Below, piece by piece: positions 1-64,000 of a stretch of DNA of 64,000 bases; positions within the stretch are counted from its first letter, which is position 1; each line of letters opens with the position of its first letter. The notes beneath the pieces were generated by a model. That model searched no databases and was not told where the DNA came from. It saw only the letters and a list, made by a program, of their open reading frames with translations. This DNA is from Phenylobacterium sp. LH3H17 (GTDB taxonomy: Bacteria > Pseudomonadota > Alphaproteobacteria > Caulobacterales > Caulobacteraceae), in NCBI RefSeq assembly GCF_024298925.1, contig NZ_CP101283.1, positions 3,849,001 to 3,913,000 of the forward strand, in the 5' to 3' direction. A program made the position numbers and the translations under genes.

Positions 1-347
1 AAGTAGAGCAGCGACAGGCCGTTGGTTTCCACCGCCTGACGGAACCGCACCAGGTCGGCGCCGAGCAGGGTGGTCGGATAGATCATCGCCGCGGAGTGGA
101 CGATGTGGCTGAGGCCGTGGCCCAGGCCCTCGACCTCGGCGATCAGCGCCGCCGACCCCTCGATGGTCCCCACGTCGCCCTTGACCAGATCCACCGCCGC
201 GCCGGTGGCGGCGATCTGGGCGCGGGCGGCTTCAGCCGCCGCCTCGTCGCTGTGATAGGCCAGCACCACGCGACCGTGGACCGGAGCCAGCCGCCTGGCG
301 ATGGCCAAGCCGATACCCTTGGTCCCGCCTGTGACCAGGACGGTCAT
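1..347 (-). CDS. SDR family NAD(P)-dependent oxidoreductase, C-terminus beyond window edge
   Basis: The frame is open from an ATG at 347 on the minus strand to the window edge, about 115 codons. The N-terminus reads MTVLVTGGTKGIGLAIARRL, the glycine-rich TGxxxGIG dinucleotide loop of classical short-chain dehydrogenases. An HSAA sequence near residue 87 takes the place of the usual NNAG. The start overlaps the stop of the upstream SDR gene by 4 bp (ATGA), so the two are probably co-transcribed and translationally coupled. Its catalytic Tyr-x-x-x-Lys would lie outside the window. The substrate cannot be told. Confidence 0.85.
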   Translation of the reverse strand, partial: MTVLVTGGTKGIGLAIARRLAPVHGRVVLAYHSDEAAAEAARAQIAATGAAVDLVKGDVGTIEGSAALIAEVEGLGHGLSHIVHSAAMIYPTTLLGADLVRFRQAVETNGLSLLY

Positions 348-1207
348 GGCTGGGTGGTCGAGAGGTCGGGGGTCTTGTAGTCCATGCCCTCCAGCGCCGG
401 ACTGGCGTCGGCGGCGTCGAAGCCGGCCATGATCGCGGCGAACCGCATCTGGACCAGGCCGCGCATGTCGGGGTGGGTGAAGATGTAGGGCTCGTTGGCC
501 AGCACGGCCTCCAGCACCCGCTTGCCGACCCGCTCCGGATCGATCCCACTCTCAACGGCGGAATCGGCGACGATCTCGCTGACTGTCGGCCCGCCGTACT
601 GAGCCTGGCGGGCGCGGCCCGACTGGTTGATCTTGGTCTTCACGAACCCCGGGCAGAGCACCGCCACATGGATGTTCTCCGGCGCCAGCTGGCGCAGCCA
701 GCCCTCGGACATGGCGACCACCGCGTACTTGGTGGCGCTGTAGGGCTCCATGCCCGGCGGGGAGATAAGGCCCGCCATCGAGGCGGTATTGATGAAGCAG
801 CCGCCTTCCCCGTGCGCGCGCACATGGGGCAGGAAGGCGTCCATGCCATAGACCACGCCCATCAGGTTCACCGCCAAGATCCAGTCCCAGTCGACGGGCT
901 TCACCTGGCCGATCGGCCCGCCGACGCCGACGCCGGCGTTGTTGGCCACCAGGTGAACCTTGCCGAAGGTCGCGACGGTCCGGCTCGCCGCGGCCTCCAC
1001 CGCCTTGCGGTCGGCGACGTCGCAGATCACGCTCGAAGCCCGGATCTGGCGCTCCTCCAGGTCGGCGACCGCCTTGGCCAGGGGCGCCTCCTCGATATCG
1101 GCCAGCATGACGTTCATGCCCGCTTCGCCGAAGGCGTGGGCCATGGCCAGGCCAAGCCCGCTGGCCCCGCCGGTGATGAACGCCGTCTTGCCCTTCAGGT
1201 CGCGCAT
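344..1207 (-). CDS. SDR family NAD(P)-dependent oxidoreductase
   Basis: This is a 287-residue classical short-chain dehydrogenase/reductase. The TGGASGLG cofactor loop is at residues 12-19, NNAG at 89-92, the structural Asn at 114, catalytic Ser143 (NTASMAG) and the YSATK motif with Tyr156 and Lys160. Asp37 after the second beta strand suggests a preference for NAD(H), by family rule. The C-terminus is extended compared with 250-residue SDRs, as in the group acting on hydrophobic or steroid-like alcohols. It overlaps the next SDR gene by 4 bp, so the two form an operon. The substrate is unknown; the neighbours do not reveal a pathway. Confidence 0.9.
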   Translation of the reverse strand: MRDLKGKTAFITGGASGLGLAMAHAFGEAGMNVMLADIEEAPLAKAVADLEERQIRASSVICDVADRKAVEAAASRTVATFGKVHLVANNAGVGVGGPIGQVKPVDWDWILAVNLMGVVYGMDAFLPHVRAHGEGGCFINTASMAGLISPPGMEPYSATKYAVVAMSEGWLRQLAPENIHVAVLCPGFVKTKINQSGRARQAQYGGPTVSEIVADSAVESGIDPERVGKRVLEAVLANEPYIFTHPDMRGLVQMRFAAIMAGFDAADASPALEGMDYKTPDLSTTQP

Positions 1208-1240
1208 GGCGCCCTCCCCAATCTTGTCTGTCGTTCTGTT

Positions 1241-2851
1241 CTAGGTCTTCAGGCGCGCGACGAGGCTCGCCGTCGATGGATCGTGCGCCCCCGGAGCGCC
1301 GCCTTCCAGCTCCTTGAGGATGGTCACCGCCAGGCTCTTGCCCAACTCCACCCCCCACTGGTCGAAGGAATTGATCCCCCACAGCACGCCTTCGACGAAA
1401 GTCTTGTGCTCGTAGAGCGCCAGCAGGGCGCCGAGGGACGGCGGGGTGAGCGCGTCCAGCAGGATGAAGCTGGACGGGCGGTCGCCATGGAAGGTCTTCT
1501 GCGGCGCCAGTTCGTCGATGGCGGCCTGGGCCATGCCCTGGGCCGCCAGCTCGGCGCGGACGGCGGCCTCGGGCTTGCCGACCATCAGGGCCTGCGCCTG
1601 GGCGACGGCGTTGGCCAGCAGCTTGGCCTGGGAGGCCGCCTCGCCCTCGGAGGCCCGGCGCACCGCCAGGATGTCGATGGGGATGATGTCGGTCCCCTGG
1701 TGCATCATCTGGAAGAAGGCGTGCTGCACATTGGTTCCGGCGTCGCCGAACACCGTGGCCGAGGTCGCCCGCGCCACGGGTCGGCCGTGGGCGTCGACCT
1801 GCTTGCCGTTCGATTCCATCTCCAGCTGCTGCAGGAAGGTGGGCAGGAGATGCAGGCGCTGGGCGTAGGGAACCACGGCGCGGACGGGCCGGCCGAGGCC
1901 GTTGCGGTTGAAGATGTGGGCCAGGGCCAGCAGCACCGGGGCGTTGGCCTGGAGCGGCGCGGTCTGGAAGTGGCGATCCATGGCGTGGGCGCCGCTCAGC
2001 AGGCCCTCGAAGGCCTGCCAGCCGAGCGCGATGGCGCAGGAGAGCCCCACCGAGGACCAGACCGAATAGCGGCCGCCCACCCAGTCGCCGAAGCCGAACA
2101 CCTGGTCGTCGGGCACGCCGAAGGCGGCGGTCTCCTTTGGCGCGGCGGAGACGGCGATCAGGTGGCCGTCGCCAGCCTTGCCCAGGGCGGAGCGCAGCCA
2201 GGTCCGGGCGATCTGCGCATTGGTGATCGTCTCGAGCGTGGTGAAGGTCTTGGAGACCACCACCACCAGGGTCTGCGCCGGATCGAGGCCGGCGAGCGCC
2301 AGGGCCATGTCGGCAGGGTCCACATTGGCCACGAAGCGCAGCTCGATCGCGGGTTCCACCGGCCGCAGGGCGTCCCAGACCAGGCGGGGCCCGAAGTCCG
2401 AGCCGCCGATGCCGATGTGGACGATGGACCTGAACCGCTTGCCGGTGGCGCCGAGCTTGGCGCCAGAGTTCACCGCCTGGACGAAGGCGCGCATGGCGGC
2501 GCGGACGGCGTCGATCCCGGCCGACACCGGCTCGCTGTCAGCCTTGAAGTCGGCGCCCGGCGGCGCGCGCAGCGCCATGTGCAGGGCCGCGCGGCCCTCC
2601 GAGGCGTTGACCACGGCGCCGGCGAAATGCCGGTCGCGCGCCGCCTCGATCCCGCCGGCGCGGGCGAGGTCCAGGGCGACATCGCGGTCGGCCAGGGACC
2701 AGGGCTGCTTGGAGAGATCGAGATAGAGGCCGGCGGCTTCCAGCGACAGGGCCGCGACCCGATCAGGCTCGGCGGAAAACAGGCTGTCGATGCGACGGTC
2801 GCGGGCGGCGTGCGCGGCGGCTTCCAACTTGGACCAGGCGGCTTTGAGCAT
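1241..2851 (-). CDS. pgi: Glucose-6-phosphate isomerase
   Basis: The product is a 536-residue cytosolic enzyme that interconverts glucose-6-phosphate and fructose-6-phosphate, close to the usual 550 residues. It carries the SIS-fold phosphate-binding GIGGSDFGP segment (residues 147-155), a SKTFTTLET segment, the PGI signature around FGDWVGGRYS, the catalytic-Glu segment QLEMESNGK, the GTNVQHAFFQ segment with the catalytic His, and the C-terminal signature GxNSFDQWGVELGK. It stands 33 bp upstream of the SDR pair on the same strand and could be co-transcribed, although the functions look unrelated. Confidence 0.97.
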   Translation of the reverse strand: MLKAAWSKLEAAAHAARDRRIDSLFSAEPDRVAALSLEAAGLYLDLSKQPWSLADRDVALDLARAGGIEAARDRHFAGAVVNASEGRAALHMALRAPPGADFKADSEPVSAGIDAVRAAMRAFVQAVNSGAKLGATGKRFRSIVHIGIGGSDFGPRLVWDALRPVEPAIELRFVANVDPADMALALAGLDPAQTLVVVVSKTFTTLETITNAQIARTWLRSALGKAGDGHLIAVSAAPKETAAFGVPDDQVFGFGDWVGGRYSVWSSVGLSCAIALGWQAFEGLLSGAHAMDRHFQTAPLQANAPVLLALAHIFNRNGLGRPVRAVVPYAQRLHLLPTFLQQLEMESNGKQVDAHGRPVARATSATVFGDAGTNVQHAFFQMMHQGTDIIPIDILAVRRASEGEAASQAKLLANAVAQAQALMVGKPEAAVRAELAAQGMAQAAIDELAPQKTFHGDRPSSFILLDALTPPSLGALLALYEHKTFVEGVLWGINSFDQWGVELGKSLAVTILKELEGGAPGAHDPSTASLVARLKT

Positions 2852-2955
2852 GCGGCTAAGTTCGGCCCTCTTGCGGCGGTAGCAACGCGTTTACCCTGCG
2901 GGCGTAGCAAAAGCCTCCAGCCCTGTCTTTCGCCATTCGCTCTTGAGGGACCGCC

Positions 2956-3402
2956 ATGTCCTGCGACGTCGCCACCGCCATCGCCGTGCTCTGGCTGGCC
3001 GCCGCCCCGGCGCCGGCGGGCGCGGGGATCAGCCCGCCACCCCCGCCGCCCGGCGTGTCGGTGGCCCGCGAGCCCTTGTTCGCCGACATCGTCGCCCGGG
3101 CCGGCGCGCTCAAGGCCGCGGTCGAGGCCTTCAAGGCCGCGCCGCCGACGCCCGCCTTCAAGCAGGAGATCGCCGAGCTGGCCGCCCTGAACATGCGGGG
3201 CCACGTGGAACTCGCCAAGCGGGGCACGGACGGCGACCTGAAGTGCATCCTCAAGGGGATCGCCGAGGACCTGCCGCTGAAGCTGAAGGCCCTGGAAGCC
3301 GCGACCACCGACAAGGACCGCCTGCGGGCGGTCCAGGACCTGGGCTACCTGCTGAACGACAATGTCGAGGTGATCACCGCCCCGCCGGAGGGGCAGGTCT
3401 AG
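2956..3402 (+). CDS. Small secreted protein of unknown function
   Basis: The ORF has 148 codons and starts at an ATG preceded by a GAGGGA ribosome-binding site. Residues 1-22 look like a cleavable signal peptide (hydrophobic stretch then an Ala-Gly-rich end). A proline-rich patch follows, then a helical, charged region. Only one cysteine (CILKGI) lies in the mature part. I recognise no domain. It is divergent from pgi and reads into a palindromic repeat. An overlapping longer frame on the same strand is antisense to pgi and is not credible. Confidence 0.7.
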   Translation: MSCDVATAIAVLWLAAAPAPAGAGISPPPPPPGVSVAREPLFADIVARAGALKAAVEAFKAAPPTPAFKQEIAELAALNMRGHVELAKRGTDGDLKCILKGIAEDLPLKLKALEAATTDKDRLRAVQDLGYLLNDNVEVITAPPEGQV

Positions 3403-3427
3403 GGCGCACGACCGCCGAGAATGCGTG

Positions 3428-3562
3428 GATGCTCCCCTTCTGGGGGAGCTGTCACCGGAGGTGACTGAGGGGGACTTTGACTCTCATTTGCGGCCTTCAA
3501 CTCCCTCCACCGCTTCGCGGTCCCCCTCCCCCAAAATCGCGCTGCGCGCTGGGGGAGGATCT
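3428..3562. repeat. Composite palindromic intergenic repeat, copy 1 (inverted orientation)
   Basis: This stretch is the reverse complement of a repeat found again at 5789-5935 and 31051-31199. It ends in near-inverted termini of the form AGATSCTCCCC. It contains paired GC-rich arms: GCGCGCTGGGGGAGGATCT at one end and gatGCTCCCCTTCTGGGGGAGC at the other, plus the shared inner segment AGTCAAAGTCCCCCTCA (reverse complement here). It lies between two convergent genes and can fold on either strand, so it may also act as a transcription end. Confidence 0.8.
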
Positions 3563-3568
3563 AGGGAC

Positions 3569-5695
3569 TCAGCGGTCCTGGGCGGCTTCCAAGGCGCGGA
3601 CAACCAGGCCTTCGGTCAGGATCTGCGGCAGGATGACTCCGTCGCCGCCCTTGGCGCCGTAGACCAGATAGAGCGGCACGCCGGCCCGGCCGTGCTTGGC
3701 CAGCTCAGCGGCGATCTCGGCGTCCTTCAACGTCCAGTCGGCCTTCAGGTAGACCGCCCCGGTCGCCTTGAAGGCGTCGGCGACGCCCTGGCTGGTCAGC
3801 GCGACGCGCTCATTGACCTGGCAGGTGACGCACCAGGCGGCGGTGAAGTTGACGAACACCGGCTTGCCGGCGGCCCGCGCTGCCGCGAGCTTCTCGGGGC
3901 TGTAGGCTTCGTAGGGGATGGAGGCCGTCGCGCCCGGCGCGGCGCCAGGGGTGGCGCTGGGCGCGACCCCGTAGTTCGGCCAGACGGCGGCGAGGGTCGC
4001 GGCGATCGCCAGCACCGCGCCGACGCCAGCCAGGGCGAACGGCCTGCCGCCCGCCGCGGCGCGGCGCTGGGCCGCGCCCAGCAGCCAGACGGCCAGGGCC
4101 AGGACCACGGCGGCGGCGAAAACGCGGGCCAGGGCGGTGTTGCCAGCCTGGACGGCGAGCACCCAGACGAGCCAGGCGGCGGTCCCGTACATCGGGAAGG
4201 CCATCAGCTTCTTGAAGCCGTCCATCCATGGGCCGGGCTTGGGCAGGCGCGAGAGCAGGCCTGGCACGAAGGCGGCGAGCGCGAAGGGGGCGGCGAAGCC
4301 GAGGCCGAGCGCCAGGAAAACTGCCAGGGCGGCCGGCGCACTCTGGGTCAGCGCCCAGCCGAGGGCGGGCGCCATGAAAGGCGCCGTGCAGGGGGCGGCC
4401 ACCGCCACGGCCAGGGCGCCGGTGAAGAAGGCGCCGGCCAGGCCGCCGCGGCTGGCCAGGCCAGAGCCCGCGCCCTGCAGGGAGGTCCCGACCTCGAACA
4501 CGCCGGAGAGATTGAGCGCCACGGCCAGCATGAGCAGGGCCAGGCCCGCCACCACCGGAGGCGACTGTAGCTGGAAGCCCCAGCCCACCGCCGCCCCGCC
4601 CGCGCGCACCGCGATCAGCACCCCGGCCAGGGCCAGGAAGGTCGTCAGCACGCCGGCCAGGAAGGCGATCCCCTGGGCCTGGGCCGCGCGGCGCTCGTGG
4701 GCGTGGCCGGCCAGGGAGGTGGCCTTCATGGCCAGGATCGGGAAGACGCAGGGCATCAGGTTGAGGATCAGCCCGCCCAGGAAGGCGAAGGCGGCCGCCA
4801 GCGGCAGGCCCAGCGCCGCGCCGCCGGACGCCTTGGCCGGCGCGCCCAGGCCCGAGGCGCCGGGCGGCAGGGCCCCCGCCTTGGCCGCGATCTCATAGGC
4901 CTTGCCGCCCAGGCTCAACACGCCCGCCATGGCTTGGGGACCCGCGCCCTCCTGGAAGGCGTAGCCGGGGGTCAAGGTCAGGGTCAGTCCGTCGGCCCCG
5001 CGCTCGATGGCCTGGGGCTTGGCGTGGTCGATGACCGTGGAGTCGAAGGGGAAGAAATAGGCCTCTCCCAGGTCTGCGCCCTTGAGCGCGGCCCCGGTGA
5101 CCGCCAGGGCGACAACGGCGCCCCGCCTGGCGAAGGCCGCGTCGAGCCCGGCTGGGGCAGGCGCCTCGGCGAGCGTCCTGGCGATGGCCGCCCCCCACTT
5201 GGGATCAGGCTGGGCCAGGCCGTCGGCCACCGGAAGGGTGAGAGTCAGGACCGCGTCCTCGGGGACGCAGATCTCCTCGCAGACCAGGAAGGCGGCGGCG
5301 GCCTTCAGGGTGACGGTCTCGCCCGGCCTGGCGGTGGCCGGGACCGTGATCGGCACGGGCAGCAGCACCTCGTCGTGATAGCCGTAATTCATCAGCGGGC
5401 CGGTCGGCTGGCGCTGCGGGGTCGGCCAGACGATGTCGCCGGCGGTCCAGCCGGCGGGCAGGGTCCACACCACCCTGGTGGCCTCGCCGCTGTCGCCGGA
5501 ATTGCGCCAGTAGGTGTGCCAGCCCTTGTCGATCTTCTGGCGCACGGCGACATAGGTGGTGGCGCCCGGCGTCACCGTGGCGTCGCGAGCCACCAGCTCG
5601 GCGACCAGATGGCCGGTGTCCACCGGCTGGGCCATGGCCGGGAAGGCCGCCAGCAGGGCCAGAGCCGCAGCCACCTTCGCGAAGAAACGCGTCAT
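3569..5695 (-). CDS. dsbD: DsbD/ScsB-type protein-disulfide reductase
   Basis: The product is a 708-residue inner-membrane protein that carries reducing equivalents from cytoplasmic thioredoxin to the periplasm. A signal peptide ends near AMAQ (residue 22). The periplasmic N-domain contains a Cys pair in LVCEEICVPED. Eight or so membrane segments follow, with redox cysteines in LNLMPCVFPI and AAPCTAPFMAPALG. The C-terminal thioredoxin-like domain has the active site WCVTC (Cys622 and Cys625). The N-domain resembles the DsbD_2/ScsB form more than E. coli DsbD. It stands alone between two copies of the same intergenic repeat. The partner (DsbC, or copper or methionine repair enzymes) cannot be told. 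Confidence 0.93.
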   Translation of the reverse strand: MTRFFAKVAAALALLAAFPAMAQPVDTGHLVAELVARDATVTPGATTYVAVRQKIDKGWHTYWRNSGDSGEATRVVWTLPAGWTAGDIVWPTPQRQPTGPLMNYGYHDEVLLPVPITVPATARPGETVTLKAAAAFLVCEEICVPEDAVLTLTLPVADGLAQPDPKWGAAIARTLAEAPAPAGLDAAFARRGAVVALAVTGAALKGADLGEAYFFPFDSTVIDHAKPQAIERGADGLTLTLTPGYAFQEGAGPQAMAGVLSLGGKAYEIAAKAGALPPGASGLGAPAKASGGAALGLPLAAAFAFLGGLILNLMPCVFPILAMKATSLAGHAHERRAAQAQGIAFLAGVLTTFLALAGVLIAVRAGGAAVGWGFQLQSPPVVAGLALLMLAVALNLSGVFEVGTSLQGAGSGLASRGGLAGAFFTGALAVAVAAPCTAPFMAPALGWALTQSAPAALAVFLALGLGFAAPFALAAFVPGLLSRLPKPGPWMDGFKKLMAFPMYGTAAWLVWVLAVQAGNTALARVFAAAVVLALAVWLLGAAQRRAAAGGRPFALAGVGAVLAIAATLAAVWPNYGVAPSATPGAAPGATASIPYEAYSPEKLAAARAAGKPVFVNFTAAWCVTCQVNERVALTSQGVADAFKATGAVYLKADWTLKDAEIAAELAKHGRAGVPLYLVYGAKGGDGVILPQILTEGLVVRALEAAQDR

Positions 5696-5788
5696 CCACT
5701 CATCCCGACAAGCTGTGCAGGCTATATGGCCCGGCGCGGGCCATCCGCAAAGCTACGCCTGGGTCGCGGGGGCGGATGCTCAGTCTCC

Positions 5789-5935
5789 AGATCCTCCCCC
5801 AGCGCGCGCAGCGCGATTGGGGGAGGTGGCGCGTCGCCCCCTTTGGCGACGTGACGGAAGGGGCTCAAGCCCACAAAGAAGAGTCAAAGTCCCCCTCAGG
5901 CCCTTCGGGCCAGCTCCCCCGGGAGGGGAGCATCT
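5789..5935. repeat. Composite palindromic intergenic repeat, copy 2
   Basis: This begins with AGATCCTCCCCCAGCGCGC and ends with GGGGAGCATCT, so the ends are inverted copies with one mismatch. Internal parts are GGCGCGTCGCC...GGCGACGTGACGGA, AGAGTCAAAGTCCCCCTCAG, and a short hairpin GGCCCTTCGGGCC. It is about 147 bp and matches copy 3 over its length. It sits upstream of dsbD and just downstream of the stop of the next minus-strand gene. Confidence 0.85.
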
Positions 5936-5947
5936 TTGGGCTGAGCT

Positions 5948-6232
5948 TCAGAGCGTGATCCAGCGCCTCGGCCACTTCCAGCCGAGGGGGCGGACCTCGC
6001 CGGGCTTCAGCGCCAGGGCGCGGACGGTCTGGGCGGAGAGCTCGCTGACCACGTGGACCGGCTCCAGTCCGCCGACCGGGCTCCCGGCCACGCCGCCGAT
6101 CAGCATCGCCTTGTCGATGGCGGTCCATTCGGCCTTGTTGCGATCTGCGTGGCCGACGGCGAAGAAGTGGCGCAGGGGCGCGGGCTCCCCGGCCAGCTCC
6201 ACCATCACCCCGATCATCCAGCCGCTCGACAT
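5948..6232 (-). CDS. Conserved hypothetical protein, 94 residues
   Basis: The ORF starts at an ATG at 6232 and encodes 94 residues without signal peptide or membrane segment. Visible features are an internal FFAVGHADRNKAEW segment, two Gly-rich turns and a C-terminal PLGWKWPRRW stretch. I do not recognise the family. Its stop lies 13 bp from the end of repeat copy 2. The base composition and lack of a credible competing frame make it likely real. Confidence 0.6.
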   Translation of the reverse strand: MSSGWMIGVMVELAGEPAPLRHFFAVGHADRNKAEWTAIDKAMLIGGVAGSPVGGLEPVHVVSELSAQTVRALALKPGEVRPLGWKWPRRWITL

Positions 6233-6463
6233 GGCGCGGTCCTAACACGCCTCCAGCGCCGTGGAGACGGCGATCTCGTCCATGGCTTGGAAGGGGCGCT
6301 GGAGCAGGCGTTCGGTCTGCAGGACATTCGCCATCGCCATCCCTATCTTCGACATCAGGATGGGGTGGCCTATGCTTGCGGCCAAGTGTTGCGCGGCCAC
6401 ACTCGACTTGTCGCCTTCACCCGCCATCATCGGCGAATCAGCGTTTATCCGGAGTGTCAGGCC

Positions 6464-6856
6464 ATGCCCGCGTCGTTCGACGATATCGAGATGGGTCAGG
6501 TGGTGTCGCTGGGGGAGATCCCCGTGGACGCCGGCGCGCTGGACGCCTTCATCGCCGCCTTCGCGCCCGGCTGGCCCGCCGAGCGCGGCGCGCCCGACGC
6601 CATGGTCTATGCGATCTGGTGCCGGCTGGACGCCGCCTCGGCCATGGAGTGGCCCCAGACCAAGCGCCTGGGGGTCGACGCCCTGCGCTGGGCGCGCAAC
6701 CCGCCGGCCGGCGAGCTGCTGCGCGGCCGGATGACGGTTATGGGCAAGGATCCCGTCGGCGACGGCAAGGGCATCGTCATCGCCCAGCACGACCTGTTGG
6801 ACGAGGCCGGGCGGCTGGTCTTCTCCTGCCTGACGCGGAGCGTGTTCTCGCGGTAG
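6464..6856 (+). CDS. MaoC-like hotdog-fold protein
   Basis: The ORF has 130 codons, starting at MPASFDDIEMGQVVSLGEI with a GGAGTG ribosome-binding site. The FDDIExGQ opening and the C-terminal GKGIVIAQHDLLDEAGRLVFS segment are typical of MaoC-domain (R-hydratase-like hotdog) proteins. The catalytic D-x-NPxH motif of enoyl-CoA hydratase 2 is absent, so it may bind an acyl-CoA without hydrating it, or act with a partner. A true MaoC hydratase is coded 1 kb downstream. A longer upstream frame exists but overlaps the divergent gene and has no ribosome-binding site. Confidence 0.72.
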   Translation: MPASFDDIEMGQVVSLGEIPVDAGALDAFIAAFAPGWPAERGAPDAMVYAIWCRLDAASAMEWPQTKRLGVDALRWARNPPAGELLRGRMTVMGKDPVGDGKGIVIAQHDLLDEAGRLVFSCLTRSVFSR

Positions 6857-6916
6857 CCCAAACAGAAACGGCGGACCTCGCGGCCCACCGTTTCGATTGT
6901 CGACTCGCCGAAAGCC

Positions 6917-7711
6917 TTAGGCGTTGGCCGCCTGGGGCTGGGCGTTCAGGCGGGCGGTGGCCAGCGCGATGAGGCGATCCCAGCCGACCAGCGAGTTCAG
7001 ATGGCAGTAGATCTGGCCGAGCGCGCCGTTGTCGCGCAGCTCGACGAATTTGTCGGCCGGCAGGGCGTTGAGCTTGGTTTCCGAGACGCCGAAATACTCG
7101 GCGACCTTCTGCGGCTCGCCGGCGGTGCCGTCGGGATTGGTCGGGGTGAAGTTGGCGGTCTTCAGCTCGAACAGGTCCAGGTCCTTGAGGATCTGCACGA
7201 AGCTGGCCGTGCGCTGACGCTCGGCCTCGTAGTCGTTGCAGAACTGGATGCAGCCCTGTGTGTATTCGGTGGGCTGACCCTTGTCGTCGAAGAAGGCCAT
7301 GTCGCCGCCCTCGACGATGAATTCCGCGGCGCGGTCGATGCAGAGGATCATCTGGCCCGCGGCGCTGTCATTGGCGAACACGAACGGATAGCGGCGGATG
7401 TAGGCCGGGATGTAGACGCCGGGCTCGAACATGCCGTCGTCCTGCAGGAACATGTTGGTTCCCGGATTCAGGCCCATGACCTGGAGCGGGATCTTCTCGT
7501 CGCCGACGAAGATGATCGGACCGCAGACCGCGCCCAGGCTGAACTCGGTGACGGTGATCGGAACGGCGTGGCCTTCGCGGGCGAACTTGAAGGGCCCGTC
7601 CATGCGCTTGACGCCGAGGTTCTTGTGCAGGTCGACGGAGAGCGGCTCCGGCTTGGAGTAGAACAGCACATTGCCGGAAATCTGGCCCGAGCCGGTTTGG
7701 GTGGTCGCCAT
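6917..7711 (-). CDS. SapC family protein
   Basis: The product has 264 residues, starting at MATTQTGSGQISGNVLFYSK. An upstream in-frame start would add 30 unlikely residues. The body matches my recollection of the SapC family (PF07277): segments such as VTEFSLGAVCGPIIF, the LNPGTNMFL region, YIPAYIRRYPFVF, CIDRAAEFIVEGG and the terminal cap around QFCNDYEAERQRT. In Caulobacterales such proteins often lie near TonB receptors and tryptophan-halogenase-like genes. Here the gene is alone and divergent from a MaoC dehydratase. The molecular role is not established; the name comes from Campylobacter S-layer genetics. Confidence 0.88.
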   Translation of the reverse strand: MATTQTGSGQISGNVLFYSKPEPLSVDLHKNLGVKRMDGPFKFAREGHAVPITVTEFSLGAVCGPIIFVGDEKIPLQVMGLNPGTNMFLQDDGMFEPGVYIPAYIRRYPFVFANDSAAGQMILCIDRAAEFIVEGGDMAFFDDKGQPTEYTQGCIQFCNDYEAERQRTASFVQILKDLDLFELKTANFTPTNPDGTAGEPQKVAEYFGVSETKLNALPADKFVELRDNGALGQIYCHLNSLVGWDRLIALATARLNAQPQAANA

Positions 7712-7911
7712 TGCTGAGATGATCCTGGGCGATTGAAGTTGGAATGTCGGCGGGCCGTTCGAGGCCCGTCCCGACAAGGTCGCCGCTTCTACCCGATGCA
7801 TGGCGGGGCGGCAAATGGCCTCGCGCGCTGCTTGCCTCCGCGGGGCCGAACGGCTTCAATCCGCCGCATAGCGAAACGCCGCCAAGGCGACATACCGGAG
7901 GATATATTTTT

Positions 7912-8793
7912 ATGGCGATTTTTTACCCCGACATTCTCGACCAGAAGACCGCCCCGCGGACCTTCAGCTACGGCGACAAGGACGTGATGCTGTACGCGCT
8001 GGGCGTCGGCCTGGGCCAGGACCCCATGAACGAGACGGAGCTCGCCTTCGTCTACGAGAAGAACCTCAAGGTTATCCCGACCGCGGCCACGGTGCTGGCC
8101 TCGGGCCTGCGCGGCGCCGCGGGCCCCGCCCCGGAGATGCCGGCCGGCCATCGCCCCAGCCAGATCAACTTCCTGATGGTGGTCCATGGCGAGCAGAAGG
8201 TTGAGCTGCACAAGCCCCTGACGGCCAGCGGGACCTATACCGCCACCAGCCGCACCGCCGGCGCCTTCGACAAGGGCGAGGGCAAGGGCGCGGTGATCAT
8301 CAACGAAACCATCTGGACCGACGACAAGGGCGAGAAGGTCGCCACCCTGACCGGCTCCACCTTCGCCCGCGGCGACGGCGGTTTCGGGGGCCCCTCGGAA
8401 GGCGCGCCCGAGCCGCACGTCGTGCCGACCCGCCCGGCCGACCTGTCGGTGGACTTCACCACCCGCGAGGACCAGGCCCTGCTCTACCGCCTGAACGGCG
8501 ACCGCAACCCGCTTCACTCCGATCCGGACGTGGCCAAGCGGGCGGGCTTCCCGCGGCCGATCCTGCACGGGCTGTGCACCTACGGCATCACCTGCCGCGC
8601 CGTGCTGCAGGCCATCACCGACTTCGACCCCGACCAGATCCTCAGCCACCAGGCGCGGTTCTCCGCCCCGGTCTTCCCGGGCGACACCATCACCGTCGAC
8701 CTCTGGAAGGACGGCAAGAACATCTCCTTCGAGGCCCGCGTGAAGGAACGCGGCGCCACGGTGATCAAGAACGGCCTGACCGTCCTGCGGTAG
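7912..8793 (+). CDS. MaoC family enoyl-CoA hydratase (hydratase 2 type)
   Basis: The product has 293 residues, starting at MAIFYPDIL after a strong GGAGGA ribosome-binding site at 7897-7902. It has two hotdog repeats like the hydratase-2 part of peroxisomal multifunctional enzyme type 2. The N-terminal half is non-catalytic. The C-terminal half carries the motif YRLNGDRNPLHSDP near residues 190-203, with the catalytic Asp and His, followed by FPRPILHGLCTYG. It probably hydrates trans-2-enoyl-CoA to (R)-3-hydroxyacyl-CoA in fatty acid or polyhydroxyalkanoate metabolism. A longer upstream frame was rejected because it reads through the divergent promoter region. Confidence 0.9.
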   Translation: MAIFYPDILDQKTAPRTFSYGDKDVMLYALGVGLGQDPMNETELAFVYEKNLKVIPTAATVLASGLRGAAGPAPEMPAGHRPSQINFLMVVHGEQKVELHKPLTASGTYTATSRTAGAFDKGEGKGAVIINETIWTDDKGEKVATLTGSTFARGDGGFGGPSEGAPEPHVVPTRPADLSVDFTTREDQALLYRLNGDRNPLHSDPDVAKRAGFPRPILHGLCTYGITCRAVLQAITDFDPDQILSHQARFSAPVFPGDTITVDLWKDGKNISFEARVKERGATVIKNGLTVLR

Positions 8794-8802
8794 CCGGCGT
8801 CT

Positions 8803-8950
8803 CCTCCTCTCCCCTTTCAAGGGGAGAGGCAGGGTGAGGGGATGCGTCGCGAAGCGGCGCTGTCCGGTCCATCGACCTGTTCAGTGCGGCGGCGAAGCCC
8901 CCCTCACCCAACCTCTCCCCCCGAAGGCGGGTGGAGAGGGGCAGGTAAGG
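8803..8950. repeat. Composite palindromic repeat of a second type
   Basis: The left part is CTCTCCCCTTTCAAGGGGAG, a 9-bp stem hairpin, followed by GGGTGAGGGG. The right part has the inverse CCCCTCACCC followed by a CTCTCCCC...GGAGAGGGG hairpin. The whole is a roughly 150-bp inverted arrangement of two hairpins, lying between two genes on the same strand. It differs in sequence from the AGATCCTCCCC family but has a similar architecture. Confidence 0.75.
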
Positions 8951-9000
8951 TCTGGCCGAGGCGCATTCCCAATTTTTGGGAGCCGTTCTAGAGAGGGGCG

Positions 9001-9804
9001 ATGTTCCGCACGCCCAAGCTCCTCGCCAGCGCGGCCCTGGCCGTCGCCCTCGCCGCCTGTTCCAGCCTGACGCTCCCAAACACGCCGGCCGCCGTGGCGC
9101 CCGTGGACGAGAGCCTGGTCGCCCATCCCATCCCGACCACCCTGACCGGCTATCTCGCCGCCGGCGCCATCGACGGAACCGCCCTGCTGGGCCCGCCGCC
9201 GGCGCCCGACAGCCTGCGCGGCCAGGCCGACCGGGCGCGCTATCTCGAGACCCGATCCCTGGAGGGCAGCGCCCGCTGGGCGCAAGCCAAGGTGGACAAC
9301 GACCTGTGGGGCGGCGGGGCGCTGAAGCAGTACGCGTGCAAGATGGGCGTCGCGATCGACGCCAGGCAGACCCCGTCCACCCTGCGGGTGCTGGAGCGGG
9401 TGGAGCTGGACGTGCGCACGGTCGGCAAGCCGGCCAAGGACCACTACAACCGCCCGCGGCCGATGGTCGGGGACGACCGGGCCATCTGCGTTCCGCGCGA
9501 GGCCTGGATGAAGACCAACGCCTCCTATCCTTCCGGCCACGCCATGACCGGCTGGGTCTGGGCGCTGATCCTGGCCGAGCTCATGCCGGCCAAGACCGAC
9601 GGCCTGCTTGCGGTTGGCAAGTCGGTGGGCGACAGCCGGGCCATCTGCGGCGTGCACTATCCCAGCGACATCGAGGCCGGCCGGACCCTGGGCGCGGCCA
9701 TGGTCGCCACCCTGCACGGCGACCCGGAGTTCCAGGCCGACATGCGCAAGGCCCGCGCCGAGGTCGCCCGCGCCAGGACCGCGCCGAGCGGCTGCGGCGC
9801 CTAG
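9001..9804 (+). CDS. Class A non-specific acid phosphatase (PAP2 superfamily lipoprotein)
   Basis: The product has 267 residues. A lipoprotein signal ends LAAC with Cys20. The phosphatase signature is complete: K-x6-RP (Lys146, Arg153), PSGH (177-180) and SR-x5-H-x3-D (Ser212, Arg213, His219, Asp223). It should be an envelope-anchored enzyme releasing phosphate from small organic phosphate esters. Its 3' end overlaps the convergent acetyltransferase by 4 bp. A paralog is coded at 44805-45617 and lacks the last Asp. The phosphate-uptake cluster at 34.5-39.6 kb would be the natural consumer of its product, but it is not adjacent. Confidence 0.92.
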   Translation: MFRTPKLLASAALAVALAACSSLTLPNTPAAVAPVDESLVAHPIPTTLTGYLAAGAIDGTALLGPPPAPDSLRGQADRARYLETRSLEGSARWAQAKVDNDLWGGGALKQYACKMGVAIDARQTPSTLRVLERVELDVRTVGKPAKDHYNRPRPMVGDDRAICVPREAWMKTNASYPSGHAMTGWVWALILAELMPAKTDGLLAVGKSVGDSRAICGVHYPSDIEAGRTLGAAMVATLHGDPEFQADMRKARAEVARARTAPSGCGA

Positions 9805-10328
9805 GGCCGGCGCACCGCATAGACGACGTGGCGGCGCAGGGGATGGTCCTCCGCCAGCGCGGGATGGTCGAAGTCGCGGGACGGGTCAGCGATCATGCCG
9901 ATGCGGGTCATCACGGCCTGGGACTTGAGGTTGGTCGCCGCGGTGAAGGCGATGATCTCGGGCGTGTCGATGTTGGCGAACCCCCACGCCAAGGCCGCCC
10001 TCGCCCCTTCGGTGGCCAGCCCCTGACCCTGAACGGCCGACGACAGTCGCCAACCCATCTCAATGCAGGGTCCTGGCGGGCTCTGCTCATGGAAGCGCAC
10101 GCCGATCATGCCGACGAGCTGATCGTCGGACCGCCGCGCGGCCGCCCAGAAGTCATAGCCGCGCTGTGCGATGTGAGTATTGATCCGGTCAATGGTCTGG
10201 TCGCTCTCCGCACGCGTGCGGACGCCGCCCAGCCATTCGCCCACGCGCGGGTCGGCGTTCATCGCGGCGAACGCCTCGCGGTCGTCGTCGCGGAAGGCGC
10301 GCAGGATGAGGCGGGGCGTCTCGATCAT
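9801..10328 (-). CDS. GNAT family N-acetyltransferase (RimJ/RimL-like)
   Basis: The product has 175 residues, starting at MIETPRLILRAF. A TTG 12 bp upstream would add only four residues. The ETPRLxLR opening, a WxAxxxxDxxLVGMIGV strand and the GWRLSSAVQGQGLATEGARA acetyl-CoA loop are the standard marks of RimJ/RimL-type GNATs that acetylate alpha-amino groups of small molecules or protein N-termini. It follows the aguB stop on the same strand with a 12-bp gap and may be the last gene of the aguAB operon, which makes an amine substrate conceivable; this is only inference. Confidence 0.85.
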   Translation of the reverse strand: MIETPRLILRAFRDDDREAFAAMNADPRVGEWLGGVRTRAESDQTIDRINTHIAQRGYDFWAAARRSDDQLVGMIGVRFHEQSPPGPCIEMGWRLSSAVQGQGLATEGARAALAWGFANIDTPEIIAFTAATNLKSQAVMTRIGMIADPSRDFDHPALAEDHPLRRHVVYAVRRP

Positions 10329-10340
10329 GCCTGGGTCCAA

Positions 10341-11219
10341 TCAGGCCGGACGCGGCGCCGTCAACGCGCCGTATAGGTCGGTGCGGCGGTCGCGGAAGAA
10401 GCCCCAGGCGGCGCGGTGGGCGGCGAGGAAGTCGAGGTCGAAACTGGCCTGGACCAGGCCTTCGTCGTCCCGCCCCAGGGCCGAGACCAGGTCGCCGCGA
10501 TGGTCGGCGATGAAGGAGCTGCCGTAGAAGGCTTGGCCGCCGTTGGGGTAGTTGTCCCAGGGCTCGAAGCCGATGCGGTTGGCGCCCACCACCGGGATCA
10601 CGTTGGAGACCGCGTGGCCCTGCATGGCGCGCCGCCAGGGGGCGGCGGTGTCGAGGGTGGCGTCGTGCGGCTCCGAGCCGATGGCGGTGGGATAGAACAG
10701 CACCTCGGCGCCCATCAGCGCCATGGCGCGCGCGGCCTCCGGGTACCACTGGTCCCAGCAGATGCCGACGCCCAGCCGGCCGAAGCGGGTGTCCCAGACC
10801 TTGAAGCCGGTGTCGCCGGGCCGGAAATAGTACTTCTCCATATAGCCCGGGCCGTCGGGGATATGGCTCTTGCGGTAGACGCCCATCAGCGAACCGTCGG
10901 CGTCGACCATCACCAGGCTGTTGAAATAGTGCGGGCCCTCGCGCTCGAAGATCGAGATCGGCAGGACCACGCCCAGTTCGGCGGCCAGCGGCGCGAGCGC
11001 GGTGACGCAGGGATGCTCCCGCCACGGATGGGCCTCTGCAAACCAGCGCTCCTCCTGGGCGACGCAGAAATAGGGGCCCTGGAACAGTTCCGACGGCAGG
11101 ATCACCTGGGCGCCGTTCGCCGCGGCCTGGCGGATGAAGTCCTGCGTCTTGGCGATATTGGCGGCGAGGTCCGTCCCGTAGGCGGTCTGGATCGCGGCGA
11201 CATTGATCGTGCGGGCCAT
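10341..11219 (-). CDS. aguB: N-carbamoylputrescine amidase
   Basis: This 292-residue nitrilase-superfamily enzyme hydrolyses N-carbamoylputrescine to putrescine, CO2 and ammonia. The catalytic triad is Glu44 (LPSELF), Lys117 (VYRKSHIP) and Cys154 (GICWDQW). The FFRDRRTDLY-like C-terminal helix is the usual end of the AguB group. The ATG overlaps the stop of aguA by one base (TGATG), so the two steps agmatine to N-carbamoylputrescine to putrescine are coded as one coupled unit. The amine probably feeds the decarboxylase/synthase polyamine genes at 40.9-43.3 kb or serves as a nitrogen source. Confidence 0.95.
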   Translation of the reverse strand: MARTINVAAIQTAYGTDLAANIAKTQDFIRQAAANGAQVILPSELFQGPYFCVAQEERWFAEAHPWREHPCVTALAPLAAELGVVLPISIFEREGPHYFNSLVMVDADGSLMGVYRKSHIPDGPGYMEKYYFRPGDTGFKVWDTRFGRLGVGICWDQWYPEAARAMALMGAEVLFYPTAIGSEPHDATLDTAAPWRRAMQGHAVSNVIPVVGANRIGFEPWDNYPNGGQAFYGSSFIADHRGDLVSALGRDDEGLVQASFDLDFLAAHRAAWGFFRDRRTDLYGALTAPRPA

Positions 11220-12226
11220 CAGGCGGGCTCCTGCTGGGTGATGCAGTGGAACGACCCGCCGCCGGTCAGGATGGCGTTGGACGGCAGGCCGATGACCTCG
11301 CGGTCGGGGAACACGCTCTTCAGGGCCTCCAGGGCGAAGTCCGCGGCGCGGCCCGGCTTGTAGGTGGGCATGATCACCGCCCCGTTGGCGATGATGAAGT
11401 TCATGTGGCTGGCCGGGGCCGCTCCGCCCTCATGGCTCTCGATCCAGCCCGGAGAGGGCACGCGGACCACCTGCAGCGGGCGGCCGTCGGCGTCGGTCAT
11501 GCCGGCCAAGCGGCGCGCGGCGTCGTCATAGGCCCCGCCGTTCACGTCGCCCCGGCCGAAGGCGACGGGGCAGACCACGACGCCCGGGGCGACGAAGCGC
11601 GCCAGGTTGTCCACATGGCCGTCGGTGTGGTCGTTGGCCAGGCCCTCGCCCAGCCACAGCACCTTGCGCGCGCCCAGCGCCCGGGCGAAGGCGGCCTCGG
11701 CGACGGCTTCCGTCCAGCCGGGATTGCGGTTGGGATTGAGCACGCACTGGCCGGTGGTCAGCACCGTGCCGATCCCGTCGTGGTCGACGGCGCCGCCCTC
11801 CAGGATGAAGTCGTGCTCCGTGAGCGGAACACCGGAGGCCGCGGCGATCTGGCCGGCCACCTCGTCGTCGTGCTCCAGCTCGTAGCTGCCGCCCCAGCCG
11901 TTGAAGCGGAAGCCGCGGGCCGTGTCGCGGTCCTGCTCCTTGGCGAAGATCGGCCCGGTGTCGCGCAGCCAGATATCGCCGAACCGACCGGAAACGATCT
12001 CGACCCCCGCCACCTGGCCCAACAGGCGCCGGGCCTCGGCCTCGCCGGCCGGCGATCCGGTGAGCAGGCGCACGCGCTCGGCGCCGGGTCCGGCCAGGGC
12101 GCGGGCCAGGGCGGCCACCTCGGCCTGGGCCTGGGGCAAGTCCTCCTCCCACAGCTCCGCATGGCTGGGGAAACCCAGCCACATGGCGCGGTGGCGAGCC
12201 CATTCGGCGGGGACGAGCAGGGTCAT
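11219..12226 (-). CDS. aguA: Agmatine deiminase
   Basis: This 335-residue enzyme of the guanidine-modifying superfamily converts agmatine to N-carbamoylputrescine and ammonia. The MPAEW-like opening appears as VPAEWARHRAMWLGFP. Active-site segments are WLRDTGP (85-92), EGG (143-145), TDGHVD (201-206) and the nucleophile Cys328 in GGGSFHC. I chose the ATG at 12226 because AGGAAG lies just upstream; the longer frame to 12310 crosses the terminator of the preceding gene. It is first in an operon with aguB and perhaps the acetyltransferase gene. Confidence 0.95.
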   Translation of the reverse strand: MTLLVPAEWARHRAMWLGFPSHAELWEEDLPQAQAEVAALARALAGPGAERVRLLTGSPAGEAEARRLLGQVAGVEIVSGRFGDIWLRDTGPIFAKEQDRDTARGFRFNGWGGSYELEHDDEVAGQIAAASGVPLTEHDFILEGGAVDHDGIGTVLTTGQCVLNPNRNPGWTEAVAEAAFARALGARKVLWLGEGLANDHTDGHVDNLARFVAPGVVVCPVAFGRGDVNGGAYDDAARRLAGMTDADGRPLQVVRVPSPGWIESHEGGAAPASHMNFIIANGAVIMPTYKPGRAADFALEALKSVFPDREVIGLPSNAILTGGGSFHCITQQEPA

Positions 12227-12292
12227 GGTCTTCCTGTGGCTATCGGACGCGCGCAGATGGGCGGAGCAGGCGCGCGCGTCAAGCGTCGCCAA

Positions 12293-12324
12293 AGAAAAGG
12301 GCGGCCGCATCGCTGCGGCCGCCC
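12293..12324 (-). terminator. Rho-independent terminator after the TonB receptor gene
   Basis: A perfect 10-bp stem GGGCGGCCGC / GCGGCCGCCC (12299-12308 and 12315-12324) with a 6-base loop is followed on the minus strand by TTTTCTTT. It lies 26 bp after the receptor stop and before aguA, so the two are separate transcripts. Confidence 0.9.
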
Positions 12325-12349
12325 CGATCTCTCAAACCCTTTGTGAGGT

Positions 12350-14809
12350 CTAGAACTCGACGTGGAGGGTCGCGACGAAGGTCCGCGAATAACCCGGCTG
12401 GAACACGCTGGTCCCGGTGGGGTTGCCGGTGAGGTCGCCGATATAACGCTCGTCGAACAGGTTCTTCACGTTGAGCTGGAGATAGGTCTGCTCCATCTCG
12501 AAGACCGGCAGCTTGAAGCGGGCGTCGAGGTCCCAGAGGGAATAGCCCGGCGCCTTTTCGGTGTTGACCAGGTTCGTCCAACGATCGCCGACGAACTTGC
12601 CTTGCACGCCCAGGCTCAGCCACTCGGTCGGATCCCAGTCGACCCGCACCGCGCCTTGCAGCTTGGGCGTTTCGTAGAGCGACTTGCCCTTGGTTTGGAG
12701 AACCGTCCCGAAGCTCTCGCCGGGGATGTTGCTCTGGATTTCGGATTCGATGTACGAGGCCGAAGCGAAGAACGAGAGATAGTCTTCCGGCTGCCACTTC
12801 ACCTGGCCGTCGACGCCCCAGAGCTTCACGTCGCCGACATTGAGCGAGAAGGCGATGCCGGCGGCTTCGTCGAAGGCGCGTTCGATGCGGTTCGAGAAGT
12901 CGTTGCGCCAGGCCGCGGCGGTCAGCAACAGGGTCGGCGACTGGTAGCGCCAGCCGAGGTCAATGGCCTTGCCGATTTCCGGCCCGACGTCCGAGAGCTT
13001 CTGGCCGTAGAGATCGTCGGTGCGCGGCGCCGACAGGGTCTCGGCGTAGCTGGCGTAGATCGAGTGATTTTCCGTCAGCTCGTAGCTCACGCCCACGTTC
13101 GGCAGGACATCGTCGAACTTGACCTGGAAGGACCGCGGCAGGGCGAAGCGGTTGGCCGAGCTGGAGTTCTGGCTGCTGCCCGCCGTCGGGAAGACGACCA
13201 GGGGACGGCCCTGGCCGTCATCCGTACCGGCGACAACCGTCGGGCTCTGGGTGGTGCAGTAGGCGTTGAACGTGTCGCGCTGGTAGCAATAGTTGTTCAG
13301 GTCACGCTTGAAGAACGGCGCCCGCAGGCCGGCGTTCAGCAGCAGGCGGTCTTCCATGAACCGGCCGCGATACTCGATCGAGAACTGGTTCAAGGTGGCG
13401 ATCGAGAAGCGGTCGCGGCGGCGCAGGATCGTGCCGTCCGACAGTACGACCGGCGGGCCGTAGCCGTCCTTGCCGCCGAACACGTCCAGCGGATCGCCGT
13501 TCTGGTCGAAGCGGGTGGCCTGGCCGGTCTGGCGGTGACGCGCGTAGTCGATGGTGTAGGCGCCGCGCAGGCTCTGGTTGTCCGCGAACTTCCAGATGAT
13601 CGAGGAGGTCAGGCTGTAGCGGCGGGTGTTGGTCGTGTTGGGCCAGTACAGCAGCACGCGGTCGAGGGCGTCGCCGTCGCCGTTCAGGTCGGTCGGCGTG
13701 CGGAACTGCGGATCGTTCTCCTGGAAGATCGCCCGGCCACCGCCATTGGCGATCGTGTACTGGAACGAAGGGTCGACCGTCAGGATCAGGTTGTCCGTCA
13801 GGTGGAAGCTGCCCTGGCCGCGCAGGTTGCCGGTGTTGGACGGATTGATGTTGTTGCCGACATAGTTGGCGCAGGAGGCGGTGAAGCCGGTGGCGCTGGT
13901 GGCTTCGTTCTGCACGGTGCCGGCGTTGGGCGCCGGGCGGACGCAGGCGGCGTCGTAGGTGAGCGTGGTGTCCGGCAGGTTCGCCGTGGTCACCCCGTTA
14001 CGCTCGAACTGGCCGAGATTGATGCGGCGGATGAAGGCGTTGCGGTTCTCGTTGTAGTGCGCGATCAGGCTGACAAAGTCGCCGTTGTCGCCCAGCGGCT
14101 GGTAGATCCGGGCGTTGTACTGCTGCTTCTTGATCTTGCCGGTGCCGGTGAAGATGTCGTTGGTGGTGTAGAGGCCGCTGACCCAGGCCTTGGTGCCCCA
14201 GGGGCCGAAGGCGCCCGATTCCAGGGTGCCATAATAGCGCTGGAAGTTCTCGGAACCGAGACCGACCTCGAAGCGGCCGCCCATCTCGTCGGACGGCGTG
14301 CGGGTCGTGTAGTTGATGGTGCCGCCGGCCGCCGCCGCCGTCGGGCTGTCCACGTCGGTGGTGCCCAGGTTCACGTCGACGCGGCTGATCAGGTCCGAGT
14401 CCAGCTGCTGGTTCGGATAGATGGCGTAGTTGCCGCTGTCGTTGAGCGGCACGCCGTCCTGCAGCAGGGCCACGCGGGCGCTGTCGAAGCCGCGCAGGGT
14501 GATGTCGCCGCCGGACGAACCGAAGGCGTCGTTGGCGGTGAAGTTCACGCCCGGCAGGATGTTGATGGTGTCCAGGATCGTCTGACCCGGGGTCTGCTTG
14601 GCGATGAACTCAGCCGTCAGGGCCGAGCGCGACTTCGGTACCTCGACAGCGACCACGCCGTCCAGCTGCCGGGGCCCGCTGACGCCGGTGACCACCAGTT
14701 CCTCGACGATCGCCGTACCGGTCGATTGGGCCATGGCGGCGTTGGAGACCAACAGGCCCGTAGCCAGCGCCGTAGTCGCGCACAGGGCGCGGCTCAAAAT
14801 CTTGTTCAT
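12350..14809 (-). CDS. TonB-dependent outer-membrane receptor
   Basis: The product has 819 residues. It starts at MNKILSRALCATTALATG with a signal peptide ending AAMAQ; a GGGGA ribosome-binding site precedes this ATG. The plug domain starts with IVEELVVTG (probable TonB box region) and has ITLRGFDSARVALLQDGVPL. The barrel ends in the terminal aromatic residue of FVATLHVEF. It imports an iron complex or other large nutrient using TonB energy. The substrate is not evident; the plug sequence resembles siderophore/citrate-type receptors more than the two large receptors at 52.9-59.4 kb. No sigma-regulator pair or ABC importer is adjacent. Confidence 0.92.
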   Translation of the reverse strand: MNKILSRALCATTALATGLLVSNAAMAQSTGTAIVEELVVTGVSGPRQLDGVVAVEVPKSRSALTAEFIAKQTPGQTILDTINILPGVNFTANDAFGSSGGDITLRGFDSARVALLQDGVPLNDSGNYAIYPNQQLDSDLISRVDVNLGTTDVDSPTAAAAGGTINYTTRTPSDEMGGRFEVGLGSENFQRYYGTLESGAFGPWGTKAWVSGLYTTNDIFTGTGKIKKQQYNARIYQPLGDNGDFVSLIAHYNENRNAFIRRINLGQFERNGVTTANLPDTTLTYDAACVRPAPNAGTVQNEATSATGFTASCANYVGNNINPSNTGNLRGQGSFHLTDNLILTVDPSFQYTIANGGGRAIFQENDPQFRTPTDLNGDGDALDRVLLYWPNTTNTRRYSLTSSIIWKFADNQSLRGAYTIDYARHRQTGQATRFDQNGDPLDVFGGKDGYGPPVVLSDGTILRRRDRFSIATLNQFSIEYRGRFMEDRLLLNAGLRAPFFKRDLNNYCYQRDTFNAYCTTQSPTVVAGTDDGQGRPLVVFPTAGSSQNSSSANRFALPRSFQVKFDDVLPNVGVSYELTENHSIYASYAETLSAPRTDDLYGQKLSDVGPEIGKAIDLGWRYQSPTLLLTAAAWRNDFSNRIERAFDEAAGIAFSLNVGDVKLWGVDGQVKWQPEDYLSFFASASYIESEIQSNIPGESFGTVLQTKGKSLYETPKLQGAVRVDWDPTEWLSLGVQGKFVGDRWTNLVNTEKAPGYSLWDLDARFKLPVFEMEQTYLQLNVKNLFDERYIGDLTGNPTGTSVFQPGYSRTFVATLHVEF

Positions 14810-15009
14810 TTGGAATCCCCTATCCATCGCGAATGGGGTAGCCCCAGCCCCCCAGTCTTGAGCGGTCCTATAGCGCGGAATTTGTCGGTGTGGGTGACGG
14901 ATTTGTTACGACCACGCCTCGTCGCGGGGCGGTCGCCCGGAAAGGCGGCGCCTGTCGCTTTACAGACACGCCGCCGCGCGCAACCTTCCCGCCGCCCGAG
15001 GAGACCCAG

Positions 15010-16566
15010 GTGGCCCGCAACGCTTTATCCGACCACGGATTTGACGCCGAATGGCGCGCCGTCCTGCTGATCACGGCGGCCCTGACCGCCGTGCGCCTGG
15101 CGGCGCTGTTCGCGACCCCCTTGGAGCTCTACCCGGACGAGGCCCAGTATTGGCTTTGGTCGAGGACCCTGGACTGGGGCTATTTCTCCAAACCTCCGAT
15201 GGTCGCCTGGACCATCTGGGCCACCACGGCGCTCGGGGGCGATTCCGAGGCCTGGGTGCGGCTGGCCTCACCGCTCTTCCACGCCGGGACCACGCTCTGC
15301 GTCTATGCGGTGGGGCGGAAACTGTATGGTCCGCACGCGGCCCTGGCCGGGGCGGCGCTCTACCTGCTGATGCCCGGGGTGCAGCTCTCGTCGCTGATCG
15401 CCTCGACCGACGCGCCGCTGCTGTTCTTCATCGGCCTGGCGCTCGTGGCCTATGTGAACCTGGCCGGGGCCGAGGGACGGCGGCGCCTGCTTCTGGCGCT
15501 GGCCTTCGGCGCGGCGGTGGGCCTGGCCTTCCTGGCCAAATACGCGGCGGTCTACGTGCTGATCGCGCTCGCCCTGCACCTGGGGCTTTCCAGGCAGGGC
15601 CGCGCCGCCTGGTCCCCGGGGGCCGCGACGGCCGCCCTAGCGGCCTTCCTGCTCGTGCTGGCGCCCAATGTCGCCTGGAACGCCGCCCACGGTTTCGCCA
15701 CCGTCCAGCATACGGCCGCCAACGCCGCCTGGGGCGGACGCAAGCTGTTCAACTTCGCGGAGCTCGGCGACTTCCTGGTCTCGCAGTTCGGGGTGTTCGG
15801 ACCGATTCCGTTCGCGGTGCTGGTGGGCGGCGCGGTGCTGCTGGCCTGGCGCCGGCGGCTGACGGAGGCCGACCTGCTGCTGCTCTGCTTCGCCATCCCG
15901 CCCTTCCTGATCGTCACCGGCCAGTCGTTCATCAGCCGGGCCAACGCCAACTGGTCCGGGGCCGGCTATGTGGCGGCCTCGATCCTGGTGGGCGCCTGGC
16001 TGGTCCGGTGGCGGGCGCGCGGCTGGCTGATCGCCGCCATCGCCTTCCAGGCGGCGGCCGCGGTGCTGTTCCTGGCCTGCGTGCTCAACCCGCCCTTCGC
16101 CGACAAGGTGGGCCTGGCCAATTCCTTCAAGCGCGCCAAGGGCTGGGAGCAGATCACCGAGAAGATGGTCGAGCGCGCCCTGCGCGAGGGGCCGGGCGAG
16201 CTCTCGGCCATCGCGGTGAACGACCGGTTCCTGTTCAACGCCGCGGCCTATTACGGGCGCGACTTCCTCGCCCTGCCCGGCCAGGCGCCTCTGGTCATGT
16301 GGCTGCGCGAGGCCCATCCGCAGAACCAGGCCGAGACCACCGCCCCGCTGACGGCCCAGGTAGGCCGGCGGGTCCTGGCCGTCAGCCTGGAGCAGGTCTA
16401 TCGCGACGAGATGGCGGCCGACTTCAAGACCGTCCAGGACCGCGAGATCGTCAGTGTCCGGCTGGACAGGAAGCGCCGCCGCCGTGCTGAGATCTTCATC
16501 GCCGAGGGCTTCGCGCCCAGGCCGCGCGACCCGGTCAGCGGTGCGCCGATCCCCATACGGCCTTGA
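15010..16566 (+). CDS. GT39-family membrane glycosyltransferase
   Basis: The product has 518 residues. The GTG start at 15010 follows a GAGGAG ribosome-binding site; a longer frame from 14890 runs through the divergent promoter region. It has about 11-12 membrane segments. The first periplasmic loop has the acidic pair in YPDEAQYWLW and the SKPPMVAW segment that corresponds to the HPPL motif of ArnT/PMT-like enzymes. It probably transfers a sugar from a polyprenyl-phosphate donor to a lipid or protein outside the membrane. The acceptor is unknown. The 3' end overlaps msrA by 32 bp in convergent orientation. Confidence 0.87.
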   Translation: MARNALSDHGFDAEWRAVLLITAALTAVRLAALFATPLELYPDEAQYWLWSRTLDWGYFSKPPMVAWTIWATTALGGDSEAWVRLASPLFHAGTTLCVYAVGRKLYGPHAALAGAALYLLMPGVQLSSLIASTDAPLLFFIGLALVAYVNLAGAEGRRRLLLALAFGAAVGLAFLAKYAAVYVLIALALHLGLSRQGRAAWSPGAATAALAAFLLVLAPNVAWNAAHGFATVQHTAANAAWGGRKLFNFAELGDFLVSQFGVFGPIPFAVLVGGAVLLAWRRRLTEADLLLLCFAIPPFLIVTGQSFISRANANWSGAGYVAASILVGAWLVRWRARGWLIAAIAFQAAAAVLFLACVLNPPFADKVGLANSFKRAKGWEQITEKMVERALREGPGELSAIAVNDRFLFNAAAYYGRDFLALPGQAPLVMWLREAHPQNQAETTAPLTAQVGRRVLAVSLEQVYRDEMAADFKTVQDREIVSVRLDRKRRRRAEIFIAEGFAPRPRDPVSGAPIPIRP

Positions 16567-17137
16567 GCGCCCGGTCGCGGCCGCAGCCGATCCGGTAGCG
16601 GTTGTAGGCGGCGGGGTTCTTCTTGGCGTAGTCCTGGTGGTAGGCCTCCGCCGGCCAGAAGGGCGACTTGCGCAGCACCCTGGTCGCCACCGACCTGCCG
16701 AGAGTCTTGGCCACCCGGGCCTTGACCTCCAGCGCCGTGGCCCGCTCGGCCTCGGTCGTGACGAACACCGCGGTGGTGTAGGCGTGCCCGCGGTCGCAGA
16801 TCTGCCCGCCGGAATCGATCGGGTCGATATTGTGGAAGAAGCCGTCCACCAGCTCCGCATAGCTGATCCGGGCGGGGTCGTAGGTGACCTTCACCGACTC
16901 CAGGTGGCCTTCGTGGTTCCGGTAGTCGGGGTTTCGCAGGGCGCCGCCGGAATAGCCGGAGACGGCCTCGGTGACGCCGGGCATGCCCTCCATGGCCTTT
17001 TCGACGGACCAGAAGCAGCCGCCGGCGAAGACCGCGGTCTTGAGCGGGCCGGCGGCCCAGGCCGGCGCGCTCGCCGGGGCGGCGGCCGAGAGGCCGAAGA
17101 CAGCGGCCAGGGCCACGGCGGTCAGGGTCGGTTTCAT
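16535..17137 (-). CDS. msrA: Peptide-methionine (S)-S-oxide reductase, exported form
   Basis: The product has 200 residues, with catalytic Cys41 in AGGCFWSVEKA and downstream conserved segments GYSGG, HxExVxVxYDP and FFxxxDP. A C-terminal Cys in RIGCGRD is probably the resolving cysteine. The N-terminus is a signal peptide (residues 1-28), so the enzyme repairs oxidised methionine in the periplasm. An ATG 12 bp upstream (17149) would add MLGP and cannot be excluded. The last codons overlap the convergent GT39 gene. Confidence 0.94.
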   Translation of the reverse strand: MKPTLTAVALAAVFGLSAAAPASAPAWAAGPLKTAVFAGGCFWSVEKAMEGMPGVTEAVSGYSGGALRNPDYRNHEGHLESVKVTYDPARISYAELVDGFFHNIDPIDSGGQICDRGHAYTTAVFVTTEAERATALEVKARVAKTLGRSVATRVLRKSPFWPAEAYHQDYAKKNPAAYNRYRIGCGRDRALKAVWGSAHR

Positions 17138-17218
17138 AGGGCCAAGCATCTCACCATGCGCCGGCGGGACAAACCGCCGTTTCGCCGATGAGATACGGAT
17201 AGATCGCCGAGCCGGATG

Positions 17219-17860
17219 CTAGATGGCGACGGCGAAGTCGGCTTCCGTCTTGGCCTTGACCTCGTCCAGGGTGACGCCGTCGGCCAGGGCCGTGAGCGTC
17301 AGGGGCGACTTGCCTCGGCTGATGTCGAACACGCCCAGATCGGTGATCAGCAGGTCGACCACGCCGGCGCCGGTCAGCGGCAGGGTGCAGGCCTTGAGCA
17401 GCTTGGGCGCGCCGGACTTCTCGATGTGGTCCATGACCACGACCACGCGCTTGACGCCGGCCACCAGATCCATGGCCCCACCCATGCCCTTGACCACCTT
17501 TCCGGGCACCATCCAGTTGGCCAGGTCGCCCTTCTCGGAAACCTGCATGCCGCCCAGGATGGAGAGCGCGATGTGGCCGCCGCGGATCATGGCGAACGAG
17601 TCGGCGCTGGAGAAATAGGACGACGAGTCCAGCTCGGTGATGGTCTGCTTGCCGGCGTTGATCAGGTCGGCGTCCTCTTCCCCCTCATAGGGAAAGGGGC
17701 CCATGCCCAGCATGCCGTTCTCGCTCTGCAGGGTCACGTGCATGCCGGCCGGGATGTAGTTGGCCACCAGGGTCGGGATGCCGATTCCGAGGTTCACATA
17801 GAAGCCGTCGCGCAGCTCCATGGCGGCGCGGGCCGCCATCTGTTCGCGGGTCCAGGCCAT
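17219..17860 (-). CDS. scoB: 3-oxoacid CoA-transferase subunit B
   Basis: The 213-residue beta subunit carries the catalytic glutamate, Glu47 in the segment LQSENGMLGMGP. With subunit A it moves CoA from succinyl-CoA to a 3-oxoacid such as acetoacetate, allowing ketone-body or polyhydroxybutyrate breakdown products to enter central metabolism. The gene starts 1 bp after the subunit A stop. An acetoacetate- versus adipate-type substrate preference cannot be separated from sequence alone. Confidence 0.94.
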   Translation of the reverse strand: MAWTREQMAARAAMELRDGFYVNLGIGIPTLVANYIPAGMHVTLQSENGMLGMGPFPYEGEEDADLINAGKQTITELDSSSYFSSADSFAMIRGGHIALSILGGMQVSEKGDLANWMVPGKVVKGMGGAMDLVAGVKRVVVVMDHIEKSGAPKLLKACTLPLTGAGVVDLLITDLGVFDISRGKSPLTLTALADGVTLDEVKAKTEADFAVAI

Positions 17861-17861
17861 C

Positions 17862-18581
17862 TTAAGCGCTCACCTTGTCTTCTCGCGGCCGCGTCGTGAC
17901 GCGCTCGATGCGCTTCTCGTACTTCGCGCCGGCCACGATGCGGTCCACATAGATGCCTGGGGTGTGGATGTTGTCCTTGTCCAGGGCCCCGATCTCCACC
18001 AGCTTCTCGACCTCGGCGACGCAGGCCTTGCCCGCGGTGGCCATCATCGGATTGAAGTTCCGCGCGGTCTTTCGGTAGACGAGGTTGCCCTCGGCGTCGC
18101 CGGCATAGGCCTTGACGATGGAGAGGTCGGCCATCAGGCCGCGCTCCATGACATAGAGCTCGCCGTCGAACTCGCGGACCTCCTTGCCCTCCGCCACCAG
18201 GGTGCCGACCCCGGTCTTGGTGAAGAAGGCCGGGATGCCGGCCCCGCCGGCGCGGATGCGCTCGGCCAGGGTGCCCTGCGGGTTGAACTCCAGCTCAAGA
18301 TCCCCCGAGAGGTAGAGCTGCTCGAACAGCTTGTTCTCGCCCACATAGGACGAGATCATCTTGCGGATCTGGCCGCTCTCCAGCAGGACGCCCAGGCCGA
18401 AGCCGTCGATCCCGCAATTGTTGGAGACCACGGTCAGGTCCTTGGTCCCAGCCTCGCGGATCGCCGCGATGAGGTTTTCCGGGATGCCGCAGAGGCCGAA
18501 GCCCCCGGCCATGATCGTCATGCCGTCGAACAGCAGGCCCGCCAGGGCCTCGACCGCGTCTTTTTGAACCTTGTTCGCCAT
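17862..18581 (-). CDS. scoA: 3-oxoacid CoA-transferase subunit A
   Basis: The 239-residue alpha subunit has the CoA-binding GGFGLCGIPE loop at residues 26-35 and the family segments LTVVSNNCG and GDLELEFNPQGTLAERIRAGG. It is the first gene of a two-gene operon with scoB (1-bp spacing). The upstream region to the divergent antiporter gene is about 120 bp and must hold both promoters. Confidence 0.94.
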   Translation of the reverse strand: MANKVQKDAVEALAGLLFDGMTIMAGGFGLCGIPENLIAAIREAGTKDLTVVSNNCGIDGFGLGVLLESGQIRKMISSYVGENKLFEQLYLSGDLELEFNPQGTLAERIRAGGAGIPAFFTKTGVGTLVAEGKEVREFDGELYVMERGLMADLSIVKAYAGDAEGNLVYRKTARNFNPMMATAGKACVAEVEKLVEIGALDKDNIHTPGIYVDRIVAGAKYEKRIERVTTRPREDKVSA

Positions 18582-18699
18582 GCGGTTCCCTTAGGTCACG
18601 ACGTCGAGAATATCAACAGTTGGTGAATTAGATTCCGATGCGCATATGCCGCCGCATCGGGCCATAGTCGGGGCTCCAAGACGAGGGCGAGATCAGAGC

Positions 18700-20586
18700 A
18701 TGCATGGCGACGGACTTCTGATCCAGGCCCTGGTCTATCTGGCCGCGGGCGTGATCTCGGTCCCGATCGCCAAGCGCCTGGGACTGGGCTCGGTGCTGGG
18801 GTACCTGATCGCCGGCGTGCTGGTGGGCCCCTTCGTGCTCGACCTGGTCGGCGAAGCCGGAGACGTGATGAAGTTCGCCGAGTTCGGCGTGGTCATCCTG
18901 CTGTTCCTGATCGGGCTGGAGGTCCGCCCCGCGCTGCTGTGGCGGATGCGCACGGCGATCTTCGGCCTGGGCGGGGGCCAGGTGGCCTTCACCACGGCCC
19001 TGACCGGCGGCGCGGCCCTGTTGCTGGGCCTTCCGTGGCAGATGGCCCTGGCGGTCGGGCTCACCCTGTCGATGTCCTCCACCGCCATCGTGCTGGCCAG
19101 TCTCGAGGAGCGCGGCCTGCGTCAGGGCGCCGTCGGCGAGGCGGCCTTCGGCGTGCTGCTGTTCCAGGACCTGGCGGTGATCCCGCTCTTCGCCCTGCTG
19201 CCCTTCCTGGCCACCATCGCCCCCGACGCCGCGGCCCAGGCCGGCGGACATGGCGGCGACTTGCTGGGCGACCTGCCGGGCTGGGCGCGGGCGCTGGCCA
19301 TCATGGGGGCGGTCGGAGCGGTGGTGGTCGGCGGCAAGTACCTGACCCAGCCGATCTTCCGGTTCATCGCCGCCGCCCGGCTGCGTGAGATATTCACCGC
19401 CTTCGCCCTGCTGCTGGTCATCAGCGTCGCGGCCCTGATGCAGACCGTCGGCCTGTCGCCGGCGCTGGGCGCCTTCCTGGCCGGGGTGGTGCTGGCCGAG
19501 AGCGAGTTCCGCCGCGAGCTGGAGACCGACATCGAGCCCTTCCGCGGCCTGCTGCTGGGGCTGTTCTTCATCACGGTCGGCGCGGCGCTGGACTTCGGCG
19601 TGATCCTGGCCCAGCCCCTGCTGCTGGCGGGGCTGGTGATCGGACTGATGATCTTCAAGGCCGTGGCCATGTACGGCGCGGCCCGGATCTTCCGCATCCC
19701 GCCGCTGGCGGCCGGCACCACGGCCGTGGCCCTGGCCCAGGGCGGGGAGTTCGCCTTCGTGCTGCTGACTTTCACAGTTGGGGCCGGAGTCATCGATCCT
19801 GAGCTCGCCAAGCTGATGACCGCCACCGTGGCGCTCTCCATGGCCGCCACGCCCCTGGCCATGCTCGCGCACGAGCGCCTGATCCTGAGCCGCCCCATGG
19901 CCGAGGGGCCAAAGCCCGAGCAGCAGCCTTTCGACGAGGGCGAGCCGCACGTGATCGTCGCGGGCTTCGGTCGGGTCGGCCAGATCTCGGCGCGCCTGCT
20001 GATGGCCAACGACTTCAACGTGGTGACCCTGGATTCCAGCATCGAGCAGATCGAGACCCTGCGCCGCTTCGGCCGGAAGGTGCACTATGGCGACGCCGCG
20101 CGACTGGACCTGCTGCGCACCGCGGGCATCGAGAAGGCCGCGCTGCTGATCGTGGCCATCGACGACCAGGACAAGGCCGCCGAGCTGGTGGAGGCCGCGC
20201 GTCAGGCCTTCCCGCACCTCAAGATCCTCGCACGCGCCTGGGATCGGCGGCACGCCTACGACCTGCTGCGCAACGGCGCCGACGATGTGGAGCGCGAGAC
20301 GTTCGAGGGTGCGCTGGCCATGGGCCGCCGCGCCCTGGTGACGCTGGGCTTCAGCGACTACCGGGCCACCCGCGCGGCCACCTTCTTCCGGAAGCTGGAC
20401 AAGAAGCTGTTCGACGAGCTCGCCCCGATTTCGGGCGAGGAGGAGAACTTCATCATGGCCGCCCGCGATTCACGCGACACCATGGACAGGCTGCTGGCCG
20501 CCGAGATGCGCCGCGCCGCCGAGGAGGAGGACCAGGAACGGCGAGCCGCCGCCCTGGCCTCCACCAAGGAGAATCAGCCCGTATAG
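18700..20586 (+). CDS. Monovalent cation:proton antiporter-2 family protein (Kef type, with TrkA-N domain)
   Basis: The product has 628 residues, starting at [17 protein letters not shown]; a longer frame adds 18 unlikely residues. About 12 membrane segments (residues 1-395) form a Na+/H+-exchanger fold, with the [12 protein letters not shown] and [18 protein letters not shown] segments of Kef proteins. A cytoplasmic Rossmann RCK/TrkA-N domain starts at [12 protein letters not shown] near residue 417. It should exchange K+ (or Na+) for protons, gated by a nucleotide or glutathione adduct. No KefF/G-type ancillary gene is adjacent. The 3' end overlaps the convergent OmpA gene by 13 bp. Confidence 0.93.
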
Positions 20587-21248
20587 GGCTGCAGGACGAT
20601 CTCGACCCGACGGTTCTGCGCGCGGCCCGCATCCGTGGCGTTGGAGGCGGTCGGCGCGCTTTCGCCACGGCCGGCGACGAACAGGCGGTCCTGGAGGACT
20701 CGGCCGGGGGACACGAGATAGGCGGCCACCGAGGCGGCGCGCCGCTCGGACAGGGCCTGGTTGTAGTCGTCAGGGCCTGTGGCGTCGGCGTGGCCGACCA
20801 CGTCCACCAGGGTCTGGGGATAGCCGTTCAGGGTGCGGGCGACACTATCCAAGACGCCGAAGAACTGCGGCTGGATGTCGGAGCGATCGACGCCGAAAGT
20901 CACGTCGCTGGGCATCTGCAGAACGATATTGTCGCCCTGACGCACGACGTTGACGCCGCTGCCGGCCAGATCGCGCCGCAGGTCGGCCTGCTGCCGATCC
21001 ATGTAATTGCCCACCGCCGCGCCGCCGAGGGCGCCGATCCCCGCGCCGATGAGGGCGTTCTTGCGCCCCTGCTCGCTGCGATTGGTGTTGGTGAGGTAGC
21101 CCAACGCCGCGCCGCCCAGGGCGCCGGCGATGGCCCCCGTGCCGGTGTTGTTCCGAACGGTCTGTCCGGTGTAGGGGTCGACGGTGGTGCAGGCGGCCAA
21201 GGCGCCCGCGCCGAACAAACATGCCCCAAGGGCTGACCAGGTGCGCAT
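20574..21248 (-). CDS. OmpA-family lipoprotein with glycine-zipper domain
   Basis: The product has 224 residues. The lipoprotein signal ends LAACT (Cys20). A glycine-zipper segment ([12 protein letters not shown] through [20 protein letters not shown]) resembles YiaD/YMGG proteins. The C-terminal OmpA domain has the peptidoglycan-binding marks [25 protein letters not shown] and GRGESAP. It probably ties the outer membrane to the cell wall. The start at 21248 puts the signal peptide at the N-terminus; a frame extended to 21347 is not credible. Confidence 0.93.
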
Positions 21249-21340
21249 TAAATGACTTTCGTGTGGAACCAGCCGTCGGAACGCGGCGCCAAGGCCAAGG
21301 TTCCCGGATGCGTCGTATACTCGACAGAGGGGAAAGCGCG

Positions 21341-22270
21341 ATGACACCCTCCATTCAGCCCGTGTCGTTCCAGGATTTCGGACGCGATTTCGACGGCTTC
21401 GCCCGCGACCTGGGCGGCTCGTTCGCCCGCTACGGCTTCGCGGTGATCTCCGACCACGGCCTGCCCCAGGACCGCATCGACCGCGCCATCGCCGCGGCCA
21501 AGACCTTCTTCGCCCTGCCCGAGGATGTGAAGAAGAAGTACGTCGGGGTGGGCGGACAAAGGGGCTACACCCCCTTCGGCATCGAGACCGCCAAGGACGC
21601 CCAGCACTTCGACCTGAAGGAGTTCTGGCACATGGGCCGGGACCTGCCGGCGGGCCATCCCTACCGTGCCTCCATGCCCGACAATGTCTGGCCGGCCGAA
21701 GTCCCCGAGTTCCGCGCCGAGATCGCCTGGCTGTTCGAGACCCTGGACGCGCTCGGCCGCAAGGTCCTGGAGGCCATCGCCGCCTACCTGAAGCTCGACC
21801 GCCATTTCTTCGACGCCACCGTCGACCAGGGCAATTCGATCCTGCGCCTGCTGCACTATCCGCCGGTGCCGAAGGACGGCCCCAACATCCGCGCCGGGGC
21901 GCATGAGGACATCAATGTCATCACCCTGCTGCTCGGCGCGGAGGAGGCCGGGCTGGAGGTCCTCGACCGCGATGGCCGATGGCTGGCGATCAATCCGCCG
22001 CCCGGCTCGGTGGTGTGCAATATCGGCGACATGCTGCAGCGGCTGACCAACAAGGTGCTGCCCTCGACCACCCACCGGGTGGTCAATCCCGCGCCCGAGC
22101 GGCGGGGCTTCGCGCGCTATTCGACGCCCTTCTTCCTGCACTTCAATCCGGACTACGAGATCGTCACCCTGCCTGGTTGCGTCGACGGTGCGCACCCCGA
22201 CCAGGGACTGCCGCCGATCACCGCCGACGCCTTCCTTCAGGAGCGGCTGCGCGAGATCAAGCTGCTTTAG
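21341..22270 (+). CDS. 2-oxoglutarate/Fe(II)-dependent oxygenase (isopenicillin-N-synthase-like)
   Basis: The product has 309 residues, starting after a GAGGGGAA ribosome-binding site. The DIOX_N-type N-domain (residues 1-130, with [10 protein letters not shown]) and the double-stranded beta-helix core are present. Iron ligands are His188 and Asp190 (AHEDINV) and His245 (STTHRVVNP). Arg259-x-Ser261 should bind the 2-oxoglutarate carboxylate. This branch has plant-like members acting on small molecules; in bacteria the substrate is usually unknown. It stands alone. Confidence 0.9.
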
Positions 22271-22445
22271 AAGTCCTTGAGTCCCCTGGGCTTTGAGCTT
22301 CACCTTGAAAGTCCCTCCGCCTCTTCAGGCGCTCGCAATCGCTCCACAGCTTTCTAGTGAAGGTTGCCGAACACCGTTCGGATAAAGACGGAAATTTAAC
22401 CCAGACCACCCAGTCTCCGGCCGCAAACGTGGTTCGGGGGAGAAG

Positions 22446-24548
22446 ATGTCCGAGGAAGGACCGGCTTTGCAGGCCGAGGCCCAGCGCCTCGCCGCCATCG
22501 CGACCCTTGATTTGGACGAGCTGAAGCCGACCTTCGAGCGGATCGGCCGGCTGGCCCGCGCCTTTTCCCGCGTGCAGCTGGGCGACGTGGTCCTGGTGGG
22601 CGCCAAGCGCACCTGGCACGCCAGCATCGGACCGGACTGGACCGACGAACAGGTCAGCGAGGACCAGTCGTTCTCACAGGTTGCGGTCGAAAGCGACGAG
22701 GTCCTGTGGGTGGCCGACACCCGCAAGGACAGCCGCTTCGCGTCGCACCCACATGTCACGGGTTCTGAGGGCGTGCGATTCTACGCTGGCGCCGCCATCC
22801 GCCTGGGCGGACAGCGCATCGGCGTGGTCTGCGTCGCCCACCACGAGCCCCGCGCCTATGACCCGGAGCTCGCCGACTACCTGATCGACCTCGCCGCCAT
22901 CGCCGCCAACGAATGCTCCCGCCACCAGGCCCAGCGCGACCTGGTCAAGGCCGCCCAGGAGGCCCGCCGTTCGGAAGAGCGGGTCAAGCTCGCCCTGGAG
23001 ATCGGCGAGGTCCGCATGTGGGAGATGGACTATCAGCGCGGCTCGCTCAGCACCGTGGGGTTCGACTATACGGAGCTCGGCATGGAGCCGACCTTCGACC
23101 TGATGATGGCCGACATGTGGTTCGGCATCCATCGCGACGACCGCGCCGGCGCCCAGCGCGCTTGGGAGGATCACGTGACCCACGGGGTCCCCTTCCGCGA
23201 GACCTATCGGGTCCTGCAGAAGGACGGGCCGCATCAGTGGCACTACTCGGCGTGCGAGGCCACCAAGGACGAGCAGGGGCGGGTGATCCGCGCCATCGGC
23301 GTGCTGCGCAACATCGACAATCAGAAGCGCGGCGAGCTGGAACTGCTGAAGGCCAAGGACGAGGCCGAGGCGGCCAACAAGGCCAAGAGCGAATTCCTGG
23401 CCAATATGAGCCACGAGATCCGCACCCCCTTGAACGGGGTGATGGGCATCGCCGGCGCCCTGGCCCGCACCGAGCTGTGTGGAAGTCAGGCCGAGATGGT
23501 CGAGCTGATCGAGACCTCGGCCCAGACCCTGGAAGCCCTGCTCACCGACATCCTGGACCTGGCCCGCATCGAGGCCGGGCGAATGGAGATCCGGCCCGAG
23601 CCCTTCGACCTGACCACCTCGGTCAACGCCTGCGCGGCCCTGTTCGAGGCCTCGGCCCAGGCCAAGGACATCGAGCTGAAAGTCGAGCTGGAGCCCTACG
23701 CCCAGGGCATGTTCGAGGGCGATGCTCCGCGCATCCGCCAGGTCCTCACCAACCTGCTGGGCAATGCGGTGAAGTTCACCTCCGGCGGCGAGGTGAAGCT
23801 CTCGGTCCGCGCCCGCCGCGACGAGACCACCACTCACCTCACCTTCGCGGTCTCCGACACCGGCATCGGCTTCGACGAAAAGACCCGCCAGCGGCTGTTC
23901 GGCCGTTTCCAACAGGCCGACGGCTCGATCACCCGCAAGTACGGGGGCACGGGCCTGGGCCTGGCCATCTCCCGCTCCCTGGCCGAGGCCATGGGCGGCG
24001 ACCTGACCGCCGAGGCCACCCCGGGCAAGGGCGCGACCTTCTACCTGTCCCTGGAGCTCCCGCGCCGCGAGGGCACCGTGGAGATGTGGGGCGAGCACGA
24101 GACCCACCAGACCGAGGAAGCCGAGTTGGACACCATGCGCGTCCTGCTGGCCGAGGATCATCCGACCAACCGGCGGGTGGTGGAGCTGATCCTGGGCGCG
24201 GCCGGGGTCGACCTGATCAGCGTCGAGAACGGCGCCGAGGCGGTGGACGAAGCCGCCCGCTCGCGCTTCGACCTGATCCTCATGGACATGCAGATGCCGG
24301 TGATGGACGGCCTGACCGCCATCAAGGCCATCCGCCGCCGCGAGGCGCGCAACAACGAGCCGCGCACCCCGATCTACACTCTCACCGCCAACGCCATGCC
24401 GGAGCACGCACAGGCCTCGTCGGCCGCGGGCGCCGACGGTCACGTAACCAAGCCGGTCACCGCCGAACGCCTGCTGCACGTGGTCGAACAGGTTTGGACG
24501 GAGCGGTCCAACGGCGCGGCCGCCGGGCCGGTGGCGCTGAGCGCCTAG
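22446..24548 (+). CDS. Hybrid sensor histidine kinase/response regulator (GAF-PAS-HisKA-HATPase-REC)
   Basis: The product has 700 residues, soluble, without membrane segments. A GAF domain covers residues 20-165, a PAS/PAC region 180-300, and HisKA has the phospho-acceptor His323 in the segment [15 protein letters not shown]. The HATPase has the N box [19 protein letters not shown] and [12 protein letters not shown]. The C-terminal receiver has Asp614 in [11 protein letters not shown]. It must pass phosphate to an unlinked histidine phosphotransferase or regulator, since no partner is adjacent. The ligand of GAF or PAS is unknown. Confidence 0.94.
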
Positions 24549-24555
24549 GCGGGAG

Positions 24556-25785
24556 CTACTTCGAAAAGATTCCCATCAGCAGCGGCCGGGCGAACACCGA
24601 GGGCGCGGCCTTCTGGGTGACGCCGTGGACCCAGACCCCGAGCTCCGCTCCGGCGTTGAGGGTGGCGTTCAGCATCTGTGCGGCGATGAACGGATCGACC
24701 GGGCGGACCGACCCCTCCGAGATCCCGTCCGAGATCATCGAGGCGAAACGGTCGGACACCCGGTTGGAATGGGCCACCTGCTCCTCGCGGATGGCCTCGG
24801 GCAGGGCCGACAGGGCCGTGGTGCGCAGCAGCGGCCCGTACTCCGAGAGCTGGTATTCGGCCAGCGCGGCCGCGGCGCTGGTCAGCTTCAGCCACTGGTC
24901 GCCGGCCAGGCCCATGGCCAGGCGCTGGACCCGGCGCATCACCTCGAAGGTGCGGTCGAAGCAGGCGACCACCAGATCCTCCTTGGCGTCGTTGTGGTGG
25001 TAGAACGAGCCCTTGGTGACGTTGAGCGCGGCCGAGATCTTGTCCACCGAGGCGCCGCGATAGCCGCGCGAATTGACCAGCCGCGTGGCGGCCAGCAGGA
25101 AGGTCTCGCGGCTCATCTCCTGGCCGTCGCGGGCCGCCAGGTCGGCGAGCGGGATCTGAGCCGGCGCCCATTCGGCGCCCGCCACGGCCAGGCCGCCCGT
25201 CAGGATGTCCAGCATGCGCTCGCAGATACGCGGATAGTCCTCGGCGTCGTATTTCGGAAGCCAGGCCGCGGCCCAGAAGATCTGCTCCATGAGCATGTGG
25301 GTGCGCGCCGTGCGGCGACCGCGGCCCAGCCAGGCGAGGTCTGGGGTGTCGAACACCCCGCGCACCTTGCGGAACAGCTTCAGGAAGGCCTCGCTGACCT
25401 CGGCGCGGCGCGGATTGTTCAGGGCCCGGATATCGGAGAGCGCCGGCAGGGGCGGCGCCTCGCCCACGGCGGTCAGCCGCAGGCGTTCCAGATAAAGCTC
25501 CAGCAGCATGCGCAGGCGGGCCGCCGGCGTGGACTGGCCCATGGCCTGGTCGGCGGCGCCCTGCAACCAGGCGATCCCGCGCATCATGCAGGCGGCGGCC
25601 AGGTCGTCCTTGCGCTTGAAATAGTAGGTGACGCTGGTGGTGGAGAGACCGACTGCCGCGGCGGCCACGCCCAGGGTCAGGCCCTTCACGCCCTTCTGGT
25701 TGAGGATCAGGGTCGAGGCGTCCAGGATCGCTTCGCGCTTGCGCGCGAAACGGTCGGTCGATCGGCCGCCGTTGCGCTCAGCCAT
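24556..25785 (-). CDS. TetR/AcrR-type regulator with two tandem DNA-binding domains
   Basis: The product has 409 residues, starting at MAERNGGRSTDRFARKREAIL (ATG at 25785). The first TetR_N helix-turn-helix covers about residues 12-60 (recognition segment TTSVTYYFKRKDDL). A second complete HTH covers about residues 222-270 (recognition segment VTKGSFYHHNDAKEDL). Each is followed by its own helical ligand domain, so the protein looks like two fused TetR repressors, about twice the usual 200 residues. Which ligand or targets it uses is not shown; nothing adjacent on its strand looks like a regulated operon. Confidence 0.87.
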   Translation of the reverse strand: MAERNGGRSTDRFARKREAILDASTLILNQKGVKGLTLGVAAAAVGLSTTSVTYYFKRKDDLAAACMMRGIAWLQGAADQAMGQSTPAARLRMLLELYLERLRLTAVGEAPPLPALSDIRALNNPRRAEVSEAFLKLFRKVRGVFDTPDLAWLGRGRRTARTHMLMEQIFWAAAWLPKYDAEDYPRICERMLDILTGGLAVAGAEWAPAQIPLADLAARDGQEMSRETFLLAATRLVNSRGYRGASVDKISAALNVTKGSFYHHNDAKEDLVVACFDRTFEVMRRVQRLAMGLAGDQWLKLTSAAAALAEYQLSEYGPLLRTTALSALPEAIREEQVAHSNRVSDRFASMISDGISEGSVRPVDPFIAAQMLNATLNAGAELGVWVHGVTQKAAPSVFARPLLMGIFSK

Positions 25786-25883
25786 GACCCCGGAAGCTCC
25801 CCCGTCGCGGACCGCTCCCCGGCGATCCCCACCCTCTAGTATCGCAAGGCCTTTCCGGCGCAAGACGCCAGCATGCCGCTCCG

Positions 25884-27323
25884 TCAACCGGCGGCGAACG
25901 GATAGGGCGAGATCGACTTGGTGAAGTCGTCCACCGTCAGGGTGCGGTTGATGGGTTCGGCCGCCCGTTGCGGACAGGCGGGCCGCTCGCAGATCCGGCA
26001 CGCGGGGCCGATGGCCGTGGCCACGGGGTCGCGCAGGTCGATGCCGCGGGAATAGACCAGTCGTTCGGCGAACTTCAGCTCGCAGCCCATGCCGATGGCC
26101 AGTTCGGAGTCGTCGCCGGCATAGGGCGTGGCGATACGGCTGACGGTTCGCGACAAGGTGAAGTAGCGCTGGCCGTCAGGGGTCTCGACGATCTGGGTGA
26201 CGATGCGCGATGGGGTGCGGAAGCTGGTGTGGATGTTCCAGCGCGGGCAGGTGCCGCCGAACCGCGAGAAGGGGAAGGTCGCCCCGGCGAACCGCTTGGA
26301 GATATTGCCCGCCGAATCCACCCGCAGCATGAAGAACGGCACACCGCGCGCGCCGGGCCGCGACAGGGTGGTCAGGCGGTGGCAGGCCTGTTCAAACGAC
26401 ACGCCGAAACGGGCGCGGACCAGCTCGATGTCATAGGCCGTGCGCTCGGCGGCCTCGTGGAACGCCGCGTACGGCATCATCAGGGCGGCGGCCAGGTAGT
26501 TGGTGAGGCTCACCTTCAGCAGCGCGCGGGTCGGGCGGTCGGGCGGACCGGAACGGTCGGCCATGGCGTCCAGCATCGGGCCGTATTCCAGGATCGCCAG
26601 CTGGTAGGCGAGCGAGAAGGAACGCCCCGCGCCGGTCAGCACCTCCGACAGGAACAGCCGCTTGCGGTGATGGTCGTAGCGGCGGACTGACTCCGGCAAG
26701 ACGTCGAGCGGCACCACCCGGACCTGGATGCCGTGGCGCTTGGCCAGCCGCTCGCGGGCCGCGTTGTGGAACTCCTGCGGCTCGTAGGCCAGCTCGGCCA
26801 CCAACTCGTCGGCGGCCTCCTCCAGCTCTGCGAAATAGTTCTTCTGGTCCTGGATGAAGTCGCGCACCCAGTCCGACGGGATCACCGACGACGATGAGGC
26901 CCCGCCCTCCTCCGGCCGCCCGATGGCGCCCAGGTCGGTGAGCCGGCGCTGGTCCAGGTAGGATCGGTAGAGCCGTACGATGGCCTCCGCCACCCCGGGG
27001 GCGGAATCGGCCACCTCGGCGATCTCGTGGCGCGCCACGCCCAGGTCGCGGAACATCTGGTCGGAGAACACCTCGGACAGTCCGGTGGCGCCGGCCGAGT
27101 CCGGGTCCGACGACAGGCTCTTCAGGTCGAGGTCATAGGCCTCGGCCAGGCGAAGCAGCACCTGGGCGGTCACCGGCCTCTGATTGCGTTCCAGAAGGTT
27201 GAGATAGCTCGGCGAGACGCCGAGATCCTCGGCCATGCGGGTCTGGGTCAGACCCAGCTCACGGCGCAGACGCTTCATGCGGGCGCCCAGGAACAGTTTC
27301 CGGTCTGTGGTCGCGACGGCCAT
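25884..27323 (-). CDS. ScfR/RamB-type XRE regulator of short-chain fatty acid (glyoxylate) metabolism
   Basis: The product has 479 residues. An XRE helix-turn-helix at residues 10-65 contains GLTQTRMAEDLGVSPSYLNLLERN. A central IrrE/ImmA-like region and the ScfR C-domain follow, with three cysteines in CRICERPAC (Cys442, Cys445, Cys450) that may bind metal or redox cofactor. The family includes RamB of Corynebacterium and Mycobacterium, which control acetate and glyoxylate genes. Divergent placement from aceA across a 157-bp spacer strongly suggests it controls aceA. Start ATG at 27323 was chosen because the longer frame runs into the operator-like repeats. Confidence 0.9.
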   Translation of the reverse strand: MAVATTDRKLFLGARMKRLRRELGLTQTRMAEDLGVSPSYLNLLERNQRPVTAQVLLRLAEAYDLDLKSLSSDPDSAGATGLSEVFSDQMFRDLGVARHEIAEVADSAPGVAEAIVRLYRSYLDQRRLTDLGAIGRPEEGGASSSSVIPSDWVRDFIQDQKNYFAELEEAADELVAELAYEPQEFHNAARERLAKRHGIQVRVVPLDVLPESVRRYDHHRKRLFLSEVLTGAGRSFSLAYQLAILEYGPMLDAMADRSGPPDRPTRALLKVSLTNYLAAALMMPYAAFHEAAERTAYDIELVRARFGVSFEQACHRLTTLSRPGARGVPFFMLRVDSAGNISKRFAGATFPFSRFGGTCPRWNIHTSFRTPSRIVTQIVETPDGQRYFTLSRTVSRIATPYAGDDSELAIGMGCELKFAERLVYSRGIDLRDPVATAIGPACRICERPACPQRAAEPINRTLTVDDFTKSISPYPFAAG

Positions 27324-27332
27324 GAGTCTGAT

Positions 27333-27372
27333 TGTCACAGATTTACAAGATTTACAAGGTCGCACTGTGACA
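27333..27372. promoter_or_regulatory. Candidate operator between the ScfR-type regulator and aceA
   Basis: TGTCACAG (27333-27340) and CTGTGACA (27365-27372) are perfect inverted copies. Between them lie two direct copies of a 7-mer in GATTTACAAGATTTACAAGG. The position, within 10-50 bp of the regulator start codon, fits autoregulation. The binding protein is inferred, not shown. Confidence 0.6.
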
Positions 27373-27442
27373 TGTGCGCCTTTTGCCTCCGCGTTAACTC
27401 TTCGCGCCGTGCGTCATAAGCGTTAGAGGGCTGCAACGGCTT

Positions 27443-27454
27443 GTCACAAGTGAC
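27443..27454. promoter_or_regulatory. Second GTCAC-AA-GTGAC palindrome upstream of aceA
   Basis: A perfect 5-bp inverted repeat with a 2-base spacer sits 26 bp before the aceA start and shares the GTCACA core with the repeat at 27333. It could be the aceA-side operator half of the same control region. Confidence 0.5.
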
Positions 27455-27480
27455 GGCCACGGCAATCGCGGAAGAGACAG

Positions 27481-29073
27481 ATGGCATACCAAGACCACAT
27501 CATCGAGATGGGCCAGCTCATCAAGAGCAAGAACGGCACCTGGGACGGCATCAACGCCGAGTCCGTGGCCCGTATGCGCCTGCAGAACCGCTTCAAGACC
27601 GGCCTGGAGATCGCCCGCTACACCGCCGACATCATGCGCAAGGACATGGCGGCCTACGACGCGGACTCGGCCAACTACACCCAGTCGCTGGGCTGCTGGC
27701 ACGGCTTCATCGGCCAGCAGAAGATGATCGCCATCAAGAAGCACTTCGGCACCACCGACCGGAAGTACCTCTACCTGTCGGGCTGGATGGTCGCGGCGCT
27801 GCGTTCCGACTTCGGCCCGCTGCCCGACCAGTCGATGCACGAGAAGACCTCGGTGCCGGCCCTGATCGAAGAGCTGTACACCTTCCTGCGCCAGGCCGAC
27901 GCCCGTGAGCTGGGCGGCCTGTTCCGCGACCTCGACGCGGCCCGCGCCGCGGGCGACAAGGCCAAGGAAGAAAAGCTGCTCGACGCCGTCGACAACTTCC
28001 AGACCCACGTCGTTCCGATCATCGCCGACATCGACGCCGGCTTCGGCAACGCCGAGGCGACCTACCTGCTGGCCAAGAAGATGATCGAGGCTGGGGCCTG
28101 CGCCCTGCAGATCGAGAACCAGGTCTCCGACGAGAAGCAGTGCGGCCACCAGGACGGCAAGGTCACCGTGCCGCACGAGGACTTCCTGCAGAAGGTCCGC
28201 GCCTGCCGCTACGCCTTCCTGGAGCTGGGCGTCGAGAACGGCATTATCGTCACCCGCACCGACTCGCTGGGCGCCGGCCTCACCAAGCAGATCGCCGTCA
28301 GCAACGCGCCGGGCGACCTGGGCGACCAGTACAACAGCTTCCTCGACTGCGAGGAGATCACGCCCGAGAACGCCAACAACGGCGACGTGGTCCTGAACCG
28401 CAACGGCAAGCTGCTGCGTCCCAAGCGCCTGCCGTCCAACCTGTTCCAGTTCCGCGAAGGCACCGGCGAGGACCGCTGCGTCCTCGACAGCATCACCTCG
28501 TTGCAGAACGGCGCCGACCTGCTGTGGATCGAGACCGAGAAGCCCCACGTCAGCCAGATCGCCGGCATGATGGACCGCATCCGCGAGGTCATCCCCAACG
28601 CCAAGCTGGTCTACAACAACAGCCCGTCCTTCAACTGGACCCTGAACTTCCGCCAGCAGGTGTTCGACGCCTACAAGGCGGCGGGCAAGGACGTCTCGGC
28701 CTATGACCGCGAAAAGCTGATGAGCGTCGACTACGACGGCACCGAACTGGCCGTCGAGGCCGACGAGCGCATCCGCACCTTCCAGGCGGACGGCGCCAAG
28801 CGGGCCGGCATCTTCCACCACCTGATCACCCTGCCGACCTACCACACCGCCGCGCTCAGCACGGACAACCTGGCCAAGGAATACTTCGGCGCGGCCGGCA
28901 TGCTCGGCTACGTCCTCGGCGTCCAGCGCCAGGAAATCCGCCAGGGCATCGCCTGTGTGAAGCACCAGAACATGTCGGGCTCCGACATCGGCGACGATCA
29001 CAAGGAATACTTCGCCGGCGAGGCTGCCCTGAAGGCCGGCGGCGTCCACAACACGATGGGCCAGTTCGCCTAG
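27481..29073 (+). CDS. aceA: Isocitrate lyase
   Basis: This 530-residue enzyme splits isocitrate to succinate and glyoxylate in the glyoxylate shunt. The active-site signature is KQCGH with Cys221, in the form seen in the longer Pseudomonas-type lyases (about 530 residues) rather than the KKCGH of E. coli. Further conserved pieces are PIIADIDAGFGN, LQIENQVSDEKQ and NNSPSFNWTLN. The ribosome-binding site is GGAAGAG. It is divergent from the ScfR-type regulator and followed by a DUF4170 gene and aceB, giving a complete shunt locus for growth on acetate or fatty acids. Confidence 0.97.
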   Translation: MAYQDHIIEMGQLIKSKNGTWDGINAESVARMRLQNRFKTGLEIARYTADIMRKDMAAYDADSANYTQSLGCWHGFIGQQKMIAIKKHFGTTDRKYLYLSGWMVAALRSDFGPLPDQSMHEKTSVPALIEELYTFLRQADARELGGLFRDLDAARAAGDKAKEEKLLDAVDNFQTHVVPIIADIDAGFGNAEATYLLAKKMIEAGACALQIENQVSDEKQCGHQDGKVTVPHEDFLQKVRACRYAFLELGVENGIIVTRTDSLGAGLTKQIAVSNAPGDLGDQYNSFLDCEEITPENANNGDVVLNRNGKLLRPKRLPSNLFQFREGTGEDRCVLDSITSLQNGADLLWIETEKPHVSQIAGMMDRIREVIPNAKLVYNNSPSFNWTLNFRQQVFDAYKAAGKDVSAYDREKLMSVDYDGTELAVEADERIRTFQADGAKRAGIFHHLITLPTYHTAALSTDNLAKEYFGAAGMLGYVLGVQRQEIRQGIACVKHQNMSGSDIGDDHKEYFAGEAALKAGGVHNTMGQFA

Positions 29074-29112
29074 AGTTATCGAGATCCGGCCACGGCCGGG
29101 GGAGCAAGGACC

Positions 29113-29319
29113 ATGACCACGGAACGGTATTGGGTTGTCGGCGGCGAATACAGCTGCATGGCGTTCAAGTCCCTGAAGGGCGAAGGCCCGAAGGTGCTGG
29201 GCCCTTACGAGACCAGGGAAGAGGCCAGCGAAGTGTGGAAGCGGATCTCGCGGGAAACCCGCAGCGGCGCGACCACCCGCTTCGCCATCGCCTCGGAACA
29301 GCTCGTACTGCCGGCCTGA
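29113..29319 (+). CDS. DUF4170 domain protein
   Basis: The protein has 68 residues, starting after GGGGGAGCAAGG. The opening YWVVGGEYSCMAF and the following GPYETREEASEVWKRIS segment match the DUF4170 family, small proteins widespread in alphaproteobacteria with no known function. It lies between aceA and aceB on the same strand and ends before a terminator-like hairpin. Co-expression with the glyoxylate shunt is suggested by position only. Confidence 0.82.
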   Translation: MTTERYWVVGGEYSCMAFKSLKGEGPKVLGPYETREEASEVWKRISRETRSGATTRFAIASEQLVLPA

Positions 29320-29357
29320 ACGTCATGGGCCGCTAAAGCGCCCAGTTGTCTCTCCTA

Positions 29358-29399
29358 GAGCTCGTCCCGGCCCTTGGGTCGAGGCGGGCTCTCTTTTTA
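29358..29399 (+). terminator. Rho-independent terminator between the DUF4170 gene and aceB
   Basis: The stem GAGCTCGTC / GGCGGGCTC (29358-29366 and 29383-29391, two G-T pairs) is followed by TCTTTTTAT. It ends 44 bp before the aceB start, so aceB either has its own promoter in the short remaining spacer or depends on readthrough. Confidence 0.75.
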
Positions 29400-29442
29400 T
29401 CGACTAAGCTCCCGGCCCAAGCCGGAAACGAGGAAGCCCGCC

Positions 29443-31041
<1,599 letters not shown>

Positions 31042-31050
31042 GCCGCTCCC

Positions 31051-31199
31051 AGATCCTCCCCAAGCGCGCAGCGCGGTTTGGGGGAGGTGGCGCGTCGCCC
31101 GCTTCGGCGACGTGACGGAGGGGGTTTGAAGCCCGCTGAAGCGAGTCAAAGTCCCCCTCAGTCAGCTTCGCTGACAGCTCCCCCAGAGGGGGAGCAACT
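31051..31199. repeat. Composite palindromic intergenic repeat, copy 3
   Basis: This 149-bp copy starts AGATCCTCCCCAAGCGCGC and ends CAGAGGGGGAGCAACT. Internal hairpins are GCGTCGCCCGCTTCGGCGACG and GTCAGCTTCGCTGAC. It is closely similar to copy 2 along its length and to copy 1 in inverse orientation. It separates aceB from a convergent TetR gene. Confidence 0.85.
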
Positions 31200-31207
31200 T
31201 GGGGAGC

Positions 31208-31843
31208 CTATTCCGGCCAGAGTTCCTGGACGTCGCCCTTGCGGTTGAGAACCCGGACGGCGCGCTTGACCACGGTCAGCAGGCGCTCCTTGCGGGCGGT
31301 CTCGTCATAGGTCATGGCGCCCTTGGCCAAGCCCTCCAGCAGGAAGCGGCCGAGGTCGCGGCTGGTCTGGAAGCGGGGGTCCTCGCCGGCCGAGGCGAGC
31401 GCCAGGAACCGGTCGCCGACCTGGTTGTGGTCGAAGGCGCTCTGGGCGCCGGCCAGGCGCACGCGCAGCATCGGGTCGGTCCGCGCCGCGGACTCCAGCT
31501 CGCCGAAGGCCACGAAGGGCGTCTCGTGCAGCAGGGCCCAATAGGCGTCGATGGCGTGCTCGGCGGCGTCCACGCCGGGCGCCGGCGGCGCCGAGGCCGC
31601 CTGCTCGAACAGGCGCGCGCGCTCCACCTCGATAAAGGTCACGGCCGCCTCCACCAGCTCTTCGCGGCTGGCGAAATGATAGAGCATGGCGCCGCGCGTC
31701 AGGTTCGCGGCGTCGGCGATCATCGCATTGGTCGCGGCGTGGTAGCCGACCTCGGCGAACAGCCGCATGGCGGCGTCAAGGATGCGCGCTCGGGTCCGCC
31801 GAGATTTCGGCGTCTCCTTCGCAGGATAGGTTCGGGCGTCCAT
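31208..31843 (-). CDS. TetR/AcrR family transcriptional regulator
   Basis: The product has 211 residues with an N-terminal HTH (residues 15-62, ARILDAAMRLFAEVGYHAAT and the recognition segment LTRGAMLYHFASREEL) and a helical ligand domain. It is oriented away from the phosphoesterase gene on the plus strand, 230 bp off. Targets and ligand are not evident. Confidence 0.9.
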   Translation of the reverse strand: MDARTYPAKETPKSRRTRARILDAAMRLFAEVGYHAATNAMIADAANLTRGAMLYHFASREELVEAAVTFIEVERARLFEQAASAPPAPGVDAAEHAIDAYWALLHETPFVAFGELESAARTDPMLRVRLAGAQSAFDHNQVGDRFLALASAGEDPRFQTSRDLGRFLLEGLAKGAMTYDETARKERLLTVVKRAVRVLNRKGDVQELWPE

Positions 31844-31983
31844 AGGACCTTGTTTGCGGAAGACCTGGGGAGGGTCGGCCTTACGGAATCCTTACGATGA
31901 AAGGCGGGGCGACAAAAGGGCCGACGTCGGTTTCATGAGACTGACACGCAATCAGCCTAGCGGATGGGCAATCGGCCGCATGC

Positions 31984-32035
31984 TTGAGGGCGATAGCCGA
32001 AAGTGGAAGCCGGTTTCGGCGGCCATCGCCCTCAA
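31984..32035. repeat. Nested palindromic element with GTGG-type loop
   Basis: Outer arms TTGAGGGCGAT and ATCGCCCTCAA (11 bp, perfect) enclose an inner stem GCCGAAA / TTTCGGC with the 11-base loop GTGGAAGCCGG. The same loop pattern, GTGGCCGCCGG, with CCGAA/TTCGG stem tips, occurs on the other strand at 43431-43477. From memory, such CCGAAAAGTG...CGGTTTTCGG palindromes are dispersed in many alphaproteobacterial genomes. It lies 42 bp before the start of the phosphoesterase gene. Confidence 0.8.
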
Positions 32036-32076
32036 ACTTTTCATGTTGGAGCCCGCTTGGGCTCCGGGGGACATCT

Positions 32077-32883
32077 ATGGGTGATCCGGGAGTCCGCAGT
32101 TATCGGACCGTGTTCATTTCCGACATCCACCTGGGCACCAAGGGGTGCCAGGCGGAGCTGTTGCTGGATTTCATCCGCCACATCGAGTGCGATACCCTCT
32201 ATCTCGTAGGTGACATCGTCGACGGCTGGAAGCTGCGCTCCGGGTGGCACTGGCCGCAAAGCCACAACGACGTGGTCCAGAAGATCCTGCGCATGGCGCG
32301 CAAGGGCGTGAAGGTCATCTATGTCCCCGGAAATCACGACGAGGGGGTGCGCGACTTCGTCGGCGTCCATTTCGGCGGGGTGATCGTGGCGCGAGACGCC
32401 ATCCACGAGACCGCCGACGGCAAGCGCTTCCTGGTGGTGCACGGCGACGAGTTCGACGGGGTGGTGCAGCACGCCCGTTGGCTGGCCTTCGTGGGCGACT
32501 ATTCCTACCGGCTGCTACTCACCGCCAACACCCTGTTCAATCGCGTCCGCCGCCGGCTGGGCTTCGGCTATTGGAGCTTCTCGGCCTTCCTCAAGACCCG
32601 GGTCAAGAACGCCCTTCAGTTCGTCGAGAACTTCGAGGCCGCGGTGGCCGACGAGGCCCGCCGCCGCGGGGTGGACGGGGTGATCTGCGGCCACATCCAC
32701 AAGGCCGAGATGCGCGACATCGACGGCATCGCCTATATCAATGACGGCGACTGGGTGGAGAGCTGCTCGGCGCTGGTCGAGCATAACGATGGTCGGCTGG
32801 AGATCCTGGAGTGGGCCAAGCTGCGCTCCTGGTCGGCCATCGACCGCACGCGCCGCGCGCCGGAGGCGCGCCTCGCGGCCTGA
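32077..32883 (+). CDS. Metallophosphoesterase, UDP-2,3-diacylglucosamine diphosphatase (LpxH)-like
   Basis: The product has 268 residues, starting at MGDPGVRSYRTVFIS after a GGGGGA ribosome-binding site. The dinuclear metal motifs are complete: SDIHLG, GDIVDGW, PGNHDEG, VVHGDEFD and GHIHKAE. It most resembles LpxH-type UDP-2,3-diacylglucosamine diphosphatases, which release lipid X during lipid A synthesis. Many alphaproteobacteria use LpxI instead, so this branch may cleave another lipid or nucleotide-sugar. The GT4 glycosyltransferase 50 bp downstream supports a glycolipid role. Confidence 0.88.
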   Translation: MGDPGVRSYRTVFISDIHLGTKGCQAELLLDFIRHIECDTLYLVGDIVDGWKLRSGWHWPQSHNDVVQKILRMARKGVKVIYVPGNHDEGVRDFVGVHFGGVIVARDAIHETADGKRFLVVHGDEFDGVVQHARWLAFVGDYSYRLLLTANTLFNRVRRRLGFGYWSFSAFLKTRVKNALQFVENFEAAVADEARRRGVDGVICGHIHKAEMRDIDGIAYINDGDWVESCSALVEHNDGRLEILEWAKLRSWSAIDRTRRAPEARLAA

Positions 32884-32894
32884 ACCGGTTCATT

Positions 32895-32929
32895 GACAGT
32901 GGAGCTGTTTTGACGACAGTGCGGCTGTC
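32895..32929. promoter_or_regulatory. Two TetR-type operators, 20 bp apart
   Basis: GACAG-TGGAG-CTGTT (32895-32909) and GACAG-TGCGG-CTGTC (32915-32929) are imperfect and perfect palindromes with centres exactly 20 bp apart, two helical turns. The second ends directly at the ATG at 32930. This arrangement is typical of an autoregulated TetR gene. It immediately precedes the TetR-like coding remnant. Confidence 0.7.
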
Positions 32930-33232
32930 ATGATCCCGCCCAACCGGTACACCTCCAACCTGCGCGATCGCCAGAAGCAGGCGACCCAGGACCAGATCAT
33001 GCATGCGGTGGCCCGCAAGCTGGAATCCGGACCGCTGGAGGATCTCAGCTTCGCCGAGATCGCCGCGGAGGCGGAGGTGGGCGAGCGCACCGTCTATCGG
33101 CATTTCCCCACCAAGGAAGCGCTGCTGGGCGCCTTCTGGGCGTGGCTGCAGAGCCAGGCTCTGACCACCACCCGCCCGGCGACGCGCATCCGAGAGGCGA
33201 TCACCGCGCCGCGGGTCGACGGCCAGAGGCCC
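32930..33232 (+). pseudogene. TetR-family DNA-binding domain remnant, in frame with the GT4 gene
   Basis: Codons 1-101 of one open frame (32930-34333) code for a TetR HTH: DQIMHAVARKLESG, LSFAEIAAEAEVGERTVYRHF and PTKEALLGAFW. The helical ligand domain of a normal 190-residue repressor is missing; after about 20 more residues the frame runs without stop into a complete glycosyltransferase. It may be a degraded regulator left by a deletion, or the N-terminal part of a 467-residue fusion. Operators upstream remain intact. Confidence 0.65.
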
Positions 33233-34333
33233 ATGCGCATCCTGCTGGTCACCGACGCCTGGGCGCCACAGGTGAACGGCGTGGTGCAGACCCTGTCGCG
33301 GGTGATCGCCGAGTTGAAGGTCCTGGGCCATTCGGTGGAGGTGATCAGCCCCGATCAGTTCAAGACCTTCCCGCTGCCGACCTATCCGGAGATCAAGGTC
33401 GCCATCGCGGCCCACGAGCCGGTGCAGGAGCGCTTCAAGGCCTTCGAGCCCGAGGCCATCCATATCGCCACCGAGGGGCCGCTGGGCCTGGCCGCCCGGC
33501 GCATCTGCGTGGAATGGAAGCTGCCGTTCACCACCAGCTACCACACCCGGTTCCCGGAATATGTCTCGGCCCGGCTGCCTTTGCCGTTGGCGGCGGGCTA
33601 CGCCTACATGAAGTGGTTCCACAAGCCGTCGGGCCGGATGATGGTCACCACCCCGACCATGAAGGACGAGCTGGAACGCCACGGCTTCGGCAATATCTCG
33701 GTCTGGTCACGCGGGGTGGACACCGAGATGTTCCATCCCAAGCGTGCAGACGAACCCGACATCTTCGAGGGCCTGCCGCGCCCGATCTTCCTGTCGGTAG
33801 GCCGGGTGGCGGTGGAGAAGAACATCGAGGCCTTCCTGGGCCTCGACCTGCCCGGGACCAAGGTGGTGGTCGGCGACGGTCCGCAGCGCGAGGAGCTGAT
33901 CGAGCGCTATCCCGAGGCGGTGTTCACCGGCGCCAAGTTTGGGGCGGAACTGGCCGCGCACTTCGCCTGCGCCGACGTCTTCGTCTTCCCTTCGCTCACC
34001 GACACCTTCGGCCTGGTGATCCTGGAGGCCATGGCCGCCGGAGTGCCGGTTGCCGCCTATCCCGCCCCCGGCCCCATCGACATCCTGCCGGGCTCCGGCG
34101 CCGGGGTCCTGGCCCACAGCGCCACCGAGGGGCTGCGCGAGGCCTGTCTGGAGGCGCTCAAGCTCGACAAAGCCGCGGTGCGCCAGTTCGCGGAAGGCTT
34201 CTCCTGGAAGGCCTGCGCCGAGGACTTCGTGAAGAACCTGCAGCCCTATCCGGAGCCGGAAAAGACCCGCTTCTGGCGCCGCCTGCGCAGGCTCACCCGC
34301 GTGCGTCGGCGCCGCGTAGAGGCGGCGGCGTAG
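33233..34333 (+). CDS. GT4-family glycosyltransferase (family 1 fold)
   Basis: The catalytic part has 366 residues starting at MRILLVTDAWAPQVNGVVQTL, the usual start of such enzymes, after CAGAGG. The N-domain acceptor segment FTTSYHTRFPEYV, a VGRVAVEKNIEAFL strand and the donor-binding C-domain VFPSLTDTFGLVILEAMAAGVPV with the E-x7-E motif are present. The C-terminus is strongly basic, perhaps a membrane contact. It resembles the mannosyl/glucuronosyl transferases making glycolipids next to LpxH-like phosphoesterases. Translation could also begin at 32930, which would add a TetR HTH domain. Confidence 0.88.
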   Translation: MRILLVTDAWAPQVNGVVQTLSRVIAELKVLGHSVEVISPDQFKTFPLPTYPEIKVAIAAHEPVQERFKAFEPEAIHIATEGPLGLAARRICVEWKLPFTTSYHTRFPEYVSARLPLPLAAGYAYMKWFHKPSGRMMVTTPTMKDELERHGFGNISVWSRGVDTEMFHPKRADEPDIFEGLPRPIFLSVGRVAVEKNIEAFLGLDLPGTKVVVGDGPQREELIERYPEAVFTGAKFGAELAAHFACADVFVFPSLTDTFGLVILEAMAAGVPVAAYPAPGPIDILPGSGAGVLAHSATEGLREACLEALKLDKAAVRQFAEGFSWKACAEDFVKNLQPYPEPEKTRFWRRLRRLTRVRRRRVEAAA

Positions 34334-34334
34334 C

Positions 34335-34422
34335 GATCCTCCCCACCGCGCAACGGGGTTTGGGGGAGATGGATCGTCGCCACCTCGCCTGCGGCCACGG
34401 CTCCCCCCAAGGGCAGGCATCT
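34335..34422. repeat. Shortened copy 4 of the composite palindromic repeat
   Basis: Only about 88 bp remain: a GATCCTCCCC start with the CGCGCAACGGGGTTTGGGGGAG arm, the ATCGTCGCC segment, and the CTCCCCCCAAGGGCAGGCATCT end. The inner AGTCAAAGTCCCCCTCA portion is lost. It lies between convergent genes, like copies 1 and 3. Confidence 0.65.
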
Positions 34423-34440
34423 GGAGGCTTCGGATCTCCA

Positions 34441-34475
34441 AAAAGAAAACGCCGCGACCCTGGGGCCGCGGCGTT
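34441..34475 (-). terminator. Rho-independent terminator after pstS
   Basis: The stem AACGCCGCG / CGCGGCGTT (34448-34456 and 34467-34475) is followed on the minus strand by TTCTTTTT. It lies 25 bp after the pstS stop. Confidence 0.88.
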
Positions 34476-34499
34476 CCTGCTCTCCTCGAGCGGTCGGTC

Positions 34500-35555
34500 T
34501 TAGCTGGCTGGACGCGCCATCGGCGTCAGCTTCTGGGCGACGCCCTGCTGACCGGCGTGCTGGCCGGCGGGCAGCGCGATCAGGCCGCGTTGCGAGAGGT
34601 AGCCGCCACGGCCAGTGGCCGCGTCGGACACGTACTCGTTGACGAACTCCTGCAGGCCCTTGGTCACGCCGATGTTCGCCTTCTTGACGTAGATGTAGAG
34701 CGAGCGGGACAGCGGATAGGAACCGTCGGAGATCGTGGTGGGGGTCGGGCGGATGCCGTTGATCAGGCTACCCTTCACCTTGTCGCCGTTCTCTTCCAGG
34801 AACGAATAGCCGAACACGCCCAGCGCGCCCGGCGTCTTGGTCAAGGTCTGGACGATGGCGTTGTCGTTCTCGCCGGCGTCGACCCAATGATCCTTGCGCA
34901 TCGGATCGACCAGTTGTTTGAACTTCTTCTCGTTGTTGGAGCGCAGTTCGTCGGCGGTCGGATACTTGCGCGCGCCTTCCTCGATGGCCAATTCGATCCA
35001 GGCGTCACGGGTGCCCGAGGTCGGCGGCGGGCCATAGACGAGGATGCGGTTGCCGGGCAGGCCGACGCCGATCTCGTCCCAGGTGGTGTAGGGGTTGGGG
35101 ACGAACTTGCCGCCGCGAAGCACGGTGGCCGCGAGGCCCAGATACAGGTGCTCGCGCTTGAAGTTGTAGTCCGCGCCGTCCTTGTCCACCGCCACGACGA
35201 TGCCGTCGAAGCCGATCTTGATCTGGACGATATCCTTCACGCCCTTGGCGGCGCAGGCGTCGAACTCCGACTTCTTCATCGGGCGCGAGGCGTTGGCGAT
35301 GTCCGGATAGGCGTCGCCGGCGCCCGAGCAGAACAGCTTGATGCCGCCGCCGGTGCCCAGGCTCTCGACCTTGGGGGCCTTGTTGCCGGTCTTGCGGGCG
35401 AAGTTCTCGGCCACGCGGGTGGTGAAGGGGAAGACGGTCGAGGAACCGGCGGCCCAGACGTAGTCGCGCGCGGCGAAGGCGGGCGCGCTGGCGCCCAACA
35501 TCGCGGTGGCCGCGGCGCAGGCGAGAAGCGCTTTCTTAGCCAGAAGCTTATTCAC
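34500..35555 (-). CDS. pstS: Phosphate ABC transporter substrate-binding protein
   Basis: The product has 351 residues with a signal peptide ending APAFA (residue 28). The phosphate-binding loop AAGSSTVFPFTTRV, the SRPMKKSEFDAC segment and PTSGTRDAW are the PstS contacts. It captures inorganic phosphate in the periplasm. No pstC, pstA or pstB is adjacent, so the permease must be elsewhere. It follows the OprO/P porin gene by 60 bp on the same strand and probably shares its phosphate-starvation control. Confidence 0.95.
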   Translation of the reverse strand: MNKLLAKKALLACAAATAMLGASAPAFAARDYVWAAGSSTVFPFTTRVAENFARKTGNKAPKVESLGTGGGIKLFCSGAGDAYPDIANASRPMKKSEFDACAAKGVKDIVQIKIGFDGIVVAVDKDGADYNFKREHLYLGLAATVLRGGKFVPNPYTTWDEIGVGLPGNRILVYGPPPTSGTRDAWIELAIEEGARKYPTADELRSNNEKKFKQLVDPMRKDHWVDAGENDNAIVQTLTKTPGALGVFGYSFLEENGDKVKGSLINGIRPTPTTISDGSYPLSRSLYIYVKKANIGVTKGLQEFVNEYVSDAATGRGGYLSQRGLIALPAGQHAGQQGVAQKLTPMARPAS

Positions 35556-35615
35556 GGGATATCTCTCTTCGAAGAGGGAGCGAGGCGATCCCAGGGACCG
35601 CCCCGCGGAGGGATC

Positions 35616-36827
35616 TTAGAAATCGAACTGAGCGCGGAACTGCAGGGTCTTGGCGTCGACATCGGCGCCGACGGCCGCGTTGTCATTCTCCGAGACCGAG
35701 TAGTTGGCCATGAACCGGACGTAGGGGTGCGGGTACCAGTTGGCGCCGAGGGTCCAGGCCGAGTACTCGCCAGCGGTGGCGACGCCGGTGATGTCGGTGA
35801 GGTCGACGCTGTCGTAGCGGACGCCGAGTTCGACAGCCCCCATCCCGCCGCTGGTCATGGGATCAAGGATCTTGATGCGGTTGAACTCGCCCTTGTTGGC
35901 TTCGTAGCGGCGAGTCTCGCCGGTCACGAACCAGCTGCCGTAGAGATACCAGGCGCGGGCCTCGGCATCGAGATTGGCGGGACGCTGGATGTCGATGTTG
36001 GCCCATTCGCCTTGCACCGAGAACGGTCCGTGCACCCAGGCGCCTTCGAGGCCGATCATAGTGTCCTTGACGCCGATGGCGCCCGAGGTGACGTACTGCG
36101 CGCCGTAGTTGGTGTTGTTGCGCGCGCCGTAGCTGAAGTTGCCCTGGTCCTCGCGGTTACGCTGCCGGGCCCAGACGCCGAGGTGCACCTGATCGCTGTC
36201 GGTCATGATCGGGGCGTAGGTGGCGCGGCCGTTGAAGCCGAACACTTCCTTGGAGCCGGTGGCGGCGTTGGTCGCCACGTCGGCGGAATTGAGGCTGTCA
36301 CCCGAGACGGCGCCGGCGACGGTCCAGTTCGGGCCGTTGGCCTTCACCTGGACGTTCATCACGCGGCCGATGCCGAGCACGTCGTTGAACGGACCGCGCT
36401 CCATGAAGGTGATGTAGCGCGAAGAGGTGATGTTCTCGAGCGACACGGTCTTGAAGTTGCCGGCCATGATCGAGATCGTGTCGGTCGGCTTGTACTCGAG
36501 GATCAGGTCCTCCCACTCCGAGCCGCCGCGCGTGAAATTGATCTCGGCCTTGTAGGCCCAGTTGGCGTTCCACGTGCCTTCGACGCCGAGGCGCGCGGTG
36601 CGCAGGCGGGTATTGCTGGCCTCGAAGTCGGCGCCCGTCTGGCGGTCGACGTCCTGGTAGACATAGTCGTTGTAAACGCGGCCGCGGACCTTGAAGGTCA
36701 GGCTGTCGTTCTGGAATTGCGGCGCGCCCTTCCAGGCGGTCGTAGTGTCTTGAGCCTGAGCGGCGGATGCGCCCATCAGGAGCACGCCAAGCGCCGCCCC
36801 GGCGCAGAGCGCGGTTTCGATTTTCAT
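35616..36827 (-). CDS. Phosphate-selective porin O/P family protein
   Basis: The product has 403 residues with a signal peptide ending AAQAQ (residue 26). Repeated beta strands with alternating aromatic residues, a VRGRVYNDYVYQD opening strand, RLRTARLGVEGTW, MAGNFKTVSLENITSSRY and a terminal FRAQFDF mark an OprO/OprP-type outer-membrane channel for phosphate or polyphosphate. An AAGGA ribosome-binding site precedes the ATG. A Pho-box-like sequence lies in the 187-bp upstream gap. It pairs functionally with pstS. Confidence 0.92.
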   Translation of the reverse strand: MKIETALCAGAALGVLLMGASAAQAQDTTTAWKGAPQFQNDSLTFKVRGRVYNDYVYQDVDRQTGADFEASNTRLRTARLGVEGTWNANWAYKAEINFTRGGSEWEDLILEYKPTDTISIMAGNFKTVSLENITSSRYITFMERGPFNDVLGIGRVMNVQVKANGPNWTVAGAVSGDSLNSADVATNAATGSKEVFGFNGRATYAPIMTDSDQVHLGVWARQRNREDQGNFSYGARNNTNYGAQYVTSGAIGVKDTMIGLEGAWVHGPFSVQGEWANIDIQRPANLDAEARAWYLYGSWFVTGETRRYEANKGEFNRIKILDPMTSGGMGAVELGVRYDSVDLTDITGVATAGEYSAWTLGANWYPHPYVRFMANYSVSENDNAAVGADVDAKTLQFRAQFDF

Positions 36828-36947
36828 TATTAGGATCCTTGTAGAGCTATCCCCGTGGCCTCTTCAGGCTAGGGGCGGCTTAACGAGGTCCCGTGACAGT
36901 TCCGCCAAGTTTGGATGACGGTTGCGCGTCGCAACCGTGAAGCTCCT

Positions 36948-36965
36948 GATACGGATTTATGACAG
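36948..36965 (-). promoter_or_regulatory. Candidate Pho box upstream of the phosphate porin
   Basis: On the minus strand CTGTCAT-AAAT-CCGTATC occurs with units 11 bp apart, close to the PhoB consensus CTGTCAT-N4-CTGTCAT; a third weaker unit, GCTTCAC, follows with the same period. Further CCGTCAT (36915-36921) and CTGTCAC units lie 22 bp apart nearer the gene. Between them, CGGTTGCG-CGT-CGCAACCG (36919-36937) is a perfect hairpin. Confidence 0.55.
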
Positions 36966-37014
36966 CCGAGCCGTGACGGCGGCAGGACAAATGCCGCAAT
37001 GGTCGGCGACGCGC

Positions 37015-37824
37015 CTAGAGCAGGCGTGAGCGGATGGTCTGGGACAGCAGGTCGATGATGCTGACCGCCACCACGATGACGATCGAGATCGCCGCCACCC
37101 GGCCGTAGGAGAAGCTGTTCAGGCTGTCGAACAGGATCTGGCCGATGCCGCCGGCGCCGATCAGGCCAAGCACCGTGGCCGCCCGGCTGTTGGATTCGAA
37201 GCGATAGAGCGCATAGGAGGTCCAAAGCGGGGCCACCTGGGGAATGACCCCCCAGACGATCTCCTGCAGGGGCGCAGCGCCGGTGGCGCGGACGCCCTCG
37301 ACCGGGCCCTTGTCGATGGACTCCACCGCTTCCGAGAAAAGCTTGCCAAGCACCCCGCCGGTGTTGAGCGCCAGCGCCATGACCCCGGCGAAGGGACCCA
37401 GGCCCACGGCGACGACGAACATGGTGCCGATCACCAGGTCGGGAATCGACCGCAGGGCGTCCATCACGCGCCGGATGGGCATCTGGATATAGCCCGGCGT
37501 GACGTTGCGCGCGCCGAGCAGCCCCAGGGGGATGGCGATGATCACGGCGATCGCCGTGCCCCAGAGCGCGATCTGGACGGTCACCCACATCTGCACGACC
37601 AGCAGCCGCCAGTCGCTCCAGTCCGGCCGCATGAAGTCGTGGCCGAACTGGCGCATGTTCTCCGAATTCTGGAACAGCAACGGCAGCTTCGACATCTCGA
37701 CCGGCCCGAAGCCGACGATGAGCATGGTGGCGATGCCGCCCCACAGCACCAGATCGAACACCCGCTGGCCCAGCGGGCGCACCGGCGGCTTCAAGAGATC
37801 GGGCGCGGTCGCGGTGACGGTCAC
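37015..37824 (-). CDS. phnE: Phosphonate ABC transporter permease
   Basis: The product has 269 residues with about six membrane segments and the permease cytoplasmic loop (EGVRATGAAPLQEIVWGVIPQ, the EAA-type loop that contacts the ATPase). Segments MDALRSIPDLVIGTMFV and IGAGGIGQILFDSL are typical of PhnE. It forms the channel of a phosphonate, phosphite or phosphate importer with PhnD and PhnC. The gene starts 9 bp after phnD. Confidence 0.94.
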   Translation of the reverse strand: MTVTATAPDLLKPPVRPLGQRVFDLVLWGGIATMLIVGFGPVEMSKLPLLFQNSENMRQFGHDFMRPDWSDWRLLVVQMWVTVQIALWGTAIAVIIAIPLGLLGARNVTPGYIQMPIRRVMDALRSIPDLVIGTMFVVAVGLGPFAGVMALALNTGGVLGKLFSEAVESIDKGPVEGVRATGAAPLQEIVWGVIPQVAPLWTSYALYRFESNSRAATVLGLIGAGGIGQILFDSLNSFSYGRVAAISIVIVVAVSIIDLLSQTIRSRLL

Positions 37825-37833
37825 AGGGCGATC

Positions 37834-38853
37834 CTACTGCGCGGCCGCGGGCTGGCCGGTCCTGGCCTCGAGCGCGGCGCGTTCGGCCCGGATGGCGTCC
37901 AGCGCCTTCTGGGCCTGCTCGGTCTTCACCTTGTCGCCCTTGTTGCGGGCCTCAAGCAGGGCCTCGGTCGCCTCCATCTCCTGGACCGGCAACAGGTGGG
38001 TGTCGTCGGCCGGCTTGAAGCCGCCGATGGAGAGCGCGTTCAGCAGCTTGCGCTGGCGTTCCGGCTCAGGCCCTTCCCCTTGCGCATAGGTCAGGAAGAA
38101 CCGGCGCAGCTTTTCCTTCACCGCCGGGTCCAGGTCGCTGCGCCAGATGATCGGGTCCTCGGGCAGCTTGGGGCTTTCCCAGATCACCCGGACCTGTTCA
38201 GCGACGCCTGTGCCGCGCTCCTTCTGCAGGCGGATGGCGGTGGAGTTGTTGGTCGCCACGTCCAGCACGCCCTTGGCCACCGAGTAGAGGTTGGCCTGAT
38301 GGTTGGCGGTCTTCACCGCCTTGAAGCACTTGGCCGGATCGATGTTGTTGGGCGCGAACAGATAGGTCATCGGCGCCAGCGTGCCGGAGGTCGACTTGGC
38401 GTCGCCGATCCCGAAGGTCAGGCTCTTGTCGCACTTGAGCACGTCTTCCAGCGTGGTCTTGCTGTCGGCGGGCACGATGATCACCGACTTGTAGCCATCG
38501 ACGTTCGAGGGATCGAAGGTCCGCGCGAAGACCTCGCCGTTGGCGCGGCGCACCGCCTCCAGGCCCGAGAAGTTGGAAAACCACCCGGCGTCCACCTGCT
38601 TGAAACGCAGGGCCTCGATCAGGGCGGTGTAGTTCGACGCGAAGAACGGCTTCACCGGGATGCCGATCGACTTCTCCATGTCGGCCAGGATGGGCTTCCA
38701 GAAGGTCTCCATGCTGGTCGAGTTCTCGGTCGCCAGGATCGAGAAGTTGATCACATTGGGCTCGGCGCCGGGCGCCGGCGCGTCCGGCTTGCCGCAGGCC
38801 GAGAGCCCCAGTCCGGCGAGGCCGCTTGCGATGAGGAGGCGGCGGTCGATCAT
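37834..38853 (-). CDS. phnD: Phosphonate ABC transporter substrate-binding protein
   Basis: The product has 339 residues. The N-terminus MIDRRLLIASGLAGLGLSACG is a lipoprotein signal with a lipobox Cys20. Binding-site segments FFASNYTALIEALRFKQVDAGWF, IGDAKSTSGTLAPM and TNNSTA agree with PhnD, where Ser/Thr of the STSG loop contacts the phosphonate. A long Lys/Glu/Ala-rich C-terminal helix is present. It overlaps phnC by 4 bp. No C-P lyase genes are in the window, so the substrate may be an aminoalkylphosphonate used by another route, or phosphite. Confidence 0.94.
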   Translation of the reverse strand: MIDRRLLIASGLAGLGLSACGKPDAPAPGAEPNVINFSILATENSTSMETFWKPILADMEKSIGIPVKPFFASNYTALIEALRFKQVDAGWFSNFSGLEAVRRANGEVFARTFDPSNVDGYKSVIIVPADSKTTLEDVLKCDKSLTFGIGDAKSTSGTLAPMTYLFAPNNIDPAKCFKAVKTANHQANLYSVAKGVLDVATNNSTAIRLQKERGTGVAEQVRVIWESPKLPEDPIIWRSDLDPAVKEKLRRFFLTYAQGEGPEPERQRKLLNALSIGGFKPADDTHLLPVQEMEATEALLEARNKGDKVKTEQAQKALDAIRAERAALEARTGQPAAAQ

Positions 38854-39644
38854 TTGGGGGCTCCTTCCCAGAAGACGTCTTCGAATTCCGGGCCGTAGAT
38901 GTCGATCAGCCGGGTCTTGTCGAGGCCATCGGCGCCGCCGTCATAGACGATCTTGCCGGCCTTCAGCGCAACCACGCGGTCGCAGTAGCGCAGGGCGTAG
39001 TCGACCTGATGCAGGGTGACCACGACGGTCAGGCCGTCGACCCGGTTCAGGTCGCGCAGGATATCCATGACCTTGCGGGCCGAGACCGGATCGAGGGAGG
39101 CCACCGGCTCGTCGGCCAGGATGATCTTGGCCTTCTGGACCAGGGCGCGGGCGATGGCGCCGCGCTGCTGCTGGCCGCCGGACAGGGTGTTGGCGCGCTG
39201 GGCGGCGTACTCGGCCACGCCCACCCGGGCCAGGGCCGCCATGACCGCCGCCTGGGTCTCCTTCGGCCAGGCTCCGAACAGGCCGCGCGCGAAGGGGATT
39301 CGCCCCAGCGAGCCCAAGGCCACATTGGAAAACAGGGTCAGGCGGCCGACCAGGTTGAACTGCTGGAAGATGAAGCCGATCCGGATGCGCGCCTCGCGCA
39401 CCTTCGAGGAGATCTTGCCGTCAGCCTGCACCGACTCGCCGAAGGCCTCGATCCGGCCCTCGCCGGGATCGATGGTCTGCAGTCCGCTGATCGAGCGCAG
39501 CAGGGTCGACTTGCCGGAACCCGACGGCCCGATCAGGGCGATCATCTCGCCCTTGCGTACATTGATGGATACCGAATCCAGGGCGCGCCGAGAACCGAAG
39601 CTCTTCGAGGCGTTCCGCACGGACAGAACCGCGGCGTCAGTCAT
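38850..39644 (-). CDS. phnC: Phosphonate ABC transporter ATP-binding protein
   Basis: The product has 264 residues, starting at MTDAAVLSVRNASKSFG; the longer frame to 39809 has no ribosome-binding site. Walker A GPSGSGKST, the Q-loop FIFQQFNLV, ABC signature LSGGQQQR, Walker B IILADEPVASLD and the switch His in VTLHQVDYA are all intact. It powers uptake with PhnE and PhnD and is first in the phnC-phnD-phnE operon (4-bp overlap, then 9-bp gap). Confidence 0.95.
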   Translation of the reverse strand: MTDAAVLSVRNASKSFGSRRALDSVSINVRKGEMIALIGPSGSGKSTLLRSISGLQTIDPGEGRIEAFGESVQADGKISSKVREARIRIGFIFQQFNLVGRLTLFSNVALGSLGRIPFARGLFGAWPKETQAAVMAALARVGVAEYAAQRANTLSGGQQQRGAIARALVQKAKIILADEPVASLDPVSARKVMDILRDLNRVDGLTVVVTLHQVDYALRYCDRVVALKAGKIVYDGGADGLDKTRLIDIYGPEFEDVFWEGAPK

Positions 39645-40002
39645 GGATGGCGAAGCTTCCCCGGATCGGCGCACGCAGGTGTCGGAACGCGCCGACCACT
39701 GCTTCGGCTTCATGGCATGGCCGCTGGCGTGCGGTCCAGAGCGGGTTGCGGCCCAGAGGCCGGACCCATGAGAAAGGCGACTCGATACTCGTTCGTACCG
39801 ACCATTCACTGAGGCGTTCGCGTTCCGCTAAAAAGGGTTCCCAGTTCGAGATTCAGTAATATGGTTAACGGGATCTTCACAGCCTTCGTTTCTCGCGCGC
39901 CCGCACAGCCGTCGATCTCTGGCGGAGGGCGGAACGGCAGTCGGTTACGAGACCTGAAGATTCGTCTCGTCGTGCGATCTGAGCGTTCGGAGGAGGTGGG
40001 CC
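39645..40002. other. 358-bp divergent intergenic region, nothing identified
   Basis: The region lies between divergent phnC and the methyltransferase gene and must hold both promoters. It is richer in A+T than the flanking genes near 39800-39870 (TAATAT, GGTTAAC). I found no hairpin with a T-run, no repeat shared with the rest of the window and no credible small ORF. No convincing Pho box was seen here. Confidence 0.5.
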
Positions 40003-40710
40003 ATGAACAAACCGGTTTATCCGATTGTCGACGCCGAGCATCGAGCGCGTCCGTCCATTGCTGCGATCTATGCGGACAAACCTATCGAATATTTCGGTCG
40101 AGCGCGCCACGACGTCGTGAACCTGCTTACAACCGGCCCGAACGACGCGGTGATCGAACTTGGCTGTAGCGCGGGCGGGACCGGTCGAGCGGTCCTCGCC
40201 GCAGGTAAGGCCGGCCGCTATGTCGGCCTGGAATTGGGCGAGGAGGCCGCGTTTATCGCCGCTCAAACCCTGAGTGAAGTTCATGGGGGCGATGTGCAGG
40301 ACATGGACCTGTCGCCGTTCGCCGGGCAGTTCGATGCGCTTGTGGCGAGCGAGGTCATGGAGCACCTCATCGATCCCTGGGCCGTCCTGAAGAGGCTCGC
40401 GACCTGCCTTAAGCCGGGCGGTCAAGTTGTCATCAGCGTCCCAAACGTCGCCCACTGGCATGTGATCCGGCAGTTACTGCTTGGCCGCTTCCGCTACCAG
40501 CCGTGCGGTGTGATGGATCAGACCCACCTCCGCTGGTTCACCCCCGAAGGCCTCCAGGACCTGCTCGAATCCGCCAACATCGAATTTGTCTCGCTCCAGC
40601 CCTTCAAGAAAATTAGCTGGAAGGCGCGTCTCGTGAATGCGCTCACCGGCGGACGGTTCGCGCATTTGTTCCTGATCCAGATCGTCGTCGTCGGACGTCT
40701 GCGGGCCTAG
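40003..40710 (+). CDS. Class I SAM-dependent methyltransferase
   Basis: The product has 235 residues; the ATG follows GGAGGTGGG. The SAM-binding motif VIELGCSAGGTG is at about residues 48-59, motif II ALVASEVMEHLIDP, and post-motif LKPGGQVVISVPN. The C-terminal part (HLRWFTPEGLQDLLESANIE) is common in methyltransferases linked to surface polysaccharides. Codon use is less GC-biased than in the neighbours, a possible sign of transfer. The substrate is unknown and it stands alone between the phn operon and polyamine genes. Confidence 0.85.
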   Translation: MNKPVYPIVDAEHRARPSIAAIYADKPIEYFGRARHDVVNLLTTGPNDAVIELGCSAGGTGRAVLAAGKAGRYVGLELGEEAAFIAAQTLSEVHGGDVQDMDLSPFAGQFDALVASEVMEHLIDPWAVLKRLATCLKPGGQVVISVPNVAHWHVIRQLLLGRFRYQPCGVMDQTHLRWFTPEGLQDLLESANIEFVSLQPFKKISWKARLVNALTGGRFAHLFLIQIVVVGRLRA

Positions 40711-40936
40711 ACTTCCGCCCCTTGGGCGAGTGCAAACCGGCTGTGGAAAAGGCGGAATCGCGCCCCCCGCGCAATCCCTGACGGGCCCAGGGTTTGGCGA
40801 TGATTTGGCCGCACGAAAACAAACCTCTTTACATCGAGGTTCATCGCCCCTATTTCGCACCGCTCCGGCGGACCCGATGTCCTGAAAAGCGCTGCTAACG
40901 CCGGCTAGGTTCAACTGCCAATGGGGGTTACGTGAA

Positions 40937-42190
40937 TTGCACACGTACCATACGCCCCTGGACCTGGTCCGTCAGCGGTCCCCGGAACGTCCTGTCGCAA
41001 TAGCGCGACCGGACGCGGTGGCCGCAGCGGCGCGCTGGTTCCAGACGAATTTTCGAGGCGACGTTTTCTACGCGGTTAAGGCGAACCCTTCGCCATGGGT
41101 CATCGAGACCCTCGCCGCCAACGGCGTCACCTCCTTCGATGTGGCCTCGATCCCCGAGATCGAGCTGATCGCGCAGCATGCGCCGGGTTCCCGCATGGCC
41201 TTCATGCACCCGGTCAAGAGCCGCGCGGCGATCTCGGCCGCCTATTTCGATCACGGCGTTCGCACCTTCGCGCTGGATACGCACGAAGAGCTGGCCAAGA
41301 TCGTCGAGGCGACCGGCGAGGCCAAGGACCTGAACCTCATCGTCCGCCTCGCGGTGGCCGCCGAGGGCGCGGCCTATTCGCTGTCCGGCAAGTTCGGTGT
41401 CGACGCCCATGAAGCGCCGGCCCTGCTGCTGGCCGCGCGGCGCGCGACCCAGGACCTGATGGGCGTCTCCTTCCATGTGGGCAGCCAGTGCATGCGGCCT
41501 ACGGCATACCAGGCTGCGATGTCGCAGGCCTCGCGCGCCCTGGTCCGCGCCGGCGTGTTCGCCGACGTGGTCGACGTGGGCGGCGGCTTTCCCTCGGTCT
41601 ATCCCGGCATGGTGCCGCCGGCGCTCGCCGACTACGTGGACTCCATCGACCGCGGCTTCGCCGAGATGATGGTCCACGAGACCACCGAGCTGTGGTGCGA
41701 ACCCGGCCGGGCCCTGGTGGCCGAAGGCTCGTCCATCGTCACCAAGGTCGAACTCCGCAAGGGCGAGGCGCTCTATCTGAACGACGGGTCCTATGGCTCG
41801 CTGTTCGACGCCGCGCACGCCAAATGGCCCTTTCCGGTCAAGCTGCTCCGCAACGAGGGCGGCGAGGCGCGCGAGATCGAAGGCAATCTGAAGCCCTTCA
41901 AGTTCTGGGGCCCGACCTGCGACTCTCTTGACCACATGCCGGGCCCGTTCTGGCTGCCGGAAGACGTCCGCGAGGGCGACTATATCGAGATCGGCATGCT
42001 GGGCGCCTATGGCGTGGCCATGAACACCCGCTTCAACGGCTTCGGCGACGCCGAGATCGCCGAGGCCAAGGATGCGCCCATGGCCTCGATGTTCGGCCTG
42101 GCGCGGCGTTCGATCCCCCTGCCCAAGCAGGAGAGCCAGAACGTCGTGAAGCTGTCGCGCGCACGCAGCAAGAAGCGTCGGCGGAAATAA
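40937..42190 (+). CDS. PLP-dependent ornithine/lysine-type decarboxylase (alanine-racemase fold)
   Basis: The product has 417 residues from a TTG start preceded by GGGGG. The PLP lysine is Lys48 in FYAVKANPS. Other family parts are FDVASIPEI, SFHVGSQC, DVGGGFPSVYPG, CEPGRALVAEG, GPTCDSLD with the catalytic Cys328, and MLGAYGVAMNTRFNGF. The length and the CDxLD motif fit bacterial fold-III ornithine decarboxylases making putrescine; lysine or 2,4-diaminobutyrate activity cannot be excluded. It is followed, after 96 bp, by the deoxyhypusine-synthase-like gene, so the two form a probable polyamine operon. A basic tail (SKKRRRK) ends the protein. Confidence 0.92.
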   Translation: MHTYHTPLDLVRQRSPERPVAIARPDAVAAAARWFQTNFRGDVFYAVKANPSPWVIETLAANGVTSFDVASIPEIELIAQHAPGSRMAFMHPVKSRAAISAAYFDHGVRTFALDTHEELAKIVEATGEAKDLNLIVRLAVAAEGAAYSLSGKFGVDAHEAPALLLAARRATQDLMGVSFHVGSQCMRPTAYQAAMSQASRALVRAGVFADVVDVGGGFPSVYPGMVPPALADYVDSIDRGFAEMMVHETTELWCEPGRALVAEGSSIVTKVELRKGEALYLNDGSYGSLFDAAHAKWPFPVKLLRNEGGEAREIEGNLKPFKFWGPTCDSLDHMPGPFWLPEDVREGDYIEIGMLGAYGVAMNTRFNGFGDAEIAEAKDAPMASMFGLARRSIPLPKQESQNVVKLSRARSKKRRRK

Positions 42191-42286
42191 GCCGGGCACT
42201 TGAACGTTATTGGCGCGGCCGGTCGCTCCGTCCCGGCCGCGCCCTATTTCTTGGACGGGCGCTCAAACTCTCAAAGGATGCAGAGA

Positions 42287-43351
42287 ATGAACGCTGACGT
42301 TCAGAAGACAAACCGCAAGGCCGAACTGCTGGCAAACACCGTCGAGCACGTGGCGATCGACCAGTACGACGCCCGTCCGATCATCGACGCCATGCGCAAG
42401 ATGAGCTTCACCAGCCGCGACACGGCGCGGGCCGCCGACATCTGGTCGATGTCGCTGGAGGACAAGGACTGCTCGACCTGGCTGACCCTGGCGGGCTCCA
42501 CCAGCGCCGGCGGCTGCATGCACATCTACCGTGACATGGTGAAGTACGGGATGATCGATACGATCGTCGCCACCGGCGCCTCCATCGTCGACATGGATTT
42601 CTTCGAGGCCCTGGGCTTCAAGCACTACCAGGCCCAGTCCAACGTCGACGACCGCGACCTGCGCGACCTCTATATCGACCGCATCTACGACACCTATATC
42701 GACGAGGAAGAGCTGCAGAACTGCGACGGCACGATCTACGAGATCTGCGAGCAGCTCGAGGCCCGCCCCTATTCGAGCCGCGAGTTCATCCACGAGATGG
42801 GCAAGTGGCTGGCGGCGGGCAACGCCAAGAAGCCCGACTCGCTGATCGAGGTGGCCTATCGCGAGGGCGTGCCGATCTTCTGCCCAGCCTTCGTGGATAG
42901 CTCGGCCGGCTTCGGCCTGGTCAAGCACCAGGTCGAGCGGATGAAGGCCAAGAAGCCCTACCTGACCATCGACGCGGTGGCCGACTTCCGCGAGCTGACC
43001 GACATCAAGCTGGCGGCGGGCACGACGGGCCTGTTCATGGTCGGCGGCGGGGTGCCCAAGAACTTCGCCCAGGACACCGTGGTCTGCGCCGAGATCCTGG
43101 GCCACGAGGCCGAGATGCATAAGTACGCCGTCCAGATCACCGTGGCCGACGTGCGCGATGGCGCCTGCTCGTCCTCGACGCTCAAGGAAGCCTGCTCCTG
43201 GGGCAAGGTCGACGTCACCTGGGAACAGATGGTGTTCGCCGAAGCCACCACAGTGGTGCCGCTGATCGCCTCTGACGCGTTCCACCGGGGTTCCTGGAAG
43301 AACCGCACCAAGCCCCGCTGGGCCAAGCTGTTCGACAAGACCGCCGCCTAG
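42287..43351 (+). CDS. Deoxyhypusine synthase-like polyamine synthase
   Basis: The product has 354 residues, starting at MNADVQKTNRKAEL with AAAGGA eight bases upstream; a longer frame from 42200 crosses the upstream gene boundary. The fold and residues match deoxyhypusine synthase: STSAGGCMHIYRDMVKYG (NAD site), DSSAGFG, MVGGGVPKNF and the imine-forming lysine Lys307 in SWGKV. Bacteria lack eIF5A, the eukaryotic target. Bacterial homologues have been proposed to make homospermidine-like or guanidino-polyamines from putrescine or agmatine. Position after the decarboxylase, and agmatine enzymes elsewhere in the window, support an aminobutyl or guanidinobutyl transfer between free amines. Confidence 0.9.
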   Translation: MNADVQKTNRKAELLANTVEHVAIDQYDARPIIDAMRKMSFTSRDTARAADIWSMSLEDKDCSTWLTLAGSTSAGGCMHIYRDMVKYGMIDTIVATGASIVDMDFFEALGFKHYQAQSNVDDRDLRDLYIDRIYDTYIDEEELQNCDGTIYEICEQLEARPYSSREFIHEMGKWLAAGNAKKPDSLIEVAYREGVPIFCPAFVDSSAGFGLVKHQVERMKAKKPYLTIDAVADFRELTDIKLAAGTTGLFMVGGGVPKNFAQDTVVCAEILGHEAEMHKYAVQITVADVRDGACSSSTLKEACSWGKVDVTWEQMVFAEATTVVPLIASDAFHRGSWKNRTKPRWAKLFDKTAA

Positions 43352-43363
43352 ATCCGAAAAAGA

Positions 43364-43492
43364 CGGCCGTCGCCCCTATCCCCGAGCAAAATCCGATTGC
43401 ATCGGATTTTGCTCAAGACTCTTGGGTTTCGACCATTTTCTCCGCCGAACCGGCGGCCACTTCGGCGGAAAATGGTCTAGGGGCGACGGCCG
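43364..43492. repeat. Three-arm nested palindromic element
   Basis: Outer arms CGGCCGTCGCCCCTA (43364-43378) and TAGGGGCGACGGCCG (43478-43492) pair perfectly over 15 bp. Inside are two further hairpins: a perfect 14-bp stem GAGCAAAATCCGAT / ATCGGATTTTGCTC with a 3-base loop (43384-43414), and GACCATTTTCTCCGCCGAA / TTCGGCGGAAAATGGTC (43431-43449, 43461-43477) with an 11-base loop of the same type as at 32003-32013. The whole 129-bp element fills the gap between two convergent genes and can form a cruciform or three-way junction RNA. Confidence 0.88.
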
Positions 43493-43515
43493 AGTTCGGC
43501 GACGGGGAGGCGTCG

Positions 43516-43938
43516 CTACTCGCAGAAGATCCTGACCTTGGTCTTTTCCTGGTCGACATCGACCGTCAGCTCGTCGAGCTGCTCGACCAGCTCCTCCAGG
43601 TTCTCGGGCTTCAACTGGTTGAGGTCGAACGGCACCCCGTTCTTGGCCATGGCCGCATTGACCTTCTCCCGGGCGATCGGCGGGATGATGCTGGAGAGCC
43701 GCACACCGGCCCGCAGCAGGTTCATCGGCACGCGGATATTTACCTTGGTTGGGCCGTCGTGGCCCTCGTCGGTGTCCACCACCACCCGCAGGTATTTCAC
43801 GTTGCGGCGCGCACCGGGCGCGGCGCCGGAGGCGGGCTGGGATCCGCGCTCGAGGGCGGCCATCAGACGCTCGGCCTCGTCGGGGGTGATCTTGCCTTCG
43901 CTCAGCATCTGCAGGATCGAGCGGCGGTCTTCGCTCAT
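43516..43938 (-). CDS. SHOCT-like domain protein
   Basis: The product has 140 residues, starting at MSEDRRSILQMLSEGKITPDEAERLM, the short helical SHOCT-like motif (residues 5-30). A strand-rich domain (VKYLRVVVDTDEG, VNIRVPMNLLRAGVRLSS) and a C-terminal acidic part follow. This N-terminal helix-plus-beta architecture occurs in envelope-stress proteins of several phyla, often coded with DUF2089 regulators. It is the last of three genes: DUF2089 gene, small membrane protein gene, this gene. Function is not established. Confidence 0.82.
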   Translation of the reverse strand: MSEDRRSILQMLSEGKITPDEAERLMAALERGSQPASGAAPGARRNVKYLRVVVDTDEGHDGPTKVNIRVPMNLLRAGVRLSSIIPPIAREKVNAAMAKNGVPFDLNQLKPENLEELVEQLDELTVDVDQEKTKVRIFCE

Positions 43939-43949
43939 GGCGGCGTCTC

Positions 43950-44276
43950 CTAGACGATCTTGATGCGGACGAGGGCGTCCGGGGCCTGGACATCGACCTC
44001 GGTTCCGCCGAGGGACAGCAGCACGCGGCCCACGGCCAGGACGGCGTCCAGCGGACTGACTCCGCGCGGCCAGGGCACGAACACCGCCACGACCAGTAGC
44101 AGGAAGGCGAAGGGCGACAGCACCAGGAAGAGCGCCGTCAGCGGCAGCCACAGGCGGATCACCGGACGCTCGCCGGACGTGGCGTGGGAAGCTCGGAACT
44201 GTCGCCGTTGGTGGCGCGCGGTGCGCGCCGCCCGGGCCTGAAGGGTGGCCAGCGCCCGGATCGGGGTTCCGCTCAC
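43950..44276 (-). CDS. Small membrane protein, 108 residues
   Basis: A GTG start at 44276 overlaps the upstream DUF2089 stop by 4 bp (GTGA). The N-terminal 40 residues are basic (Arg/His/Gln-rich), then one long hydrophobic segment (about residues 43-68, LWLPLTALFLVLSPFAFLLL) and a C-terminal part ending TEVDVQAPDALVRIKIV. I do not know the family. Overlap upstream and the 11-bp gap to the SHOCT gene make a tight operon. Confidence 0.7.
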   Translation of the reverse strand: MSGTPIRALATLQARAARTARHQRRQFRASHATSGERPVIRLWLPLTALFLVLSPFAFLLLVVAVFVPWPRGVSPLDAVLAVGRVLLSLGGTEVDVQAPDALVRIKIV

Positions 44277-44653
44277 GGACGGCCCTCCAGCTCGGCGATG
44301 GCGGCCTCGGCGTCGATCTCGCCGCGGCTGAGGCGCTCCAGCACGTCGGCCCGCGACGGTCGCACGTCGATCTCCACCAGGTCCAGGACACCCGCGATGC
44401 GGTTCAGCCGCGCCTTGATGGTGGGGTAGGAGACCCCGAACACAGCCTCCATCTCCTTGATCGAGCCGTGGCTCTTGAGGAAGGCGGCGACGAAGACCTG
44501 GTCCTCGGCCGAAAGCCTGGCCAGCTGCGGCGGTTCGAAGCCGCCTTCGATGGCGACCCCGGAGTCCGTCAGCCGCACCCGCTCGACCACGAAGGCCTTG
44601 CCCTGGGTCAACTCGGTGAGCGCCTGCCAGTCGTGATGGGGTTTCTGGGTCAA
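44273..44653 (-). CDS. DUF2089-family regulator with SHOCT-like C-terminus
   Basis: The product has 126 residues. The central helix-turn-helix-like segment, FLKSHGSIKEMEAVFGVSYP followed by TIKARLNRI, is the DUF2089 signature. The C-terminal helix DVLERLSRGEIDAEAAIAEL resembles the SHOCT-like helix of the third gene in the operon. The N-terminal zinc-ribbon found in many DUF2089 members is absent. It is the first gene of the operon; AT-rich direct repeats upstream could be its own operator. Confidence 0.82.
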   Translation of the reverse strand: MTQKPHHDWQALTELTQGKAFVVERVRLTDSGVAIEGGFEPPQLARLSAEDQVFVAAFLKSHGSIKEMEAVFGVSYPTIKARLNRIAGVLDLVEIDVRPSRADVLERLSRGEIDAEAAIAELEGRP

Positions 44654-44671
44654 GATGGCCGGTCCGAATTG

Positions 44672-44710
44672 AATTTCTCAATCCTAGACTCAAGATATTC
44701 AATTTCTCAA
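44672..44710. promoter_or_regulatory. AT-rich direct repeats upstream of the DUF2089 operon
   Basis: AATTTCTCAA occurs at 44672-44681 and again at 44701-44710, 29 bp apart, in a clearly AT-rich patch (44660-44735). On the minus strand each copy reads TTGAGAAATT. This patch is the promoter region of the DUF2089 operon and shares the gap with the divergent acid phosphatase gene, so binding here could affect both. Confidence 0.5.
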
Positions 44711-44804
44711 GCCCGAAATGAAGATTCTTAAGTTCGGAGCGTCAAACCTCTTGAACGAGGCCCCGGCCTGAGCATGATCGCGCCAACGAAAAATCCGGGA
44801 GGGG

Positions 44805-45617
44805 ATGATGGATCGCCGAGTGATGGGCGCCGCCCTGGTCGTGGCCTTGGCCGCCGCCGGCATGGCCGTGGCGCAGCAGGCCGCCGCGCCTGCCCCCGCC
44901 CCCAACCTCCCCGTGGGCTATCTGACCCCGCAGACATGGCCCGACGCGGCCAGGATCCTGCCGCCGGCGCCGGCCACCGGCTCGTCGCGCGAGGCCCGCG
45001 ACCAGGAGATCTTCAAGACGACCCGCGCGTCGGAAGGCTCGCCGCGCTGGGCTCTGGCCCAGAACGATGTCCCCACCCTGCCCCAGGCGATGTTGAAGAA
45101 CTTCAGCTGCGCAATCGGCGCCGAGCTGACCCCGCAGAACGCCCCGAAGCTCACCGCCATGCTGGGCCGGGTCGGGCTGGACGCCGGCCGGCAGGTCGCC
45201 GCGGTGAAGGACGTCTTCAAGCGCAAGCGGCCCTATCTGATCGACGACGGCAATATCTGCGTGCCCAAGTCCGACAGCCTGGCGGCCAGCCCCGACTATC
45301 CCTCCGGCCACGCCACCTGGGGCTGGAGCATCGGCCTGATCCTGGCCGAGATCGCCCCCGACCGGGCGACCCCGATCCTGGCCCGGGGCCGGGCCTTCGG
45401 GGAGAGCCGGGTGGTCTGCGGTGTGCACACCGTGAGCGCGGTGGAGGCCGGCCGGACCAATGGCGGCGCCCTGGTCGCCACCCTGCACGGCGACCCGCAG
45501 TTCCGCGCCGACCTGGAGGCCGCCCGCACCGAGGTCGCGGCCCTGCGCAAGACAGCGGCCGCGGAGCCGGCGGCCTGCGCCGTCGAGGCCGAGCTGGTGG
45601 CGACGGGGCCTTACTGA
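44805..45617 (+). CDS. Class A acid phosphatase-like protein lacking the final catalytic Asp
   Basis: The product has 270 residues and is a paralog of the phosphatase at 9001-9804. It has a signal peptide ending AVAQ (not a lipobox). K-x6-RP (Lys135, Arg142), PSGH (166-169), Ser201-Arg202 and His208 are kept, but the H-x3-D position is Ala212 (GVHTVSAVEAG). That Asp normally supports the nucleophilic His, so activity may be low or altered. GGAGG sits close to the ATG; ATG at 44808 is an equally good start. It is divergent from the DUF2089 operon. Confidence 0.9.
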   Translation: MMDRRVMGAALVVALAAAGMAVAQQAAAPAPAPNLPVGYLTPQTWPDAARILPPAPATGSSREARDQEIFKTTRASEGSPRWALAQNDVPTLPQAMLKNFSCAIGAELTPQNAPKLTAMLGRVGLDAGRQVAAVKDVFKRKRPYLIDDGNICVPKSDSLAASPDYPSGHATWGWSIGLILAEIAPDRATPILARGRAFGESRVVCGVHTVSAVEAGRTNGGALVATLHGDPQFRADLEAARTEVAALRKTAAAEPAACAVEAELVATGPY

Positions 45618-45640
45618 GGCTCCCCGCTCGTCACCGAAGG

Positions 45641-46399
45641 TCAGATCCCCGCGTACCACTCGTAGCCGCGGTCTTCCCAGAAGCCGCCCTTGCCGCGGCC
45701 GAGATGGGCGTAGTCGGCCACCGCCTCGATACGCATGAGGTACTTGGCGTGCTTGTAGCCGAGCTGGCGCTCGACGCGCACACGGCAGGGGGCGCCGTGC
45801 TTCACCGGCAGGGCCGCGCCGTTCATCTCGTAGGCCAGGATGGTCTGGGGGTGATGGGCGTCGATCAGGTCGATGCTCTCATAGTACCTGTTGGCTCCGT
45901 CCGTGGCGTTGGGGTCCAGGGTGTCGGCGCAGTGGAAGACCAGATAGCGGGCTTCGGGCTTGAGCCCCGCGCGATCCAGCAGCGGGCCGAGCCTGGCGCC
46001 GGTCCACTTGCCGATGGACGACCAGCCCTCCACGCAGTCGTGGCGGGTGATCTGGGTGCGCGAGGGCTCTCCGCGCAGTTCGGCCAGGCTGAGCGACAGC
46101 GGCCGCTCCACCAGGCCGTCGACGATCAGGCGCCAGTCTGCGAAGCCCCCCTTCACCAGGGCGCGGTAGTCAGGGTCCGAGGGTCCGATGGAGCCGTTGG
46201 GTCGGAAGTCGGGGGATATCTCGGCGTCGGTGAATTCCTGGGCCAGGGCCGTGCGGTTGACGACCAGGCGCTGGGCCCGGCGGGTGAGGCCCTCGGCCGC
46301 GGCCAGGCCGCGCTGCACGCCGGGGCTCATGCTGAGCCGGTCGCAGGCCCCGAGCAGGAGGCCGGTCGCGCCCAGCAGCAGGCGTCGAGAGACGGTCAT
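45641..46399 (-). CDS. Molybdopterin-dependent oxidoreductase (MsrP/sulfite-oxidase family)
   Basis: The product has 252 residues. The N-terminus has a twin-arginine in VSRRLLLGAT followed by a lipobox-like LLGAC, so export by Tat and lipid anchoring are possible. The molybdenum ligand Cys122 lies in TRHDCVEGWSSIGKWTG, and the C-terminal part has RVERQLGYKHAKYLMRIE. It may reduce periplasmic sulfoxides as MsrP does, or oxidise another small molecule. It overlaps the upstream cytochrome gene by 4 bp; that cytochrome is not the YedZ/MsrQ type, so the electron route is different. Confidence 0.9.
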   Translation of the reverse strand: MTVSRRLLLGATGLLLGACDRLSMSPGVQRGLAAAEGLTRRAQRLVVNRTALAQEFTDAEISPDFRPNGSIGPSDPDYRALVKGGFADWRLIVDGLVERPLSLSLAELRGEPSRTQITRHDCVEGWSSIGKWTGARLGPLLDRAGLKPEARYLVFHCADTLDPNATDGANRYYESIDLIDAHHPQTILAYEMNGAALPVKHGAPCRVRVERQLGYKHAKYLMRIEAVADYAHLGRGKGGFWEDRGYEWYAGI

Positions 46400-47223
46400 G
46401 GCTGGGCTCCGACCCGGATGGCGAAGCGGCCGGTGATCATCGCACGCAGGCTGTTGACGGGCCCGGAGACCAGCACCATCAGCACGTGGACCACCACGAA
46501 GGCCACGATCAGGCCGGCCGAGATGAAATGCAGGGTGCGCGCCGACTGCCGGCCGCCGAACAGCTCCGGCAGCCAGGGGAACCCCGCGTTCAGGCCGGGC
46601 GACATAGACAGCCCTGTGGCGACCATGGCCGGCAGCAGAACGAAGATCACCGCCAGATAGGTCAGCTTCTGCAGGGCGTTGTAGCGCCGCGCCTCTTCGC
46701 CCTTGGGGAAGCGCAGGCGAGCGTGGTCGGCGATCTCGCGCAGCAGATGCCGGGGCTTGAGCTGGTCGCGCTCGGGCAGCAGGTCGCGCCTGACGTGCCC
46801 ATTCACGAGACTGCCCGCCAGGTAGACCAGGCCGTTCAGCGCGAAAAGCCAGGCGAAGAAGAAGTGCCAGCGCCGGCCCGAGGCCAGGTCGCGGTAGCCC
46901 GGCAGGGTCGCCCAGGACGGGAAGCCCCGCGCCTCCTGGGCCCCCGGTTCGCCCGAAAGTCCGAACAACCCTGTGGTCTGCAGGGTGAGGTCGCCGATCC
47001 TGGTGATCCCGACCCGTTCCCCGCCCAGCTCCTTGGCCTGCATCGCCGCCCAGGGCTCGGCGAACACCGCCACATCGCCCCAGTAGAGCGCCGGATGGGC
47101 GTTGAAGATCTGCAGGCCGCTGCCCAGCAGCACCAGCATGGCCAGCAGGTTGATCCAGTGGGTGACCCGCGTGACCAGGGCGTGGCGACGGACCAGCACC
47201 TCTGCTGACGGGGGATCGGACAT
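46396..47223 (-). CDS. Cytochrome b (b561/b6-like) membrane subunit
   Basis: The product has 275 residues, starting at MSDPPSAEVLVRRHALV with AGGAAG upstream. It has four to five membrane segments with candidate haem histidines in RRHALVTRVTHWIN, RRWHFFFAWLF and TLHFISAGLIVAFVVVHVLMV. It should pass electrons between quinones and the molybdoenzyme coded immediately downstream (4-bp overlap). An insertion between the first and second segments (about residues 45-110) probably forms a periplasmic loop. Confidence 0.88.
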   Translation of the reverse strand: MSDPPSAEVLVRRHALVTRVTHWINLLAMLVLLGSGLQIFNAHPALYWGDVAVFAEPWAAMQAKELGGERVGITRIGDLTLQTTGLFGLSGEPGAQEARGFPSWATLPGYRDLASGRRWHFFFAWLFALNGLVYLAGSLVNGHVRRDLLPERDQLKPRHLLREIADHARLRFPKGEEARRYNALQKLTYLAVIFVLLPAMVATGLSMSPGLNAGFPWLPELFGGRQSARTLHFISAGLIVAFVVVHVLMVLVSGPVNSLRAMITGRFAIRVGAQP

Positions 47224-47345
47224 CGGGCTTCCTCTCGGCGGTGGAGCTTGCCACGCCGCAGATACGGCCGCCATCGCTCAGCAGATGCCCTGGCGCGCGC
47301 GCCGAACCGTCCCTAAGGTCGCCGCCGCAATCGGGGGGCGATCAC

Positions 47346-48278
47346 GTGACAAGCCAAGGCGTCGAGGTCTGGAGCGGCGGCGTCAATACGTGGGAATGCG
47401 ACGAGATGGGCCACCTGAACGTCCGGTTCTGGGTGGCCAAGGCCTTGGAAGGCCTGGCCGGCCTTGCCGCGACGCTGGGCATGCCGCACGCTTTCGCCCC
47501 CCACGCCCAGGCGACGCTGGCGATCCGCGAGCTCCACATGCGCTTCCTGCGCGAGGCTCGCGCCGGGGCCTGGCTGCAGGCGACCGGCGGTGTGGTCGAG
47601 ATCGGCGACAGCGACGCGCGCCTGCTGGTGATCCTGTGTCACGCCTCGGGAGAACCCGCCGCCACGTTCCAGTTCCGGGTCGACCACGCCACCGCAGCCG
47701 ATCTGCGGCCCTTCCCCTGGCCCGAGCGGATACGGCAAAGGGCCGAGGCCCTCCATGTCGAGGTCCCGGCCCATGCGGCGGCGCGCAGCGTCGACCTCGA
47801 CCCGGTGGAGCCGACCGCCAGCCTGGCGCGGGCCGACGAGCTTGGCCTGATGCGCATAGGCCTGGGCGTCGTCGGGCCGTCGGAGTGCGACGTGTTCGGC
47901 CGCATGAGCGCCGAGCGGTTCATCGGCCGGGTCTCGGATGGGATCACCCGGTTGTTCGGCGAGGATCGGCCGGGGCCGGATCCCGTCCCCGGTGAGCCAC
48001 CGCCCAGCCTGGGCGGAGCCGTGCTGGAGTATAGGGTGCTCTATCTGGACTGGCCCAAGGCCGGGGACGGCGTCGAGTTGCGCTCGGGGATCGCCGACAG
48101 CACCCCGCGCACCCGCCGCGCGGTCCACTGGATGGTCGATCCCTTGAGCGGCCGTCCGTGGGCGAGCTCGGAGGCCATCGCCATCACCTTCGACCTCGAC
48201 AAGCGAAAGATCGTCGACATCGGCGCCCAGGCGCAGGCGGCGTTCGTCGCCCGGTTGACGCCGGGTCTGGCGCTCTAG
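47346..48278 (+). CDS. Tandem hotdog acyl-CoA thioesterase-like protein
   Basis: The product has 310 residues from a GTG start with GGGGGG upstream. Two 4HBT-type hotdog halves are visible. The first opens WECDEMGHLNVRFWVAKALE, the DxMGHxN motif with catalytic Asp of 4-hydroxybenzoyl-CoA-type thioesterases. The second has VVGPSECDVFGRMSAERFIG, where Asn is replaced. It probably hydrolyses an acyl-CoA. The next gene on the strand, a transporter, starts 13 bp later. Confidence 0.85.
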   Translation: MTSQGVEVWSGGVNTWECDEMGHLNVRFWVAKALEGLAGLAATLGMPHAFAPHAQATLAIRELHMRFLREARAGAWLQATGGVVEIGDSDARLLVILCHASGEPAATFQFRVDHATAADLRPFPWPERIRQRAEALHVEVPAHAAARSVDLDPVEPTASLARADELGLMRIGLGVVGPSECDVFGRMSAERFIGRVSDGITRLFGEDRPGPDPVPGEPPPSLGGAVLEYRVLYLDWPKAGDGVELRSGIADSTPRTRRAVHWMVDPLSGRPWASSEAIAITFDLDKRKIVDIGAQAQAAFVARLTPGLAL

Positions 48279-48291
48279 GTCGCCGCCGCCC

Positions 48292-49383
48292 ATGCGCGAT
48301 GATCTCGACCAGCTGGCGTTCCGGTCCCTCGACTCGCTGGAGGGCGCGCCGCCCTGGTCGGCGCAGCCCGAGGGCCGGCCGCCCAGCCTGCTGGCCCGGG
48401 CGCGCCGCTATACGCCGGGCCTGATCATCGCCGGGCTGGTGGCGCTGGCGGCGCAGTGGCTGTCGGAGCACTACGGGGCGCCGGTCATGCTGTTCGCCCT
48501 GCTGCTTGGCATGGCGGTGAACTTCACCGGCGACGACCCCCGCTGCCGCCCGGGCCTGGATTTCGCCGCCCGTCACGTCCTGCGGATCGGGGTCGCCCTG
48601 CTGGGCATGCGGATCACCCTGGATCAGGTTCGGACCCTGGGACTGGAAACCCTGCTGCTCACCGCCGCTGCCGTGCTCCTGACCATCCTGGTCGGCTGGA
48701 GCCTGGCGCGCGCCATGAAGCTGCGCGGCCCCCTGGGAGTGCTGATAGGCGGCGCGGTGGCGATCTGCGGCGCCTCGGCGGCCCTGGCCATCGCCGCCTG
48801 CCTGCCGCGCAGCGAGACCCATGATCGCGACGTCGTGCTCACCGTCGTCGGCGTGACCACGCTCTCGACCGTGGCCATGGTGGCCTATCCGGCGCTGGTC
48901 GCCCTGCTCGGCCTTGGCGACGTGGCCGCCGGGGTGTTCTTCGGCGCGACGATCCATGACGTCGCCCAGGTGGTGGGCGCGGGCTACAGCGTCTCGCCGC
49001 AGGCCGGCGACACCGCGACGATCGTCAAGCTGTTCCGCGTCGCCCTACTGCTGCCGGCGGTGGTGATCATCTCGCTGATCTACCGCTCGGCGCTGATCGA
49101 GGCCGGCCCCCGCGCGGCGCAACCACCGCTGGTCCCCGCTTTCCTGATCGCATTCGCCGTGCTGGTGGCGGCCAACTCGACCGGCGTGGTCCCCGCGGCG
49201 ATCACCGGCCCGGTGTCGGACGCCTCGCGCTGGTGCCTGGTGGCGGCGATCTCGGCCCTGGGCGCCAAGACCGCCCTCGGCGACCTGGCCCGCGTCGGCT
49301 GGCGGCCGATCCTGGTGCTGGTCGGCGCGACGGCCTTCATCGCAGTCCTGGTGCTGGCCGGCCTGGTCGCGCTGGGACGCTAG
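48292..49383 (+). CDS. YeiH/UPF0324-family putative sulfate exporter
   Basis: The product has 363 residues with about ten membrane segments. Segments LLGMAVNFTGDDPRCRPGLDF, RIGVALLGMRITLDQV, AICGASAALAIAAC and FFGATIHDVAQVVGAGYSVS are diagnostic for the family. Members are annotated as sulfate exporters linked to sulfonate breakdown, but the substrate here is unproved. It may be co-transcribed with the thioesterase gene. The stop overlaps the convergent hydrolase by 4 bp. Confidence 0.9.
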   Translation: MRDDLDQLAFRSLDSLEGAPPWSAQPEGRPPSLLARARRYTPGLIIAGLVALAAQWLSEHYGAPVMLFALLLGMAVNFTGDDPRCRPGLDFAARHVLRIGVALLGMRITLDQVRTLGLETLLLTAAAVLLTILVGWSLARAMKLRGPLGVLIGGAVAICGASAALAIAACLPRSETHDRDVVLTVVGVTTLSTVAMVAYPALVALLGLGDVAAGVFFGATIHDVAQVVGAGYSVSPQAGDTATIVKLFRVALLLPAVVIISLIYRSALIEAGPRAAQPPLVPAFLIAFAVLVAANSTGVVPAAITGPVSDASRWCLVAAISALGAKTALGDLARVGWRPILVLVGATAFIAVLVLAGLVALGR

Positions 49384-50255
49384 GCTGCGGCCGCCTCGCG
49401 CAGGGCGGCCTGGACCAGGTCGGGACGCTCCATGGGCAGGAAGTGGGTGGTTCCGGGAATGGTCTCGATCCGGATGCGGCCGGCCGCCTGCAGGGCGTCC
49501 AGCCGAGGATGCTCGCGGCAGGTCGAGCCCTCCGCCGCCCTCAGGATACGGATCGGGACCTGGGCGGCCTCGAAGGCGGCGAGGGTGTCGTGGCCGTGCG
49601 AGGTGAAGTTCGACGCCTCCCAGGCCGGCGCGCAGCTCAGCTCGACCTGGCCGTCGGGCCGGTCACGGAATCCATCGGCGACGTAGTCCGCCAGCATGTC
49701 CGCTGTCCAGGACGCGAAGGCCCCCCGGCCCGTATAGGCGGCGATCACGGCGTCGCGGCTGGGAAACACCGCCCGGCGGCGCAGGGCGCCTTGGACCAGC
49801 GGCGAATTGGCGGTCGCCTCGGCCTCGCTGACCGAGGGAATCACCACCGGGTCGGCCAGGACCAGGCTCTTCACCCGCTCGGGCGCCACGGCCTGGGCCA
49901 GGATGCTGGCGGCCCCGCCCATGGAGTGGCCGGCCAGGATCACCCCGCGCAGGTCGAGAACCGCCAGCAAGGCCAGGAGGTCGTCGCGCAGGTCGTACCA
50001 GGAGCCGCGTCCAACCGATTCGGTGGGCAGGGTGGAGCGGCCGTGGCCCCTCTGGTCCACCGCAAGCACCCGCAGACTGTCGCCCAAGGGCTCCAGAATG
50101 GTGCGGTAGGTTCGCGCATTGAAGCCATTGGCGTGGGCGAAGACGATGTCGATGGGCCGATCAGGCGGCCCGAATTCGAGAGCCGCCATCGCCCCGCCGC
50201 GCCCGGGCAGGTCGATCAACCGCTCGCGCGTCGCCTCGCTCACCGTCAGATCCAT
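49380..50255 (-). CDS. Alpha/beta hydrolase
   Basis: The product has 291 residues. The oxyanion segment is FAHANGFNARTY, the nucleophile Ser111 in GHSMGG, an acid in the IRILRAAEGSTC region and the catalytic His in PGTTHFLPME. No signal peptide is seen. It is an esterase- or epoxide-hydrolase-like enzyme; the substrate is unknown. Confidence 0.88.
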   Translation of the reverse strand: MDLTVSEATRERLIDLPGRGGAMAALEFGPPDRPIDIVFAHANGFNARTYRTILEPLGDSLRVLAVDQRGHGRSTLPTESVGRGSWYDLRDDLLALLAVLDLRGVILAGHSMGGAASILAQAVAPERVKSLVLADPVVIPSVSEAEATANSPLVQGALRRRAVFPSRDAVIAAYTGRGAFASWTADMLADYVADGFRDRPDGQVELSCAPAWEASNFTSHGHDTLAAFEAAQVPIRILRAAEGSTCREHPRLDALQAAGRIRIETIPGTTHFLPMERPDLVQAALREAAAA

Positions 50256-50514
50256 GCATTTCCCTCCGCCGTCCCGCCTATATACGCCGCCGGGCCCACG
50301 GAGCCATGCCGCGACGCCGATGCGCCAAACCCAGCAATAGCCCCGGTTTTCGCTGCGGAAGTCGACCGCGGATCAAAAGTGATCACGAGGGCGTGAATTA
50401 AAGCCTTGCCCTCTGCGCGAAGCGCGGCATATTCCTGACTTGCGTACGCGACGTTCCCTATCCGGGTCGCTTCGTATGACGCTCTAAACTCCGTTTCCAG
50501 GGGACCCAGGGACC

Positions 50515-50802
50515 ATGACCACCGAAATCCTTCGCAAGCTGCTCGTCGCCGGCGCCGCCGTCGCCGCCCTCTCCGTCGCCGCCTGCGGCAAGCCGGCTGA
50601 AAAGGCCGACGCCGCCGCCGCCGAAGCCACCGCCGAAGCCTCGACCGCCGCCGCCGCCGCCGACACGGCTGCTGACGCCGCCGCGACCGCTACGGACGCC
50701 GCCGCCGACGCCTCCAAGGCCGCCGACGCCGCCGCCGCTGCTCCGGCCGCCGACGCCGCGATGGCTCCGGCTGCTCCGGCCGAAGCTCCGGCCGCCAAGT
50801 AA
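50515..50802 (+). CDS. Ala-rich low-complexity lipoprotein
   Basis: The protein has 95 residues. A lipoprotein signal ends SVAACGK (lipobox Cys24), and almost all the rest is Ala with Asp, Glu, Thr and Pro, giving an acidic, probably helical or unfolded tail. I know no function; such proteins could be envelope spacers. It has an AGGGA ribosome-binding site and two hairpins immediately after the stop, the second a strong terminator, so it is a single-gene transcript. Confidence 0.75.
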   Translation: MTTEILRKLLVAGAAVAALSVAACGKPAEKADAAAAEATAEASTAAAAADTAADAAATATDAAADASKAADAAAAAPAADAAMAPAAPAEAPAAK

Positions 50803-50806
50803 GTCA

Positions 50807-50828
50807 TTCGAACGCACTCGCGTTCGAA
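50807..50828 (+). other. Perfect hairpin between lipoprotein stop and terminator
   Basis: TTCGAACGC-ACTC-GCGTTCGAA folds into a 9-bp stem with a 4-base loop, starting four bases after the stop codon. It has no T-run and may stabilise the mRNA 3' end. Confidence 0.7.
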
Positions 50829-50835
50829 GAGCGGA

Positions 50836-50866
50836 GGGCCGCCCCTTGGGGCGGCCCTTTTCTTTT
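50836..50866 (+). terminator. Rho-independent terminator after the lipoprotein gene
   Basis: GGGCCGCCCC-TT-GGGGCGGCCC (10 bp, perfect) is followed by TTTTCTTTT. It separates the lipoprotein gene from mnmC, which starts 18 bp later. Confidence 0.92.
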
Positions 50867-50883
50867 GCCCTATTGTCCGACCC

Positions 50884-52707
50884 ATGAGCGCTGACTCCCC
50901 CCTCGTATGGACCGAAGACGGCCAGCCGCGCTCGCGCCTCTACGGCGACGTCTATTTCTCGGCGGAAGACGGCCTGGCCGAGAGCCGCGCGGTCTTCCTC
51001 CAGGGCTGCGGCCTGCCCCAGGCCTGGGCCGGGCGCAGGCGCTTCACGGTGGCGGAGCTGGGTTTCGGCACCGGGCTCAACATCCTGGCCCTGCTGGACC
51101 TGTGGCGCGCCGCCCGTCCGCCCGACGCCCACCTGCACATCTTCAGCGTCGAGGCGCACCCGATCACCGCGGACGAGGCGGCCCGCGCGCTCGCCGCCTG
51201 GCCCGAGCTGGCCGACATCGCCCAGGTTCTGACCGGCGCCTGGCCGGGCCGGGCCCGCGGTTTCCATCGGGTCGAACTGCCCCTGTCGAACGCTACTCTC
51301 GATCTCGCGGTGATGGAGGCCGAACCTGCCTTGCGGGCCTGGTCGGGTCACGCCGACGCCTGGTTCCTCGACGGTTTCTCGCCGGCCCTGAACCCGCAGA
51401 TGTGGTCGCAGGACCTGCTGACCCTGGTGGCCCAGCGCTCGGCGCCTGGCGCCCGGGCGGCGACCTTCACTGTGGCCGGAGCGGTGCGTCGCGGCCTACA
51501 GGCCGCGGGCTTCGAGATCGAGAAGCACCCCGGCCACGGCCGCAAGCGCGAGCGCCTTGAGGCCCGACTGCCCGGCCAGCCGCGGCCGGAAACCGCCCCG
51601 CCCCGGGTCGCGGTCATCGGCGCGGGGATCGCCGGAGCCTCGGCCGCCAGGGCCCTGCGCATGCTGGGGTGCGAGCCGCTGTTGATCGAGGCCGGACACC
51701 CGGGGGCCGGAGCCTCGGGCAATCCCGCCGCCCTGGTCACCCCGCGGCTCGACGCGGGTCTCGGCCCGGTGGCCGAGCTGGCCGCCCAGGCCTTCGGCCA
51801 CGCCGTGCGGCTCTATGAGGCCCAGCCCCATGCCGTGATCGCGCGCGGCGTCCTGCAACTGGCGGCCGGGGAGCGCGATCCCGACCGATTCGCCAGGGTC
51901 GCGGCCTCCGACCTGTTCGAATCCGGCGCCATGACGCTGCTCACCGCCGACCAGGCCTCCGAGCGCGTGGGCGAGACCGTTCCCGCCGCCCTGGATTTGT
52001 CCGCCGCACTGGTGGTGGAGCCGGCCGTAGCGCTGGCCGCCTGGTCCGGGTCGGTCCTGCAGGCGACGGTGGCGCGTGTGGCGCCGCGCGGCGGCGCCTG
52101 GGCCCTGATCGACGCTGAGGGGCGGCTGGTGGTCGAGGTCGAGGCCGTGATCCTCGCAGCAGGACAGGCCAGCGCCGAACTGCGCCCAGACCTGCCGCTG
52201 AAGCCCGTACGCGGCCAGGCGAGCTGGGCGGAGGGCGTGGACGGCGCCCCGGCGACCGCCTGGGGGGGCTACGCCCTGTCCACCCGCGACGGGTTGCTGT
52301 TCGGCGCCACACACGACCGCGACCAGACCGCGACCGATGTCCGACTCGCAGATCACGTCCGCAACCTGGAAAGCCTCGGCCAGGCCCTGCCCAGTCTGGC
52401 CGCGCGGCTGACCCAGGCGCCGCTGCAAGGCAGGGCCAGCGTCCGCGCGACCACGCCCGATCGCCTGCCGCTGGCGGGGCCCCTAGCCGGCGCGCCGGGC
52501 CTCTACGTCCTGAGCGGCTTTGGATCGCGCGGATTCTCCCTGGCCCCGCTGCTGGCCGAGCACGTTGCGGCGCTGACGCTCGGCGCGCCCTCCCCCCTGC
52601 CGGCCCCCCTGGCGGCGCTGGTCGATCCCGATCGATTCCGGGCCCGCGCCGCCCGGCGAGGCCGCATTTTCGTCGCAGGGGCGCGCAACCTTGACCGGCC
52701 GAGCTGA
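50884..52707 (+). CDS. mnmC: Bifunctional tRNA wobble-uridine modification protein MnmC
   Basis: The product has 607 residues. The N-terminal methyltransferase domain (residues 1-235) has the SAM motif VAELGFGTGLNIL and the DUF752-type DAWFLDGFSPALNP motif. The C-terminal FAD oxidoreductase domain begins with RVAVIGAGIAGASAARAL near residue 240 and ends with LYVLSGFGSRGFSLAPLLAE. The FAD domain removes the carboxymethyl group from cmnm5(s2)U34 and the methyltransferase domain methylates the resulting nm5(s2)U in tRNA. The fused two-domain form is complete. Confidence 0.95.
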   Translation: MSADSPLVWTEDGQPRSRLYGDVYFSAEDGLAESRAVFLQGCGLPQAWAGRRRFTVAELGFGTGLNILALLDLWRAARPPDAHLHIFSVEAHPITADEAARALAAWPELADIAQVLTGAWPGRARGFHRVELPLSNATLDLAVMEAEPALRAWSGHADAWFLDGFSPALNPQMWSQDLLTLVAQRSAPGARAATFTVAGAVRRGLQAAGFEIEKHPGHGRKRERLEARLPGQPRPETAPPRVAVIGAGIAGASAARALRMLGCEPLLIEAGHPGAGASGNPAALVTPRLDAGLGPVAELAAQAFGHAVRLYEAQPHAVIARGVLQLAAGERDPDRFARVAASDLFESGAMTLLTADQASERVGETVPAALDLSAALVVEPAVALAAWSGSVLQATVARVAPRGGAWALIDAEGRLVVEVEAVILAAGQASAELRPDLPLKPVRGQASWAEGVDGAPATAWGGYALSTRDGLLFGATHDRDQTATDVRLADHVRNLESLGQALPSLAARLTQAPLQGRASVRATTPDRLPLAGPLAGAPGLYVLSGFGSRGFSLAPLLAEHVAALTLGAPSPLPAPLAALVDPDRFRARAARRGRIFVAGARNLDRPS

Positions 52708-52719
52708 GGAGTTTTCGCG

Positions 52720-52815
52720 ATGACCCGGACTGGTTTCTGGATGACCGTTACAGCCGTTCTCGCGCTCGCCGGCGCCGGATTCGTCCCGGCCTTCGCCGCG
52801 GACGCCAAGCCCTGA
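52720..52815 (+). CDS. Predicted 31-residue exported peptide
   Basis: An ATG at 52720 follows a clear GAGGAG ribosome-binding site that overlaps the mnmC stop, and the frame codes for 31 residues: MTRTGFW, a hydrophobic stretch rich in Ala/Val/Leu, then PAFAADAKP. It looks like a signal peptide with a cleavage site after AFA and a tiny mature part, or a small membrane peptide. Coupling to mnmC translation is likely. No function can be given. Confidence 0.45.
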   Translation: MTRTGFWMTVTAVLALAGAGFVPAFAADAKP

Positions 52816-52849
52816 CAAAAGAAAACGCCGCCCCTCGCGGGGCGGCGTT
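52816..52849 (-). terminator. Terminator after the 1045-residue TonB receptor gene
   Basis: AACGCCGCCCC-TCGC-GGGGCGGCGTT (11-bp stem, 52824-52849) is followed on the minus strand by TTCTTTTG. It serves the receptor and may also end the mnmC transcript from the other side. Confidence 0.88.
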
Positions 52850-52881
52850 CCAGAAGACGCCGGTCGGCGGCTCCCAGGTTC

Positions 52882-55800
52882 CTAGAAGCGCTTCTTGACG
52901 GCCACCGAATAGACGCGGCCCAGCGGGTTCCCGCTGCCCGGGTCGTAGTTGTACTGGGTGCCGATCGCGAACGGCGGATCCTCGTCGAACAGGTTCGACA
53001 CGGTGAGGGTCGCCGCGATGTCCCAAGGCAGCTCGGCCCGATAGATCAGGTCATGCTGCCAGTATTCGGCGATCTTGGCCGTCGACTTGACGTTGGCGGC
53101 GATCGCGATTGACGTCGCCTCGTTCTGGGTCGTCGAGGAGACGTGCCGCACCTGCCAGCGCAGGTTATGACCCGACATGTTCCAGTTCACGTAGGCGTTG
53201 GCCCGCAGACGGTTGTAGCCGGTGAACAGCGAGGCGCGGTAGGTGCCCGCTCGCTTCTGGACGCCTGCCGCGTTCGACGGGAAGCCTTCGATCTCGTATG
53301 GCGCCTCGTCATACTTCAGCAGATAGGTGCCGTCGAAGCCGGTCGTGACGTCGCCGCCGAAGACCTCGCCGACATCCAGGTTTGCCTGGAAGTCGAGGCC
53401 CGAGGTCTTCACCTTGCCGCCGTTGATGTAGCTCGTGCGGTACGACAGGATGTTGTTGCGGTTGCAGACGCCGCCGGCGAAGCCGAACCGCGCCTGGACC
53501 GCCGCATAGGCCGCGTCGCCGCAACGGCCGAGGGGCGCCGCGGCGCCGCCCGGGAACATCAGGGCGATGAGGTCGGCGGTGGCCTCCGAGGTGAGCGCGT
53601 CCTCGAAATCGAAGTTCCAGTAGTCGACGGTCGCCTTGAAGGCGCCGAAGTCCACCGCCGCGCCGATGTTGTAGGTCAGCGCGGTTTCCGGCTCGAGGTT
53701 CGGGTTGCCGTAGAGGTCGTTGGCCCGGTAGGTGCCGCTCGCATTGGTCAGGCCACGTGTGAAGTTCGTGGTCGTGATCGTGGCGGCCGGCGCCCGGTAG
53801 GTGGTGCCAACCGAACCGCGGACGGCCAGCCAGTCCATGACCTGCCAGCGGGCCGAGGCCTTCGGATTGAAGGTCTCGCCCTGGCTCTCATAGTACTCGT
53901 AGCGAGCCGCCAGGGTGACTTCGAAGTCGTCGGTCACCGGGATCAGCATTTCGCCGAACACCGAGCTGATCTTCCGGTTCACGTCGTAGGGACGCAGGTT
54001 GGCGTTGAACAGGAAGGGTCCGTTCGCCGTCGTCGGGCAGAACGGCGCGCCGTCGCCGAACGGCGGCGAGTCCACGCAGGGCGTCGCGTTCGCGTCGTAA
54101 GACACTTCCGGATCCTGAATGGTCCGATCATAGCGGAACTGGGCGCCGGCCGCCCAGGCGATGTTCCCGCCGCCCAGTTCGATGCCGGTCTCGCCGTTTA
54201 CCACGAGGTCGGCGACGAACAGCTCCGAGGAGATCTCGTTGTACTGCTTCTCATCCATCCAGGCGACGACCGCAGCGCGGTTGGCGGCCGCGTCGTTGAA
54301 GCCGGGAATGGGGCTCGAAGCCAGGTAGTACGGATTGGGTCCGACCTGGGCCTGGCTCGCGTCGAAGGCGTTGGTGAAGGGGTTGAAGTAGAAACAGCCC
54401 AGAGCGGCGCTGCCGGCGCCGGCGGTGTAGTTCGCCGTCTCGGAAGGCGTGCACTGGTCGGACGCGCCATCGCGGCTGCCGAAGCCCCGCAGCGCGAGCT
54501 GCAGGCGGTTCACCGACACATCTTCCAGATTATAGTTGTAGTCCTGCTTCTGGTAGGTCAGCGCGAAGTCCCAGCCGATCCCGTTCTCGAACTTGCCCTT
54601 GAAGCCGCCCGACACCCGGAAGGTGTCGACCTTGTAGCTGTAGTGGGCATGCTCATCTTCGGTATAGGGGCTGCCGGCGAAGCCGATCGGACGCCAGGCG
54701 GTCTGGCTGGCCGCGACACCATTGGTCGCGGCGTTGGCGATCTGGCTCTGCGCAAGGGCAAGGCCGGTGGCGCAGCTGGCGGCGTCGACGCCGTAGGGCA
54801 GCGCCGCTCCCGTGCAATTGGCTCCGGAGATCTGGCTGATCAGGGCCTGCAGGCCGGGGTTGGTGTTGGGGATGTAGAAGCGCGACTGTTCAGCTGTGCC
54901 GGTCGCGGGGATCGGCGACGTTCCGCCGCCGGGCGAGGCGCCCGAGGGGTTGATGGGGGTTGGAAACTGGTTCGGCCCCGTGATCGCCCAGCTCTGCATG
55001 GGCGTTTCATGCATGGCGTAAAGGACTTCGACATTGGCCGTGATGTTGTCGGTGACGTCGAAGTTGAATTTTCCGTAGGCCTGATAGTGATGCTCGTCCT
55101 CGACCAGGTTGTCGTGAGACGTGTACTGGAAGTTGCATGAGGTCGGGCTGACGATAGCCGAGCCCAGGATGTAGGGCGCGCCGCCATTGGCCGCGCAGCC
55201 GATATCGGGCAGGGAGCCGGTGAAGCTGCCCGCGACGGCGTTGGCCGCGCTCGTGGCCGTATTGTACTGGCCGGGGTTGCCGGTGCCGGCCCAGCCGCCC
55301 AGCGGATTCTCCAGATAGCCGTTCGGACCGGTGCGGATGGCCCAATCGCGTTCGAAGATCGGCATTTCCGATCGGCGGCGATAGCCGAGGCTGATCAGGG
55401 CGTCGGCCCGGTCCCACTTCTTGCCCCAGGCGATGGAGCCTTCGTAGTCCCCGTCAGAGCCGCTGATGGCCTGGTACTGAGCCGAGAGTTCCAGCCCGTC
55501 GAGGTCGGTGCGGGTGATGAAATTGACCACCCCGCCGATGGCGTCGGACCCGTAGGTGGCCGCAGCCCCGTCCTTCAGGACCTCGACCCGGCCGATCGCG
55601 GCGTCGGGCAGCAGGTTGATGTCGACCGAGTTCAGGCCCTGGGGCGACACAGGCACCCGGCGGCCGTTGAACAGGACCAGGGTCCGCGCCCCGGTCACGG
55701 CGGAGTTGAGGCTGCGCAGGTTGATGGTGGCCGCGCCCGAGCCGGAGCCGAAGCGGTTGTTCTCGCCGATCACCGCGCCCGAGGACGGGATGGTCTTGAT

Positions 55801-56019
55801 GAACTGGACCATGGTCGGAGAGCCGCGCTGCTCCAGTTCCTTGGCCCCGATGACATCGACCGGGAGGGCCGCATCTTCCGGCGTGCCGGCGATGAAGGAC
55901 CCGGTGACAATCACCTCCTCCACCGTACTCGCATCCTGGGCTGCCGCGGCGCCGGACACACCAAGCGCCAAGGCGACGGCCAAAATTGAACCGCCGCAGA
56001 AATACCTGCTTTTCAACAT
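52882..56019 (-). CDS. TonB-dependent receptor, paralog 1
   Basis: The product has 1045 residues. A signal peptide ends GAAAAQ, then STVEEVIVTGSFIAGTPEDA (TonB box region), a plug with LRSLNSAVTGARTLVLFNGRRVP and LKDGAAATYGSDAIGGVVNFITR, and a large barrel ending VAVKKRF. It shares its first 60 residues almost exactly with the 970-residue receptor immediately upstream, so the pair arose by tandem duplication. Receptors of this type in Caulobacteraceae import oligosaccharides or other large nutrients. The barrel has Cys pairs absent from smaller receptors (for example CAANGG/CNFQY), suggesting disulfide-stabilised loops. Confidence 0.92.
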   Translation of the reverse strand: MLKSRYFCGGSILAVALALGVSGAAAAQDASTVEEVIVTGSFIAGTPEDAALPVDVIGAKELEQRGSPTMVQFIKTIPSSGAVIGENNRFGSGSGAATINLRSLNSAVTGARTLVLFNGRRVPVSPQGLNSVDINLLPDAAIGRVEVLKDGAAATYGSDAIGGVVNFITRTDLDGLELSAQYQAISGSDGDYEGSIAWGKKWDRADALISLGYRRRSEMPIFERDWAIRTGPNGYLENPLGGWAGTGNPGQYNTATSAANAVAGSFTGSLPDIGCAANGGAPYILGSAIVSPTSCNFQYTSHDNLVEDEHHYQAYGKFNFDVTDNITANVEVLYAMHETPMQSWAITGPNQFPTPINPSGASPGGGTSPIPATGTAEQSRFYIPNTNPGLQALISQISGANCTGAALPYGVDAASCATGLALAQSQIANAATNGVAASQTAWRPIGFAGSPYTEDEHAHYSYKVDTFRVSGGFKGKFENGIGWDFALTYQKQDYNYNLEDVSVNRLQLALRGFGSRDGASDQCTPSETANYTAGAGSAALGCFYFNPFTNAFDASQAQVGPNPYYLASSPIPGFNDAAANRAAVVAWMDEKQYNEISSELFVADLVVNGETGIELGGGNIAWAAGAQFRYDRTIQDPEVSYDANATPCVDSPPFGDGAPFCPTTANGPFLFNANLRPYDVNRKISSVFGEMLIPVTDDFEVTLAARYEYYESQGETFNPKASARWQVMDWLAVRGSVGTTYRAPAATITTTNFTRGLTNASGTYRANDLYGNPNLEPETALTYNIGAAVDFGAFKATVDYWNFDFEDALTSEATADLIALMFPGGAAAPLGRCGDAAYAAVQARFGFAGGVCNRNNILSYRTSYINGGKVKTSGLDFQANLDVGEVFGGDVTTGFDGTYLLKYDEAPYEIEGFPSNAAGVQKRAGTYRASLFTGYNRLRANAYVNWNMSGHNLRWQVRHVSSTTQNEATSIAIAANVKSTAKIAEYWQHDLIYRAELPWDIAATLTVSNLFDEDPPFAIGTQYNYDPGSGNPLGRVYSVAVKKRF

Positions 56020-56388
56020 CTAGGTTTCCTTTCCCCCTCGAACCCGCGCCCCGATTGAAATGTGAGCGCTTATGGATGTCCGAGTATGGGGATCATCCGT
56101 GGAGACGCAGTTACGCGCCAGGGCTTGTTTCAATCGTTTCAAACACGAAACAACCGAGTCAAACTGACGTAACGTCGATATCTCAGTGGCAGCGCCATAC
56201 CCGAAAGTCGAGAAAAGATACGGCAAATATCTCATCTTGCTAATACACTGTTTATATTATCATAAATAGCTCGCAAAGTCCGGCCGAGCCCTGTCCGTAT
56301 CATCCCCATTTTTCGAATTATAGTTTCCCTGCGTCGCCGGCCTGTTCTGGTGCGCGTGAGCAGGGTGTGGCGCCGAGGCCGCGCCTCG
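56020..56388. other. AT-rich upstream region of TonB receptor paralog 1, with operator-like sequences
   Basis: This gap is much richer in A+T than its surroundings, especially 56120-56280. TGTGAGCGCTTATG (56061-56074) resembles half-symmetric LacI-family operators centred on AGCGCT. TTGTTTC (56125-56131) and GAAACAA (56147-56153) form a perfect inverted repeat with a 15-base spacer. No ORF with a credible start was found. Control by a LacI-type sugar-responsive repressor is a reasonable guess. Confidence 0.45.
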
Positions 56389-56425
56389 AAAAAAAGGGCG
56401 CCGCTAGGTAAACCCAGCGACGCCC
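56389..56425 (-). terminator. Terminator after TonB receptor paralog 2
   Basis: On the minus strand the stem GGGCGTCGCT / AGCGGCGCCC (with minor mismatches) is followed by seven T residues (56389-56395). It lies 38 bp after the receptor stop, so the two tandem receptor genes are probably separate transcripts. Confidence 0.82.
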
Positions 56426-56463
56426 ATCAGGCTTGGATCCGCCCTTTCAGGCGGGCGGTATGC

Positions 56464-59376
56464 TTAGAATTTCTTGCGGACACCCACCTTGAAGGTCCGA
56501 CCGTAGGGGTTGCCGATGAAGGGATCGTAGGTGACCTCCAGTCGGGCCGCCGAGGGATCGCGGTCGAACAGGTTGAACACCGAGGCCGTGACCGTGGTGT
56601 CCCAGGGCAGCTGCAGGCGGTAGTTCAGGTCGACGGTGTAGAAGTCCTTGACCTTCATGCCGATCGTAATGAGCTGCAGCGCACCCGTGCTGTTCTGCAC
56701 CGAGATCGGCGCACGGTTGTCGACGGCTCCGTCCACATAGGTCAGGTCCGCCCGGAGGTTGTGCGCGCCCATGCCGTATTCGGCGTAGGCGTTGCCCCGG
56801 AAGCGGGAGACCGTGCCCGGGAAACGATCGTAGTTGGTGTAGCCGAGGGCCTCGTAAGCCTTGCTGACCAGGGCGCCGCCGACGCTGAATTCGGCGACGT
56901 CATACTTCAGAAGGTGGCTCACCGACACGCCCGTGGCGAAGTTACCGCCCCAGACATCGTCATTGCGGTAGTCGATGCTGACGTCGATGCCGGCGATCTT
57001 CATCTCCGGGCCGTTCACGGTGTCGGACTTCACGCGTTGGATGTCGTTGCCGATCGTCACGCCCTGAACGCAGGCGTTGTTGTTGTTGAAGGTGATCAGC
57101 GACCGCAGCGCGCTGCCGCAGTTGACGAACTGGGTCCCGTTCCCGACGCCGCCGACGGCGGTGGCCACGATCTGGGCCGGCACCGTGGTGATCTGTTCTT
57201 CGATCTTGAAGTTCCAATAGTCGACGATGACGCGGAAATCATAGGCCTCGAAGATGCCGCCGATATTGAACGTCGTCGCCTTTTCCGGGCCGATCGATGG
57301 GTTGCCGGCGAAATCCACCGACTTGAAGTTATTGCCCGCCGCCAGGATGGCCGAGAGGCCGGTCACGCTGTTGGACGAACGGTTGGCCGGGGTGGGTCCG
57401 CGGAAGGTGGTGCCGACGGAGCCGCGCAGGGCGAAGGCCGGGGTAAGCTGCCATTTGACCGCCAGCTTGGGATTGGTCGTCGAGCCCGTCTCGCCGCCGT
57501 AGTCCTCGAAGCGGATCGCGAGCTGGGCGTTGAGGCTGTCGGTGATCGGCAGGTTGGATTCGGCGAACAGGGCGTAGACGGAGTCCTCGAGCTGCTGCGG
57601 CGTGCTTTGGCCCAGGAAGATGTACGGTCCCGTGGGGAACGAGCAGACCGTCGAGCCGATCGTCGGGCACGGGGTGATGCGCGCGTCTTGCAGCGGGCTC
57701 TTCAGGCTCGACCGGAATTCGGTCCGGCGATACTGCGCGCCGGCCGCCCAACCGATCTGGCCGCCAGACAGTTCCCAGGGAAGCTCGCCGTTGACCACGG
57801 CGTCGACCACCAGAAGGCTCTGCGTCTGCTCGGTGGAGGGGAAATCCCACATCCAGCGGATCAGGTCGGGCTTGTTGGCGTTGGCCGAGACATAGCCCGG
57901 ATTGGTCAGCCCCAGGACCGGGTTGCCGGGATAGGCGTTGGAGAACGGGTTGAAATACTGGCAACCGTTGGCGCCCGGCGTGGTCCCGGTGCAGCCAGGC
58001 CCGCCGAGACCGTTGAGGGCCTTTTGCAGGCGCTCGATGATGACGTCGGGGGTGCCCTGGATGTTACGGGTCTCGGAGTAGGTCACCGCGGTGTCCCAGC
58101 CGATGCCCGTGTCGCCGAACTTGCCGCTCAGGTCCGCCGACACGCGATAGACGTCGTAGTTCCGGAAGCCGACCTGGCCGCCGTTGTCGAAGATCGGGTT
58201 GCCGCCGGCGCCCATGGGACGGAACAGGGTGAGCGAGATATTGTTGGTCGCCGCGATCTGGCCGGCCGAGAGGCCGGCTTGCTGCAAGGCCGTGATCGCG
58301 CCCGGATTGGTCGTCGGGGTGGTGAACACGCCCACGCTGCCGGGACCGTTCGGGCCCTGGATCGGCGGGAAGGCCGGCGAGAAGCGCATATGGGGCAGGT
58401 CGGTCTTCGAATACATGGCCTCGACGTGGAGGCGCAGGTCATCCGTGAAGTCGACGTTCGCCTCGGCATAGAGCTGATAGCGGTTCTCGTCCTCGATCAG
58501 ATTGTCGAACGGGATGTAGGTGAAGTAGCAGGCCGGGGTGGCGCCGCTGAAGCCCGCGAAACCGCCGACCGCGGTGCAGTTGGCGTCGCGCTGGACGCCG
58601 GCGGTGGGCGTCAGGCCATTGCGCGGCAGGAAGGACGGCGGTTGGCCCAGCACGGACCAGCCGGATGGGTTCGTCGTGTAGGGCTGGTAGGCCCAGTCAC
58701 GATCGAGGGTCGTCAGTTGCGAGCGGTGCTGATAGCCGGCCGAGATCAGGATGTTACCGATGTCGCCCGCCCAGCCGTAGACGGCGCTGGCGCTGTAGTC
58801 GCCATCCGAGCCGTCGACGTAGCGGTAGTCCGCCGCGAGCTCGAGCCCGCTGAAGTTCTTGCGCGTGATGAAGTTGACCACGCCGGCGATGGCGTCGGAT
58901 CCGTAGGTCGCCGCGGCGCCGTCCTTAAGGATTTCGACCCGGCCGACCGCGGCGGAGGGGATGAGGTTGGTATCGACGCCGCCGCTGCCCGCGCCCGCCG
59001 AGGGCACGGTGCGCCGCCCGTTGAACAGCACCAGGGTCCGCAGGCTGCCGAGGCCGCGAAGGTTGATCGTGCCGGCGCCGACCTGGCCCTGGGCCGCGGT
59101 CGAGAACTGATTGGAGTCGCCCAGGACCGGGCCTGAGACCGGCAGGGACTTGATCAGGTCGATCGTGGTGGGCGAGCCGCGCTTCTGAAGCTCATCCTGG
59201 CCGATCACATCGACCGGCAGCGCCGCGTCCTCGGGGGTGCCGGCGATATACGACCCGGTGACCACGACTTCTTCGACGGTGCTGGATTGTTCTTGGGCGG
59301 CGGCCTGGCCCGATAGGCCCATCGCCAGTGCGACAGCCAATACGGAGCCGCCGCAGAGATACCTGCTCTTCAACAT
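56464..59376 (-). CDS. TonB-dependent receptor, paralog 2
   Basis: The product has 970 residues. Signal peptide to GQAAAQ, then STVEEVVVTGSYIAGTPEDA, plug segments LRGLGSLRTLVLFNGRRTVP and LKDGAAATYGSDAIAGVVNFITR, and a barrel ending KVGVRKKF. The N-terminus and plug are nearly those of the downstream 1045-residue receptor while the barrel loops differ, so the copies probably take different ligands. The gene is preceded by about 290 bp without another gene, then a tRNA gene. Confidence 0.92.
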   Translation of the reverse strand: MLKSRYLCGGSVLAVALAMGLSGQAAAQEQSSTVEEVVVTGSYIAGTPEDAALPVDVIGQDELQKRGSPTTIDLIKSLPVSGPVLGDSNQFSTAAQGQVGAGTINLRGLGSLRTLVLFNGRRTVPSAGAGSGGVDTNLIPSAAVGRVEILKDGAAATYGSDAIAGVVNFITRKNFSGLELAADYRYVDGSDGDYSASAVYGWAGDIGNILISAGYQHRSQLTTLDRDWAYQPYTTNPSGWSVLGQPPSFLPRNGLTPTAGVQRDANCTAVGGFAGFSGATPACYFTYIPFDNLIEDENRYQLYAEANVDFTDDLRLHVEAMYSKTDLPHMRFSPAFPPIQGPNGPGSVGVFTTPTTNPGAITALQQAGLSAGQIAATNNISLTLFRPMGAGGNPIFDNGGQVGFRNYDVYRVSADLSGKFGDTGIGWDTAVTYSETRNIQGTPDVIIERLQKALNGLGGPGCTGTTPGANGCQYFNPFSNAYPGNPVLGLTNPGYVSANANKPDLIRWMWDFPSTEQTQSLLVVDAVVNGELPWELSGGQIGWAAGAQYRRTEFRSSLKSPLQDARITPCPTIGSTVCSFPTGPYIFLGQSTPQQLEDSVYALFAESNLPITDSLNAQLAIRFEDYGGETGSTTNPKLAVKWQLTPAFALRGSVGTTFRGPTPANRSSNSVTGLSAILAAGNNFKSVDFAGNPSIGPEKATTFNIGGIFEAYDFRVIVDYWNFKIEEQITTVPAQIVATAVGGVGNGTQFVNCGSALRSLITFNNNNACVQGVTIGNDIQRVKSDTVNGPEMKIAGIDVSIDYRNDDVWGGNFATGVSVSHLLKYDVAEFSVGGALVSKAYEALGYTNYDRFPGTVSRFRGNAYAEYGMGAHNLRADLTYVDGAVDNRAPISVQNSTGALQLITIGMKVKDFYTVDLNYRLQLPWDTTVTASVFNLFDRDPSAARLEVTYDPFIGNPYGRTFKVGVRKKF

Positions 59377-59664
59377 CTTCTTCCTCCCCCTCGCCGGACG
59401 CCGGTTTCGATCTGACGCGATGGTCGTCCGTGGGTGGAAAGATCAAACGCCTGTTTGGCGCGGCGGCGCTAGGCCATTTCTTGCGGCGGAGAAACAATCA
59501 GTCGAACTGCGTTCAACGCGCAACACCGTTACGGGAAAGGCGTTTTTGACGGCGACGATGAAAAGGCGACGTTAGCCGCGACAATCCGCCCCCCGTTGGA
59601 ATGGTGGCGGCCACGACGCCTCGACCCTGGGTTGGCCAGGGGACGTCGGACTGTCGGAAAGGGA

Positions 59665-59739
59665 TGGTGGACGTGACAGGGATTGAACCTGTGACCCCCT
59701 CGATGTCAACGAGGTGCTCTCCCGCTGAGCTACACGTCC
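59665..59739 (-). tRNA. tRNA-Val(GAC)
   Basis: The minus strand from 59739 folds as a standard cloverleaf: acceptor GGACGTG / CACGTCC, D stem GCTC/GAGC, anticodon arm CCTCG-TTGACAT-CGAGG with anticodon GAC, T arm ACAGG-TTCAATC-CCTGT, discriminator A and an encoded CCA. The structural part is 72 nt plus CCA. Confidence 0.96.
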
Positions 59740-59821
59740 GACCGGCCGGCCTCCCCTTAAGGGAGTGGGAGGCGGCGGTATAACGGCGCCGGGCACGCCG
59801 TGCAAGCGCCGCTGAAGACGA

Positions 59822-60181
59822 TCAGGCCGCCGCCATCATCCGCTCCACCTCGGAGACGATCTCGCGCAGGTGGATCGGCTTGGACAGCACCTTGGCCCCG
59901 GGCGGGGCCGCGTCGCCGGCGGCGAGCGCCACGGCGGCGAAGCCGGTGATGAACATGATGCGCAGCCCCGGATGGCGCGCGGCGGCCAGCCGGGCCACCT
60001 CGATGCCATCCATGCCGGGCATGACGATGTCGGTGAGCAGCAAGTCCCAGTCCTGGTCGAGCACGGCGGCGGCCTCGTCGCCGTCGGCGCAGGCGGTCAC
60101 CTCATAGCCAGCCCGCTCCAGGGCGCGGGACAGGAACCCGCGCAGGGAGTCGTCGTCTTCGGCGAGCAGGATCCGAGGCAT
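59822..60181 (-). CDS. cpdR: CpdR-like single-domain response regulator
   Basis: The product has 119 residues and consists only of a receiver domain: acidic pocket AEDDD (residues 7-11), phospho-acceptor Asp51 in LLLTDIVMPGMDG, conserved Thr/Lys in FITGF and VLSKPIH. Size and sequence match Caulobacter CpdR, which in its unphosphorylated state acts as a ClpXP adaptor and drives cell-cycle-controlled proteolysis of PdeA, CtrA-pathway factors and others; phosphorylation by CckA-ChpT switches it off. The start at 60181 follows GGAGC; the longer frame overlaps the divergent gene. Confidence 0.9.
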   Translation of the reverse strand: MPRILLAEDDDSLRGFLSRALERAGYEVTACADGDEAAAVLDQDWDLLLTDIVMPGMDGIEVARLAAARHPGLRIMFITGFAAVALAAGDAAPPGAKVLSKPIHLREIVSEVERMMAAA

Positions 60182-60307
60182 GTGTGCTCCGAGGGGAATG
60201 TCTGCAAAGACCGATCCTAGGCGCCCAGGTGTAAATCCGCGATGAACCGCTCGCTCGTGGCGCCCCGGCGTTTGACCGCCGCGCAGACGCACCGTCATAT
60301 GATTGCG

Positions 60308-61204
60308 ATGACCGCCTGGGAATCCATCGCCGCAAACCGCGCCGCGCCGAAGGTCCCGCCGTTCGAGGTGCGGCGCGCGGCCGCCGTGGGAGAGCCTGCG
60401 CCGACCCCCCTGGTCTTCGCCTCCCCGCATTCGGGCCGGCTCTATCCGGAAGACATGATGGCCGCCGCGGCCCTGGACGCCATCGCCATCCGCCGCTCGG
60501 AAGACGCCTATGTCGATGAACTGGTGGGCGCGGGGCCGGTGCTGGGCGCGTCAATGATCTGCGCCAACCTGGCGCGGGCCTATATCGACGTGAACCGCGA
60601 GGCCTTCGAACTCGACCAGGCCATGTTCGCCGACGAACTGCCCGACTTCGCCCGCGCCCGCACGGCCAGGGTGGCGGCGGGGCTGGGCGCGATCGCCCGC
60701 GTGGTGTCGGAGGGCCAGGAGATCTATGCCCGCAAGCTGACCTTCGCCGAGGCCCGCGCCCGCATCGAGACGGCGCACGCCCCATACCACGCCGCCTTGG
60801 CCCGCCTGATCGGCGAGGCCCACTCGGCCCACGGCTACGCGATTCTGATCGACTGGCATTCCATGCCGGCCGCCGCGGCGCGGGTCGGCGGCGCGCCGTG
60901 CGACATCGTTCTGGGAGACCGGTTCGGCGCGGCCTGCGCCGGGCTGGTCACGCAGCGGGTGGAAAAGGAGTTGGAGGGAATGGGCTACCGGGTGGCTCGC
61001 AACGCCCCCTATGCCGGCGGCTACACCACCGAGCACTATGGGCGCCCGGGCCGCCGCACCCACGCCCTGCAGATCGAGATCAATCGCGGGCTCTATCTGG
61101 ACGAGGCGAACCTGGAGCCCACCGAGGGATTTACCCGCCTTCAGGCCGACCTGGAGGCCCTGACCCGGACCCTGGCCGCCGCCGACTGGTCCGGGCTCAA
61201 ATAG
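60308..61204 (+). CDS. N-formylglutamate amidohydrolase
   Basis: The product has about 298 residues from the ATG at 60308 (MTAWESIAANRAAPK); ATGs at 60299 and 60242 are in frame, and the ribosome-binding signal does not decide. The FGase fold shows PLVFASPHSGRLYPEDM, RRSEDAYVDELV, YIDVNREAFELD, a metal-binding ILIDWHSMP and LQIEINRGLYLDE. It hydrolyses N-formyl-L-glutamate (last step of one histidine degradation route) or a similar N-formyl compound. No other hut gene is near. It is divergent from cpdR with a short shared promoter region. Confidence 0.88.
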   Translation: MTAWESIAANRAAPKVPPFEVRRAAAVGEPAPTPLVFASPHSGRLYPEDMMAAAALDAIAIRRSEDAYVDELVGAGPVLGASMICANLARAYIDVNREAFELDQAMFADELPDFARARTARVAAGLGAIARVVSEGQEIYARKLTFAEARARIETAHAPYHAALARLIGEAHSAHGYAILIDWHSMPAAAARVGGAPCDIVLGDRFGAACAGLVTQRVEKELEGMGYRVARNAPYAGGYTTEHYGRPGRRTHALQIEINRGLYLDEANLEPTEGFTRLQADLEALTRTLAAADWSGLK

Positions 61205-61221
61205 CGTTCCGCCCTCAGGCC

Positions 61222-61249
61222 AAAAAAAAGCCGGACCCGAGGGCCCGGC
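61222..61249 (-). terminator. Rho-independent terminator of the predicted small RNA
   Basis: A 9-bp stem with one G-T pair and a 3-base loop is followed on the minus strand by eight T (61222-61229). It is oriented against both flanking genes, so it does not end the amidohydrolase transcript. Confidence 0.85.
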
Positions 61250-61306
61250 AGTTCATTAGGGAGGAAACGCCCAGGAAGGGCAGAGGCGTCAGCGACGCCT
61301 CACAGT
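61222..61306 (-). ncRNA. Predicted small RNA with C-rich single strand and terminator
   Basis: On the minus strand a promoter-like TTGTTG (61335-61340), 17 bp, TATATG (61312-61317) precedes a stretch with hairpin GAGGCGTC-GCT-GACGCCTC, a small GCCC/GGGC hairpin, an unpaired TTTCCTCCCTAATGAA (anti-Shine-Dalgarno CCTCC) and a 9-bp terminator stem GCCGGGCCC-TCG-GGGTCCGGC followed by eight T. No coding frame uses this terminator. The design resembles the alphaproteobacterial suhB/MmgR class, from memory. The start is estimated. Confidence 0.5.
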
Positions 61307-61558
61307 TCGAACATATACAGTGCGACGCACAAAACAACAACTGAAAATGTGTTTTGGCCATCACATTTCCTGATAGCCCTGAAAAAAACCGTTACAAAAC
61401 AGTAAGGTTATAATTCATCTGCTGATGAAGAAATTTGTTGCGGCGCACAATAGCTGTACAATGCCGATGTGCGGCGCCGCGAGAAGGCGCTGGCTTAATG
61501 GTCCGGCCTCGCCTACAAGCGCCCGCTTCTCCAGATAGGGCCCTCCCCGGGCAATTCA
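61250..61558. other. Intergenic region upstream of typA
   Basis: Apart from the predicted small RNA and its promoter (to 61340), this region is AT-rich between about 61335 and 61450 and holds GGTTATAATT at 61407-61416, a possible -10-like element for typA on the plus strand. No ORF or repeat was identified. The typA start has no strong Shine-Dalgarno sequence (CCTCCCCGGGCAATTCA precedes it). Confidence 0.4.
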
Positions 61559-63391
61559 ATGTCGCTCCGCAACATCGCCATCATCGCTCACGTCGACCAT
61601 GGGAAAACCACCCTCGTCGACCAACTGCTCGCCCAGTCGGGTGTGTTCCGCGCCAACGAGGCGACGGTCGAACGCGCCATGGACTCCAATGACCAGGAGC
61701 GCGAACGCGGGATCACCATCCTGGCCAAGTGCACCAGCGTGCTTTGGCATGGCGAGGCGGGCGACACCCGCATCAACATCATCGACACCCCCGGCCACGC
61801 CGACTTCGGCGGCGAGGTGGAGCGGATCCTCGGCATGGTGGACGGCTGCGTCCTGCTGGTGGACGCCGAAGAGGGCGTCATGCCCCAGACCAAGTTCGTG
61901 CTGGGCAAGGCGTTGAAGATGGGCCTGCGCCCCATCGTCTGCCTCAACAAGGTCGACCGGGCCCACGCCGATCCCGACCGGGTGCTGAACGACGCCTTCG
62001 ACCTGTTCGCCGCCATGGGCGCCACCGACGAGCAGCTCGACTTCCCGCACATCTATGCGTCGGGAAAGAACGGCTGGGCGACGCTGGACATGGCCAAGCC
62101 GAACGACACCCTGGCGCCGCTGTTCGACATGATCGTCAGCCACGTGCCGGAGCCCAAGGCCGTCGCCCAGAAGGATGGCCCCTTCCAGATTCTCTCGGTG
62201 CTCATCGAGAACGACCCGTTCCTGGGCCGCCTGCTGACCGGGCGCATCGAGAGCGGCAAGGCCGTTCCCGGCCTGGCGATCCATGCCCTGGGCATCGACG
62301 GCAAGGAAGTGGAACGCGGCCGCATCACCAAGGTGCTGGCTTTCCGCGGCCTGAAGCGCCAGCCCATCGAGGACGCCGAGGCCGGCGATATCGTGGCCAT
62401 CGCGGGCCTCAGCAAGGCCACCGTGGCCGATACGCTCTGCGCGCTCGAGGTCACGGAGGCCCTGCCCGCCCAGCCGATCGACCCGCCGACCATCTCCATG
62501 ACCGTCTCGGTGAACGACAGCCCGCTGGCCGGCCGCGAAGGCGACAAGGTGCAGAGCCGGGTCATCCGCGACCGCCTGCTGAAGGAAGCCCAGTCCAACG
62601 TCGCCATCCGGGTGACCGAGACCCCCGACAAGGACGCCTATGAGGTGGCCGGCCGCGGCGAGCTGCAGCTGGGCGTGCTGATCGAAGGCATGCGCCGTGA
62701 AGGCTTCGAGCTCTCCATCAGCCGCCCGCGGGTGGTCTTCCAGACCGATCCGGAGACCGGAGCGCGCCTCGAGCCCATCGAGGACGTGATGATCGACGTC
62801 GACGACGAGTTCAGCGGCATCGTCATCGAGAAGCTGTCGGCCCGGAAGGCCGAGCTGAAGGACATGGGCCCGTCGGGCGCGGGCAAGACCCGCATCAGCC
62901 TGATGTCGCCGTCGCGCTCGCTGATCGGCTACCAGGGCGAGTTTCTCACCGACACCCGCGGCTCGGGCGTGCTGAACCGGGTGTTCAGCCACTACGAGCC
63001 CTACAAGGGCCCCATCGACGCCGGCCGCAAGGGCGTGCTTGTGTCGAATTCCGACGGTGAGACCGCGGCCTACGCGCTATGGAATCTGGAAGAGCGCGGC
63101 ACGATGTTCGTGGGTGGCGGCGAGAAGACCTACCAGGGCATGATCATCGGTGAGAACAGCCGGGCCGACGATCTTGACGTCAATCCGATGAAGGCCAAGC
63201 AGCTCACCAACGTCCGCGCCTCCGGCAAGGACGAGGCGGTGCGTCTGACCCCGCCGCGCCGGCTGACCCTCGAACAGGCCATCGCCTATATCGAGGAAGA
63301 CGAACTGGTCGAGGTGACGCCGAAGTCGATCCGCCTGCGCAAGCAGGTGCTGAACCCCTCGTTCCGCAAGCGTCGCGTCAAGGAAGAGTAG
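61559..63391 (+). CDS. typA: Ribosome-associated GTPase TypA/BipA
   Basis: The 610-residue translational GTPase has G1 AHVDHGKTT (residues 10-18), switch region RERGITI, G3 DTPGHADFGG, G4 NKVD, the EF-G-like domains and the BipA-specific C-terminal domain ending LRKQVLNPSFRKRRVK. It aids 50S assembly at low temperature and stress adaptation. The next gene starts 3 bp after the stop. Confidence 0.97.
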   Translation: MSLRNIAIIAHVDHGKTTLVDQLLAQSGVFRANEATVERAMDSNDQERERGITILAKCTSVLWHGEAGDTRINIIDTPGHADFGGEVERILGMVDGCVLLVDAEEGVMPQTKFVLGKALKMGLRPIVCLNKVDRAHADPDRVLNDAFDLFAAMGATDEQLDFPHIYASGKNGWATLDMAKPNDTLAPLFDMIVSHVPEPKAVAQKDGPFQILSVLIENDPFLGRLLTGRIESGKAVPGLAIHALGIDGKEVERGRITKVLAFRGLKRQPIEDAEAGDIVAIAGLSKATVADTLCALEVTEALPAQPIDPPTISMTVSVNDSPLAGREGDKVQSRVIRDRLLKEAQSNVAIRVTETPDKDAYEVAGRGELQLGVLIEGMRREGFELSISRPRVVFQTDPETGARLEPIEDVMIDVDDEFSGIVIEKLSARKAELKDMGPSGAGKTRISLMSPSRSLIGYQGEFLTDTRGSGVLNRVFSHYEPYKGPIDAGRKGVLVSNSDGETAAYALWNLEERGTMFVGGGEKTYQGMIIGENSRADDLDVNPMKAKQLTNVRASGKDEAVRLTPPRRLTLEQAIAYIEEDELVEVTPKSIRLRKQVLNPSFRKRRVKEE

Positions 63392-63394
63392 GGC

Positions 63395-64000
63395 GTGGCG
63401 CGGGATCCGGCCGAAGTCTCGGGTTCCAATCGTCAAGCTGCGCGCGAGCGGGCGTTCCGTCTGCTCGCCGGCACTGTCGCCGCCCTGTTCCTGACCTTCG
63501 CCAGCGTCGGCGGCGTTTTCTTCTGGTATGATCACGCCGCTCGGAAGGTGGCCCATACCCACGAAGTGCGCAACGGCATCGCCGATGTGCTCCAGGCCCT
63601 CACAGATTCGGAATCCGCGCAGCGCGGCTACGTCCTGACCGGCGAGCAGCGATTCATCGAGCAGATCGAGGACGGGCGCGAGCGCGCCGAGGCCGAGGTG
63701 AACGCGGTCGATATCCTGACCGCCGACAATCCCCAGCAGCAGGCGCGAATCGTCACCTTGCGCGCCCTGATGGCGAAGCGGCTGGACGTGGTCGACCAGG
63801 TCGTGGCTGAGCGCCGGAAGGGCGACGCCCCGGCGGCGCTCAGCATCATTCTCCGAGGCGAGGGCATCGCGGCCATGGAGGGCGTTCGCCGCATCGTCAC
63901 CCAACTGGAGACCGAGGAGGCGCGCCTGCTTGACCAGCGCGCGCGCCAGACAGTGCTCATCCGCGCCGGACTGATCATTCTCTTGGTGGGCTTCGCCCTG
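63395..64000 (+). CDS. CHASE3-domain membrane sensor, probably histidine kinase, C-terminus beyond window
   Basis: A GTG at 63395, three bases after the typA stop, opens a frame that stays open to the window edge (202 codons). The N-terminus has a membrane segment at about residues 22-46 (LLAGTVAALFLTFASVGGVFF), then a periplasmic CHASE3 domain with the motif DSESAQRGYVLTGEQRF, and a second membrane segment begins at the edge (VLIRAGLIILLVGFAL). CHASE3 domains usually sit before histidine kinase or diguanylate cyclase modules. The short spacing to typA suggests co-transcription. Confidence 0.85.
   Translation, partial: MARDPAEVSGSNRQAARERAFRLLAGTVAALFLTFASVGGVFFWYDHAARKVAHTHEVRNGIADVLQALTDSESAQRGYVLTGEQRFIEQIEDGRERAEAEVNAVDILTADNPQQQARIVTLRALMAKRLDVVDQVVAERRKGDAPAALSIILRGEGIAAMEGVRRIVTQLETEEARLLDQRARQTVLIRAGLIILLVGFAL

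Follow-up and report, generated by a model that had tools for sequence, protein, structure and literature searches.

On the minus strand of the window (the whole stretch of Phenylobacterium DNA analysed here, 64,000 nucleotides), positions 61304-61222 are very probably a small RNA gene of a known alphaproteobacterial family. The explanation that we favour as a whole, with the steps of its mechanism included, is a trans-acting small RNA of the SisA/MmgR type (aR8, RF00519), and we put its probability at about 0.93. Its neighbour is an N-formylglutamate amidohydrolase (FGase) gene, next to which SisA (CCNA_R0014) has been reported to lie as well, so that we most likely have the orthologue of SisA before us, and homology suggests that it would have the function of SisA. 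Apart from its linkage to typA and a PhaR-type palindrome, it is an ordinary member of the aR8 family. The gene thereby receives a firm annotation, and the published biology of SisA and MmgR is extended to Phenylobacterium, a genus for which our literature search returned no paper on a suhB-type small RNA. The gene, its parts and its surroundings are listed here.

61222..61304, minus strand: small RNA gene (aR8 / RF00519), about 83 nt, with the 5′ end placed from the −10 box
61283..61301, minus strand: hairpin 1, 8 bp with a 3-nt loop, from the sequence and the predicted fold
61268..61282, minus strand: hairpin 2, 5 bp including a closing U-G pair, loop UUCCU
61258..61267, minus strand: seed UUUCCUCCCU (anti-Shine-Dalgarno), single-stranded in the predicted fold and identical to the published aR8 10-mer
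61222..61249, minus strand: intrinsic terminator, an 8-bp stem (61249-61230) and then eight T (61229-61222)
61312..61340, minus strand: promoter-like TTGTTG-N17-TATATG (TTGTTG 61340-61335, TATATG 61317-61312)
61320..61332, minus strand: PhaR/AniA-type palindrome TTGTGCGTCGCAC, between the −35 and −10 boxes, by fit to the core motif
60242..61204, plus strand: FGase (PF05013, 244.3 bits), convergent neighbour
61559..63391, plus strand: typA/bipA (PF21018 BipA_C, PF00009), divergent neighbour
59374..59388, minus strand: candidate target site GGGAGGAA, 4 nt upstream of the start codon in a TonB-dependent receptor gene, 59376-56464 (PF00593/PF07715)

Family assignment and structure of the gene

The sequence-only reading had proposed a complete small RNA gene with a resemblance to the suhB/MmgR family, and the hairpins, CCTCCC stretch, terminator and promoter-like boxes that it placed on the minus strand are all there. 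The resemblance was borne out by a search with Rfam RF00519 (suhB/mmgR, aR8 family), which matches 61288-61215 from end to end (model 1-77) with 53.7 bits, above the curated gathering cut-off of 41 bits; the E-value is 7.1e-10 when 1.5 kb is searched and 3e-8 for the 64-kb window. Together with compensatory changes in relatives and the FGase neighbour, this full-length match supports the idea of a complete gene. The predicted fold of the RNA has an energy of −40.5 kcal/mol (z −5.45), and none of 200 shuffled sequences was equally stable. A lone terminator-like site is within chance (1 found against 1.4 expected from shuffles); judged by the Rfam E-values and the folding z-score, the gene as a whole is beyond chance.

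SisA-D of Caulobacter crescentus are described as aR8 RNAs in which a weak hairpin precedes the 10-mer UUUCCUCCCU and a terminator is present, and an aR8 RNA is reported to adjoin the FGase gene in most species, with SisA itself downstream of that gene (PMC12559287). The window gene resembles SisA in each of these features: the exact seed follows a weak hairpin at 61267-61258 and is single-stranded in the predicted fold, a Rho-independent terminator closes the gene, and the FGase gene lies alongside. The CCTCCC that had been read as unpaired sits within this stretch (TTTCCTCCCT, 61267-61258, minus strand). The two systems differ in that the C. crescentus RNA is one of four siblings (SisA-D) and is accompanied by the sponge CrfA, whereas this genome has one copy above the cut-off. 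RF00519 matches the genome three times, and only the window copy both exceeds the cut-off and carries the seed; the two weak matches (31.5 and 30.7 bits) were rejected as members, as they fall below the cut-off and lack the 10-mer. The 30.7-bit match (L115, C1:2119841-2119913, plus strand) contains a terminator-like hairpin whose loop includes CCTCCCT.

Several other small RNA families bear CCUCCC, and the models of SorX, anti-hemB (Burkholderia RNA 7), BjrC1505 and SorY do give matches on the same strand, with 26.7, 23.3, 20.5 and 18.4 bits, respectively. SorX (RF02784) also shares with the window gene an internal CCUCCCU ahead of a strong terminator. However, all four scores are far under the respective cut-offs (46.6, 49.5, 50 and 111 bits), whereas RF00519 passes its own, and the 10-mer and the FGase context belong to aR8. 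It is therefore very improbable that the gene is a member of one of these families, and the search with other alphaproteobacterial models that the sequence-only reading had proposed leaves aR8 as the assignment.

Two details of the gene needed correction. A strong minus-strand terminator had been described with a 9-bp stem and eight T; the eight T are present, but the stem has 8 bp, including one G-U pair, and a CUCG loop. The TTGTTG-N17-TATATG boxes also exist as read, but they match the sigma-70 consensus poorly, and a consensus scan of 60500-62000 called no promoter. Support for the promoter comes from relatives, in which TATAAA-like boxes align with the −10 box TATATG. Transcription would run leftwards from this promoter, divergent from typA, and would stop at the intrinsic terminator, close to where the FGase gene ends. 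The description of the RNA as antisense holds for its orientation with respect to the flanking genes, but it is not antisense to either of these genes: the FGase reading frame stops at 61204, short of the terminator.

Conservation and genomic context

The structure is conserved among what we call Caulobacteraceae-type sequences, that is, the window and 39 FGase loci (up to L053, plus L056 and L060), each of which carries the exact 10-mer; a few record titles among them give just Alphaproteobacteria, Pseudomonadota or Proteobacteria. After six duplicates were dropped, 34 of these 40 sequences were aligned, window included. Pairing is kept in 98.7% of the 713 stem cells, a measure that favours the window structure, as the consensus was drawn from the window sequence itself. 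Covariation scores 0.308, compared with 0.114 for shuffles (none of 500 as high) and 0.027-0.077 for slid structures; kin sequences can beat shuffles without any structure, and two-sided changes are the stronger argument. Such changes occur in 9 of the 21 pairs, namely in three of the eight pairs of hairpin 1 (in which 99.3% of cells are paired) and in six of the eight pairs of the terminator stem. Hairpin 2 speaks neither for nor against pairing, because its five pairs never vary across the 34 sequences. Thus, conservation of stems with compensatory changes, which had been suggested as a check, is seen for two of the three stems, while the third is uninformative.

These results also bear on the possibility that there is no RNA gene here and that the hairpin merely terminates transcription of FGase. 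Although the hairpin begins only 26 nt past the FGase stop codon, the plus strand has an A-run before the stem and no T-run after it, and it is on the minus strand that relatives preserve the seed together with the two hairpins ahead of it. Furthermore, in each of six tested genomes that lack an RNA on the FGase side, a copy is found beside typA. Taken together, these observations leave the terminator explanation with a very small probability, and we continue with the aR8 RNA gene.

RF00519 matches above the cut-off occur in 95 of the 99 family genomes and in 58 of the 60 genus genomes, with our genome counted in both. The nearest relatives of the FGase come from Phenylobacterium MAGs (96 and 93% identity). 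In 62 of the 80 FGase loci fetched, the exact 10-mer follows FGase and is on the strand opposite to it, and in none is the arrangement reversed; the distance from the end of the FGase match to the 10-mer is 33 to 1234 bases (median 113). typA was present in the retrieved stretch of 37 loci, all of them among these 62. In L062, there is an extra complement of the 10-mer upstream of FGase, a chance site, and near one FGase gene in each of L067, L069 and L072 there are two or three aR8-like copies, some without the palindrome. Also upstream of the window FGase, a tRNA-Val (gac) gene is found at 59665-59739 on the minus strand, and a tRNA on the same strand precedes FGase in 18 of the 19 relatives scanned.

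The remaining 18 of the 80 loci have no exact 10-mer, and none gave an RF00519 match above the cut-off in the retrieved stretch; the scanned set contained 19 loci, and the nineteenth, L025, has the 10-mer. In three of the 18 (L020, L048 and L059), the stretch covers just 2 to 317 bases after FGase; in the rest, the linkage to FGase is really absent. The six genomes tested among the 18 each have an above-cut-off copy divergent from typA; typA is therefore also a neighbour in this group, beyond the published linkage to FGase. The typA-side copy of L150 has A instead of T as the last base of the seed. In the Phenylobacterium loci L006, L007, L008, L013, L018 and L019, neither the RNA nor typA lies within 2.5 kb after FGase, and the copy stands beside typA elsewhere.

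Candidate targets

The aR8 members studied so far have been reported to lower the expression of nutrient-uptake and metabolism genes by pairing with ribosome-binding sites. SisA is described as depending on Hfq to repress the mRNAs of TonB-dependent receptors, among others; it acts in trans and pairs upstream of the start codon, as shown by compensatory mutations, and it is sponged by CrfA during carbon starvation (PMC12559287). The hfq gene is present in our genome. By analogy, the exposed UUUCCUCCCU, together with Hfq, would pair with purine-rich ribosome-binding sites and lower translation, with TonB-dependent receptors and metabolic genes as candidate targets.

Ten sites in the genome fit GGGAGGAA-N4-9-ATG, against two for the backwards pattern, an excess that is weak evidence because ordinary ribosome-binding sites would give it as well. 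Seven of the ten precede credible genes and three do not. Two of the seven belong to TonB-dependent receptors, one being the window gene at 59376-56464; the other five precede an AMP-binding (acyl-CoA-synthetase-like) enzyme, a fumarylacetoacetate-hydrolase-family protein, a glyoxalase-fold protein, an acetyltransferase and an AurF-like protein, the last a weak match below the Pfam cut-off. The duplex energies predicted for the seven range from −16.2 to −23.9 kcal/mol and are not exceptional. For instance, when 18,276 overlapping 38-nt segments were taken from the window, 67 of them, including the antisense of the RNA itself, equalled or surpassed the duplex with the window receptor (−17.2 kcal/mol). 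The full 10-nt complement AGGGAGGAAA occurs nowhere in the genome except in the gene itself, and there is therefore no perfect target or CrfA-like partner. As predictions, these sites are compatible with SisA-like targeting and do not amount to proof of it.

An aR8 RNA could also act mainly on phasins and storage granules and not on nutrient receptors, a role that has been proposed for MmgR of Sinorhizobium meliloti, an aR8 member characterised earlier (PMC7143759, PMC7204398). The likeness to MmgR includes the end-to-end match to the covariance model, the single copy and the PhaR/AniA-type palindrome in the promoter, and loss of MmgR is reported to raise phasins and PHB in S. meliloti (PMC7204398). 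On the other hand, the window gene differs in having typA as its divergent neighbour and in the lack of predicted pairing with a phasin leader: the seed is predicted to form a poor duplex with the leader of the single phasin gene found (just −6.2 kcal/mol), and we rejected this leader as a direct pairing target. Moreover, the Caulobacter relative is reported to repress TonB-dependent receptors (PMC12559287). We thus regard a role mainly in granule control as unlikely and prefer SisA-like repression of uptake and metabolic genes.

A PhaR-type palindrome in the promoter

The core of the palindrome TTGTGCGTCGCAC fits YGCRNYGCR, which is the core of the published PhaR (AniA) motif of S. meliloti, a species in which the PHB sensor PhaR is reported to bind the mmgR promoter in EMSA (PMC12542648). 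Working from the coordinates in that paper and the RNA start in PMC7143759, we place the centre of the S. meliloti site near −23; the palindrome here is centred near −21 as counted from the presumed 5′ end, and the positions therefore agree. All 40 Caulobacteraceae-type sequences with the exact 10-mer have YGCRNYGCR 59-62 nt before the seed. When all rows with an exact 10-mer are considered (68, from 62 of the 80 loci and the window), the core is found 35-75 nt before the seed in 61, with a chance 10-mer outside the RNA (L062b5141) counted as a miss, compared with 0.6% in mononucleotide shuffles.

A second set was composed of the best-scoring RF00519 matches from the survey of genomes and the matches from the six genomes, with 6 of its 46 loci left out for lack of an exact central 10-mer. 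Here, 26 copies have FGase or typA in the retrieved flank; 25 of them carry the core 52-66 nt before the seed, and the remaining one (L155) has it at 36 nt, against one of the 14 copies without these neighbours; the set holds near-identical copies, and the related genomes are not independent. In our own genome, family searches found phaR, phaC and one phasin gene. The stricter pattern TTGTGCNNNGCAC gives 12 lines (11 places) in this genome, against two for its backwards version. Relaxed palindromes stand before the phasin gene and near phaR and count for little alone; single relaxed sites prove little because the core is common in this G+C-rich genome, where each 3.2-3.5 kb locus, that of phaC included, has 3 to 9 sites on the plus strand.

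These observations suggest that the promoter of the small RNA may be tied to the state of carbon storage. PhaR would repress the small RNA through the palindrome until PHB granules draw PhaR away. On a wider scale, we see an even chance that in Caulobacteraceae the ancestral aR8 RNA linked to FGase or typA is under PhaR control, whereas most unlinked paralogues are without the operator, having lost it; the RNA would then signal the filling of the carbon store to nutrient uptake at the outer membrane. Should the promoter site be functional, PhaR-based PHB sensing, known from S. meliloti, and receptor repression by SisA, known from C. crescentus, would join into one circuit in Caulobacteraceae. 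SisA is described as nearly constitutive, and no motif common to the promoters of the four siblings SisA-D is reported (PMC12559287). The second point fits a palindrome kept by the linked copy alone, while nearly constitutive expression would sit poorly with strong repression by PhaR. The main text of the SisA paper (PMC12559287) does not mention PhaR or AniA, and where PMC7204398 names Caulobacter, it is for a matter other than a link between PhaR and the small RNA. The link to PhaR is the only part of this account that might be new for the group, and phylogenetic work on the aR8 family may already describe the promoter site.

Similar palindromes were noticed elsewhere in our genome. One lies just upstream of the aspartate decarboxylase (panD) gene (L122:1132-1485, minus strand), and in S. 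meliloti, panC has been reported as a target of PhaR (PMC12542648). Another, in L120, is found some 345 bp ahead of the reading frame of a TonB-dependent receptor.
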